Shown one piece after another: positions 1-64,000 of a stretch of 64,000 nt of DNA. Source of the DNA: Brachycybe producta (taxonomy: Eukaryota; Arthropoda; Diplopoda; Playtdesmida; Andrognathidae). The stretch covers positions 162,001 to 226,000 of the forward strand of contig JAUPFP010000050.1 of the NCBI GenBank assembly GCA_036925085.1. Reading direction: 5' to 3'. The position numbers and the translations under genes are program-made. Every line of letters starts with the position of its first letter. Position 1 is the first letter of the stretch. Under the pieces are notes generated by a model. That model was not told where the DNA came from, searched no databases, and saw only the letters and a list, made by a program, of their open reading frames with translations.

Positions 1-249
1 CAAAAAGAGAGTGAGAGAGAGAGAGAACAATTGAAAACAAAAATAAGTTCACTTGAATCCAGAGAAAGAAAGAACGAGAGTAGAAAGAAAATGTTTGGAA
101 TTCGTTGTAACAAAAATTAAGAAGAGAGCTTTTTTAGAAAATAGTTGCATTCCATATTTTTATATATATATGTATATATATAATATTGTATGAAATTATT
201 ATAGTGTGTAATATGAATGTCATTTCGTGCTACACACACACACACGCAT

Positions 250-307
<58 letters not shown>

Positions 308-2165
308 CTCAAAAAAACACAAAAGATAATAATGTGAAATACATTTCTAATATCGCTGGATGTGTATTAGGTTATTCTAATAAGACGACGAGCTTCTCTT
401 CATTTTCGAGATGAGATCGATGGAGAGATTCACTAGAAATGGTTGCAATATTCCGTGAAATAATAATAATACCCATAGACATACTCAAAAAAAAAGAACT
501 CATAGCACTATATAAAAGCATAATAGACAGATAGGAGAGAGAGAGAGAGAGAGAGAAAAAAGGTCAATCGTGTAATGCGAATGGATCTATCTATCCATCC
601 ATCTATATAATGTATATAACAATGAGATAGAGATGCTTTTTTTTTTCCATCCATCTATCAACGCAATGCAATTAAGAGACCAACTACAAGAACAACAATG
701 AGAACTCAGTTGGAATGCTAAAAGAATACTTAATAGCCTCCTCCCATCCTCCTCTTATAATAATAAAAAAGAGTTTGAAAAGCAATGTGTGTCCAAATAG
801 TCTAAGATGGAAAAAAAGGACCTTTTTTTCCCCCTCAGAAGATAATTCATTTGAACAACAAACAAACACAAAAGAAAAACAATTATTCAATCGTTGTTAA
901 CACTTAAGTGTACACAACAATAACAAAAAAAAGATGGAGGAGGAGGGTATTGAGAGAAACAATGTTTCGTTTTATTTTCTTCTTATTATTATTGTTATTA
1001 TTGTTAGGTATACCTAAAACATTTATTGGAATTACTCTACAGTAGGAAGTCCTATTTCTATAATAGGAACCTGGTATTCTACGTTAAGAGGACCCCGGCT
1101 ACGTTTCGTCCTACACAACAAAAGTAGAAGAGGTGCTTTCCCCCCCCCCCCCTTTTTTTTCCTTTAAAAATCACTTACAAGACTTATCACAGACAAGACA
1201 GAAATGACGATAAAAGTGTCCATCGTAGTTTGTAATCTATATACGGAAGGGATGTCGATATTTAATTTAATAGAAAAAAATTAAAAAATATTACCTCAAC
1301 AAAATCGATCGTGAAAAAGGTTGATTACATGAAATATTAAAGTTAATTGAAAAAATAACCACAAAAAAACAATACCAAGAACAGTTAATATGAATTTAAA
1401 AAAAAACCATTTATTTTAACATTTTAAAAGTGATTCTGGACGAAAAAGTCACATTTTCACTCTTTCGACGAAAAAAAATCGATTCTTTCACGAATTAATC
1501 ATTAAATCGATCTCTTAAAGACGAATCTATAAAAAGATCGATTCGGCATCCGTATAACCTGATCGGGGCACCTAGACGACCCCACCTCCCTTTTCTGTAA
1601 AAAAAAACACAAATTTATTGTTGTCACCAGTAAAACAGAACATATTGGTTTTTCTAGTCTTGTATAATTTCTAAACGACTACGTAGTAAACGAGATGTGA
1701 CAGAAGTGACCATTGGTCAACCCCGTTCTTCTATTTCTTCTTCCCCCGCCTTTCAACCGACTTGTGTCATTCCACACCATCGTATTAAGATTCAGATTAT
1801 TTCCACTCATCCGTAAATATTTCAGATGACGACTCGAGAATGTATTTTCGAGCTACACCACCACATTCCCATGGAATGGAGGAGGATTAAAGATTAGGCC
1901 TAACATCATTCATTCTAGTATGGAAATAATTCCGCTTCGTTCGTTCGTTCTTTCTCTCTCTAAACGCCCGAACGACCTAAAGCCATGTCCACACTTAAAA
2001 CGTTCGCTGTTGGCATGGAAAGGCTCGTTCACACCAAAAAAATCAGTGAACAATCAATTGGGTGTAGGAATCTCAGAAAAATTGGGAACATTTTGAACGA
2101 GTGACAAACATTTAATAACAAAGAAATCAACCATTTTTAAATGTTAATTCTCCAGTAAACAGAGC
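1..2165. other. Intergenic, simple-repeat rich
   Basis: I find no supportable gene here. The stretch holds a (CA)n run followed by (CT)n at 231-305, a (GA)n run at about 534-556, and a poly-C/poly-T block at 1140-1160. ATCGAT-type motifs cluster between 1300 and 1545. Short open frames in this region are products of the dinucleotide repeats. Confidence 0.6.
231..305. repeat. (CA)n/(CT)n compound microsatellite
   Basis: About 15 bp of CA repeat, a short interruption, then about 53 bp of uninterrupted CT repeat. Its low-complexity frames (Ser-Leu or Arg-Glu runs) are not coding evidence. Confidence 0.95.
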
Positions 2166-2404
2166 TAGACTCGCTCAGATTTCTAGAAGAAATAGCTGCA
2201 GCTTTCATCTCCAAATTTGGAATTACTTTTAGTTTCTTAAGAGTGCTACTTTGGGAAAGGCTGACACAAAGTTATGTTCCCGTTTCCGATACAAAGATCG
2301 TTACTAGCAGCCATTTTTCTGAAACATGTGGTCCAACTTTAAGCTGAAAACGAGGCGCTAGAAGACCACTGCAGCTATTTTCTCTAGAAATGTCAGCGAA
2401 TCTA
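2166..2404. repeat. Imperfect inverted repeat, possible MITE remnant
   Basis: A left arm at about 2166-2201 (core ATTTCTAGAAGAAATAGCTG) matches the reverse complement of about 2369-2404 over roughly 35 bp with a few mismatches. The arms enclose about 165 bp with no coding signal. The layout suits a small non-autonomous DNA transposon, but no target-site duplication is clear and there is no second copy in the window. Confidence 0.45.
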
Positions 2405-4236
2405 TCTATTTTTCTAAAGAAAATCCTCCTTTTCCCATGAGACACACACATTCATATGTGAAGGAAGGAAGGAAGGAAGGAAAAAAGGGTCACTCTCCCC
2501 TCCGTTCCCCCCTCCCTTCTCCAAAATGAAGAACCAAAAGACCAAAAAAAAGGCAACAGCAACAAAACAAGAAAACGTCCAAATTCCATTCATATTTAAA
2601 AAAAAAAAAAGTTTAAAGATGAAAAAATATGGATTCTGAATTTGACAGACGAATGTTTAACAATTTATGAAATTCTTATGGAGGAGGAGGAGGAGGAAGA
2701 GACAAAAAATCTATAAGTTAAAATAAAAACACCGGTTGGTCGAACGGAGGAGGAGGAGGTGACACAGATGTGACAGTAGACACACACACATATGATATGT
2801 CACACACACACATTAAGTAGGATTCCCCCCCCCCCCCACACACACACTGTGACATGTATATAGAAAAAGAAACGAAATGTGTTTTAATAATATACCTTCA
2901 GGAGATAAATATGACCAACGAAGAGACAGGAAGAAGAAAAACAGACGGGAGTTGGGTTGGAAGGAAGGAGAGAGGGGGCCCCACCAGTGCCCACTCTCCG
3001 CCCCTCGAAATGTTCACTCTTGTGCCAACAGATTATAAAAGGGGGAATACAATTAAAAAGACATTAGCTTCCATACATTTAAGTGGCGGTGGTGGTCTAC
3101 AGAAAACACATCTGATAAGCGGCTAATTAGAAAACCTCCTTTTTTCACTCGTTTTCTAACACACTTATTTACTAGAATACCAAACAACAAGTGCCAACCT
3201 TTTAATAATAAGCCAAATTTCCAACAATAAATGAAGCACAAAATACAAATTGCGTTCAATGTTTCGCAACAATTTGCATATTAAAAGAGAAAGAGGAGAA
3301 TAAAGGCCGAGGGGGAGAGGGGGAGGAGGAGTATTTTTATAAAAAGCACCCGTTAAGATAAAGGTATAGTTTTATAAACTAGAAAGACACAACACGTTTA
3401 TAGTTGTCACCCTCACTGATATATTCAAAAAAAAAAACTCGAATGACCCGTTTTGTCGTTCGCGTGATGACAATCGAAAAAAGTAACCAGATGAAAATCT
3501 GGATAATTGCTCTCCAGATTATTAATGGCGAGTTGGTTACGTTTCGAATCCAAACATCATAACGAACCAACAACCCCTTCTACTAATTAGACCCATGAGT
3601 ATCTACAATTATGGATTCCAATGAACTTTTAAGAGGGAAAAATGAAAACAAGAAGAAAAAAGACCCTTTTTCTAAAAGGTTTCAAAAACAAACAAACAAA
3701 TGGTTCAAATCAAAATAAACATTTCATCAAATTCTCAATAATACGAACAAATATATATAGGAAAAATTACCCACTTTGTTCGAATGATGATTGATTGAGA
3801 GGGGGGTGGGGGAGGGGAACAAACTTCAGACATCATTATATTCGTTTATTATGTATAATTAAACAACTTGTGTAGACCTACTTAGAAACAAATAATGGAT
3901 GATTTTGCGGAATTTAACAGTAAGTATGAAATATACAATTAATTAAGGTGGTTTTAAAGGAGTAAACGAGGCCTCTCGCGAACCCTGATTATTCTATCTT
4001 TCAGGTTTGTAAAAGAAAGAAACTAGAAAAGGTTAACTCAAGAAGAAAATGCGAACCCTTGATGGCGGGCAATCACTGCAAGCTACCTGAATAAGGGAAA
4101 TACTTCATTTGAGAGATTTAAAGGGGATGTAAACGGCGGCGGCGGCGACTCTCGACCCCTCTTTAAGGTCAGATGATATTTTTTAATTTTTGTCTATAAA
4201 TGAAGCCATGAAAGATAATTACACTACTGTACTGTA
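2405..4236. other. Intergenic, purine-rich
   Basis: No gene seen. It contains (AAGG)n at about 2461-2480, GGA-rich patches, and a poly-C run followed by CA repeats near 2824-2850. An imperfect direct repeat lies at about 3951-3990 and 4119-4165: each copy has TTTAAAGG, then GTAAACG, then CTCTCG. The 90-aa frame at 2854-3126 resembles no family I know. Confidence 0.5.
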
Positions 4237-4622
4237 ACTTAGGGTTGGTTTATACTCCCTTGCTAAGCGGCAAAGCAGCCTGCAAAGCTTCAAAAATGAC
4301 GTCAAAGCTTCAGGTTTTTGCCTTCGCCGGAGCATGAAGCTAGCTTTGAAATTGTTCAACTTTTCAAAGCTTAGCAACTCAAAGCACCAATCAGGAAACG
4401 GATAGACAAAAGGGGTGAATAAGTCACACCTTTTTTCTTCCAGAAGGGGACGGGTTCTATTGTTTTGTGTATCTGTTTTATAGGATATAAAGGTCATAAA
4501 ATAGGGTTAACTTTGCAAGACCACATGTATGTGTGAACAAGCTAAGCTTTGGGGAGCTAATTTTACAGAACTTTAAAGCTTGCAAATCTTAGCAAAGTTT
4601 GGAGTATAAACCTACCCTAAGT
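4237..4622. mobile_element. MITE with about 32-bp terminal inverted repeats
   Basis: The left end starts ACTTAGGGTTGGTTTATACT. The right end is its near-perfect reverse complement and finishes CCTACCCTAAGT at 4622. After the shared part both arms continue into TTGCTAAG. The 386-bp interior has no transposase and is packed with AAGCTT and CAAAGC motifs in both orientations, so a single strand would fold extensively. This is the form of a non-autonomous DNA transposon. The superfamily is not clear because no target duplication is unambiguous. Confidence 0.75.
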
Positions 4623-5514
4623 ATAGTTAGTGATTGAACTACCCTTTTAATTTCTAAAAACACTTTTTTTTGGCTCCTGAAAAACTGAACTAATAAAAGG
4701 GTTCGAAACAGCCCTGAAAAACAATGGACAGACAGAGAGAGCGCGGGCAACTAACAGTGAGAATAAAGATCCTCTACAATCCACCAAACCCAATGGGCCT
4801 GGATTTTTCCCTTCCCCCCCCCCCCTCCCTCCACCTAATAACAGTAACAGAAGGAGAGAGTAAACTACTGGTAATAGTTTCCTCCTCCTCCTCCCTTCGA
4901 CTTTATAATATTCAAACAGCAACAAAAATATATATAAATTTAAAGAGATGTACGTTTATATTCCACGACGAAGAGAAGATTCAACGGTTCAAATAAGAAG
5001 AAACATCAAAATGAAAATTGTAGATTTTTTTTTTCAATTTTCAAAATAGGAAGAAGACGCTCAAAATCCAAAACATTCCATAACAATAAAAAGTTGTACT
5101 TAGGAGGAGGAGAAGTTCAGTCCCCCAAACCCCTCAGAACTCCATTTCTCCCCCTAACATTTCCTGAAGTTCTAACAATAAATTTCGAACCAAAAAGATA
5201 GAGAGAACGAGAGACAGGGTAAAAGAGAGAGAAAAGTGTCTGCAAACTAAAAAAAAAAACGAAGGAAAAATGTATTTACTTATTTTTCTCCTAAAATTGA
5301 ATATATAAAAACAGAGAGAGGAGGGTTTTTCTGATCCCCATATTCTAACCTCCTTCTTCTTTCTGGTTGGTTGTTGGCGTAACGTTGAATTTCGGATGAT
5401 TTTTATTTTTAAAAAAAGTAGGGTTCCTTGAATTTCGGTTGTTTTGTTGTTGTTTTTTGTATATTTGAGATGGAATTTATAGAAAAGAAGGCTAATAAAT
5501 ATTACTAAGGCTCC

Positions 5515-5605
<91 letters not shown>

Positions 5606-7754
5606 AAATGGAGAGAAAAGTGAGTGATTTCGCACAAATCCCAGAAATGCGAAAAGAAAAACCTAATAAAAAAAAAGAAAACCGCCATGGAAACCAATTT
5701 CACTTTTGTTAAAAGAAATACCAGAGTTAGTTAACTAGTAATAAGTTAAATAACATCTTTGCGATTAGCAATCTCTCTCTCTCTCTCTATTACATAAAAA
5801 GACTGGTTCACACCTTCTCTTAGGACACAAAAGAGAGAAAAACGCCATCTTTTACTTTTCACACTTTTGTCACTGACACACACTTTATGTAAAAGACAAA
5901 AGGGCAACGGGGAGGGGGAAGGTCATACAAAGAAGAGAAAAGGAACATTTATTACAAATGTATGAATATGATGATGATGAACACGTTTTCCTATAGGCTT
6001 TAGCAGCAAAGGGCCTGGCCCCCCCCCCCCACTCTCCCGACGACCACTTTATATTCGTCTGAACGCAAACAACAACCCCAATGACCGTCACACACACACA
6101 CATCCATATGCAAAAGGAGACCGAAAGGGAATTTATTCCTTGCATTCCATAGAATAAACTATGAAGAAATAAGAAACAAACAGAAAGAAAAGACGAAAAA
6201 GAACAAGTTGGAAATAATAAATAATGCAAGTTTCATTCCAATGTGAAATAAGAGAGAAAAGACAAATGACAAATGGAAAAATATACATTTCCCTTCCTCT
6301 CTCTCTCTTTCCATTTTCTTTTTGCAATCTGTTGTTAACGGTGGTTGGTTACAGGGTGGTCATGAATTATTTAAACATGTGCCCCCTCCCCCCCCCCTCA
6401 AAATGAAAACAAATGATTGAAAGTAAAAAAAAAAAAGGAAAATAACGGAATGGAAGCCAGTGACTCTTAAGCGTAACCTTTTAAGCCTTTGTTACGACTG
6501 GTGGGTCTAAGTTAAAGTTTACCACTTTTATCATAAAAATCAAATTAAAAATGTGAAACTCATTCTGCACCGACTTTACTTACAACTGTACAATTATTGG
6601 AAATATAAGACTGAACTTTGAATGCGGATCATTTTCTTTTTTATTTCCACCGAAAACAATGTCCGTCCGTCCATCCATGGACATCTCACACATGGACGCC
6701 TCTCAAGAATCATTCGAAACACGATTCAAGATAGCCAATCAATTAAGACAAATGGTCAATAATGTGCAGATGATACTGACCATTGACCACCTTAGGCCAC
6801 ACACACACACACACTGACCAATTGTAAACACAAAAGAAAAATGCTTGTTTTCTCTTTTCTTCTTCTATACATATATATATATTCAGTACATTTACAACAA
6901 TTTCCAATACAAACAACAATGTCTTCTTCTACATGTACCTTTAGGGGGTCAAAACCTCAAGTTTAGTCAAAACTCCGGATTCCCATTTCCAAAGAATCAC
7001 AATAACAACGAAACCAGATGTGGTGAACCACCTAATATTTAACATAGAACCCCCCCCCCCTTCGAGAAAAGAAGAGAGAAGGGAGGGGATTTCTATGAAT
7101 AATTACATGTCCGAATTGGGTGTGGTTATTATTATTATTATTATTATTATCATCTGTGCGGATTTCATAATAAAATTGTATCTGCGTTAAGAGACACAAA
7201 TCAAGAAGCGATATTAGTCCACAGTGAGATTTATGGGGATTTAGGGGGTGGGGGAGAATGAATGAATGAAACACGTGAATCGTGTTGCAAACAGGTAAGA
7301 GAGAAAGAGAGAGAATTTCCAATATTCGAGCCGCACGCGAACAGGTGTGTTCCCATTGCGTTACAAGACGACGACGACGACGCCCTCCCCTCCCCCCACC
7401 CAGGGTTAGTCGAAAAAGGGTGGTGATGCTAGATCACCCCCACCCACTGGACACTACCTCTACCCCTCAGAGATGAAAATGGCCAAAAATTAATAAAAAG
7501 GCGCCCTCTTTGAAAGGAATGTATAAGTCACCACCCACAGGATGGGAGTGGGGCGGAGGCCCCTTTCGAGGAGAAGGGGCGGGGAGGCTCATTATTAACC
7601 ATCATTATAAAACAAAATAGAAAAAATCAAACATTTCTACATTCACCACATGAAATTGTTAATTTTGTAGCTTTTCTAACGAATTAGTTTGAGTTGCACA
7701 TTGACTAGCAAATGTGTAGAATGACAGATTTTCCATTTCACCTCATCACGTGTC

Positions 7755-7789
<35 letters not shown>

Positions 7790-7852
7790 CAAACATATTG
7801 AAATTAATAATAATATTAAAAAAATAGCAAAAGGAAGAAGGTAAATTCACTT
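4623..7852. other. Intergenic, microsatellite rich
   Basis: No supportable gene. It holds (TA)n at 5518-5603, (TC)n at about 5770-5789, poly-C tracts near 4815, 6020, 6390 and 7050, (ATT)n at 7125-7150 and (ATA)n at 7754-7789. The longest open frame, 189 aa on the minus strand at 5134-5703, runs through the TA repeat as Tyr-Ile and is an artefact. Confidence 0.55.
5518..5603. repeat. (TA)n microsatellite, about 43 units
   Basis: An uninterrupted TA dinucleotide run of about 86 bp. It is self-complementary and likely to vary in length. Confidence 0.97.
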
Positions 7853-8560
7853 ACGTTTCCAGAGAATGACGTCAAAACACGGATGCTCCGGGGAAAAAAA
7901 GGTGCCGAGAATAAAGAGGAACGAACTGGGCTAAAGGTCAAAGGTTAACTGTTTTCGTGTGTGTGTGTGTGCAATAATCCTATTAGATAGATAGAACAGA
8001 AGAAAAAAAAGGGGGGATAAGGAGGGTGGGTAGGTTTAGAGTGGAAGGGAAGAGTGAAATTTAAAGAGAAAACGAGAGAGAGAGAAAAAAAATGAAAAGT
8101 AAGAAAAAAAAATGTTTTCTCCGCCTTTATTTATGTTTTGCAGTACAATTTTGGCGGCAAAACAGAAGCTGCGCTGAGAATTGAGCACACACAACAGACG
8201 ACGATATTAAAACAGCACAAAAAGAAGAAGAAAAAGAGTCCTTTAATTAAGAAGACCTAACTCTAACCCCCTAAAACTAGGAAAATGTACGACTTCCTAA
8301 CTGAGAACGAGAAGCGAAACACACACACAAAAACACCGACTGAAACTGAATGACAGACGCGAGAAGTCCGCCGTGGCGGCCGCACTTAAAACCCAACACA
8401 ATCTCTCTCTTTCTACTTCATCTTCTGCTTTTTACGTAACATAAAGAGAGAAAGAAAGAGAGCGCCCGGTTAACGTTTTTCGTCCTTTGGTTGTTGTCAT
8501 CGTTGGCGGCGGCGGCGGCGACATCGATTGCACGTTTGTCTCTTATCACAGAATCACACA
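7853..8560 (-). promoter_or_regulatory. Candidate promoter and first exon of a minus-strand gene
   Basis: On the minus strand GGAAAC is followed by a consensus 5' splice site, GTAAGT, with the exon ending at 7855. Just upstream on that strand are a perfect CRE palindrome, TGACGTCA (7867-7874), and an E2F-like site, TTTTGGCGGCAAAA (8149-8162). A CpG-bearing GC patch at 8340-8540 includes GCGGCCGC. This combination stands out from the AT-rich surroundings and looks like a housekeeping-type promoter plus non-coding first exon. The rest of the gene would lie leftward, perhaps outside the window. No protein exon was found, so this is inference only. Confidence 0.3.
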
Positions 8561-8685
8561 CAAAGAAGAACGATGCAAAAGCGCCATCAAAATCAAATAA
8601 AACACATGTGGAGAAAAAAAAATAGAAGACGACAATAAAAAAAGATGTCTGCATTAAAAAAACGCGCGAAATCGATTGCACTAAC

Positions 8686-8808
8686 CAGCCGCCGATAACA
8701 TTCATTACTAAGCAGCCGCCGCCGACAACATTCATTACTAAGCAGCAGCAGCCGACAACATTCATTACTAAGCAGCCGACAACATTCATTACTAAGCAGC
8801 CGACGCCG
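8686..8808. repeat. VNTR of 24-30 bp with embedded CAG/CCG triplets
   Basis: Four units ending in ACATTCATTACTAAG, plus a partial fifth, each starting with a variable CAG/CCG block. Unit lengths are 27, 30, 30 and 24 bp, all multiples of three, because the length change is whole triplets. Both strands stay open through the array. The plus frame reads PTTFITKQ repeats from 8626 to a stop near 8877; the minus frame reads LVMNVVG repeats. No start codon, splice context or known homology supports translation. Confidence 0.85.
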
Positions 8809-9419
8809 TCTCACACCAAAAGGGACGACATGATAGAGGAAAATCATATAATATTCACAGCGTTTTACCCAGAATAGAACTAAAGTCTGAAATTAAAACG
8901 GCTTACGTGATTCCCCCCCCCCCCAAAAAAAAAAAAAATTTGCGACATACGTTTAGACGCCCATGTGACCGCCGCTTCAAGCCTTTTAGCACTTTTTACG
9001 TTATAAACTGGAAATATTAACTGAAAGTGCAGAAACTAGCTGTCCCAATTGTCCCACTGAAACTACTTTACAATGATATTAAGAAAACACTCCTCTGAAA
9101 TAACCTTATACTATATCGAGTCTGTTAGTTACATTAAAATATTGTACACAATTCAGCTTATAAATAATAAAATGTTTCCATTCAATTATGGAAATGTTTG
9201 TCCTGAATTTAACTTTGAGAAAACCCATCACACAATTCTCATTTCCCTAAACCTTGAGGCGAATTATAAAATCTCAGTTACTCAAAACGATAAATCACAA
9301 GAAATTTAAGTATTCCTAATTGTGATTTACCGTTTTGAAAAAGAAATAAAAAGACATAAAATCTTCATGCTACTTACTCGAGAATTCAAGAGGACGATTT
9401 TTCCTTAGGTCAAATAATG
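8809..9419. other. 3' flank of B3GAT3
   Basis: Probably the 3' UTR and downstream flank of the minus-strand B3GAT3 gene. It contains a poly-C/poly-A run near 8911-8938. I see no canonical AATAAA on the minus strand between 9000 and 9420, so the polyadenylation site is unresolved. The 78-aa plus-strand frame at 9073-9309 has no recognisable domain. Confidence 0.4.
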
Positions 9420-10838
9420 TTACACTTCAACTTTCGTTTCCAGTACGGATTCCAAGTTCAATTTTTGCAATTTTGTCAATTTGTTCAATTTATACTTCTC
9501 AGTTCTCGTATGCCACACGAAAACCTTAAAGAAAATTAAGTAAAAAGGTCACGGTGACGGTTTGAAAAATCGACGACGATCGAATAAACAAAATCGCTCA
9601 CCTTTGTGCAGTTTTCAGCTTTCGGCTCCAACTGGTCGACCGACGTGATACTTTCCAAGAAAGAAGATTCAACGAACCCGCGAGGTCGATCCGCATGAAA
9701 TTTAGCAACGGGGTTCTTCAATACCGTTCGCAGATTCACGGCGAATCCGGCCATATCTAAAAAGAAAAACATTACCTTTTTGTAAATCCAAACAAAAGCA
9801 AAAAAGAAAAAGTCGACCTATTGGAAATGGTCGATTTGGTTTCCATGCCGTTACCCATCCGATAACCTTTCCATTGTTCACTTTCGGACCCTCCCACATC
9901 AATCCACCGACGAGTCCGACTGGAAACACCGACACCACTTTCGTACTTCTTATCTGAAAGGAAAAATTGACAAGTACGAATCGTCAGAAATGACCACAGA
10001 AACTAAGTCTAGAAATGACCTCCTTAAAAAGCCGTAGGTCGTAGGTATTGTCGTCGTCTGCGAAATAAACGACTCCGTCGCTGCTTCGAATGGTTCCATT
10101 CTCAAAAGACCTTCTGAGCCACGATAGCGCAGTGTTTCTCTGGTCGACACCTCTCGGTTTCGACCAATTCGGTTCGTCGTCGTCCAACTTGTACGCTGGT
10201 CTCGTCGGTGCGTTCAAGTGAGCGTAACGGAGACCAGAATCGATCAACAAACGACCGATCATTTCGCTCTTATGATCAGCATCTTCAACAAGAATCCAAA
10301 CGACGTTCGGAACAAGTTTCAAAGTATGTGAGAAACGAGTGAGTTCCGCCTTTTGAATTAGGCGAGAGTAGGTCGGAGTCACCACATAGATCAGGGGCAA
10401 CGCCTTTTTGAAATCCGTCTTCCTATGGCCAGAAACTCCGTACAAATGAAACACCTTATAAACACGCAAATAAAACACGATCACTAAAATAGGTTGACTA
10501 GGTGCAAAGTTTTCATAACATGTTTCGAACTGGCTTTTTCTTCTTCTATTTGAAATTCGTTAAGAGAGACAGAAACTCACATTCGATTCGAGCGCTTCAA
10601 GTTGTTCTCTGTAAGTGTCGCAATCGGATCCACTCGTTCTGAAGACACCTGAAACGGACACACAGTTAAGCGACAGGTCCAAAGAAGAGAAGTACGGGTC
10701 AGATGAGGGGCGAAGTCATTCGTAAGTTTAACCTGTGTCTATTCGAGTGTAGGAAGCGAAGAGAATTATGATCCAAACGACGAGAAAGAGAAAAACACAC
10801 AACTTGCTCGTTGTCAATTGAGCGAATCCCAATTTCAT
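9420..10838 (-). CDS. Galactosylgalactosylxylosylprotein 3-beta-glucuronosyltransferase (GlcAT-I), six coding exons
   Basis: Transfers GlcUA from UDP-GlcUA to Gal-Gal-Xyl on proteoglycan cores, completing the glycosaminoglycan linker in the Golgi. Coding exons, 5' to 3': 10838-10733, 10648-10581, 10454-10020, 9953-9818, 9756-9602 and 9524-9420. All junctions are GT-AG with matching phases, giving 334 aa, the family's usual length. Residues 1-36 form a type II anchor: a short basic tail, then a hydrophobic segment at about 14-30. The GT43 domain begins at [11 protein letters not shown]. The metal-binding DDD is at 191-193. FVESS at 276-280 carries the probable catalytic Glu278. NCT at 297-299 is a conserved glycosylation site, and the last exon has the family signature VWHTRTE and ends [12 protein letters not shown] and VGLVGG favour B3GAT3 over B3GAT1/2; this uses family knowledge, not a database search. 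Introns are only 61-126 bp. Confidence 0.95.
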
Positions 10839-11010
10839 TATACTATCTTGACCTGGAATGAACAAGAAACAACTTTAAATCAATATAAACAATATTAAAA
10901 AATAACGTATCCAGTCGTTGGAATTTAATAAACAAACAAAAATTGTTATACATATGGTACAAACTCACAAATAAGAGGAGGAGAAAAAAGTCAGTGGGGG
11001 CCGCCATTTT
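10839..11010 (-). promoter_or_regulatory. B3GAT3 5' leader with intron and upstream ORF
   Basis: The exon holding the B3GAT3 start has an acceptor (TTCATTCCAG, exon start 10852) upstream of the ATG. A donor, TTT|GTGAGT, lies at 10969/10968, which would give a 116-bp leader intron. The proposed leader exon contains AAAATGGCGGC at about 11010-11001, a YY1-like element common at housekeeping promoters. Its ATG (11007) opens MAAPTDFFLLLLF; after splicing it continues VKIV and stops at TAA 10840-10838, sharing an A with the main ATG (TAATG). The splice sites and uORF are seen. Their use, and a start of transcription near here, are inferred. Confidence 0.55.
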
Positions 11011-12929
11011 TTAAAATTTATATCGATTACAATACGTGTAACCGGTTACTAATTCTTGTACAATGAAAGGGACGACATAGAAAAGAATCATGTATGAGAT
11101 TCACTGAGGTACACAGTAGAGCGTGACTGAGCATAAAAGTATAGCAAGTCATTTTAATTTTTAGTCGTGTTTTTTACTCGATACCCGAAATACACAGAAT
11201 AGAATTGAATTAAACAAAACGGCTTTTTATACCGTACGAAATTTACCCTCCTGTGTCGCGCCGCTTAGAGAAATAAAGATGAGTAAAAACAATAAGATTA
11301 GAAACGCTTTTGCGAACGGCGCTGAATCAATTCAATGGAAACTTGTGTTTTTTTTTTTTTAGACATGAAGCGGTTTCCCCAGATTAGTTTATGGACATAC
11401 GTATATCTTTATCCATACCAGAGGGTTTTCCTAGCGCAGAACGCCATCTATAAAATTCGTGTAAGGAACGAGAAGGGTGTCCTAATATGGCGATCTGTCT
11501 CTTATTTACTGTAATTCTTTAAGAAGCGGCCATATTTCGTTTTTGTACGATGATGCCTTTGGATTTATTTATGTGACGTCATGTCACGTCAATTAATAAT
11601 TATCATAAAAATAAATTAACTTCGCAAATTTGAAACAAAACTTGGATTTCTTGAAATTAAGTTGGAAATAAAATTAATTTTGAAATTCAGTGTGGGCTTT
11701 TTTTTCCTTGAGATTAAAAATTAAGATTAAAATTGTTACTGTTGTCTCTTGTTTACTATTTGATTTTTATTATTATTGCTGGCAAATAGATTTAAATATT
11801 TAAATTCATTTTTTTCCGCAGTGGTGGATTGAGAGAGAGAGAGAGAGAGAGAGACTTCTCTGCTCTTTAGGAGACTAGAATGTTCTTAGAAGTTCACCCT
11901 GGAGGAGAAAACTGAATGACACAAACACATTATATTTATATAGCCTTTTAGCTATGTAATAAATTGTTTTATTTTTATTGTTATTTTCATCTGTCCTGAA
12001 ACCGAAATAGATCGGGAGAAAAACGCTTATTTAACCCGCATTTTATGTTCCAAACAATGGCACCATCAAAATTTTGGCTTAACTATTTTTTATTGGATTG
12101 CACAGTCATACTCAAGTTTAATAAAAGGTTCAACGATATTATAGATAAATAAATGCACTTAAGAAGATATTTACATGAAACTATAAAAAAAATCTCAACT
12201 ATTTCATTTAAAACGAGGAAGACGAAGAAGAAGGGGAAAAAATGAAACCAAGCCTCGAAAGCTTATTATATTTCGGTTTCAGATGCTCCTCCTCGTGTTT
12301 CAATTTGGGTGAATCCGTATACATTATTAAAGACATTCAAAACAAATAGAAGTTTCAAACCAAAATGTCTTCAATAGAAAAAGCAAATTGTGTCCAGACT
12401 CATCATTCCACAAAGTCAAAGGTTCACATCTGTTTAATTGTATAACCATTTTATGTCAAATTTGGAAGAAGAAGAGAAAAAAAACCCTACATTTAGGCTA
12501 CTACTGTATATTATGTACTTCACCTATATTTATATACATTAGATATGAAAATAGGAAGACTTTTCAAGTGTGGTCATCTGTTGAGTGTCATCCAATGTGA
12601 AATTACCATAGAGTTCAGCTTCAAAATACATAAACATAGTAAAAATACACCAAATAAACAAAAAACGAGAGCTTCTAGCAATATTCTGATTTACAATATA
12701 AGTTTCAAAGAGTAAAAAAGTTCAATTCAAACATACTTTGAAAGGATTGCTAAAAATAGCTTGAAAAAAATTTCAAAACAACATGCAATTTTCTTTATAC
12801 ATGTATATATTTCATCTAAAAAAACAAATTACGAGAAAAATAAACAAACCGTAATTGTCTAATTTATATTATTTTTTCATTAAAATGGTTTATGAACAGC
12901 CAATTTTTAAATTTTGTTTATTCTTACTT
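11011..12929. other. Upstream flank of B3GAT3, intergenic
   Basis: No coding region found. It includes (GA)n at 11830-11855, a CRE-like cluster at 11574-11591 (separate entry), and AT-rich sequence. The 70-aa frame at 12388-12600 resembles nothing known to me. Confidence 0.5.
11574..11591. promoter_or_regulatory. CRE-like tandem site
   Basis: TGACGTCATGTCACGTCA: one full CRE palindrome followed 2 bp later by TCACGTCA. It lies about 570 bp upstream of the proposed B3GAT3 leader. Such sites bind CREB/ATF bZIP proteins, but function here is not shown. Confidence 0.35.
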
Positions 12930-13210
12930 TTATGAACAAAATTAAGAGAAACTAGAAAATGTTTTAGAAAATAGATGGGTAGCTCAATCACATAGGGACA
13001 TTTTCATGTTGATATATTTCTAAATAAACTTTTAATGGAAAGAAATTGAAAAATATCATGTGCTTAAAGTTGGGTCATTTTCAAATCTACATAAAATAAG
13101 CTTACTTTTGAAAGATAGCATGAAAATACCCTCTTAAGAGATTTAGCTACCTTTCTAGTTTCTAAAACATATTTCTCTGTTTCTTTTCATTTTGCGCTGA
13201 AAAGACAGAA
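12930..13210. mobile_element. Foldback-type MITE, family A copy 1
   Basis: Inner arms begin ATGTTTTAGAAAATAGATGG (about 12959). They are mirrored by a right arm with GCTACC, TTTCTAGTTTC and TAAAACAT ending about 13172. Outer arms extend the match: GAACAAAATTAAGAG on the left against CATTTTGCGCTGAAAAGAC on the right. The short interior has no coding content. The same arms occur at 29392-29642, and partial copies at 13826 and 55466. It is a non-autonomous DNA element of unknown superfamily. Confidence 0.75.
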
Positions 13211-13825
13211 TAATTAAAGTTTGCGAGGTCCCGTTTACAATTAAAAACGACATTAAAAGAAACAAAACAGTTGCTTTTATTGGAGAATTTTTTCCGTTCC
13301 AAGTTTCTAGTCCTCTAGTTCCAAACTCTCATTGCATTTTTTTTTTCAACAGACAGACTTCCTTATAAGAAAGTTGAACTCTCAAAAGAAAGATCAGATA
13401 GCAAACTGTTATCTTCGGTAAACTCTCCTAGGTGGATACTGGAAATAGGCAATTGTGAAAGATTGATTGCCCTCCAAAATAGTTGGACATGTCCAAAATC
13501 GGTGTGTCTCCTCCTCACAATGACCTGGGCACAAAAAAGAACTCAACGGATGTTTTTTCATAAATCATTCTTCAAATGTACATTTAAAAATCGATCTCTT
13601 CGAAAAGTCCATATAAAAAGTTAAGAAGAACCTAAGAAAAAATAAATTGCGAACAAAAAAAAGTCTTAGGACACAGTCTCAATGAATTTCGTATCGAGGC
13701 TAATCTTGGAATTCGTAGAGAGTAACTTGATAGACAGGAATATTTCTAATAAAAATAATAAAAAAGTTTACATGTTTTACAAACAGTTGATTTTCAAAAA
13801 AAAAAGAGCAACATTAAAAATGCAT
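13211..13825. other. Intergenic between two family A copies
   Basis: AT-rich sequence without a gene, tRNA or notable repeat beyond A and T runs. Confidence 0.5.
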
Positions 13826-13918
13826 GTTAGAAACTAGAAGGATAGCACAATCGCACTTAATATTATTCATCAAGTGAATGAGCTACTCACTACCCTTCTA
13901 GTTTCTAAACACTTTCAA
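13826..13918. mobile_element. Short internally deleted copy of MITE family A
   Basis: GTTAGAAACTAGAAGGATAG on the left and CTACCCTTCTAGTTTC on the right are the family A inner arms. They are separated by only about 50 bp, and the outer arms are missing. The copy lies about 600 bp from copy 1. Confidence 0.7.
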
Positions 13919-14533
13919 CGAGCGCTGTTTACATTTTAAAGCCACCTTAGGGTCGTCTATTCTTAATGATGTTTTTAAGTCAAAGCTAGTGCTAAACTAA
14001 TCAACTTTTTCACACGAAACCTCTTATCAAAAGTTGATGACTTAGCAATGACTAATACGAACACGACCCTAAAAGAAGTAAAATTCTTTTGTTACGAATA
14101 AAATACACACCTTTTGTGAAAAAAAGTATTGGCTCGGTTCAATTGTTTGTCATTTTGTTTACTCTTTTGAGTTCTAGTCGGTTACCAAGACAACATCATT
14201 ACTATACACACATACACACACACACACACAGCCATTGTGTTTAATGCAAAAGATGATGAAAAACTATTTATCATCTATAGTGAAAACGATCACCTATAGA
14301 AAAAGAAAAGAAAAACCCCCTCTCATTATTACTATTTGCAATATAGGATCAATCATTAATTCATCATCATGTATCAAAAGTAGTTTATTTTCTTCTTCTT
14401 CTGGTGTTTTAATCACTTCTGTATAATAATTCAAATTTCATCCTTAAAATACACATTCGACAACAATGATAACAATAATAAAAGAAATGTTTACAAATGC
14501 AAATTAAGAAACATTCTAAGTACACACTGCATA
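13919..14533. other. Intergenic
   Basis: No gene seen. It holds a (CA)n run near 14200-14230 and an AT-rich tail. The 63-aa frame at 14235-14426 is serine-rich low complexity. Confidence 0.5.
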
Positions 14534-14657
14534 TATGCCGCATCCATTTGGTGTAATTGTTCGTTACACGAAATGAACATAAATTGGCCTAATTGCAAAA
14601 CGCGAAATGGACATACATTTCGTGTAATGGACAATTACACGAAATGGATGCGGCATA
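14534..14657. mobile_element. Palindromic mini-element (124 bp) with nested hairpins
   Basis: A 42-bp left arm (TATGCCGCATCCATTT...) pairs with the right arm ending CGGCATA, with about three mismatches, leaving a loop of about 40 bp. The motif CATTTCGTGTAA or its complement occurs four times in alternating orientation, so each arm is itself nearly self-complementary. This looks like a small foldback MITE. There is no second copy in the window. Confidence 0.7.
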
Positions 14658-17600
14658 GATCTATACTATATATTACATGTACATTATATAAGGATATTTG
14701 TTTCTTGCATTGAGTGACACGATATGAGAGTGTGGGGTGGAAAAAATGACAACCAGAGCCAAGAACATGACCGTTATTTGCATACATATTACTTCCGGCA
14801 AAGTGAAAATATTCAACTAAAATGAGAATGTCTCGCTGACTAGACAACAACAACAACAACAGAAAATGGGCCCTTTAGTAGGCCTATGTGTTGAATAGAC
14901 AAAAGAAGACGAAAACACAGGAAGTCGAACTCGATCAGGGCCTCCTTAATGGTACTTTTCAGTTTCCATTGCCATTGTCACAGTCAAGAAAAAAAATCAT
15001 ATCTTGCGCTATGGATTTATACTTATATTATTATACATAACTATAAACACACAACGGATGGAGAGACGGAGAGAGAAAGAGAGACATATTGTGAGCACGG
15101 CCATTATTACGTGCCGTAGTGGAGAATCACAAATCATTTTATTCTTATTCGACTTACCACCTAAGGAAAATGTAATAATTACTAATCTTAAATCAAATTG
15201 CAAATAGAAAGAAATACAAAAAAAAATTAAAAGCTAACTCTCTAACAAAGGGTAATTTATTATAATTAAAAAGTTAATATGAAATATCTGTTTCTTTGAT
15301 AAGATGCCTAAATAACTACAAATGGAATGTTTGTCTTAATTTACAGTTAGATCCTTAATAAAGGGAAGGAGGGAGGTGGGCCTAACATAAAGATGCCGGT
15401 AGAATCATTTACTCTTAAAGTCTATTACATCTCTATGACCAAATGCTACACCAAAAATAATTAACTAGAAGACACCAACTTCTTCTTCGTTTAGATTTAG
15501 GAAGAAGTTTTTCTCTTCCTGACTCAGAACGATTTTTTTCTTTCTAGTCTTGTTATTGTTGGCATTGAGTTGGGGTGGAAAGAAAGGATGGAAGGGGGCG
15601 AAAAAAAAGCAATCTTGTTCCTTAAATCTCTGTTTTGGCCGCCGCCGCCACCACCCTTCTGAAATTGAAATTGAAGCCCAGATTCGTCTTCATCTCCAGG
15701 TCCTATTCATTTCGGCTTAAATTCCAATCACAGGTTGGACACATTCACATTAAATGTTGCCTCTACTGACTGGGTTCATCATCTCACACACACACTTCGG
15801 GAACATTCACATTTAAGTTAACTAACTTTATCTCAACCTGTCTTCACACTGTTTATTGTATACTTTTCAAACTCTGTTTTCAAATTATTATTTAGTAACT
15901 ATACTAATTATATTAATATATTTTGTGACAAATTGCTTATATATATATAGTTGGTAAAACCATTCTTTTGGCATTCCATTTACTTTAGTTGGAAGAAATC
16001 GGTTTCTTTTGTCTCAAGCTCAAATCTTTGAAAATTCCTTAAAACAAAGAATGTTCGAAGAATTGAAGGATCTTGCTTGACCATTCTACTATATAATAAG
16101 ATGCAAGTAGACTTGAACGTACCATGAGAAATTGAATGAAGCAGAAAAAAAACATCCCAGCCTAAAAGAAAAGCAATTTAAAAAATAACAATGGATTTCT
16201 TGTGTTTCAAAAACCAAACAATTTACCCAATCCGTCATTACAAAAAAGAAAGACGAATTAATTCGACATTTCATTAACGACTCACGTACAATTGCAATTA
16301 ATTTTTCCTTGATTAGACTTTTTTCTTCTTCATTAGAACACTGTAAAAAAAGATTGGACGTACTTTCAATTATAAGAAACAAGAAAAATCACAGCATGCA
16401 CCCTGTAATTTATATTATGAAGTTGATTACCAATTTACCATGAAAACCACCCACACAAACAAATGGCTAACAAGAAGCGTCTTTTTGGCGTCACATTCTC
16501 AACCATCCGATACAATTTGAAATTAAGAAATACAAGTGACCTTTTCCTGGAGCCACACACAATGATACACATACACGGTGACAATAGCACTCTTAATTGC
16601 AATCATCAGTTCATAAAACCTTTTCGTTTGTTGCCATCATGTGTTTTGCTTCAAAATGTGCAACAACAACAACAACAAAGAACACCGTCATATTTTAGGT
16701 CAAGGTGGTAAAGAAAGACGGTAGAAAAATGAAATTCAACTGCATTATTAACTGGTATTATCACTGACACCCACACAAGACATCCATTCATAATATTTTC
16801 CAAACAATTGTGGCAACTTAAAACTTTTGTCAAAATTCAAAAACCCATATCAAAGCCAACAAAGAAAGAAATGCGTGCAAATTAAAACTTATTACAGTGG
16901 CACTAAATGCATAAAAACAAACTTAAAATTACTGTCAACTTGTCATTTCAATTGTAAAAGTGGTACAAATTAAACCAGTCGGAATGAAATAAACGAACCC
17001 TGATGACCTTTAATGAAGTTGCTCCATTATCATAGTGTTACAATGTGTTTCTTGTGTGTTTGTGCATCACTTAAAAACAGACTAGTTGAAAGGGTTAAAA
17101 TGTTCTTTCTGTTGCTGTACGTCATCGATAATACTTGATATCCACACGCAAAAGTTCTTTTCTAATTAGTCCAACCTCATGGCAACAACCAAAAAAAAAA
17201 GACGTAACTAGGAAGTCTGAATGAACGTTATTTTCATATTGAGGTGATTAAACATAATTAATGTTTAGGACTCTGTTGAAACATCGTTATTTACCACCTA
17301 TTTCATTTAAAAACATGCGATATTAAACAATGTTGAATGTGCTCAGATAATGTATCATTTTAATTTGAATAATTACTCTGAAAGGGCAGAGGAACAATTT
17401 AGTCCAAAATCAAAATAGAAACACATTGTCAAAATAAACTTCTATCACCTACTACTATGTAACAATTCCCTCATGAAAATATAATATTGAGTTGAATGGC
17501 AGCAATATATCGGAAATATGCCTTCTTCAATAGCAGCACCTCCGATTAATTCCCTAAAACAAAATATTTCCCCATTGCATGACCTCCTCTTTAATCAGAT

Positions 17601-20447
17601 TCTATTTTGGAATATCATCCTCTAAAGGTAGGTACAGATGACCAAAAATAATAATTAGTTGGAAACATTTATGATAATGTACTGATGATATTGATACATA
17701 AAGATCATAATCATTTACATATAGGTGAAATATGAAAATTGTTCGGTTGAATAAATCCCTTCTGACAATTACAGAAGTAACGACAGATTGGAATGAAAGA
17801 TAATTGTTTTGCTTACAAAGGAAAAAACATTCGAATAGAGAAAAAAAAAGAAGTAACTTCAGAATGAATGTAACTGTCGGTTTCATATGGATGGTGGTAA
17901 CAATAGCAAAAGAAGAAGATAAAAGTGAATCGATGTTTTGTCGTTGTCATCGTTATTATGATCTTTATTACCTCAAGTCTATTTTATAGTAAAGCAAATA
18001 CAAAAAAAAATATTTAGTCTGAAAAAAAAAAATGGTTTTTGTGTCGCGAATGAAATGAAAAATAATAATAAAAAAAGTAAGATGAACAAATTCCCACTGA
18101 GATTTTTTCTTCTTTTTCTGTAGAAAATGTAAGATATTGAAGAAAGGAATATTGTATTGTAGATTCTTTGCACGACGAAAAAAAACCCGATTTAAAATAA
18201 AAAAATAGAAAAAAAAAATCGCCTCATTGACACCCACAGTGTGTGTGGGACCTTAACTTAGGGCCTAACTGACAAAACCAGCAATTTCTTGTCTATACAT
18301 TTTTACAATCATCAAAACCAACAGAACAACTTTGTGTTTCTTTAAAAAAAAATAAACATCTGTCAAAAACACGGAGATGAGTAAAAAAAAATGTAAAAAT
18401 TGTTCCCGTGGGGAACAAAAATCTATGAAAAAGAAATATAACTTTCAAATCAAATTCACTTTCATATAATATTCTATAATGGAAGTTCAAATATATCATT
18501 CTCATTGTACATCGAATCCCATTATGGCTTTTCAGGAATTAACTATAGGAGGAGGAGGAGGAGGAGGAGGCTACCCTACCAATAATCCATTTGGTCGTGT
18601 TTTTATTTTGCATATTTTTTATTTAAGCCTAATACAAAATAACAAAACATACAATTTAAGCTTAATACAAACGTGATGTTCACTTTTAAAGTTCACCCTT
18701 TGTTATTTTTGGAGTCTGTTTTTGTCTTTTGTTTTATTTTAGATCATTAATTAAATATTAAATTTAAGAAAGTCATAATAATCTTTATGCTACAAATAAA
18801 ATCACGTACAAGATTAATTGCAAGTGTGTTTACACATATATACACAGTTAAACTTTGAAATTTTCTTGCCAGTATATTTATAATGAACCCCATTGAACCC
18901 TCCCCCCAAACCGTTCAAATAAACAGATGAAACAAATACAATTAATTTAGAAATAAAGAGGATGTTATCTCTCATTCTTTATCTACACTAATCAAGGAAC
19001 GGATCCCCATAAACCAGGGTCAGAAAAAAAAGGTCTAGCGAGCACAGGATTATTCTGCATCAAAACAACTTTTAAGGAGGATGGACTTTATTAAATGATC
19101 AAGTAGAGAAAACGAAGACGAGATCAACTGCATTGACCAAGTGCTCCAAATGAACTTCACTCATATTACACATCATATTATGAAACCAACTCCTTAATGT
19201 TTTTTTTCTAGATAGAATTTAAACCAATATTCATCAAATTTCCTCTTTTATCCAGATCATAATTATTTTTATCCTCTACCAGAGCTTGTCTTTTATGAGA
19301 CTTACAGTGGTGTATTATGAAGTTCCAATTTCAAAATGAAAGCAAAAGACACCGCTCCTGAAAGCCCTGACCAACAACGATCTTATTATAGTAATAATAA
19401 GATCGTAAGTAAAAAGTGTGCATGGTCCTTTTCATACAAAATGCAAAAATTATTGTGTTTCTGTAAAGAGGAATTTTTCTGTACAGAAGAAAGACAATGT
19501 CAAACCGAATGTGTTCCCAAATGGTGTCACAATCTAACTGTAATATTGAGTGTTGCACTGATTTAGTGTGTGGTTGAGAACCACAGATAAGTTAATAAAT
19601 TGGATTTGTAAATACTATAGGCCTATACTACTTGTACGTGCACTGTAATATGGCTGTCACTGTCATTGGATTGAAACCACTAATAATAACAAGAAATAGT
19701 CTAGTCTTGTTACGGTGACGTTGTTGTTGCTGCAATCTATTGTTATTGTAGCTGTTGTTACAATCACAACACAACAGCTAAAGGCATTCAAGTCAGTCAG
19801 TGAGTGAGTCCCTTTTACTTAACTCGATTTCAAAAGCTGATTTTAAGTGCGTTCTGGAACTATTACACAGAGCAAACAACGTGTTGATTGAATTTACTTT
19901 TACATTGTATGTCGTCCTCCTACTTATTATTATTACAACGAAGAAGAGAAGAAAAAAAAAACAGGAAGACAAAATTATAACAAGATAACAACATAATACA
20001 TGTATATTACACATATATTTATAAAGAAGAAGAAGAAACAGAGAACTTCAATATACTATAAAGAGATTTTGGCAACAAATCATTATTGCCACAATTAAGA
20101 ATATTGGCCACTACACTAATTTTGACGTCGAATATGGTAATTTATGAAACTCGTGCAATAATAATGGCTCGTATATTATATATCATAGTGTATACCTATA
20201 GTGAGAAACCAATGCCCCAACCTTAAAACAATATATATATACACAGTTATTGATTGTGGTAATATTTAATATGCCGCACGGGTGACTGAGTGTGGTTTTA
20301 TATATTATTGCTCGTGTGCATGCACATAATATAACTTCTTAATATAAAACATACATACACACATTATGATTTTACCCAGCCACCCCTTTTTCTTTGTTCA
20401 TCGATAGTCTAATGATTTTTTCACGCCGAGAGTTGAGTTTGTTTCAA

Positions 20448-20492
<45 letters not shown>

Positions 20493-22711
20493 TTGGTCTC
20501 AAAAACTCAACGAAGACTTAATTTATGTGGTTGACTTCATTATTATTAAACTTTCCACTTGAACGGTTTAAGATTCAAGATGGATTTTAGCTTTTATGTA
20601 ACAATTTTTAATTTCATGAAAGCTTTTTCTCTTCCATTCAAATATTGATTATTTTTGTTTGCAATAAGATTCCTTAAATAGATGGCTTCTCATATTACAA
20701 TTTTTCTTGTTTCTTAAATGTACTTCAGAATATCTTCTTCTTTTGTAGAGTGATTGATATCATGACTCTTGACCTAACAACAGCCAGCCACCCCTTATAA
20801 TACAGACTATAGATTGAGTGAGGCGGAGGAGGAACAGGAGGCCTAACATCTGAATTCACCCTGAATCTGTGACTAAAGTAGGACAAAAATACACGCAGCT
20901 CACTTTGAATGAGTTTTCAGTTAGTTGTTGTTGCGTGTGATGTTGATGAGGCATTTCAGGCGGCAACTTTCAAAAGTATTGTTTCATTTGAAAGCATTTA
21001 TAAACTGTCATTGCATTTGTATGTTAAACACATTTAAAGTAGAACACATAAAAATAACCAAAGTAATTGTATAAATATATAAAAAAGTGACTGTGACATA
21101 CTTCAACACTAACTCAATGTCAGTATATAGAAAACTGAGGATGGCCAAAAAAGTGGCTCACGGAGCCAATTATTATTAATTGTGACTCAAATAAAATAAA
21201 ATACAAAAGTATATGCAGGACCACCTATATATGCAAAAAGTTCGTTGCGTTCAATTTCAAACTTAAATAGGTCTCTTTTAATGAGTTATCATAATTGCAA
21301 CATTTAAAAAAGAAAGTGATTTTCGAAAAAAAAACTACGTTTAAAATAAAGTATTGTATTTTTTTTAAATTTAATTAATCCAGATAAGAATGGAAAAATG
21401 TATAAAGAAAATGGTTTTTGAGTTTAGCAACAATAGCGACCTTGCAGCAATGAAACTGCAATGGAAAAACGCATTCGGAATACAAATTCAAAAAAGGGCG
21501 AGGCTCAACTTTTTAAAAGAGCCAAAAATTAATAAAAGTGGGCGAAAACACAATTGAAAATCAAACAATTGAGAAGATTTGGAATATTTTCAAAATAAAA
21601 TATAACTTCCCTTTTGATATTATTATTATCAGTGATCATAATGATGATGATCACTCTCAACAATGTCAGTTAAAAAAAATGGCCGCGTCATTCAACAAAG
21701 TAAATTTCGCCATTTTAAAATATTAATTTCAAGGCGATTTCACTACCATAGAAGGGCAACAATTTAGACAAAAAAATGATCCATCATCATTGCTATTATT
21801 AATTTAAAAAATACAAAAACTGCCCCGAGGACTTAAAACAAAAACTACTTTAGGAATAACACACGTATTACACATCGTATTACGTAATCAGTTCATTAAT
21901 ATACTTTATGTAATAACTTACACTGCCAACATACATACAAATTCCCTATTCGAGGCTTCAAACCATTTAAAGTAGAAGCCTCAATGTCAAGTAGTTTTCT
22001 TTCTTGTCGAGCCTCGAGTAACCCTGAAATTGCCTGAATATCCTGACTACGACAATCCGCCAATTATAATCTAATATAATTAGAAAAGTCCTCAAGTGTC
22101 TAGAATTGAGATAAATAATAATTTACTACTTGATTCGTAAATAACTTGATAAACATCTTATAATTAATATTATCATTTTTATCAATTTTTTTTATACCAC
22201 ACACCAGAAAGGAAAAAGATTTTTCCAACCCTTTTAAGGCTATTTATTGAATAAGCTAATTGTTAGTTATTTGTTTTTTTTTACAGAAAAAATATGCTGG
22301 GTGTGACGGTCGATTCACGTGTTCTCATGAATACATGACTAGAGAGAGTGAGTGAGTGAGAGTTAGGCTAAACAACTCTTGGTTAAAGTTAAACTTAGGT
22401 TAGGTTAGTTTAATGATGTGGGTGGATATGTGTCGTAATAAAAACAAATATAATTGCCTCGGAGTCGGACACACAACCACATAATTAGTTTAAGGCCATC
22501 AGTTGACCGTGTAACACATTTATATATTTATGTGAGGAGTTAGGTTAGTTAATAAGAAGAAAAGCAAATCTTCAGCTGTTCTCTCCTCAACACAAGAAAA
22601 GTTTTCCATTTCAAATTGTTCCGTGAGCCATCGAAGAAACAACTTGTGTTCATCTTTTTCACTGAACTTGGATCTACCATATTTGAAATTTTGTTGCCTT
22701 TTTGTTACAAG
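14658..22711. other. Gene-poor intergenic region
   Basis: Eight kilobases with no supportable coding exon. It contains GGA repeats at 18547-18570, a CT tract at 20451-20492, CAA runs at about 14846 and 16661, GTCA repeats near 19790, and many poly-A/T runs. Frames at 16089-16382, 17602-17886 and 19331-19566 carry no motif I recognise. Some of this may be upstream sequence or leader introns of the HOPX-like gene: a pyrimidine tract plus TACAG lies just before 22285. A short TTAGG-like triplet at about 22390-22408 is too small to be telomeric. Confidence 0.5.
20451..20492. repeat. (CT)n microsatellite
   Basis: About 42 bp of CT repeat interrupted once by a G. Confidence 0.95.
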
Positions 22712-23593
22712 ATGTCATCTTATCTTTACCTGATGCCACCCGAGATTCAGGCTCAGTTGTCGCCTTACTACAAATTGCCTCCGATTCAACACGAACAGGC
22801 TCTCAGGCTTGAATCCACTTTTCAGAAGAACAAAAATCCAAACTGGAACGATCTGGCTATTTTGGCTGCTGAGAATGGACTCACTGAAGATCAAGTTAAG
22901 GTGAGACACAAATCTATATTAACCGTAAAAACAAAAATCATTTCAAAATTCTACAAAATTTATTCATAATTCGGACACTACAAAGTCAAGTGTGTGCATG
23001 TCTAATTTCCATAAATTAGGTCCCATTGTGGGTTTTTTTTTGCACAATGTTTAATTTCAATTCAAATTACAAAATTAAACTGGAATTAAAATTCATTTGT
23101 AATCAATTTTTAATTTCAGTTTAATGTTTTTACTTTGAATCTGAAATTTAAAAAAAAAGTTGTTGTGACTTAATTTACCACCTAATATACTGTGTATGAT
23201 ATACATTATTTAAATTTGAAACAAAAAAGTAGCGATATTTTTACCCTGGCTCCATATTAGTCAGTGGTCGAGATTCCTTTTCGTAAAGTGAATGTAGCCA
23301 CCGGCCACAAATGAGATTCTTCTCTTTACAAAACACGGCATTTTATAATTGCAAAATAATTCTGTTAACGACAAATTAAATATAAAAAAACTAACAAACA
23401 AATGAAAAATATTGATTTCAAAAGTAAAAAAAAAATATATTAATAAAATAATAATAATAAAAAGCTGTGAGCGAAGAAAGTGAAATGAAAATATTCTGTT
23501 TGCAATTATTTTCAGATTTGGTTTGAACATCGATTGGCTTGTTGGCGCCAAACCCAAGGATTACCCGCCAACGAAACATCCTTGATTGGATAA
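22712..23593 (+). CDS. Homeodomain-only protein (HOPX-like), two coding exons
   Basis: Coding exons 22712-22900 and 23516-23593, joined in phase 0 across a 615-bp GT-AG intron, give 88 aa. The start ATG has A at -3. An upstream in-frame extension lacks an ATG and sits in a pyrimidine-rich stretch. Residues about 27-79 form a homeodomain: LESTF in helix 1, LAILAAENGLTEDQVK in helix 2 and the turn, IWFEHRLACWR in helix 3. The tail ...GLPANETSLIG parallels the vertebrate HOPX ending GLPSE. From memory of human HOPX (73 aa), identity is about 40% by eye. The intron falls at homeodomain position 46/47, usual for PRD-class genes. Position 51, normally Asn, is His here (Gln in HOPX), and the basic N-terminal arm is absent. 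So, like HOPX, it probably does not bind DNA and acts through partners. 5' UTR and poly(A) site are not resolved. Confidence 0.85.
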
Positions 23594-25294
23594 ACACAAC
23601 AATTATGGAAAACTACAAAGAAATATTTCAAAATTCACCAAGAAAACATTTAAAACAAATTTCCGATTCTGACATTTGTTTTAAAAAAATTATTTAGATA
23701 AAGAACAAGTATTAATATTATTTTAATATTGATTGTAGTATAAGAATCATTTTTCATTTTGTAAAGTGGAAATCGAGATTCAACCTAAAATACAGTTTGG
23801 GGGAGGGGAGAGGGTTAATGTCAAATACACCCACCACCTTCAAACAATAATAATTGTTAATGTTTATTCTCCATTATGTCAATAATAATCCCATCAGTCT
23901 CATTTTCTACAAATAATAATTATAATCATCTCAATGAGAACAGTTTTGTGAATTCGCAAACATATTATTGCGAAATAGAAGAGGATTCAAAAAAGATTCA
24001 CCACCTGATCACCTCGCAATCAACAAACAGAACATTATTATAATTATTATTATTGTGACTTATGTCAAATATAATGAGGCATAATCGCAATAACAACTTT
24101 TACAAGATTAAGTCTACCAAATAATAATTGTAAATAGAAAACTTAATGAGATATTATTCAAAATATTATTTGGTTAATTTCTTCTTCTTCTTTTCCAGAG
24201 AGAGAAAAATTAATCTATTTTTTAGAAATATAAATAAATTTTCATGTAAATGTTCTGAATCAGAATTGAATGACAAACTTTGAACCATCTCTTATTTTGT
24301 ATAATTACATTAATTAATCATAATAATAAACTTAATTAAAATAATTAAAAGGCAAATCAAATTAGCATCGTTTTCAATGCAATTTGATTTTATTTGTTTG
24401 TTTTTTTCATTTCAGGTACATTTTAGTTCAACTTAAGTTTAGTTGAAACTCGAAACAGTGATTGATTGATTGAACAGTATTGATTATTGACCGTCCACCG
24501 ATTTCTAACCCATTATTCATTGGGAAGTTAAATGACCACTTTAAAAACACGAACATTTTTTCGCATTTCGGTTCGTTCAACCAAAAAAGAAACTTCTTTT
24601 TGAACGAAGTAAAAAGAAAATTCAAGAAAAAACCCATTAATATTTCTAACAAAAAAAACAAAACTAAACTTAACATTAATATGGAAGAGATTTCAAAATG
24701 AAAGTTGAATGAGCCATTTGATGCCATTGCACAATAGCAAATGATGTGAAATTTAAATTGTTTAATTTACCAATTATGACAATTATATTAATTTATTATT
24801 GTGCATTTAATAATAATATACACTACACTGGTGGCGTTGTTCAATAAATGCCATTCATCTGATTGCCTCAGAAATTGCATTTCGGACTACTATACACGAG
24901 AACAATACATTCCTGCTTGAAATTAATTGTTGTTGGTTGCAATTAAATGTCCCTTTCTCGTTTCACTCGTTCCAATATAGACAACACTTTCCCCACCCAC
25001 CTAGTTAAGTTATAAGTGTAATCTCATGGTTGTTGTTGTTGTGTTCGGATGATGTAATAATAATGGTCGTCGTACATACTGTACAAGTACAGATTTAATG
25101 TGCTGGCTGTACATAAATGATAAATCTCTCCCAGATATGAAACCCGGTCATTTATTATATTACATCCTGTATCTACTTATCATAATATGTAGAATAGATG
25201 CATTTTGAAGCCGAGTGTCACTTTCATGAATATTATTACAATTCTCTTTCAGATTTTGTTTTCCAGATGAGTGTTTGAAATTTGTATCGACCAA

Positions 25295-25335
<41 letters not shown>

Positions 25336-27664
25336 CATTGTACTACACATCCATCCATCCATCTCTTTTTTTTTACAGAAAAAGAAAAGACAATCTTCGA
25401 AAGAAATTCCATCTATTGAACAGAAAAAAATCGCATATAATCTTAGCAATAAGAGTGAAAAAAACATTGTTCAATCTTTTTATTTTGAAAAGTGGAACAA
25501 AAATCATTCATAAAATACCATACCATATTTTCATTTAATTCATATATTATTTTAAATCGCAACAACTAATTAACCCCGTTTTTACTTTTAAGTGCACACG
25601 TTTCAAATTAACATTTGATACCGGGGTAAATTGTTTGATAAAATGTTAATTTCTATTAGATTTAATCCACAACTAAAATGCATAATGCTAAATGCAAATG
25701 CATTGTCTTCACAATGTGTGACTTAATTTAAGAATAAGTTCGTTTGAAAATTTCATTCCAAAGAAAAAGGTAAGTTGTTTTTCAAATGTAGTAAAGTAAG
25801 AAGATGTAAAAAAAGAATCACATGACCCTTTTTTCTATCTTTCAAACTACATAAATGGCCATAAGAAGAAAACATAAAATGAGATTTCACTTTCTCCTTC
25901 ATTCAATTTCTCTCTCTTTATATCTCTGACTGTATCTTAGTCTTCATGAAATCGACTTTAGCTGGTGATCATCAACCTCGTTTGCAACATGCATAATGTC
26001 ATCATTCAAATAGCAAAGTGAACAAAAAAAATAATAAACAAACAGCAGCCATTTTTAGAGTTCAAAATAAACGACCGCCATTCTACTGTGAAACATGAAA
26101 CAAACTCCACTCGCTCAATAATAAAAAGAATAAACGTAAAAAATGAAAAATGGAACAAGGAATCGTGAAGCAAACAATAAAAATAAAAGAAAGGGGTACA
26201 TTGTATTATGACCACCATCTATCTATCTATTGTATAAGGAAGGCTACCATACGTTTTCATATATTGTGTATATCTTAAGATAGACTTACTTTTTTACATA
26301 ACGCTTTTTGGTATATAAACTTATGGAAGAAGAAGGTCTTCTCCGAAAACGATAAAGTGTTGTTTTTTGTTCCCCCCTACCCCCTTTTGGTGATGAATCA
26401 AATCCCATAATAGACCTCACAAGTGAAACTCAAACAAACACAAAAGTGTAATCCAGTAGAAAATGGGAGAAAAACAATTTAACCGAGATGAAAATAAAGA
26501 CCCATACACCGTGATGTTAATACAAAACACAAGTTCTTGCAAAAATGTACCAATATTTTGGAGTTTTCATACAAAATACTATAATAAAAAGGGAACAACC
26601 TTCATAATCTTGAGGTTCATTGTAGATTCAGTTGATTTTCAGTAACATTTAAGCGAAATCTTGACCAAAAAAAGAAATTTAGTAAATTTCATTTCTGCGA
26701 ATATTTTCCACCACACAACACATATTGATTCATTTTTTTTTTCGTAACTAAATTATTTGTGTTTTCCAAAAACATCAACAACTTGAAAAACAAACCTAAT
26801 TCCATATGTGATTTAGGCTTTTAAGTGGATCGTGAATAATTAAAAGGAGAAAAACGTTCTCTTTTTTCCCCAAATTAATGTCATGTGTGGTTTTTACATT
26901 TTACAACTGAATCTTTCTCTCTCTCTCCTTCTATTTGAATAAACTCGTATATTTCATTCAAAGAATGTGCATCAAAGGAGAGTTTGTTTCTTTTCTAACA
27001 TCTTCTCAAGAAATTCATCCGAGGTGAATATGGATATTTACAACAAAAATAGAAGAAGTTATAGGGAGGAGGGGGGGGGGGGGACACAACATTCTCAGAA
27101 AAATGCACTTAAAATTTCTTATTTAAAAGAAAAATCTCCTTGGAATTTAAAGTTTCACTTTCAGATTGAAAAACAGTGAATAGGAATAGTAATAACATAT
27201 ATAATGTATATATATATATAAAAGATAAAGAATGTTTGCAGTCCGATAGTTCATAGCCCCATGGGCCTTGTAGGGCACCCTTGCCACTTACATAAGCACC
27301 TAAAGTTCGTTTGTGGGCCACAACGAATAATAATAAATTAATAAAATACTCAAAATCCACCATTTTATGTATAAAAATATTCTTAATTAATTAATGATAC
27401 ATGTACTGTAATATTGTAGTTTCAATCACGTTATAAAGACAAACCTACTAGGAAATTCACTCATGGGATTGTGGCAATATTTTCTTTCACATAGATTTGT
27501 CATTTTCATTTGATGCAAATTGCACGACGGATTTACTACTCATAATAATGGCCATTGTGCATCTTCCCATGTTAACAAAATAGAGAGCGCTGCTCTTCCG
27601 TTTTTATTTAAAAACTAGAAGTGTAAGTAGAAGTTTCCTTTTTAAAGTTATATTTCTAGATGCA
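23594..27664. other. 3' flank of HOPX-like gene and intergenic
   Basis: The first several hundred bases may be 3' UTR. The nearest AATAAA I noticed is at about 24233 and is speculative. The rest has (TC)n at 25301-25332, poly-G at about 27067-27082, and a small inverted repeat around 25568-25653 (AACCCCG/CGGGGT and ATTAACATTT/AAATGTTAAT pairs). No coding exon is supportable. Confidence 0.45.
25301..25332. repeat. (TC)n microsatellite
   Basis: About 32 bp of uninterrupted TC repeat. Its frames encode only Ser-Leu runs. Confidence 0.95.
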
Positions 27665-27765
27665 ATTTGACCTAAGGTTCTTTCAAATTTCATTTTTCGG
27701 AGGGGCAGCACAAGACTGCCGTTAGTTGCCTGTGGCCCTCAAAACTTTTAACCCAGCCCTGGGAA
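27665..27765 (-). mobile_element. Possible terminal fragment of a hAT-like DNA transposon
   Basis: Read on the minus strand this segment begins CAGGGCTGGGTTAAAAGTTT and runs through a GC-richer stretch ending GTGCTGCCCC. That is unlike its AT-rich surroundings and recalls hAT-type ends that start CAG. No matching second end or 8-bp target duplication was found, so this is only a suggestion. Confidence 0.2.
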
Positions 27766-29391
27766 CCAAACTACCATTTTTTTTTAAATAAAGTAGGTGT
27801 TTTATTTTTTCATTTTTAGTGATTTCTCTCAATTTGTAGCAGTTGCTGTCGTCACTATCGAGTTCCAGTGTGCCTCACTGAGGTAAAATGACGATGACAT
27901 TGTACATTATGTGTGTGGTTCGTGCAAATGGATTTAAAGTAGAAATGAAATTGTTGAACCCCAATTTAAATGACTCACTGTGCCGGGGTCACTCACTGTC
28001 TGCAAATGTTAAATAACGATTTCAAAGAACGAATGACCACCGACCGTCCATCAATAATAATAATAATAACAGTCTTAGTCTATTGGATTTTGCTCATCTT
28101 TTTTTTTCATTCTTCATGATTTTAATAGAAAAAACTTTTTGAAACTGTAATCGAGACGAGCAAAACAGCTCAAAAGTTAATATATTTTCCCCCAGATGCG
28201 GATAACACAATGTGACAAAAAAAAAATTATGACCACACAATGTAAGCCAATGGTTGAGGTGATAGTAGTGGGCCAGGTACATTTGACACTTGGGCCATTT
28301 GTCACCATTTCAGTGTCTTATTTTTTTAAAAAAAAAAGCCTCCTTCTCCTCCTCCTCCTTTTTTCTGAATAGCTTAACCAGTAATGTACTTTAAGAACAG
28401 CAATATGGCGACCGGCCCTCTCGAGAAATCACGAGTTCCTTCCTCTTCAAACGTGATTCTGATACTTAGTTTTGATAAAAGAAATATTTGCCAACGACAA
28501 AGGTCAATTAAAGATGCCATTGTCAAATAGAGAGAGAGAGAGAACTTAGAAAAAGATGGAATTAAAGGAAATTTTCCATCCAAACTCAACTTTCATTTTT
28601 TTCTTATTTGAAAGACATTTTTTCATTTCTCTCTTCTTTTTTCTTTTTCAAATATTTCACTTGCCATCTTAATTAATTCATTAGCTTCATCTTTCTTACT
28701 TGGGGTAATTTAAGTTATTAACTTCCCCACACCACTTTCATCTTTTTTTTTACATCTCTCCCCCCCCCCCCCCCCAAGGCTCCTCCAAGAGTACAAATTT
28801 ATGAAAATTAAGAAATCCGGACACTTTTGAAATTAAAACTACCAGAGGAGAAGAAGAAAAAAAAAACGAATAAGAAGCTCCGCTCGTAGAAAAGAAATGA
28901 AATGAGTTTTTCTCGTCATTAACTTTGAATTATGTTCAACTCAAATCGAAAAATGCAAACGTCAAAATCAAATTCAGTTTCATTCGTAATTCTTTTTTTT
29001 TAACGTAATCCCAATGGGAAAGAGGAGGATTTCATGAACTCCGATTTGGAAGAAGAAAAAACAATTCAAAAAGGAGGCACACAATGAGAATTAAGACCCC
29101 ATATTTAAACGTCATTTAGACTCTACTCAATTTCATTCATTTGATTCTTTATTTCTTTAGAAAATCATTTGTTGAAGAAGGTTTTTCAGTGACATTTTAA
29201 AAGAACGACAACTCGAATGGGATTTCTCACAAATTGGGACCCTACCCCTAATAAGGTTCTCTGCTCCAATGCCTACATTATTATTATTATTATTATTCCG
29301 TAATGTCAGGGATTCCTTTTAAAATTGTACAACTTCCCGAAATTTATGGAAAGAATATGTTTATAAGACAGGTGATTTTTACTGATTTATT
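27766..29391. other. Intergenic
   Basis: No gene seen. It holds short ATA repeats near 28056, a poly-C run at about 28761-28778, and many A/T homopolymers. Confidence 0.5.
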
Positions 29392-29642
29392 CTGTCGTTC
29401 AGGAGCAAAATTAAGAAAAATTTAAAAAAAGTGTTTTAGAAACTAGAAGGGTAGCTCAATCACTTAAGGGTATTTTTTCATCTTTTGATATCTTTCATTG
29501 ATATCATTAAAATTTGGATATTTTTAAATTCACGTAAAAAGTTTATTTTTTTAAAAGATAGCAGCATCAAAATATGGTTAAGTGATAGAGCGCTACCATT
29601 CTAGTTTTTAAAACACTTTCATTTTGCACCTGAAAGACGCAT
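29392..29642. mobile_element. Foldback-type MITE, family A copy 2
   Basis: The arms are nearly full-length mirror images. GTTCAGGAGCAAAAT then AAGTGTTTTAGAAACTAGAA on the left match, in reverse complement, TAGTTTTTAAAACACTTTC and ATTTTGCACCTGAAAGAC on the right. About 80 bp of each arm pair, around a short AT-rich loop. Copy 1 is at 12930-13210 and shares both inner and outer arms. Confidence 0.8.
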
Positions 29643-32290
<2,648 letters not shown>

Positions 32291-34487
32291 GACCCTTTCC
32301 ATCACCAGTCAGGCAGGGCATGCCACTCATAGTCACCAATTTTGATGAAAATTAAATTGTGTGTAGGGATTACAAAATAATTAGACCCTTTTTTTTATTT
32401 TGCCATATGATCATTATTTCTTGAGAAAAAAATTCCCAAAGTTTAGGTATCGGACTCAAAAATGCATTTTTCTGTAAAATTTTAAAATTCAATATCTCCT
32501 AAACCATAAGACAGATTTGTATGAGATTTTCAGGGTATCATCTACATTTTATATATTAACACGCCATATATTTATTATTGTTGGTATTTATTTAAAAGTT
32601 TGAAAAAAAATTCCCTAAAAAGTTGCAAATTTTGAAAAATGTGGCTTTTTTGATGCCTTGTATAATGGACAAGAAAAGCGCCATTTTCACATAAAACATC
32701 TTTGAATTCTGTATTCAAAGACAAATTCAGAAATACCAATGAAGTTAATATGTATTAATAAACACAAAAACTATGCTGAAAACAAATAGTACATTTTGCC
32801 GAAAATCGTCATTTTCATGGGTTTTTGGACCTTTGAAAAAAAGTGGTTCTGCAACACTTACAAGTCTGAATTTTTTGTAAACATGCACCAACTAACATAC
32901 TAATATAGTCATTTCTCAAAAATGGTGGTATTTTGTTTGTTTGGTTGTTAGAGTTTTTAATGATCGATAAGATATTGGAGATCGTGATATATTTATTTTT
33001 GAATACTAGTTATAATATAAGCAAAGTATAGAAAATATTTTAACAGTAAATGAATGCCACTGTTAAATGAGAAAATAAACATTGAAAAAAACATGTTTCA
33101 AATTTTGTAAATTTCAACAAAACCGAGGCAAAACTGAAATACACAAAAAATGGCTTTATTCAATAACAGGACATGAAAAGGGCCCTGTGATGGTGTAGGA
33201 GGTCTTCTGAAACACCATGCAACAAAACATAATTTGGCTAAAGACAGCTGTGGTGCAATTAGAAATGCTTGAGACTTTACAAATGTACAAAAGGTTTATA
33301 CACATAACATTACTTGCATACTTTTGACGGAATGAAATTGACAAATACAGGATCGAAATGAAAAAAGCATGAGACATGTTTTGTTGCTGTACTAGACATA
33401 CAGTCTTGCTATGTCTAGTGTAAAATTATAGAGAACCATAGCAATAACTCTGATGGCTGAACATAACCTCAAGAACGTTACACCAAAAACAAGAAGCAAT
33501 TGGAAGGATAAAAGGTTCATACCTTTTAAGTATTTTTAATTGTATGCACATTTGTTGCATGGTGTTTCAGAAGACCTCCTACATCATCACATGGCCCTTT
33601 CCATGTCCTGTTATCGAATAAAGCCATTTTCTGTGTATTTCAGTTTTGCCTCGGTTTTGTTGAAATTTACAAAATTTGAAACATGTTTTTTTCAATGTTA
33701 ATTTTCTCATTTAACAGTGTCATTCAATTACTGTTCAAATATTTTTAATACTTTGCTTATATTATAACTAGTATTCAAAAATAAATATATCACGATCTCC
33801 AATATCTTATCGAACATTAAAAATTCTAACAACCAAGCAAACAAAATACCACCACTTTTGAGAAATGACTACATTAGTATGTTAGTTGGTGCATGTTTAC
33901 AAAAAATTCAGACTTGTAAGTGTTGCAGAACCACTTTTTTTCAAAGGTCAAAAACCCATGAAAATGACGATTTTCGGCAAAATGTACTATTTGTATTCAG
34001 CGTAGTTTTTGTGTTTATTAATACATACTAGCTTCATTGGTATTTCTGAATTCGTCTTTGAATACAGAATTCAATGATGTGTTTTATGTGAAAATGGCGC
34101 TTTTCTTGTCCATTATACAAGGCATCAAAAAAGCGACATTTTTCAAAATTCGCAACTTTTTAGGGAATTTTTTTTCCCAGCTTTTAAATAATACCAACAA
34201 TGATAAATATATGTCGTGTTAATATATAAAATGTAGATGATACCCTGAAAATTTCATACAAATCTGTCTTACGGTTTATGAGATATTGAATTTTAAAATT
34301 TTACAGAAAAATGCATTTTTGCGTCCGATACCCAAACTTTGGGAATTTTTTCTCAAGAAATAATGATCATATGGCAAAATAAAAAATAAGGGTCTAATTA
34401 TTTTGTAATCCCTACACACAATTTAATTTTCATCAAAATTGGTGACTATGAGTGGCATGCCCTGCCTGACTGGTGATGGAAAGGGTC
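32291..34487. mobile_element. Large foldback element, 2.2 kb, with arms of about 936 bp
   Basis: The left arm 32291-33226 and right arm 33551-34487 are inverted copies, about 95% identical by eye, around a 324-bp spacer. The ends are GACCCTTTCCATCACCAGTC and its exact reverse complement. AACT occurs immediately outside both ends (32287-32290 and 34488-34491), consistent with a 4-bp target-site duplication. The spacer contains a further stem, ACTAGACATA...TATGTCTAGT (33391-33419). No transposase is visible, and the 73-aa minus frame at 33156-33377 has no recognised domain. The form is that of a foldback or giant MITE mobilised in trans. The 5% arm divergence argues against a very recent origin. 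The superfamily is undetermined. Confidence 0.85.
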
Positions 34488-37400
34488 AACTTTGGTTGAA
34501 AAAAAAACAGAATTGGAATATCATTAAAGCAAACGGACATTAATTAATTGAAAGATGTTATTAATATTTTTAAAGAAAATAAAAAAAAACCCTAAGCAAA
34601 TGACAGCACAGAGTGTGTTACAAATGATGAACAACAAACACTCATTTACGGCTTCCAAATTAATATATGACAACATCATTTGCACACTGTGTACAATTTA
34701 CAACAAACATATAAGACAATGCATTTATTTATTCATTAAGTAAGGGTTTCATTTAAAAATTAATCTACTGTAGTTTCTTTCTTGTAGGATCCTTTCCATT
34801 CTAAAATAATACCTGGATGAGTACGAGATACGGGAATGGTATGGCGAATTACTGCATGGATGATGACAGCCATGATATAATGATAATAATAGGCCAACCT
34901 TTGACATTTTTGCAGATTTCACAGAAATGGCAAAATGGTGCAATTAAGAAGAGGATGTTCAATGAATGAAAGGTGCTATCATGTCTAATATCTTGTGATT
35001 GTCTTAAGTCCAAATGAAATCAAAATGATATTTATTACCACATCTATATATTAAGTTCATGGAAGCCAAATACTAATTAGCTTTTGCTTTAAGCTTTAGC
35101 TTTTGCTTTTGCCCAGCATCAAAACTTCAAATAGAAAAAAAGCACAAGATGACAAGCTTTTTATCCCTAATAACGAAATTGTAATAAGTGAACAGAAAAA
35201 AAAAGTGGTGCCATTTTTTAAAGCTTAAAGGTGTAGTGTTTGTTCTAATTGAAATGCAAATTATCTTTTGATTGTTACATTTTCAACCTGTGCATAAAAA
35301 AATTCGTACACACGTCACTGATCCTAAATAACAGATTAAAAAAGTTGAAAACAAAATTTCAAGAGGCAATAAATCATCACAAACACAAAATACTCAAATA
35401 AATCAAAACATTAATATAGAATTTTTTTTTTGATTGTGCATATTGAATTTTATTGATTTTTACATTCAGCCAAAAATTATGCGGAACAAAAAATGTGGAA
35501 CATACGTAGGAAGGGGGAGGGGAGAGGCTAAAAGTAACTCCTCCATTGAAAAAATAAAAGCAAAAACGACATACCAGGTGGCGCGCAGATAAATACGACC
35601 CCCACCCCTGTTGGAATTGAATCTTCTCAGAAACTAAAAACCATATTATATTAATATTAATTGTTAATAAAAGTCAGAAAAAAGGGTTAATTTCTTAACA
35701 TCTTAAGAAATAATTAAACAAATGGCGTTCTTAATTATTGAATATTAATAACAACAATAGTGTCGTGTTATCAACTGTTTAAGTTTCAAAGGTGTAACTT
35801 GTTCAGTTTTTGAGATATTTTTCTTTAAACAGGGTTAGTATTTTACGTTGGTCTCAATCTTTTAGAGATAAATGTCCCCTGTGCCCAATGTGTTTGTGTG
35901 TATTCGGGGACTGAGGGCCCGTTGAGAAAGAGGGTTGGGGGGAGACATTATTTGTAATTTTTCCTAGCTTTTGAGCAACAACCTGAAATTCTTCCCCGTC
36001 CAATAGTTTTAATACTGACATTTGAAATGTTATTCCAATGATATCTGAACCAAATTAGAAAATCTAATCAAGATACATAGACATTGGAGAACAATTCAAT
36101 GTTTTGCTTAAAAATGTTATAATTTCAATTTGGTGTTTTATTTTGTTTTTAATCCTTGTACTTAATTTCAATTGGAAACAGATTAACATTATTTTAAGTT
36201 GCCTGATATGCTCACAATTATTCGGAATCAATTAGAACTTGCTGAATTTTAGCTTTGATATCTTTCTTCTCTATTATAATCTCGAAATGTTCTTCTGAAA
36301 GTCCTGGTTTATTTATATCTGTTATTAGATATTATTATGTATAGAAAAATGGAGAACGTTGTTCACTTCCCATTTTTCAAACATTTCAGAAACATATTCA
36401 ATTATTCTTTTAAATGAGGTAAAATGAGATATATTTGTTATGCAGTTTGCCTAATAACATCCAAGGCTGGGTGGGGTCCCAATAATGTATAATAAATAAA
36501 AGATACAGCTTTTTTTTGAAAATCTGAAATATTTTGTGAAGCAAAATGAAATTGGAGCAAACCAATATACAGTAGTAGTAGGACGAGTAGTAGTAGTAGT
36601 AGTAGTAGTAGGAGTAGCGTCAAAGAAGAAGTAAATGAACGAACAAATTCTCCAAAGAATGTTACAAAGTCGAAAACCAGAAGCAAATACTTAAGATAAA
36701 CCAACATTCACCAGTTGCCATTGCAAAAAAAAAAAAGGATATTCAAAATGAAATAAAAAGAAACTTTCCATCTACTCTCTGCATGTCATTTTTTCTTGTT
36801 GCAATATCCAGTATAGTGAGGCTGAAAGTAGTCATAGTCATAGTCACAGGAATGTCTTTACTCTGATGATGCGTTCGAGTGCGCAACATTTAAATTCTCA
36901 GAATTCAAGAATTGAAAGAGAAAATCGGAATCAATCCATTCTTGACATTATATTTCTATTTCATACACACATAACATTTCTTACTATTAAAGACGTTTTT
37001 GACCTATAGTATATAATGTAATGTATATATGATATAATGAAATGAAAATGCCTCACGCTTGACCAGTGACTGATGACGGTTCTTCTCAATCCAAACTTCA
37101 GAAATGGAACTTTCTTTTTTCAAAAGGAGTGCAAAAAACGGCCTAGAAATGGATTTTTTTATACTTAGAAATGAGAGAGGGAGAGAGAGAGAGAGAGAGA
37201 GAAAAAAAAAAGCTGAGAGATATAAAAAATGTTTCATGAATGTGGTTGTCTCTTAAAAAAAGAACCTATTTACTACTTACTACTACTGTACCTTCTTCAT
37301 CCATCCAACTTCAGTTAACATTTTTTATATTAGAAAACTTCGCTTCCAAAACGCACAATTTTCGAACCTGTTCTTCCCTAGCCTTGGTAAAAACACATAA

Positions 37401-37678
37401 ACTCAAGTAAACTGAAACTCACAAGAAGAAGAAGAAGAAGAGAAAATTTGATATTGAAAATGACATTTGGCAAAAATGGCAATAGAAAAAGAAAAATATG
37501 GCCACTTTGTGCCAAATAGGGTAATCGTATAGATTTATTTGTAGAACTTACTAGCTATACACTAGTTGGATTTTAAGAACTACAAACTCGTGTGGCCCTC
37601 CATATGACTGTGGAATAGTGAGGTCACACACTCGAGACTTCTATCAGCTCGGTCTTAAGCCAGCTTCAAAATAAACCC
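34488..37678. other. Intergenic
   Basis: No gene seen. It holds AAGCTTTTGCTTT-type repeats at about 35078-35180, reminiscent of the interior of the 4237 MITE. It also has (TAG)n at about 36573-36616 (its antisense reads as a leucine run) and (GA)n at about 37168-37202. A minus-strand AATAAA at 37539-37534 could serve the dopamine receptor about 460 bp downstream of its stop. Confidence 0.5.
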
Positions 37679-37883
37679 ACTTTGTGGTGCCATCTAAAGC
37701 GGACGTTTCAGCAAACCATTGATTACACAGGTGATATTCACACAAGCCACCGCCACCCTTATTTTTTTGCATCATAGTGGCAATGAGTGGTTGTGACCGG
37801 TCAGAAGTGGCGACCACTACCTGTTTGTCAATGATGATCAAAATCAAACCCCTAGCGGCTCCCACTATGTGGCACCACAAAGT
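37679..37883. repeat. Short inverted repeat in the receptor 3' flank
   Basis: ACTTTGTGGTGCCA at 37679-37692 and its exact complement at 37870-37883 bracket 177 bp. It may be a MITE remnant or a hairpin within the receptor's 3' UTR. No second copy was found. Confidence 0.4.
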
Positions 37884-37902
37884 AGCCACTATTTAAAAAC
37901 AC

Positions 37903-37962
37903 ATAATATATATATATATATACATATATGTACATACATACATACATACATATATATATGAT
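37903..37962. repeat. (TA)n/(CATA)n microsatellite
   Basis: A mixed TA and CATA repeat just downstream of the dopamine receptor stop codon (gene on the minus strand), so possibly within its 3' UTR. Confidence 0.9.
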
Positions 37963-37999
37963 GATATAAATTAACGCAATGCTTTTCTCTGGATAAACA

Positions 38000-39259
38000 T
38001 CATATGGAACTATCCTTTTCTCCACAAGAACTACTGTGCCTGTCTTTGTAATCTAAGTATTTGCCGTTCGTTTGAGCGTGGCGCTTTCGACGTTCGTCGC
38101 CGACGACACCCCCATGAAAACCGCCGCCGCCACCTCCACCTCCACCTTGGTGCCGCGACATTCCATTTGCAGCAGAAGCATAAAACTCGTCCTGATGGCG
38201 ACAGAAGCAGAAGCACTTGTGACCGTAGAGGCTGAGCGTCCGACCGAAGGCCCTTCGAAAGTCCTGATTGAAAATGCTATAGATGATCGGATTGAGAGCC
38301 GAATTGGCATAACCCAACCACGTGAGGATTTTAAAACACAACTCACTGATGCACGTTTTACAAAATGCAGCCGTTATGTTTATGATAAAAAAGGGAACCC
38401 AACATATGAGGAACGTGCCCATGATTATGCCCAGAGTGACGGCAGCTTTATGTTCCGAGACGTGGGGCGGTTGCGACGGACCCTGTTGCGAGGCGTGCGA
38501 ATTGAGACGACCGCTGGGTCCGGGCGAAGAATTACGTTCGTCGTCTTCGTAGGTCAACTGCAAAGGCCTCGTCATGGCCTTAATGTTTTTAACGTGCATC
38601 CGAGCATACATGTAGAGTCTCGTATAAAAAGCTACCATGATGAAACAGGGAAGGAAGAAACTGATAGACGACGACACAACGGCATAAGTTGGACTCAGAT
38701 CCATGGCACAAGTGACTGGACCGGAATCCGTCTTGTTGGAAGTGTCGGGCGGCAAATGCATACCCTGGCTGATGGGCAAGAAAGAGACCAGACACGACGT
38801 CAGCCAAATGGTTCCAATGACAACCAACACCACGGACTTGGTCATCCAACGCGTGTAACGCATCGGATCACGTATGTGCAAGTACCGATCCATGCTAATG
38901 GCACACAGGTTCAATATGGATGACGTCGAACCCATTACGTCAAATGCGATCCAAACGCTACAGAAACCCTCCCCAAAGATCCAATGACCGATGAGGTCAT
39001 TGGCCAAAGCAAAGGTCATGACTAAGGTGGCCACGAACAGATCGGCGACCGCCAACGACACGAGGAACAAGTTGTTGAGCTTACGAAGACTGCGATCGGT
39101 CGCAATTGCGATACAAACCAAGAGGTTACCGGCGATCGACATGAATATGATGAGAACCATAACGAGTCCGACCGCCACGGCTGGTATCAGAGGGCCCAGT
39201 GGGTCGTGTTCGCTCTCCAGACTGATGTTTTGATCGTTGACTGGTGCGATTGAAGACAT
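38000..39259 (-). CDS. D1-like dopamine receptor, Dop1R1 type
   Basis: A class A amine GPCR of 419 aa, expected to couple to Gs and raise cAMP in neurons. Seven membrane segments lie at about 26-52, 62-84, 97-119, 142-163, 191-214, 271-296 and 305-330. Key residues: Asp73 (2.50), Asp107 (3.32, amine contact), DRY 124-126, the Cys100-Cys184 pair, a serine cluster at 196-200 in TM5 for the catechol, CWVPF 286-290 and NPIIY 323-327. Possible N-glycosylation at Asn11 and Asn175; CFCFC at 349-353 is a likely palmitoylation site. ITAAFCKTC and FKILTWLGY match arthropod Dop1R1 closely. The tail carries nine glycines (372-380) and ends DSSI, a class I PDZ ligand. The coding exon is intronless, but an acceptor at 39302/39301 lies 41 bp upstream and the frame stays open to it, so extra N-terminal residues from another exon are possible. 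Confidence 0.93.
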   Translation of the reverse strand: MSSIAPVNDQNISLESEHDPLGPLIPAVAVGLVMVLIIFMSIAGNLLVCIAIATDRSLRKLNNLFLVSLAVADLFVATLVMTFALANDLIGHWIFGEGFCSVWIAFDVMGSTSSILNLCAISMDRYLHIRDPMRYTRWMTKSVVLVVIGTIWLTSCLVSFLPISQGMHLPPDTSNKTDSGPVTCAMDLSPTYAVVSSSISFFLPCFIMVAFYTRLYMYARMHVKNIKAMTRPLQLTYEDDERNSSPGPSGRLNSHASQQGPSQPPHVSEHKAAVTLGIIMGTFLICWVPFFIINITAAFCKTCISELCFKILTWLGYANSALNPIIYSIFNQDFRRAFGRTLSLYGHKCFCFCRHQDEFYASAANGMSRHQGGGGGGGGGFHGGVVGDERRKRHAQTNGKYLDYKDRHSSSCGEKDSSI

Positions 39260-39300
39260 CGTTTTGTTAACTGCATCTGATGGAACATGTCCACGTTTCT
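39260..39300 (-). other. 5' part of the Dop1R1 exon (leader or extra coding)
   Basis: Between the acceptor TTTTAAACAG and the ATG are 41 bases. In the receptor frame they are open (RGHVPSDAVNKT). In another frame an ATG opens an ORF that overlaps the receptor start. Either the receptor begins at 39259 with overlapping upstream ATGs, or it has a longer N-terminus encoded further upstream. Confidence 0.45.
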
Positions 39301-41575
39301 CTGTTTAAAACAAACAAACAAAAACATTCTTCTTAGTTCACTTTCAATGTTTCAACAGACAATAAATACATGTACAATAAAAAGTAGGGTTCGGGTTTTT
39401 ATGCAATACCAAAGCAAATATTTCTCAATTTGTGACCCAAACTGTGGATAAAACTGTGAAGTCATCATCATCACTAAGAAAAACTGCAATTATGTTTTTT
39501 TCTAATCAAAAAAGGCTGGTTAGAGGCTAGATGTCTGATTAAGTACAATCAGTTGTCAAATAGAAATCCACGGAATTGTTTCTTCCCAATTCACTCTTGG
39601 ACCACAAAATTACACATTTGCTGAATGTATTTGCACAAAGTTCTTTCAAACTCGTTATAAAATATATTGGATTGAATCCATGAGAGCTTTTGAGACTCTT
39701 GAAAAAAATAGAAAATTCAAAACATGCCACAATTAAATCACATCCATCATCGTGATAATCAAGTTCTCTGAGTTTCAAAGCAAATGCTTTATTTATTAAT
39801 TCTGTTATTAATCATATTGTAATTTATTTATTAAATATCTAGGAAAGGAAAAAATATTTCAAAATTCACTTTATAAACTAACTTCGAACTCAATTTTGTT
39901 AACAGGTACCAATTAAAATTAAAATTAATCAATGTTCGTTAAAATAGTTCAAAAATGAGATTTGTATCATTAATTATTTTCCGGCTAGGACACTAATTTC
40001 AATTAATCAACATTTTTTAGATTAATTCAAAAAGAGAGAGACATATTTTCAAGTAAATTGCGTTAAATGATAATGATGATGATCATCATCATCCACTATT
40101 TGTTGCACGAAAATCATCATCAACCCCTTAAGTGTGACACACACATTAAGTGACACACACGACGACCACTTTTGATACAACCAAGAAAAATTATTAATGT
40201 AAATGTTGATGTATCTCATGAAAAATGTAGAAAAACTTATTAATTATATATTTGGTGGAGCTGAATATGGTAGTGAAGTATGACACAAGAGAAAATGGGT
40301 GGAACAAAAATTCCGATTTATTTCCTAATTAGAACCAAAAAAAAATTACCTCGAACGAAATACAGAAAAAAAATGTCTTAGGCCCCAATTTCAAACTAAA
40401 ACATATGTTGAAAACAAAGAAATCGGTGCCTAAGAAAGAAGTTATGATAAATATTTTCATCCAAAAGACGACGAAGAAAATGTATAATGTCATCATATCG
40501 ATCGGCAAAAATCATTTCTCCTTATGATATTAAAATATAAAGAAAAGACCCTCCCCCCCCTAGGCATATACACACATGACCATGCTAAACATACAAATTG
40601 TATGGGTGTTTGTGTGGAGGCGCTACTCCAAGAACCACCCCCCCCCCAAAAAAAAAGTGCAAACATTGAAATAAAATTCCAAAAAATAAACTGTATGATA
40701 CAAAAACTACCTTCGTTCGGTCCAATGAACTACAAAAGCCACAACAGTATTTTGATAATAAAAATAATTCCATGTCAAATATATAAAAAAGCTCCATTTT
40801 CTTCAGCATTTTTATTAAAATCAAAGACATAAACTCATAACTTTTTTTATTTCCGGAGTTAAAGAATAGAGAGCGAAAAATTCAAAACAAAGTAGAAAAT
40901 TGACCGGAAATAAGTTCTGAGCAAACAGGAGAGGTGGAACTTAGACGTTGTATGAGTAGTAGTAATATAGTAGGCCTAGCACACATTCCTAGACCATAGT
41001 TCATTCTGCGTCATTTATTTCACTTTAAATTGCCCCATCTTTTTTTAAAAAAAAAGTTCAACTAAGGACTGAAAGAATGAAAGGAAAATCTTGAGAAAGA
41101 GAGAGAAAAAAACTCCATTCAAGATGATGCGATAAAATGAAATCGCCATCATCGGCCAACCAAAAAGACCTTTAGGAAGAAAAGAGGGAAAAAACGCGTT
41201 CTTTTTCAAGTAGATTTTTCCACATAGAGACAGACACACACAACCCACCAATTTCTAAGAGCCTACGGGATACACTTTAACAAAATAACTATAAATTATA
41301 CACACTGTTTGGACTTACTAAACCTTCCCCGTTCAAGTGACCAAAAAGTGTGCCTTAAAGTGCCTCACGAGTAGTAATAATAGCAAGAACTTTAATAGAA
41401 CTCCATATTGCAAGATCAATGCAAAAGATTCCATGAATAATGCAAGAACAAAACAAATAGAGCAAAAGAATCGAGAATATAACAAACATTGCACAAATCT
41501 AAAGGTGGAAATAATCCTCACGGAGAAACAGAAGATCAGTCAGTCAGTGTACATTTTTCAACTGGTTTTAAGGAC
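39301..41575. other. Intergenic or 5' intron of Dop1R1
   Basis: No coding exon recognised. It contains a perfect 20-bp palindrome of ATG/CAT repeats at 40073-40092, CA-rich patches, poly-C near 40552 and 40640, and AT-rich sequence. An upstream leader exon of the receptor could lie here but cannot be identified. Confidence 0.45.
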
Positions 41576-41742
41576 TTGTCACACAGGACCACTTTTTGAC
41601 CACCTTTCGACTGCAAAAAAGTCGCAAGTGATTTGGGCTGTGGTTGCAATGCATTTTCCATAGTTAGACTCAAGATGATAGGTTTAGGCAACAACCCCAC
41701 TTCATTCTGCAGCCGAAAAGTGGTTCATAAGTGTCACACAAT
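41576..41742. mobile_element. MITE family B, copy 1
   Basis: The left end carries CCACTTTTTGACCACCTTTC then GACTGCAAAA. The right end carries the imperfect complement CTGCAGCCGAAAAGTGGTTC, with GTCACAC near both tips. The core GGGCTGTGGTTGCAATG recurs in copy 2 at 58880-58995 in the same orientation. About 165 bp with no coding content, so a non-autonomous element. Confidence 0.65.
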
Positions 41743-44700
41743 CACTTTCTACCGACTTAAACTTTTGGTTTTTATTGTCTTTATTTTTGCAAAATGGTAA
41801 AAAAATGCCAGAAATTTCTCATTTAAAATTTCATTTTTTTTTAAAATGATACAATAAATAAATAAATTAGGTGGTTGATGATAGCATAGGTCATTTTCAA
41901 AAATTGACAAATAATATTTGAGTTTCAACTTCAAAGTAGGAAAACAATTTCCAACTATTCGGTTCAAGTACATAGAATAATAATAAGAAGAAACTGTTGG
42001 GGTACACACGTGCTTCGATTGCCAACAATCCTATTAGAATATGTCAAAATGTGTTTTAGACTCATATTTAGGAAGTTGCCAAAAATTCCCCATTGACACA
42101 AAATACTCTTTCGGAAGTTCCATTCAATGAACATAGACATAAGCAAAAGTACACAAATTGTTTTCCTCTTCCGAGGTTTTTAATGTAAAAACAAGACACA
42201 CATTAAGGCAAGAAAAACTCCTAAATTAGAATTTCGAAATTGGCAGCAAACTGTACAATTCCAATGTGTAAATAAGAGCAACATTAAACGTACACTCAAT
42301 TAGAAACCTGCCTAAATTATGTAAGAACACAACTGTGGCAAACCCAAACCACCACCAGTGGCATAAATACAGTACAGAAATGAATCAGAACCACCACTTT
42401 AAATGTCATCGTTCACCGACTGACTGATCTGTCTTTGCGTCGCCTCCTCTTTTCTCGTTTCAACACTTTTTGAGTTGCTTAGGAAAATCCATCAAAAAAA
42501 GCAAAATTCCACAACAACTATAAAATGCAAACCATTCAAGCAAGGAATGCAGATTGACAAGTCTAACTCTCTACATAGTAGAATGTGCATAAAATGTACA
42601 GAGTGTGATGGGAACAACAATAGTGTTTGGAGTGAGGTTCAAATTGCAAACATCCACACTCAGGAGGGTCAGCACTCAAAACACATAAAACCACCATCTA
42701 ACTGGTAGAGAAAGGTGCAACAACAATGTATACTCATACTGTATTACTACTGTAAAGGTTGTGTGATGCCTCACAATCACTTCAATGTCAACGAACATTG
42801 TTGTCTTTATAGTATGTGTATATCTTTATATCTATCTTTACAGTATGTGTGCGTGCTGCATCAAAGTCGCAATTCAATCAATAACCCATTAACTAAATGA
42901 AACCAAAGTGATGTTGACCAGTGGCCAAAATGAGTATGACCCACTTTTTTTTAGTAAATGTCTTGGTAAAAATATTTCACAGGTTGAGACCTCAAGACTG
43001 ATGACAACCACCATTTATCATATCCAATTGCAAACAATAAAGATATATGCTGGAGATGCAGACAAGAAGAAAAAAGTGCAAGACAAAATATTTTTGTCAT
43101 CTTTCACGTAAACATTGAAATTGAAACAACATCCCTCCCCGCCAAAAAAACCATAATGAGGTTCAACTTTGATACAACTCATGCAAAGTCTCTCTGCGTG
43201 GTGTTTGAGATTGCACCTTAATTGTTAAGTTGGACGGAAGTCGACATTTGGTAACCGTGACAACATTCCGAAACTCATTTTCTTATACCTACCACCACTG
43301 AATAAATCGGCAGCATAATAACACATGAAAGACATTCATATATACATGCTGGTATATATTTCTATATATAGAATAACAGGAAGTACATGATTGAATATGG
43401 TTCTCTAGACTCTGGAGTCTAGATAAGCTCCAGTCTTATCGCAATTGATCTCATTGGCGAAAACATTCCATCCCACCACCCCCACCCTAAAGTACTAACA
43501 ATTGATTCTCGTGAAGAATTTAATGTAAACATCCATTCATTGTGGGAACCAAAAATTATTACATAAAATGGAAGTTTATTAGAAAAAAATAACATAAACA
43601 AAGCATTTACTTTGAAAAAGAAGAAAGAGCCTTATGACCATCCCAGGGCTATTTAGTGGACCTAAATGGCATCTAACATTATCATGTGGGCGATACTTGT
43701 CTAAGTGCCTCCTCGATGTACACTGTAGGTGAATAAAATATGAGTCCCATTCAACACAAAAGCCCCCCATACAGAACTGCTTTGGAGCAGCTAAAGGACT
43801 TAAAAAAATGGCCTTTGAAAATCTTTGTATGTTTAATCAATACAGCAATACTATAGTAATATAGTACTGTGTGCGTTTTTCCAATACACTCATTTTGGGG
43901 TTTTGTTCGTTGCCAGGATTTAAAAACCCCGAGACCCACCAACCCACACAAAACGAGGTCTTCATAAGGTAACGACGACGTCATAAAAAAGACTCCGTTT
44001 TATAATTCTTCCACATAATCTAAATTAATAAGAGTCCTACTGCATATACTATACTAGAAGTCTGGCACTAATAATAATATACGAAATTATAGTACATTGC
44101 ATATGAGATGAGCATACTACTGTATATATTATATAATAATGTACATAAACATACAGTATATAGTTAGATTTGACTAAATTATTCATTACATGTCGTGAAA
44201 GGGTTTTTTTTATGTATATATCTCTCTCTATTCAGAATTGTAAAAATGTAAATATTGTTGTTCACGGTTACATAAAAAAGCATAAAAAAACCAGTTGCAA
44301 ATCCAGTCATAATAATAATAATACACGATATGACAATTGAATTTCACATTATTGTTTGTGCATTGTGTTCAGTGTTCAATGTCAGTCAGTTGTGGCAGCT
44401 AACAAACAACACAGTAAATAAAGAGCTCTGCTCCAACTACTGCATCTAGTTGTATTATAAAATGTGTTTCAAAGTGGAACTTTGCCTTCCTGAATGCTGA
44501 ATGCTGAATGCTGAAGGTGGTGCCAAAATGCCATTCAATTATTGCAGTATTACTTTTTTTAAGAGTTTAAGGCGTGGTATTTTGTCGTATATTATTATAA
44601 TAAAGTTATAACTTGTGTCTTTGTGTACACATAATGTAACTTAGTCAACAAGATTTTCTATGACAGATAACAAATGTTACTTTTAGACAATTAACTTGAC

Positions 44701-46072
44701 ACGAGTTTTAATTCCTTCACAATTTATCTCATACATTTGAAATAACTTATAAATAAGACGTCATTTTTCTTTACAACAATTAATAGATCTCATCTATGAA
44801 CAGAATGTAACAGTCATTAGATACGTTTGACCCGATCTAATTGCCTATTTCAATCAAAAGTGACCAACGATCATTCATCACCATCATCATATCACCTGAT
44901 ATCACCTATCAAAAGCACGTTGAGTCGCATTTTCTGCCACTCCGACATTCACAATTTCACATCATTCTTCGTCTCCTCCCTGTCTCCCCCCCCCCCTCAA
45001 AGAGTCAAAATACGCATTTTCAGTAGCTAACAAAAAAAAAGTAATTCTGAAAAGATATTTTTGAATGTAAAACAGTTCACACTGTATTAATGGAGAATGT
45101 GTAATAATTTAAGACTATTACATGGTCCAGTGTCTCAAGTGCTGAGCCGGTCTAATATAAAGGTTTAAAGTCGTTCCCTGCTAAAGGACAATCAATCGTA
45201 ACTTGTCAATCCTGGATTGTCTCTCAAAATAGCCACAGATATTCAAACCATTTCTATCTTCCTTTTGAAACTGTATGTTGGCAGAGACTATTTTAGTTAT
45301 CTTTTTAACTTAATTGCGCGCATTTTCGTTGCAAAGTTTTACGATTTTAACAACTGCTTATAATAAATATATAGTCGTACGCGTATCTTGCTTTTTATAC
45401 TTGAGGAGCCCAACCAAACGCGAATTTCTCTACTATGTAGCTTGTAATGTATATAAATATAATTAAGAACGTGACTGCCATTAACGTGTTTTTTTAAAAA
45501 AAACTTAGTAATGGGGGGGGGGTTCACACATTCATTTATGGACATATGGAATATTTCCTGTAAAATCTAATATCATCATCCAATATGATTAATGAATCAT
45601 ATTTCAGCGCCTTACCACCCCATTTTATCCCCTAATTTCTTTTTTTTCTAATAACCAGTACAAGAACCAGTGTTGTATTTTTTTTGTAAAAAAAAAGTGT
45701 AGACTGTGAAAGATACGCTTAATTAACATACTACTACCCTATTTAATATACAATATTATGCTAATTTAATGGTTGGCACAAAGCCAAATCACTCGAGTGT
45801 TTACTTTGATTCCTTAAGCAAATCGTTCAACTTCTTAGCAACACTAATTTTAAGTGATCTTCCCCATTGTCGTCGACCCCAAAATGAGAATCACACGCTG
45901 CTTTTAAACTCACTTTCGAAAATATACAGTGGCGGAAAAAGAAACTTGACAAACCTCTTTTAAATCTTTTTTCGAAGTGTTTTAGGCAAAATATTACTTG
46001 ACATATCAATATACACGGAGAATCATTGTTCGATTAAAAAAAATATATTAAAAAACCATTATTATATATATA
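41743..46072. other. Gene-poor intergenic region
   Basis: No supportable exon. Features are two adjacent small stems at 43404-43440 (TCTAGACTC/GAGTCTAGA and GATAAG/CTTATC), a four-fold TGAATGC repeat near 44495-44515, GA-CT microsatellites, and a poly-G run near 45512. Frames of 60-86 aa show no known domain. Confidence 0.5.
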
Positions 46073-46221
46073 ACTAGTGGGGTAACCCGTCATAAATGAC
46101 GGGAGCATCTAGTTTCTTTTTGTGTGACTGTCCGGTTGTCATGAAGCAATTCGCCTTGACCACTTGTGCTTTTATAAGCACCTTAATATTGTTACAGGTA
46201 TGTGAAGACAGGGAGATACAG

Positions 46222-46467
46222 TCATGTGCCCCGCCCCTTTATGACTGTCAGACCAAATATCAACCAATTGGAAATTGAAAAGAACGGGGCATGTGACATC
46301 ATACGACATAACAAAATAATTAAAAGTTGCTGGCCCTCATAAAAAGGCGGGGGAAAACGACTGTATTTTACTGTCTTTACTTGCCTGTCCTTACTATTGT
46401 TTGGATTCTTGGATCGGGAGAATGCAACATAAAGCTGACCATGAGAAAAAAGGAGTTCATTTAAATT
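46222..46467 (-). pseudogene. Helitron helicase C-terminal fragment
   Basis: An open minus-strand frame of about 81 codons contains FSHGQLYVAFSRSKN, the last conserved motif of Helitron PIF1-like helicases (consensus FSHGQLYVALSR). It runs to a TGA at 46222, about 150 bp before the Helitron 3' end at 46074, which is the normal place for the end of the protein. It is interrupted upstream by a stop and then by the minisatellite, so the remaining Rep/helicase is absent. This fragment identifies the element and its orientation. Confidence 0.8.
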
Positions 46468-46498
46468 TCAATCTGATTAAGTTTTTGTCCTAAAACAA

Positions 46499-47262
46499 TT
46501 TACCCTAAAGATACATTTTCCCTAAAGGGAGATATTGCCCTAAAGGGACGTTTGCCCTAAAGGGAGATATTGCCCTAAAGGGACGTTTGCCCTAAAGGGA
46601 GATATTGCCCTAAAGGGAGATATTGCCCTAAAGGGAGATATTGCCCTAAAGGGAGATATTGCCCTAAAGGGAGATATTGCCCTAAAGGGAGATATTGCCC
46701 TAAAGGGAGATATTGCCCTAAAGGGAGATATTGCCCTAAAGGGAGATATTGCCCTAAAGGGAGATATTGCCCTAAAGGGAGATATTGCCCTAAAGGGAGA
46801 TATTGCCCTAAAGGGAGATATTGCCCTAAAGGGAGATATTGCCCTAAAGGGAGATATTGCCCTAAAAAGACATTTGCCATAAAAAGACATTTGCCCTAAA
46901 AAGACATTTGCCCTAAAAAGACATTTGCCCTAAAAAGACATTTGCCCTAAAAAGACATTTGCCCTAAAAAGACATTTGCCCTAAAGGGACATTTGCCCTA
47001 AAAAGACATTTGCCCTAAAAGGACATTTGCCCTAAAAGGACATTTGCCCTAAAGGGACATTTGCCCTAAAGGGACATTTGCCCTAAAGGGACATTTGCCC
47101 TAAAGGGACATTTGCCCTAAAGGGACATTTGCCCTAAAGGGACATTTGCCCTAAAGAGACATTTGCCCTAAAGGGACATTTGCCCTAAAGAGACATTTGC
47201 CCTAAAGAGACATTTGCCCTAAAGGGACATTTGCCCTAAAAAAACATTTGCCCTAAGGAGAT
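46499..47262. repeat. CCCTAAA-containing minisatellite, 18-bp and 17-bp blocks
   Basis: About 15 consecutive units of TTGCCCTAAAGGGAGATA (18 bp) run to about 46865. About 23 units of 17 bp follow, alternating TTGCCCTAAAAAGACAT and TTGCCCTAAAGGGACAT. Each unit holds CCCTAAA, the complement of TTTAGGG. The 116-aa repetitive minus frame through the 18-bp block is an artefact of the unit being a multiple of three. Confidence 0.95.
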
Positions 47263-47305
47263 GTTCCCCTAATGAGTAGTCTAAATATACAGTAATTGGT
47301 TTTAG

Positions 47306-47545
47306 GGCATATGTTCTTTGAGGGCAAATAGTTTTAGGGTAAATGTTTTTAAGGGCAAGTGGTTTTAGGGCAAGTTGTTTTAGAGCAAATGTTCTATTAG
47401 AGTAAATAGTTTTAGGGTAAATGGTTTTAGGGCAAGTGTTCCTTGAGGGCAAATAGTTTTAGGGCAATGGTTTTAGGGCAAATGTTCTATTAGGGTAAAT
47501 GGTTTTAAGGAAAATGTTCCATTAGGGTTAATTGTTTTTATGGCA
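47306..47545. repeat. Inverted, diverged arm of the minisatellite
   Basis: The same core appears on the opposite strand as degenerate TTTTAGGGCAAATG-type units of 15-18 bp (for example GGTTTTAGGGCAAATGTTCT). The array therefore switches strand near 47262-47306. A transcript would fold the two blocks onto each other. Confidence 0.85.
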
Positions 47546-47639
47546 CAATTAATTGCCTGTGATAAACTGTAGTTTAATTTTGCTACTATTATCCCCTCCC
47601 CTTTTTATATTTGAAATAGAAAATGTGTTTTTCATTTTC

Positions 47640-47739
47640 TCTGATGTGCGCATGCGCGTCGTTTTTTTTTTTTTTTACTAATTTCATTTCAATTTCAGTC
47701 ACCCCCTCCCACTTTTCCTCCCTCCACGTTTCTCTCTCG

Positions 47740-47778
<39 letters not shown>

Positions 47779-48014
47779 CGCTTCTACACTTTCCATCCAA
47801 CCTTTCCCCCTCTCCAATTTAATATCATGGGGTTCTTGGATGGGAAGGGTGCAACATATAGTTGACCTTGAGAAAAAAAAAAGCTGTTCATTTCTTCATT
47901 TATTTAAATTTATATAAATTCCGATGTGCTTCAATGGTTGTACAGCGTTATTTCAGACAGAAAGACAGACAGACAGATACACAGACCTGGGATATTATAT
48001 ATATAATATCCCAG

Positions 48015-48054
<40 letters not shown>

Positions 48055-48320
48055 AGTAACAACTGTACAAAACCATTGAAGCACGTCGGAATTTATCTAA
48101 ATTTGAATAAATGAACCGTTTTTTTTTCTCAAGGTCAACATATGTTGAACTCTTCCTTTGGAAAGTGTAGAAGGGGGAAGAAAGAGAAAAGTGAGAGGGG
48201 GTGAGGGGAAAAGGTTGGAAAGTGTAGAAGGGGAGAGAGAGAGAAAAGTGGGAGGGGGTGACTGAAATTGAAATGAAAGGAGTAAAAAAAGAAAAAAACG
48301 TCGCGCATGCGCACAATTGC
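47640..48320. repeat. Long palindrome inside the Helitron
   Basis: The left arm of about 340 bp and right arm of about 300 bp are mirror copies. GCGCATGCGC tips, CTTGAGAAAA helicase fragments and TTCAATGGTTGTACAG match in inverse. The centre, 47979-48022, is a perfect 44-bp palindrome with no loop (ACACAGACCTGGGATATTAT on each side). The left arm contains 38 consecutive C at 47740-47777; the right arm has a GT microsatellite at about 48018-48052. Confidence 0.88.
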
Positions 48321-48365
48321 CTGTGAATTTGGCTCCCGTCATTTATGACGGGTTACCCCACTAGT

Positions 48366-51146
48366 TTTAAAATAATCACCTAAATAAGAATTAAAGAAAA
48401 AAAGAAAATTGTCTCAATTTTTTTTTCCACTTACTGTTATCTAAACAATTGCAGAAAGAATTTCTAAATAATAAATATTACTATCAACTTTGATGTGCTT
48501 TATCTACAGTATGTCGCAACATCAGATGATATTACACATCTATTGTATTTGCCCATTGCATATTCAAAACTATTTATAGAAAATGACAAATCGAAAACTT
48601 AAAAGATAAAATGTATATATTAAATAAACGAAATTTAAAGTTCTTTGTTCTTGGATACTTTTTGGCTGAAGTTGTCTCGATTCGCACACTTGAAATTATC
48701 GACGTGAGAAAAGTTCCTCCTTAGTTGGAAAATGTAGAAATTGTACGGGAACTCATGAGGAGGAGGAGTAGGGAGGTATTTTAATTATTTAATCCATTCC
48801 CAAATTAACCAATCGAAAAAGAAGAAAAAACAAAAGGGAAAAACGCATTTAGATGAGATGGGGGGCAGTCAACAGTATAATAATGTGCAATTCTACATGA
48901 ATGCAATTGACAAACTATTATCCTTTCTCTTGAAACCAAAGAAAACTAAATTTAGAAATAAAAGAAATTCTCTTGTTTAAAAAAAACTCAAAAGAAAAAA
49001 ATACTTAAAAAAAATAGTTGAAAATCTTCAAAACTCCAAATAAAGATGGCCTCAATTTTTGAACAAAAACATTATTCGTCGAAAAGACATTAACATTATT
49101 TTTTAAGACAAAAACAAATTCTCCACTAAAACCCATAACAACAACAATTATAACTGACATCATCCTTCCTCACTTTCAAAAATACTTTCGCTTTTCAAAT
49201 AGAACTTCAGAAATAGAAGAAAAAAAACATAAAAATTTCTCCACATATTGAAAGTGGAGAATTTATATCACCAACAAGTCAATAAACAGTTAAATACTTA
49301 ATATAAATATATCCACCACCACCACCACCACGACCACAGGCAGACAGAAATATTTCAAAATAGGTCACACAAGTTATATAAATAAATACAAAGCTCAAAA
49401 TAAAGAACACTAAAATAAACGTTGAACTTCAACAATAATTATTAATAATTTAATAAACTACTTTACCTATATTTCAGTGTTTTATGGGATACATGGAAAC
49501 ACCCATTCACTGGTCATTTCTGTCAATCATCATAAAGATACTCAATCTTCTTAAGATATACCTCGACTTACACGCAAGCAAATCCAAATCGCCACCTTCT
49601 TTACGAACAATATATATATATATTATTACTGTATATCCTATTTGGCAATTATTTCTATACTAAAAATAGTTAGATTATTTTATTATTATTAAAACACTTT
49701 TTTTTTAAATATGTTATCGACTTATTTGTTATAAGAAACTAACAATCGCGAAGTGATAAAAATTAAAGATTAGATGCCATTCTAACAAATGGTAAGCCTT
49801 TATATTATTACCTCAAGATGCATTGAAAATGTCGATTTTGCAACAATAAAAAAGTTAATATTTAAACAATTAGAAATGCAGGGTGCGTTCCAGAAATAAA
49901 ATTCAAGGAATTCAGTCACGCAAATTAAACACTAGGGAGAATATTTTTCCTGCTCATGAAATCCAAGATAAGATCCTTCGCAATGAAGTAAGGATACTAC
50001 TTGTATAACGTCTATGAAGGATGGGGAGGGGGAGGGGGGCGGGAGAAAAAAATCTCTGGGTAACCAACCACCTCCTATACTAGAGCTGCAATCAAAAGAA
50101 AAAAAGCATAATAAACTTTTGTTCCCCCCCATTTTCTGTTTTTATTTTCTGCTTGTGGGGGTTCACCTTTTTTATATATACAATATATACTCATTTGTGA
50201 AACATTTTCATTTACTTTATCGATTTTTACAAACTCTTAGTTTCTTAATCTTAAAAGCCATGATGAAAAAGAGAAAACAGAAAATAGAAAAGTGCCGTGA
50301 ATTATCATCTATCAATCCATTCTTTTGCCAGAATAATTCGTTTGCAGACAAAAAGGGAAAAAAGCAGTTTCTCGTGTTTATATCTTTGAAGCTTTTTAAC
50401 TTGTAGTCAATAGAAAAGACTTTATCTTAGGGGTTTTTTTTAAAAAGAAAAAAAAAACACGAAAATCCAATACATATCTTATAAAAGAACATTTATCAAA
50501 TAGCATAATTAACAGTCTTCTTAAATTTCGTCAAAGATAAAATGCATCAAGAGAATTAATGCAGGGAAAAAAATATCGCAAACAAATTTCAGAGAAAGTT
50601 TTCAAATCTAATCCGAACATCCTTCTGCAAAATCACTTGACTGACTGACTGACTGACGATGATGGTATTTATTGGGTGCCCAAAACTACGTAGATTCAAA
50701 ATTACTTCCTTTTTTACTTTGCCGGGAAACTACACTTAACTTTAGCAAGGCCAATGAGGAGATTAAGTTTAGCTTCAATTGTAATCATTTTGCTATGTGT
50801 TTACATTACAATATTTCTTGTCAGATTTGAACTCAACAAACTAAAAAAGAGTTAAACGAGAAATCAAATTATCCCCGTAAAAGACTACTTTTATTTAAGT
50901 CTTACTTTCAGTTTAACCAGTAAAGATGTGAAACAATACTTTAGGTGAAAACGAAGAAAGGAAGGAAGGAAAGAAGGCGCCTTTCTCTTTTAACAACTGA
51001 CGGTGGCCCGACCTGTTATAATGTCGTTGTTTCTCCATTCCATTTGATTATTATATTGTCTAAAAATCAATCTTAGATTAATCAATACAATAGTGACGAC
51101 ATTTTAATAATTGTTCCCAATGCCACCAGTTGCATTTTCGAGATGA

Positions 51147-51189
<43 letters not shown>

Positions 51190-54100
51190 AAGAAACAACA
51201 GAGTTAAGTTAAACAAGTCACATTAGAGAAAAGGGAATTAATTAAATGTACACAGAACCCCGTAATCTTTCTAGGTCAATAAGTTTCAGGAAACTCCTTT
51301 CCAAAATTCTCAACTTCCGCCATCTTATTTGAATAAGTCGCAGCATTGTATAATAAGTTCACGATGATGAAACAAAAACTAAATGAGATCTCATTACATT
51401 ACTTGTATCATTTAGCTTTCATAAAACTCAAACTGGATCATTTTCATTCAGTCAAGTGGAAAAACGGGGCAAAAACACTCGCGATTGGGAAAACAAACAC
51501 GTTGGTTGTAATTCAACAGCACTGTGCTTTTCAAAATTCACAAACTTAACAGTGGAACCCATCATCATCATCTTACAACTTTGATTAAATTGAAGTAAAA
51601 ATCATTAGAAAGATAGCCATCCATCATTAGCATAATGAAAACATAGAAAAACACTTTTTACTTTTTAGTCTGACTCCAAAGAAACAAGAATTGCATTCGA
51701 AAACCACACACAAAGCCCATTATTATAATTTACAGTTAAGTCATTTTGCAAAGGTCGAATCCGTTGCAGTTCCAAAATACACACTTCATAAATGACATTA
51801 ATATAACTAATCCTGGAATACTATAGCCACGAAATATGTTTCTGATAAGAAATTCATTAATTCGCAATTCCCAAACTTACATTATGGCAGCCATAATATG
51901 TATTCTGTGTGTCCGTCCGTGCAGGTGTGGCCAAAATTGGCCCGTTAAATAAATGATTCATATTTCTCATAATATAAGAAGGAAAGTCATTTTTTGTGAC
52001 TGACATAATTCCAAGTGGACATCATCAATGTCATTGAATAAAATGTGCCCAACTAACACATTTCCTCCTTCCTTATCAAACACGATTATACCCAAGGAAC
52101 AAGAGAAACGAGACTCAAATGCCATTTATCAAAAGCAGGGGGGGGGGGGGGTTTTGTTTGAAATCTGCAACCAAAAAAAAAATGCAAGGCAAAAATTCTC
52201 TCAAAAAAAGAGAGGTTTACCTAATTCTAAAAATCAACAAAATGCTAAAATTTTATAAGATGATAAATTCATAGCTAAGCTGTAGCATTTTCAAATGACA
52301 ATCCTATTTTGAATAACAATTAATTTAGTTTTTCTCACGGCAATTTCAAAAAATGAAATCTTCATAAACAAAAAAAGATAAAACATATTTCTTTAGGTGT
52401 GTGTCAATCGAAATCTTGAATGAAATTTCAATAGAATTAGTTAATTCTTTTTAGCTAATTAAATTCCTAATAAGATGCAGTTGCCATAGAAAACTCAACG
52501 TACAACTTCTCAATTGACGAATCGTTATTTGATTACGCCTGTGTCTCCCACCCCAATCCATTGCCGTAACCATAAAAAAGCCCAAGTTTTAAAACGGATT
52601 TATCACATGATCGATCCCTTCCTTTTAAGTGAAATGTGGCGTCGTCGTTTTCACCCATCACTGGCTGCAGTCACTGACTGACTGACTGACTGAACCAACC
52701 ACACCACACTACACTACAACAGAATCACCATCATATCAGATAATCCGTTTTTAAGCTCAAATCTTTTTTTTTTTTAAAAATCCGAATAAATCTTTAAGCT
52801 AACCATTAATAGTTAATACTCAAGCCAAACATTCACACACGATATTTAACAAGTTTAGCACTGAATTGGTAAATATGGTTCATCCTAAATGATGGTTTTT
52901 ATCTTTGTCGTGGTTCTCATTCCAAATGCGTTCATTTAAATTAGCTTTTATCTATTTATAGCACTTTTATTTATGCTTTGCACGTAACTTTAAGTCTGAT
53001 TATGCATTTATACACCTTCTTTTTCTCTTCCTATTTATTCACTTGACTAATCATCAATTCCCGTTCTTTTTTGTTAGTCAACAACCTTTATTCGTACATT
53101 TTCTTCCCTCATCTTCTTTTATTCAATTTACGAGCACTTTTTACTTTTCTACTTATTCAAATGTGTTCATTCCTTTAATTTTATTTGGCTTTTTTCTTCT
53201 TTTTTTTTGCTTGTAAATATCAAATTGAATTGAGTTTATAACTGAATAAATATATTTTTTGACTCAAATGCTAACTTTTATAAGGTTTCAACTGATTTCC
53301 AAAAATCTCATTTGTTGGCACCATTCCCAATGTCCTCCTTCCTAAACACTGACTGTATTGTATTGTATGTCTCCTAACAACCGAATATTTGCTATTAACA
53401 CGAGAAATATTAAATATACTCATGAGTCGAAGGCAACAAAAAAAAATAGCTAGGTCTATGCTTTTTGAAATCAAAGAGGCTCAATAGAGGCTACCGTTCT
53501 AAAATTTAAAATACATATGAATTAAAGATGTAGGTTAACTGTAGCCTCCAATCAGCCTCTTTTATTGTAATAAAAAAGCATAATTATTTTTGCCTTCCTT
53601 ACTTACTCATCATAACATTTAAAATTAATTGTACATAGTTTCAATGTAAATTAGGCTGACTGACCACACTCTACCAATTCAGTCTCAATAGTTGACCTAC
53701 TAATGTCCAGTGTTTTGTCTGTCTAAAATTAAAGAGTCCATTCTGTCACCCACGTGTACTGAAAACATTATCGACGATTTCTCATCAAAAATTCTCAAAT
53801 TTGTTGTAGTGCTGTCAGAAACATTCGTTGACTGTCCCATCTGTTATGGAACCTTGTTTTAGCAAACCACACCACCACCATCATAATATTATAATAGAAT
53901 GTTTTTTGAGCATGTTTACCGTCACTTTTTCCCAACCCCCACACCCCACCCATCCAATCAAACAACAACATTGCTACCATTTTGTGCTTCTTTCAGTCAC
54001 TACTATTTTGACTGTGGACACATACACATCCTTAACAACATTACCATTATCCATGAGAGAGAGAGTAAGAAGAAAAAAATGTATTTCATTAAAATGGAAT

Positions 54101-55465
54101 CTTTTGTTTCCACCCATAGATGACAATGTCTCTAAGAAGAAAAAGAAGAAAGAAAGAGAAAACACAATGTATATATGTATATATAACGTTATGTTGTAAT
54201 AATACATCAGCTCAAAACACAATTACAGGCACATTGCACTTTCTTCTTGGCCTCAAAATGAGATTTGTATCTATTTCGAATACCAATAATAATATTCAAC
54301 TCCATCTCGTTCCCTTGTAAGTTGCAAACAAACAAACAAACACACAAAAAAAACCTCATCCTCTTTGAACAACATTAAGTGTTCTTTGAAATTCAAACAT
54401 AGTAATTTAATTCCATGTTGCACCTATATCGAAATTTCTATTCAAGAGGTGTCTCATAATATTTATGATAATAATAATAGTAATCAAGAAAAGTAACGAA
54501 AGGCAACAACAAACACACAACCTAATGTAGTGTTTGTTATTATTGTTTAATAAGTCCACATTATCAATTCTGTCGGCAACCTCAAAAAACAACAACACGA
54601 AAGAAACTGAAATACACATTCAAATGAAAAACCACAAATTTGCCAATAGGATGTATTAGAGGAGGGTGGGAGGAGGCTACAATATAAACACAAAAGCTTC
54701 AATGAGCTGTGACCAAAAACACATTAACTCACAAACACAATCTTGGGTGGAAAAATTCCAATGGGTAATTTTTGATGTGTGCAAAAATTAATGCAACATA
54801 TTTCAAGCAACTATAAATTGTATACTGTTAAATTCTACAGTTGCAACCACACAAAACAATTGAAAAGCAGCATATTATCATTCATTCATAAGGTGATTTT
54901 TTTTTACTTATTACGACCAGCACAAACACAATTCAAGTGTTGGAACTTAGAACAACTATTGTTGCAAAGTGTAATAGTAAATGACTGTGCATTCGAGCAC
55001 ACCAATTTAAGTTGCAATCGATGTAATATCACCGACCATTGTACAAGACTGTTGCGCCATATCATTGTAGTATTACTAGGCGGAAAGGGGGGCTCCCCAT
55101 AATAAGTCTATTATTACAAGATAAGATATTAAAATTTTAGGCGCTATTAGAAAGTATACAGAATATTAATAAATAATCAAGGAAAAAATAAAAGCTAAGT
55201 TATTTTAATAGTAAAAGATTAGAATAAAACGTACCATAAAATGGCATTCACAAAAGAAAAGGTATTTGCTTCTTCGACATTACCTAACCATTTTGTCAAA
55301 TTAAACCCTGGAGATACCAGTTGAAAGTTCGCACACACAAATGACAAACAAAAATATCATTTCAGTATAATAATAATAATAATAATAATAATGTGTTACT
55401 GTTGTTACTACGTAGCTTAGATTTGCAAATTTTTCTATTTTTTTTCTATTAAGTATATATCATTA
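48366..55465. other. Gene-poor intergenic region
   Basis: Seven kilobases with no supportable coding exon. Simple repeats include CAC at about 49317-49332, GACT at about 50636-50658 and 52674-52694, GA at 51153-51188, poly-G at about 52139-52152 and AAT at 55366-55392. Frames at 50014-50406, 53828-54199 and 54779-55102 have no recognisable motif. Confidence 0.5.
51153..51188. repeat. (GA)n microsatellite
   Basis: About 36 bp of GA repeat with one C interruption. Confidence 0.95.
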
Positions 55466-55505
55466 AATGAGCTGAAAGCTACCATTCTAGTTTCTAACAT
55501 TTTCA
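55466..55505. mobile_element. Right-end fragment of MITE family A
   Basis: AAGCTACCATTCTAGTTTCT followed by AACATTTTCATT matches the right arms of the copies at 12930 and 29392. No left arm is found nearby, so this is a solo end. Confidence 0.5.
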
Positions 55506-58500
55506 TTATTCTCTATACAGAATAAGCAAGATTTCGAAAATGATAAAAACAGATCCATAGCACATATTATTGAAAACAAGAAATAAGATACTCAGAATCC
55601 AACCAAATCCTATTCAAACTCGTTTCTCTTCATTAAATCTTAGAAGAAGAAAAAGACAATTATTCTATCTAAATTCTATTCTATTGTTAAGAGAAAATGA
55701 CTTGTGTCAAAATATTCTAATTAAAACGAAACTGAGATTTCATACTGTAAAAAGAAACAATAATTAGAATGAGAAAACATTAGATTTAGACATAATAACA
55801 ATTAAACAGAACTTACAAAAAAGGAGAAGACAAAAAAATATGGTTAAAAATTAACTTAATTAAAAAAATAATCTAAATTGTGTCTCTCTTTTTTAAATTG
55901 CAAATAAAAATAAATATTTATACTTGCAATACACAACTTCAAATGGACAATTAAAACACAATTCAAATAAATAAACTTCAGAATAATTAGAACTATAACT
56001 GGATAGAAGAAAAAAATAACCCTAAGCGGATTAGAATTCCCATTTAGTCTAAAAAAAACAAAGCTTAAGAGCCAGTCTTTTTTTAATTATAATATTCTAG
56101 AAAAAGATTAATCAAATGTATGCAAATGATAATAACAATGCCCAATCAAAGGCAGATAAAAATTCCCTTTCAACTTTTAATTTTACACATTGACATTGAA
56201 GATTGACTGACAAACAACATGGCTTTTTGGTAGCCATGTTTCAATTGTTGCCACTCCCTTTATCGAAAACGTGGTTCTCCATTTCCTTACACAAAAATCA
56301 AAGAAATACCGCATGATTAAGATAATGAATATTAATTCACTTCACCCCCTTTTGGTTACGGTATGTGGTAACTTTCAAAATTGCAGCTTCAACTAAGGAT
56401 TCAACCAGCTATTGGTTGAACCGATTCGTATTCCTCGACTTCAAACATAAAAAGCGTATCAAATTTAATAAGAAGAAAATCAACACGTCAAATGGGAAAT
56501 TGCAACACTAAGCATTTATTCCTTTTTTCTAAGAAATATGTTTAGAAGAAAAAATATATGGAAACAAACAGACAACGACAATTTAGATTATAAAACATAT
56601 AAGTCAATTAAAATTTCACTAAGTCAGCATCTTAAAAGCTTAAGAACAATATTACTTGAATATTGAGAGAAGATACGAGAAAAATAAAATAGCTCACAGG
56701 CAACAAAACAAATGTCTACATTGAAGCTATTGCTGCATATATACTCGTATATACAATATATATTTAAAAATTGTCTCCTTTTCAAATTAGTTTTGAATCC
56801 TCTCATCATCATCATCGTCATCTTCCATAATATGGGTGTGCATGTGGTTCGATTAAATATGGAGAAACAAAAAATGCCTTTGGCCAGAAGTGGGCCATTT
56901 ATCAGTAGTTTGGCACATTTGGCCCAGTTGAAAATCCAACTCCAAACAAAGTATTCCTCCATCCGTAACCCACCACCACCACCCATAACATAAAAGTTTC
57001 AAGCTAAATGTAGTAAGTAGTAAGTAAAGAAACAGCATCCTCTTAATAATCTTCACATAAGCTTTTAAAAAGTTGAGGATCATAATAACATTGTTTGTTT
57101 GTGCCCTTGCACCCTCCCCCCCCCCCTTCCCTCCTACACTCCAACCCCCCATCGTGCTCAAACTCAATCAAAACAATGTGGGGAAAATGGAAGATGGTAA
57201 AATTTGATGACTAGGCCAGAAATTATTTTTTTTTTCCTTTCCTGCCAAACAAGATAATGACATTTTCAAATTTGATGAGATAACGGTTCCCATCAGGACT
57301 GACTTTTCTTTGGTGGAATGGGATGGTAAAAGATGAGGGGTGGGGAAATTTATTAGGGCCCCAAAAGAAGGCGAACAACGACACACAGCAGGAGGCTTTT
57401 TTTAGATAAACATTGGTGTCATAAAGAAAATCAGAGTAAATCCAAAAACAAGGTGAGGTTGTTCATATAAGAAAACTAATAATAATGGCATTACATGTAA
57501 TAAAAGACAAATTTCTTTAATAAAGTCATTATTACTATTAAAAGTTAAGGTGGTGTTATTGGTTTTTTATAACCAGAGGAGGCTCAGTAATATAAGCTTA
57601 CAAAAATAAATTCCATCAGAAAAAAAAACCTTCTTCGTGCAGTTGTTCCTCTAGTTTAATAGTAAGTACAAGGCTAAATATAGCTAGTCTACTCAATTTA
57701 CTTGTTCGGGGTGGTTTTTTAGCAACTTTTAGGTAAGTCGATTGCCGGAAGGTATTTTTGAAGGAGATTTCATTGAATCCAAATTTACCAATTCACAATT
57801 CTTTCCATCCACAAAACAAATATAAAAAAAAGACATGAAATCACCTACTGAAATAACTGAACAAAGAAAGAAACCAGCCTACCACATTATTGCAAGATGC
57901 ATTACAATGGCTAAAGTTCAGTAGTTAGTTTTGGGGTTGTGATATTCATTTGTATTCTGCAAAGTTATGCACTAAATTAAGTTTTCAGCCCTGGAATCAA
58001 TATTCACTATTTTACAAAATTGAAAACGTCGACTGTGACGTGAGTTAATCCAAACCCCCTTGTTGTTTAGTAGTAGATTTTTTTGTTGACACGTCGTTTA
58101 TCACTTCAGTGGACACACACAAAATTAACTGAAAAAGCGTCCATTGAGAATGACAGTAGCCTACTGTGTGTTTATTTGTCAATACCACTAGCACCCAGAC
58201 ACACACACAGCAGCAGTAGTAGTAGTAGTAGTAGTAATACCATCTTCAATAAAACACATACTCATCCAACCCATTCCCACCTTTGTAAATTACCCACCCT
58301 CAATACAGTCCTTTTTTCCAAGTAACTATATATACTACGTTTTTTTCTCTTCTTCTTCCGTTATATTCTATTATCCGATATACAAAGAAAGTAACACAAA
58401 GAACTAAGTCATCTGGGCTTTACTCTAGTTCTTAAGGGGGTGATGTGTCACAACAACAACAACAACAACAACAACAACAGCTGTAACAAAATGGAGATCC

Positions 58501-58879
58501 CCCCCTATTTAGCTGTCAGAAAAATGATGATGATGATGATGATCTTCTTGAAGCAAAAAAAGCTCCTCCTCCTCCTCATCATCATCATCATGTTCGTCGT
58601 CCTGTAGAATCAGAGCCAAGAAATGAAACTCATCAGTCAAATGTGACATTTGGCGACACAAAAACACTTATCAACAACACTAATTTAAGGAACAGCCCGA
58701 CCGACATTAATCACTTCCAAATAAAAACCTATTAAGTTATTAAACAAACAAACAAAAAACACTGACAAATCTTATTTTACTTATTTCCACTCCACTGTCT
58801 GTGGCCACTTTTACAATAGAAATTTACCACCGTCAAACTTCTTACTTGAAACCGTATCTCTACTTGTTGCTAAGTTGTT
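55506..58879. other. Intergenic, triplet-repeat rich
   Basis: No supportable gene. It holds (TAG)n at 58209-58236, (CAA)n at 58449-58480, and complementary GAT (58524-58543) and ATC (about 58577-58592) runs that could pair. Frames at 56624-57167 and 57168-57386 show no known domain. Confidence 0.5.
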
Positions 58880-58995
58880 AACACTTTTTGACTAAAAAGG
58901 TGGCGGCTGGGCTGTGGTTGCAATGTATTTTCTAAGTGGTCGACTTCATTTTGCAGTCGAAAAAATGATCAAAAAGTGGCCCGTTTGTTCCTAGC
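58880..58995. mobile_element. MITE family B, copy 2
   Basis: It shares the core GGGCTGTGGTTGCAATG and the ends of copy 1 (41576-41742). Its right end, CATTTTGCAGTCGAAAAAAT then GATCAAAAAGTGG, is the complement of copy 1's left end. It is shorter than copy 1 (about 116 bp). Confidence 0.65.
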
Positions 58996-61782
58996 CTTAA
59001 ACTTAAAATAAGATAAATATTAAAATGGAAATCTCATTGAAATCTAAACAATAAATTAAAAGTTAGTTTTGTATTTATTATCTGAAATCCTATAACTTAA
59101 ATACTAGAATGCAGACACCACACAGCCTTCTAATAAAACACCACCTTATATTTTGAATTGAGATTTTTTTTATTAAAAGTATTAAAAAAAAGGTGTTTAA
59201 GTGTCAATTTATTGTTATTTCAGTGCCTAATATAAAAGAGTATAAAATAAAATACTGTAACAACTAATATGACGTTATAATATTCCAAACACACACCGTA
59301 TAGTAGGCCTAAATCAGAAAAGTTTCTTCTTCTTCTTCTCCGGTTCTAATAAAACATGAGCTTCAAAGCACAGCTTTTATCGTGATTAAATGGAACAAAC
59401 CCAACGGACTTTAATTCATATATTATGACTGAGTATAAAAATCTTCAATACCCTTCTTCATCCTTCTCCTCCATTCGATGAATTTTGTTTTAAAAAAGAG
59501 AATTTTTTTCCAGGTGAATTTTACATAAAAACACTTAAAAAGGCCGTTAAGTACCCATTATGGAAGAGGAAACGGAGGGGGCCCCTGTCGTAGAAATCGA
59601 GATATATCCATTATTATTATTATTATTATTATTATTACTACGATAGACTAACTTTCTTCTCGTTTTAACATTTTATTCTCTCCATCATTTTCAAAATTAA
59701 ACGACTCATTTTTATGAACATCTCAAAGAAATGTGCTTCATAAATTACACTCTAAATTGTTATTTAATCTTATATGCTTTGTAGTAATCAAATTACAACC
59801 CTAAATACTTTAGTGTGTTTGTTACACCAATGAATATATTCACACGTCATTACAGTTATATCACAAAGAGAGGGGGGGGGGGGAACAGCTAAAGGAATTT
59901 AGATCTTTTACATTGCAATACACACGTCATTTATTTCATTCTTTATTTGCACAAAAGTGGAACGAAAAAAATAGAATTTATCAATTTCATACATTTCAAA
60001 CTTACTCGAAATAATTTGCATTTAAAATGTTGAGAATTCTTAAACAACATGTTCTTCTTTAATTTAATAATCATTGGAGCATTAATGAACTAAAATATTC
60101 AAACGAAACACGTTACAGATTTAAACAAGAGAATATTCAAAGATCAACTAATGTTAATTATTTTTAAAAATTAAAAGGCAAACAGAAAAAAAAGAGAGAC
60201 GACTATTTTTCCCCCAATTCCATACTTCCTATTAAAACGAAATAGAGTCAGTTGTATTTGGCGTCTGGATTTGGAGGGGAAAAAGCTAAAAGAAAGACAT
60301 CCAACCAACCAAACATACTTCCGGTTAAATATCCCATTTGCCTCTAAGGCTAAACAATAAATCCACTAGTGACCTAAGTGAAATCTCTGTCATCCTTTTT
60401 CTGCATGAATAACATAAGTAAACAAAATTCCAAATTTGTTTTAAAATCAACGAGATAATAAGAGCCCCATCCTTACAATATCTACATTTCAAAACGAACG
60501 TAGTAGACGAGAAAGACACTCGCTCTCTCTCTCTCTCTTCCATAAAAGTGGGCTCCCAAAATGTACACAAATGTCATCAGTGATTGCCGCCCTTCGGGCG
60601 CAAATCTTTATTCTCTCATAAAAACTCCCACTGATAATATAATTTTTTCCTATTATGTTGGTTGCCTTGGCGTCTTTTCCATTTTTAAAAAAATTTATCT
60701 CTTCAGTTATCTAACTGACTGTACCATTAGCAAGTAATACATTCAAGATGTTCTTTATAGGCGTGGCTTCACATTTCACTCAACTAGTCGGTTAATTTAC
60801 CCCGAAAAAAAAAAGATTTCCAAAAAGTGATTCATTACGTCATGAGGTTTTATTCGCAGATATTTTTTTCATAATTGTGTACAGTGTAAACACAGCAGAA
60901 GCTTAAAATAAACTATAGTTAATTATGTCCCATGTATATGTGTTGCTCTCGTACATTGACATCAGTTGCCAACAAACACAAAAATCATCACTTCGAAAAA
61001 ATGGCATTCAAAAAATCCATTCCTTTTTCTCAGTTAAGGGGTTTGGTGGTGGGAGGAGGAGGAGGAGGAGAGGGCTAAAACAATTTTAAAGAAAAAATCC
61101 TTCGAAAATGAGCAAAAGAATGTTTCTTGCTCCATTTCCGTTGGCAGAAATCTCAACATTTTTAGTTGTTGTGAAAAGTTTTGCAATTAGTTAGCTCAAA
61201 GATAACCTAACGGAGGATATTTTTTTACTTTACTTTACTTCACTTCCAAAAATATCTGACAAAATATTTTTCATCAATATTTTGAGAGATTACAAAATAT
61301 CTGCAACAACTTTCTTCTTTTTTTTTTCTTTCAATGGTTCTAAAAAGAAAGTTTTTTTTATGGAGATAGAGAGAGAGAGAGAGAGAGAGAAATCAATAAA
61401 ATGAACTTACTCGTTATAAAACGCACTTTTAATTAGTTTGTAGAGAGCCCAGGATCCGCTTTTGAAACGTGAGAAAGGATCAAAAAGATCCTTTAATTTA
61501 CCTAATGTATTATATTGAGAGGAACCACACAATCTAAAAGGTCCCCCCCCCACCTAACCAGCCCCAAAACAACACAAAGAGTTATATACAAAAAAGGAAC
61601 CCCCTCACCAATTGTCTTACATTGTTATCGCATTTAGTAATTGCCACCACTGAGAAGAATGACAAGTGCGGGTCAACTTTCCATTTCCTGTCTCATTCGA
61701 TACCCCTCCTTCATACCCCTCCTCCATTCAACCATTTAGACTCAATATTGGATTCCACACATTGAAAGTTAACTCGTTACAC
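58996..61782. other. Intergenic
   Basis: No gene seen. It holds (ATT)n at 59611-59638, a poly-G run near 59871-59883, (GA)n at 61368-61391, and an isolated GC-rich stem, TTGCCGCCC/GGGCGCAA, at about 60586-60604. Confidence 0.5.
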
Positions 61783-62177
61783 CTCGTTTCCACTACAAAA
61801 ATTAACTGCAGTTACATAAAACCAAGGTTATATAGTTAACTGCACACAAGCTAGACTACGCTTTTGTGTCATTTCCTGTTCAGTTGCATTTCCTGTTAAA
61901 CAGTTGTGCATTTTGTGAAATTTTCACTCTTCAATTTAGTCAAAAATGGAGTGCCCGCACTATCTGCCATGTTTTTGGTAGGGCTAAATGTGTTTAAACA
62001 CATTAAGTGACGTATTTAACCATTCAATAATGTGGTTAACAACATTGTTGTCGAATGAAGTTAACTCCATTGTTCAGAAATTTAATCATGGCTTAATGTA
62101 AATACATTTGTTTCCACTTGAAAATTAACTGTGTTTATTACTTTTTAATTGCAGTTAATTTTTGTAGTGGAAACGAG
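61783..62177. mobile_element. MITE with 32-bp terminal inverted repeats
   Basis: The left end CTCGTTTCCACTACAAAAAT then TAACTGCAGTTA matches the complement of the right end (62146-62177) at 31 of 32 positions. A partial internal copy of the end (TTTCCAC...AAAATTAACTG) lies at about 62109-62131. The 395-bp interior is rich in GTTAAC motifs and has no transposase. The near-perfect ends suggest a fairly young insertion. No clear target duplication is seen. Confidence 0.8.
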
Positions 62178-64000
62178 ATATTTGAAAAAGGAGAAAAACA
62201 AACAGATCAGACTCAAAAAGTGATAAAAGTCTAAAAAAAATTGAGACTCGAAAAAGAAACAAATTCCCGCCCCCCCCCCCCCCAAAAAAAAAAATAACTG
62301 AAATTCATAAGTAAAAAAAAGCAAAATCAACCGATAAAAAGATAAAAAGCAAATATTTTGGTTACCTTAAAATATTAATATCGATCTTTGTAAAAATCAT
62401 CATCATCTTAGCTTATAATAAAATCTGAACATCAAAGAATGTCAATATTAAAAACATCAGTTTCAGTTTTTCGATCAGAAGAAGAAAAAGAAGAAAATAT
62501 GAAATTTCAAGAAGCAAACAATTTTTTTTTGAGGGAGGAAAGGTTTGTTTAACCTAACCTGTTTACCCTCAACCCCCATCTTACCTCCACAACCCCCTCA
62601 GAAATTCAAACAAAAATCATAACAGAAAGAAAAAAATTGACGAATTCTTCACTTTTGTGTAGATTTAACAAACACTTTGCGCAGAACCTATGATCGAAGG
62701 GAAAAAAATGGAACACAATCATTGTTTGCAATGTCTTTATTCTCTCTATCTATCTATCAATATATAAGAAACAAATTCATAAATTACACATAGACACAAT
62801 CTATTTTAAGTTAAATTTTTTTTAAATAGTGAACCCACCTCCCCCCCCCCTTAAACTCAACCCTTTTACATGAATTTCGTTTCATATCGAAACACACATC
62901 CATATATTTCTCCTAATGGATTTCACAATTTGAAAAGTAGTAGTAGTTTGGGGTAATTGTGTCTTCATTTCTTATTCGGTTATTCTTTTTCTTATGTGTA
63001 TAATCATCAACGGCCATCAAAATACATGGAGAAAAAAAAACTTTCAACAAAGTTGAGATGAAGTTATTAGAAATAACTGACATTTCAGTGCAACATCTTT
63101 TTTTAACTCTCCAACTTACACTCCTACCACCAAGGGTAGGACTGATGATACATTAGGCTTACTACAATCCATCAAAAATAATAACCAGTCCCTCACCACC
63201 CCGCCCCTTCGTCGTCATCATCGGGCAATCAAAAAATGTACATCATCTTCAGGTTTACGTAATGTCATATTTTCCTCCCTATTTTTTTAAATACCGCAAC
63301 ATTTTCACAAAAATCCTTCTTTTTTTTGGCAAGTGCAAATACAAATGGACTTTACTACTCATCAGCAAATGACTCAACATTTTCGAAGAAATTGAACAAA
63401 AAGGAAATTTAAATAATTAGAGAAGCAAACAACTTCTAAGGAGAAACATCATAAAGAAAATGTTTCAACAAAGTTAGCAATCTACTGTTAAGCAGTGTAA
63501 TCAGTATTCTTGTACCACATTTTACATTTAAGTATTAGTCACGATGTAATGATTTTTAGATTTCCATTTGAGGAAGACAAAACGGGTGGGAAATTCTTAA
63601 TGTTGTTAAGCATTAGCTCAAGTATCCAGGGGATGGAGATGGAGGCTAGCCACTGGGAGATGTGTATCGAGTGTGCTGTCAAATTAATCTCCTCCACATC
63701 TACCCCTGTATAAATGCTAAAATTACTATTACTGGAAAACAATGTGCTCCCCTTGAAGAGTGGAACGTAACCGAGACCAAACTTTCTTTCTCTAACCTCC
63801 AAAATTAAAAGCATACCTAGCCTTTTACCTATGAGGTGGAACAACCCATTGGTCAGGAAAATTAAATTTATCCAATTCCAATGTTAAACAATTAATGTTC
63901 ATTTCATCAAAACTTCATTTATGAGTGGCGTTGTGTCGAATAGAACGACATGAAAATACAAAATCTAATAACAATTTCTTTTTTTAAAAAAAAAGCTGTC
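62178..64000. other. Intergenic to window edge
   Basis: No recognised gene. A poly-C/poly-A block lies at about 62266-62293. At 63539-63844 the minus strand is open for 101 codons and the plus strand is open over part of the same interval, in sequence slightly less AT-rich than its flanks. I recognise no domain in either direction; it could be an exon or a decayed transposon fragment. Confidence 0.4.

Follow-up and report, generated by a model that had tools for sequence, protein, structure and literature searches.

The gene at positions 22712 to 23593 of the analysed DNA is probably an arthropod orthologue of HOPX: its sequence points to a single-copy, homeodomain-only gene whose product has lost the DNA-contact surface and probably acts as an adaptor. 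HOPX is a well-known homeodomain protein without DNA binding, which has been studied mostly in vertebrates. Orthology is favoured because the two proteins are mutual best matches, group together in trees that are not decisive by themselves, share Leu53, the loss of Asn51, the tail length and a charge near zero, and because both genes have an intron between homeodomain positions 46 and 47. The genome searched is a 295.3-Mb assembly of 442 contigs, and the window, as the whole analysed stretch of 64 kb is called here, corresponds to C50:162001-226000.

Gene structure and coding potential

The gene consists of two coding exons, and their splicing is predicted from the GT-AG signals together with the reading frame.

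22712..22900, plus strand: coding exon 1, 63 codons, residues 1-63 (17 N-terminal residues and homeodomain positions 1-46)
22901..23515, plus strand: intron, 615 bases, phase 0, splitting the homeodomain at 46/47 (AAG/GTGAGA ... TTTTCAG/ATT)
23516..23593, plus strand: coding exon 2, 25 codons and TAA, residues 64-88 (homeodomain positions 47-60, GLP and an eight-residue tail)
24233..24238, plus strand: candidate polyadenylation signal, the first AATAAA past the stop codon, a consensus match only

Position 22712 is the earliest ATG past the upstream in-frame stop in the stop-to-stop frame of exon 1; TTTTTGTTACAAG, located immediately 5' of this ATG, might be taken for a weak acceptor. The product has 88 amino acids, with the homeodomain at residues 18-77 and 11 residues beyond it. 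The Pfam Homeodomain profile matches residues 25-75 with 46 bits (E 4.7e-12; the cut-off of 22.9 is about half of this score), and in a genome-wide profile search exon 1 alone matches positions 7-46 of the profile. Using a codon model trained on two neighbouring coding stretches only, the spliced frame obtained a log-odds score of +11.2 bits, compared to a mean of -52.7 and a maximum of -5.0 for 5000 random stretches of flanking DNA; exon 2 by itself scores about -4. The G+C content is 0.44 in the coding sequence versus 0.25 in the intron. A preliminary description of this DNA had proposed a two-exon gene for an 88-amino acid protein comprising hardly anything but a homeodomain, which is borne out by the open reading frame, the splice signals, the Pfam match and the codon use. 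The motifs LAAENGL, WFEHRLACWR and GLP reported there are present in the exon translations.

A search of the whole genome showed that the gene is present as a single copy, since only its own two exons scored above 30 bits and the next match reached 29.6. Scans of the 64-kb window with Rfam (gathering threshold) and ARAGORN yielded nothing. Repeats of at least 25 bases between positions 21500 and 25000 were confined to A/T-rich pairs that are 71-82% alike or complementary, and thus no transposon origin is seen. No relative of the 88-amino acid product was found in the collections of viral and genome contigs; among eukaryote sequences, the comparison covered its own genome.

Residues at the DNA-contact surface

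The homeodomain was aligned with those of the other homeobox genes in the same genome. Altogether, 98 genome matches were obtained, including that of the window gene itself; 7 were not retrieved and 9 rows were left out, two as copies or near-copies (L021, L023) and seven as short or carrying insertions (L054, L095-L100). Positions 51 and 53 are reached by 52 of 80 rows, the others being first exons only. Three features of the window gene stand out in this comparison.

23528..23530, plus strand: His codon at homeodomain position 51, where Asn is nearly universal
23534..23536, plus strand: Leu codon at homeodomain position 53, replacing Arg; mouse HOPX also has Leu
23558..23566, plus strand: GLP directly behind the homeodomain, followed by eight residues to the stop, likewise in mouse HOPX

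All 52 other rows that reach position 51 carry Asn there, and at position 53 Arg is found in 51 of the 52 and Leu in one. The alignment shows Glu50, His51 and Leu53 and no Arg5 in the window homeodomain, confirming the replacement of Asn51 by His and the missing N-terminal basic arm that had been described before. Glu50 and Leu53 are additional features of this protein, and the loss of Arg53 had not been mentioned. Nearly all homeodomain rows of the genome, unlike the window protein, keep Arg5 and a strong positive charge: over homeodomain positions 2-58 the net charge is 0 for the window protein and -2 for mouse HOPX, versus a mean of 8.7 and a minimum of 3 for 40 gapless others. None of the 32 other homeodomains with a readable flank is followed by GLP within eight residues.

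Given that other residues occupy the contact positions 5, 51 and 53 and that the basic charge is lost, we read the DNA-contact surface as lost, and the protein would no longer bind DNA. The core residues Leu16, Phe20, Leu40, Trp48 and Phe49 are kept, and the three-helix fold is probably retained.

The sole other row with Leu53 (L091; G000:C5:8764833-8765003, minus strand) keeps Asn51 and lies within a 2432-amino acid open frame containing four homeodomain matches. We assume that it is of the zfh type.

Similarity to HOPX

The best match of the window protein among PDB sequences is mouse HOPX, with 47.9 and 47.7 bits for two chains (2hi3 and 1uhs, which we take to be the mouse protein); the best single-domain rival is Pitx2 with 35 bits, and a two-homeodomain engrailed fusion reaches 40.3 bits from two stretches. 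Identity to mouse HOPX is 46% over 61 amino acids in BLASTP and 42% over 57 columns. Aligned over homeodomain positions 8-58, the pair scores 118, whereas against 40 other complete homeodomains the window protein reaches at most 98 and HOPX at most 93. The local score of the pair is 132, compared to at most 98 (window protein) and 86 (HOPX) against 48 complete homeodomains of the genome and a maximum of 53 in 2000 shuffles. When set against the other homeodomains of this genome, the window protein is the best match of mouse HOPX and vice versa. When the genome was searched exon by exon with mouse HOPX the locus ranked only 7th of eight weak matches, because the gene is interrupted by an intron; its identity of 45% is the highest of the eight, over only 41 residues.

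The two proteins have more in common than these scores. Like mouse HOPX, the window protein is homeodomain-only, has lost Asn51, carries Leu53, lacks the basic arm, is nearly neutral, contains RLAxWR in helix 3 and ends eight residues after GLP. Many PRD-class homeodomains share Ala54 and Trp56 with the window protein, but the complete PRD-type rows of this genome, unlike it, keep Asn51 and Arg53. An intron between positions 46 and 47 is described for human HOPX and for many PRD genes (Holland et al., 2007, PMC2211742); Pitx, Gsc and Pax6 are examples of the PRD class.

The proteins also differ. Mouse HOPX has 73 amino acids versus 88 in the window product, the N-terminus of which is longer, with 17 residues preceding the homeodomain, and residue 51 is Gln in mouse HOPX and His here. 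Vertebrate HOPX is described as having an insertion of one residue between its first two helices (PMC2211742, PMC9179269), and the window protein is without it. This insertion is possibly a vertebrate or chordate trait that does not define the bilaterian Hopx family. Its absence from the window protein is a point that the preliminary description had not raised.

Phylogenetic analysis and alternative origins

The first tree comprised 83 rows, 81 of them being other homeodomains of the genome. One of these (L094; G000:C28:950079-950183, minus strand) carries one additional residue in the loop that connects helices I and II (FKQVDKYLS), close to the site of the vertebrate HOPX insertion; it was out of register in the 83-row tree, where it formed a very long branch. 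Removing it left 80 genome rows, and it is absent from the 60-row trees, for which 22 further genome rows, mostly ANTP type by our reading, were dropped. The window gene and mouse HOPX were joined with a bootstrap of 99 and an SH-aLRT of 95 in the 83-row tree and with 98 and 95 in the 60-row tree, values that are rough given 57 columns, two long branches and a bootstrap that had not settled. The long branches are those of the window gene and of mouse HOPX, which alone represents the family in these trees.

A different gene of the PRD or ANTP/NK type could have shrunk and lost its DNA contacts independently, so that the likeness to HOPX would be due to convergence and long-branch attraction. 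We consider this origin unlikely, although several results agree with it. In the AU test, a placement of the window gene among 21 PRD-type rows, apart from HOPX, was not rejected (p 0.312, lnL 10.4 lower). When columns 51 and 53 were masked the pair was still joined in quick trees, with SH-aLRT falling from 96 to 90 and the grouping no longer starred. In further quick trees the window row, after removal of HOPX, joined 20 ANTP-type rows with an SH-aLRT of 99 and an end branch of 3.38, while HOPX, after removal of the window row, stood at an unresolved fork with PRD rows nearest by path. Thus, each placed without the other, the two genes go to different places. The missing helix I-II insertion also fits convergence.

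The AU result, the masking and the separate placements together mean that the tree alone settles neither orthology nor class. Of the grouping expected with HOPX and PRD rows, the trees return the joining of the pair, and the AU test also allows a PRD placement apart from HOPX. The intron that had been taken as a tie to the PRD class is at the expected position, but the class placements in the trees (ANTP type versus PRD) contradict each other. Convergence, however, would also have to produce Leu53, AAE at positions 35-37, a GLP tail at equal distance from the stop, the small size and the 46/47 intron, and none of the 48 scored complete homeodomains of the genome comes near the mutual score of the pair. 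The balance is tipped toward HOPX partly by traits outside the tree, namely Leu53 and the missing Asn51, the GLP tail, the charge and the position of the intron at 46/47. The HOPX identity proposed earlier is well supported by the mutual best scores, the tree, Leu53 with the lost Asn51, the intron and the tail length in combination, the tree being insufficient by itself.

It is very improbable that the window gene is an ecdysozoan member of a family near Hopx, such as Lopx (lophotrochozoan only homeobox). Lopx is described as divergent, separate from all PRD families except the likewise divergent Hopx and not split from Hopx in trees (PMC6118893), which would suit such an origin. According to the same description, Lopx is named as lophotrochozoan and has a unique C-terminal motif, whereas the window protein continues for only 11 residues after the homeodomain, a HOPX-like length; the window gene is set apart from Lopx by description only. 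A pseudogene or decaying homeobox, which the loss of residues invariant or nearly so in the other homeodomains of the genome might indicate, is more improbable still, since the frame is open across both exons, the splice signals are intact, codon use is coding-like, and rare residues in common with HOPX are not expected to outlast decay.

Other features of the window and the genome

Two further genes were detected in the window.

38000-39304, minus strand: open frame of a rhodopsin-family receptor (7tm_1, 223 bits)
9536-10559, minus strand: glycosyltransferase family 43 (GT43) gene in two open stretches (profile match)

The receptor is presumably dopamine D1-like. An array of short tandem units at positions 46540-46930 leaves several frames open on the two strands (repeated ALKGDI or FRAISP), and a long TA-type microsatellite at 31350-31690 reads as IYIYIY on both strands.

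Ten Hox homeodomains lie in one orientation within about 720 kb of contig C27, and we read them as Abd-B, abd-A, Ubx, Antp, ftz, Scr, Dfd, Hox3, pb and lab. The host had been described as an apparent invertebrate; this is supported, and the Ubx- and abd-A-type homeodomains with the peptides that follow them point specifically to an arthropod. About 73 kb past the Abd-B end of the cluster is a further homeodomain (L080; G000:C27:1478824-1478961, minus strand), which we take to be even-skipped-type. Tight linkage of eve and Hox genes is called exceptional among protostomes in the centipede genome paper (PMC4244043). The cluster on C27 keeps Hox3, in contrast to that of the centipede.

A single hemocyanin-type gene was found on contig C245 with three exon matches. 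The joined pieces match hemocyanin subunit II with 173.8 bits, hemocyanin AA6 with 165 and phenoloxidase subunit 1 with 161; the subunit II sequence is presumably that of Limulus and the phenoloxidase that of an insect. By these scores the gene looks weakly chelicerate-like, and we assign the animal to the arthropods at large and to no particular class. Two pairs of similar homeodomains were observed. L020 and L021 (G000:C1:2875439 and 6249492) are identical and lie on opposite strands of the same contig, 3.4 Mb apart, representing either a recent duplicate or an assembly artefact. L003 and L023 (G000:C46:1431695 and 1379517) have the same residues over their common stretch and are 52 kb apart; L023 has a stop at the end of the matched stretch.

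Age of the family and probable loss of DNA contacts

Reports of Hopx were confined to chordates until Paps et al. (2015, PMC5322547) added molluscan genes, from one snail and two oysters, with a bootstrap of 67% for all together; they place its origin at the base of the Bilateria, followed by multiple losses. These molluscan genes are protostome Hopx according to that tree and belong to another phylum than the window gene, with which we compare them by description. A 2025 review (PMC12608687) names, in parts of its text, only vertebrate HOPX homologues. No report of an arthropod Hopx was found in the literature searched, which comprised titles, abstract starts and parts of texts. The main texts of the centipede genome paper and of a survey of arachnid homeobox genes (PMC6107062) contain no mention of hopx.

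What is new here is a probable ecdysozoan member of Hopx, and with it a loss of DNA contacts that, judged from the residues, appears on both sides of the Bilateria, which suggests that this loss is ancient. The preliminary description had argued that such a gene would date the loss of DNA binding to an early bilaterian ancestor. The presence of the family at that point was already published (Paps et al., 2015), and the dating of the Asn51 loss is suggestive only: with His51 here and Gln51 in mouse, one ancestral loss followed by drift and two separate losses both fit. The shared Leu53 favours a single loss of Asn51 over two. Taken together, the data suggest that a non-DNA-binding HOPX regulator may be as old as bilaterian animals. 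It appears reasonably likely that HOPX was kept as a single copy in at least one arthropod and that the helix I-II insertion of vertebrates came later.

Proposed function

The protein would consist of one homeodomain with a three-helix fold that makes no DNA contacts, having His51, Leu53 and Glu50, no Arg5 arm and a charge of about zero. By analogy with vertebrate HOPX it is most likely a nuclear adaptor that acts through protein contacts with transcription factors and co-repressors, and it would dampen the activity of its partner factors without itself contacting DNA. Vertebrate HOPX is described as binding SRF, helping SRF off the DNA and recruiting HDAC2 (review PMC9179269). Extending the SRF and HDAC partners, which are known for vertebrate HOPX only, to the arthropod protein would be a guess.

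If the window gene is indeed an arthropod HOPX orthologue with the same lost contacts, it would provide a protostome in which the original function of the adaptor could be addressed, and the timing of the loss of DNA binding would become directly testable.
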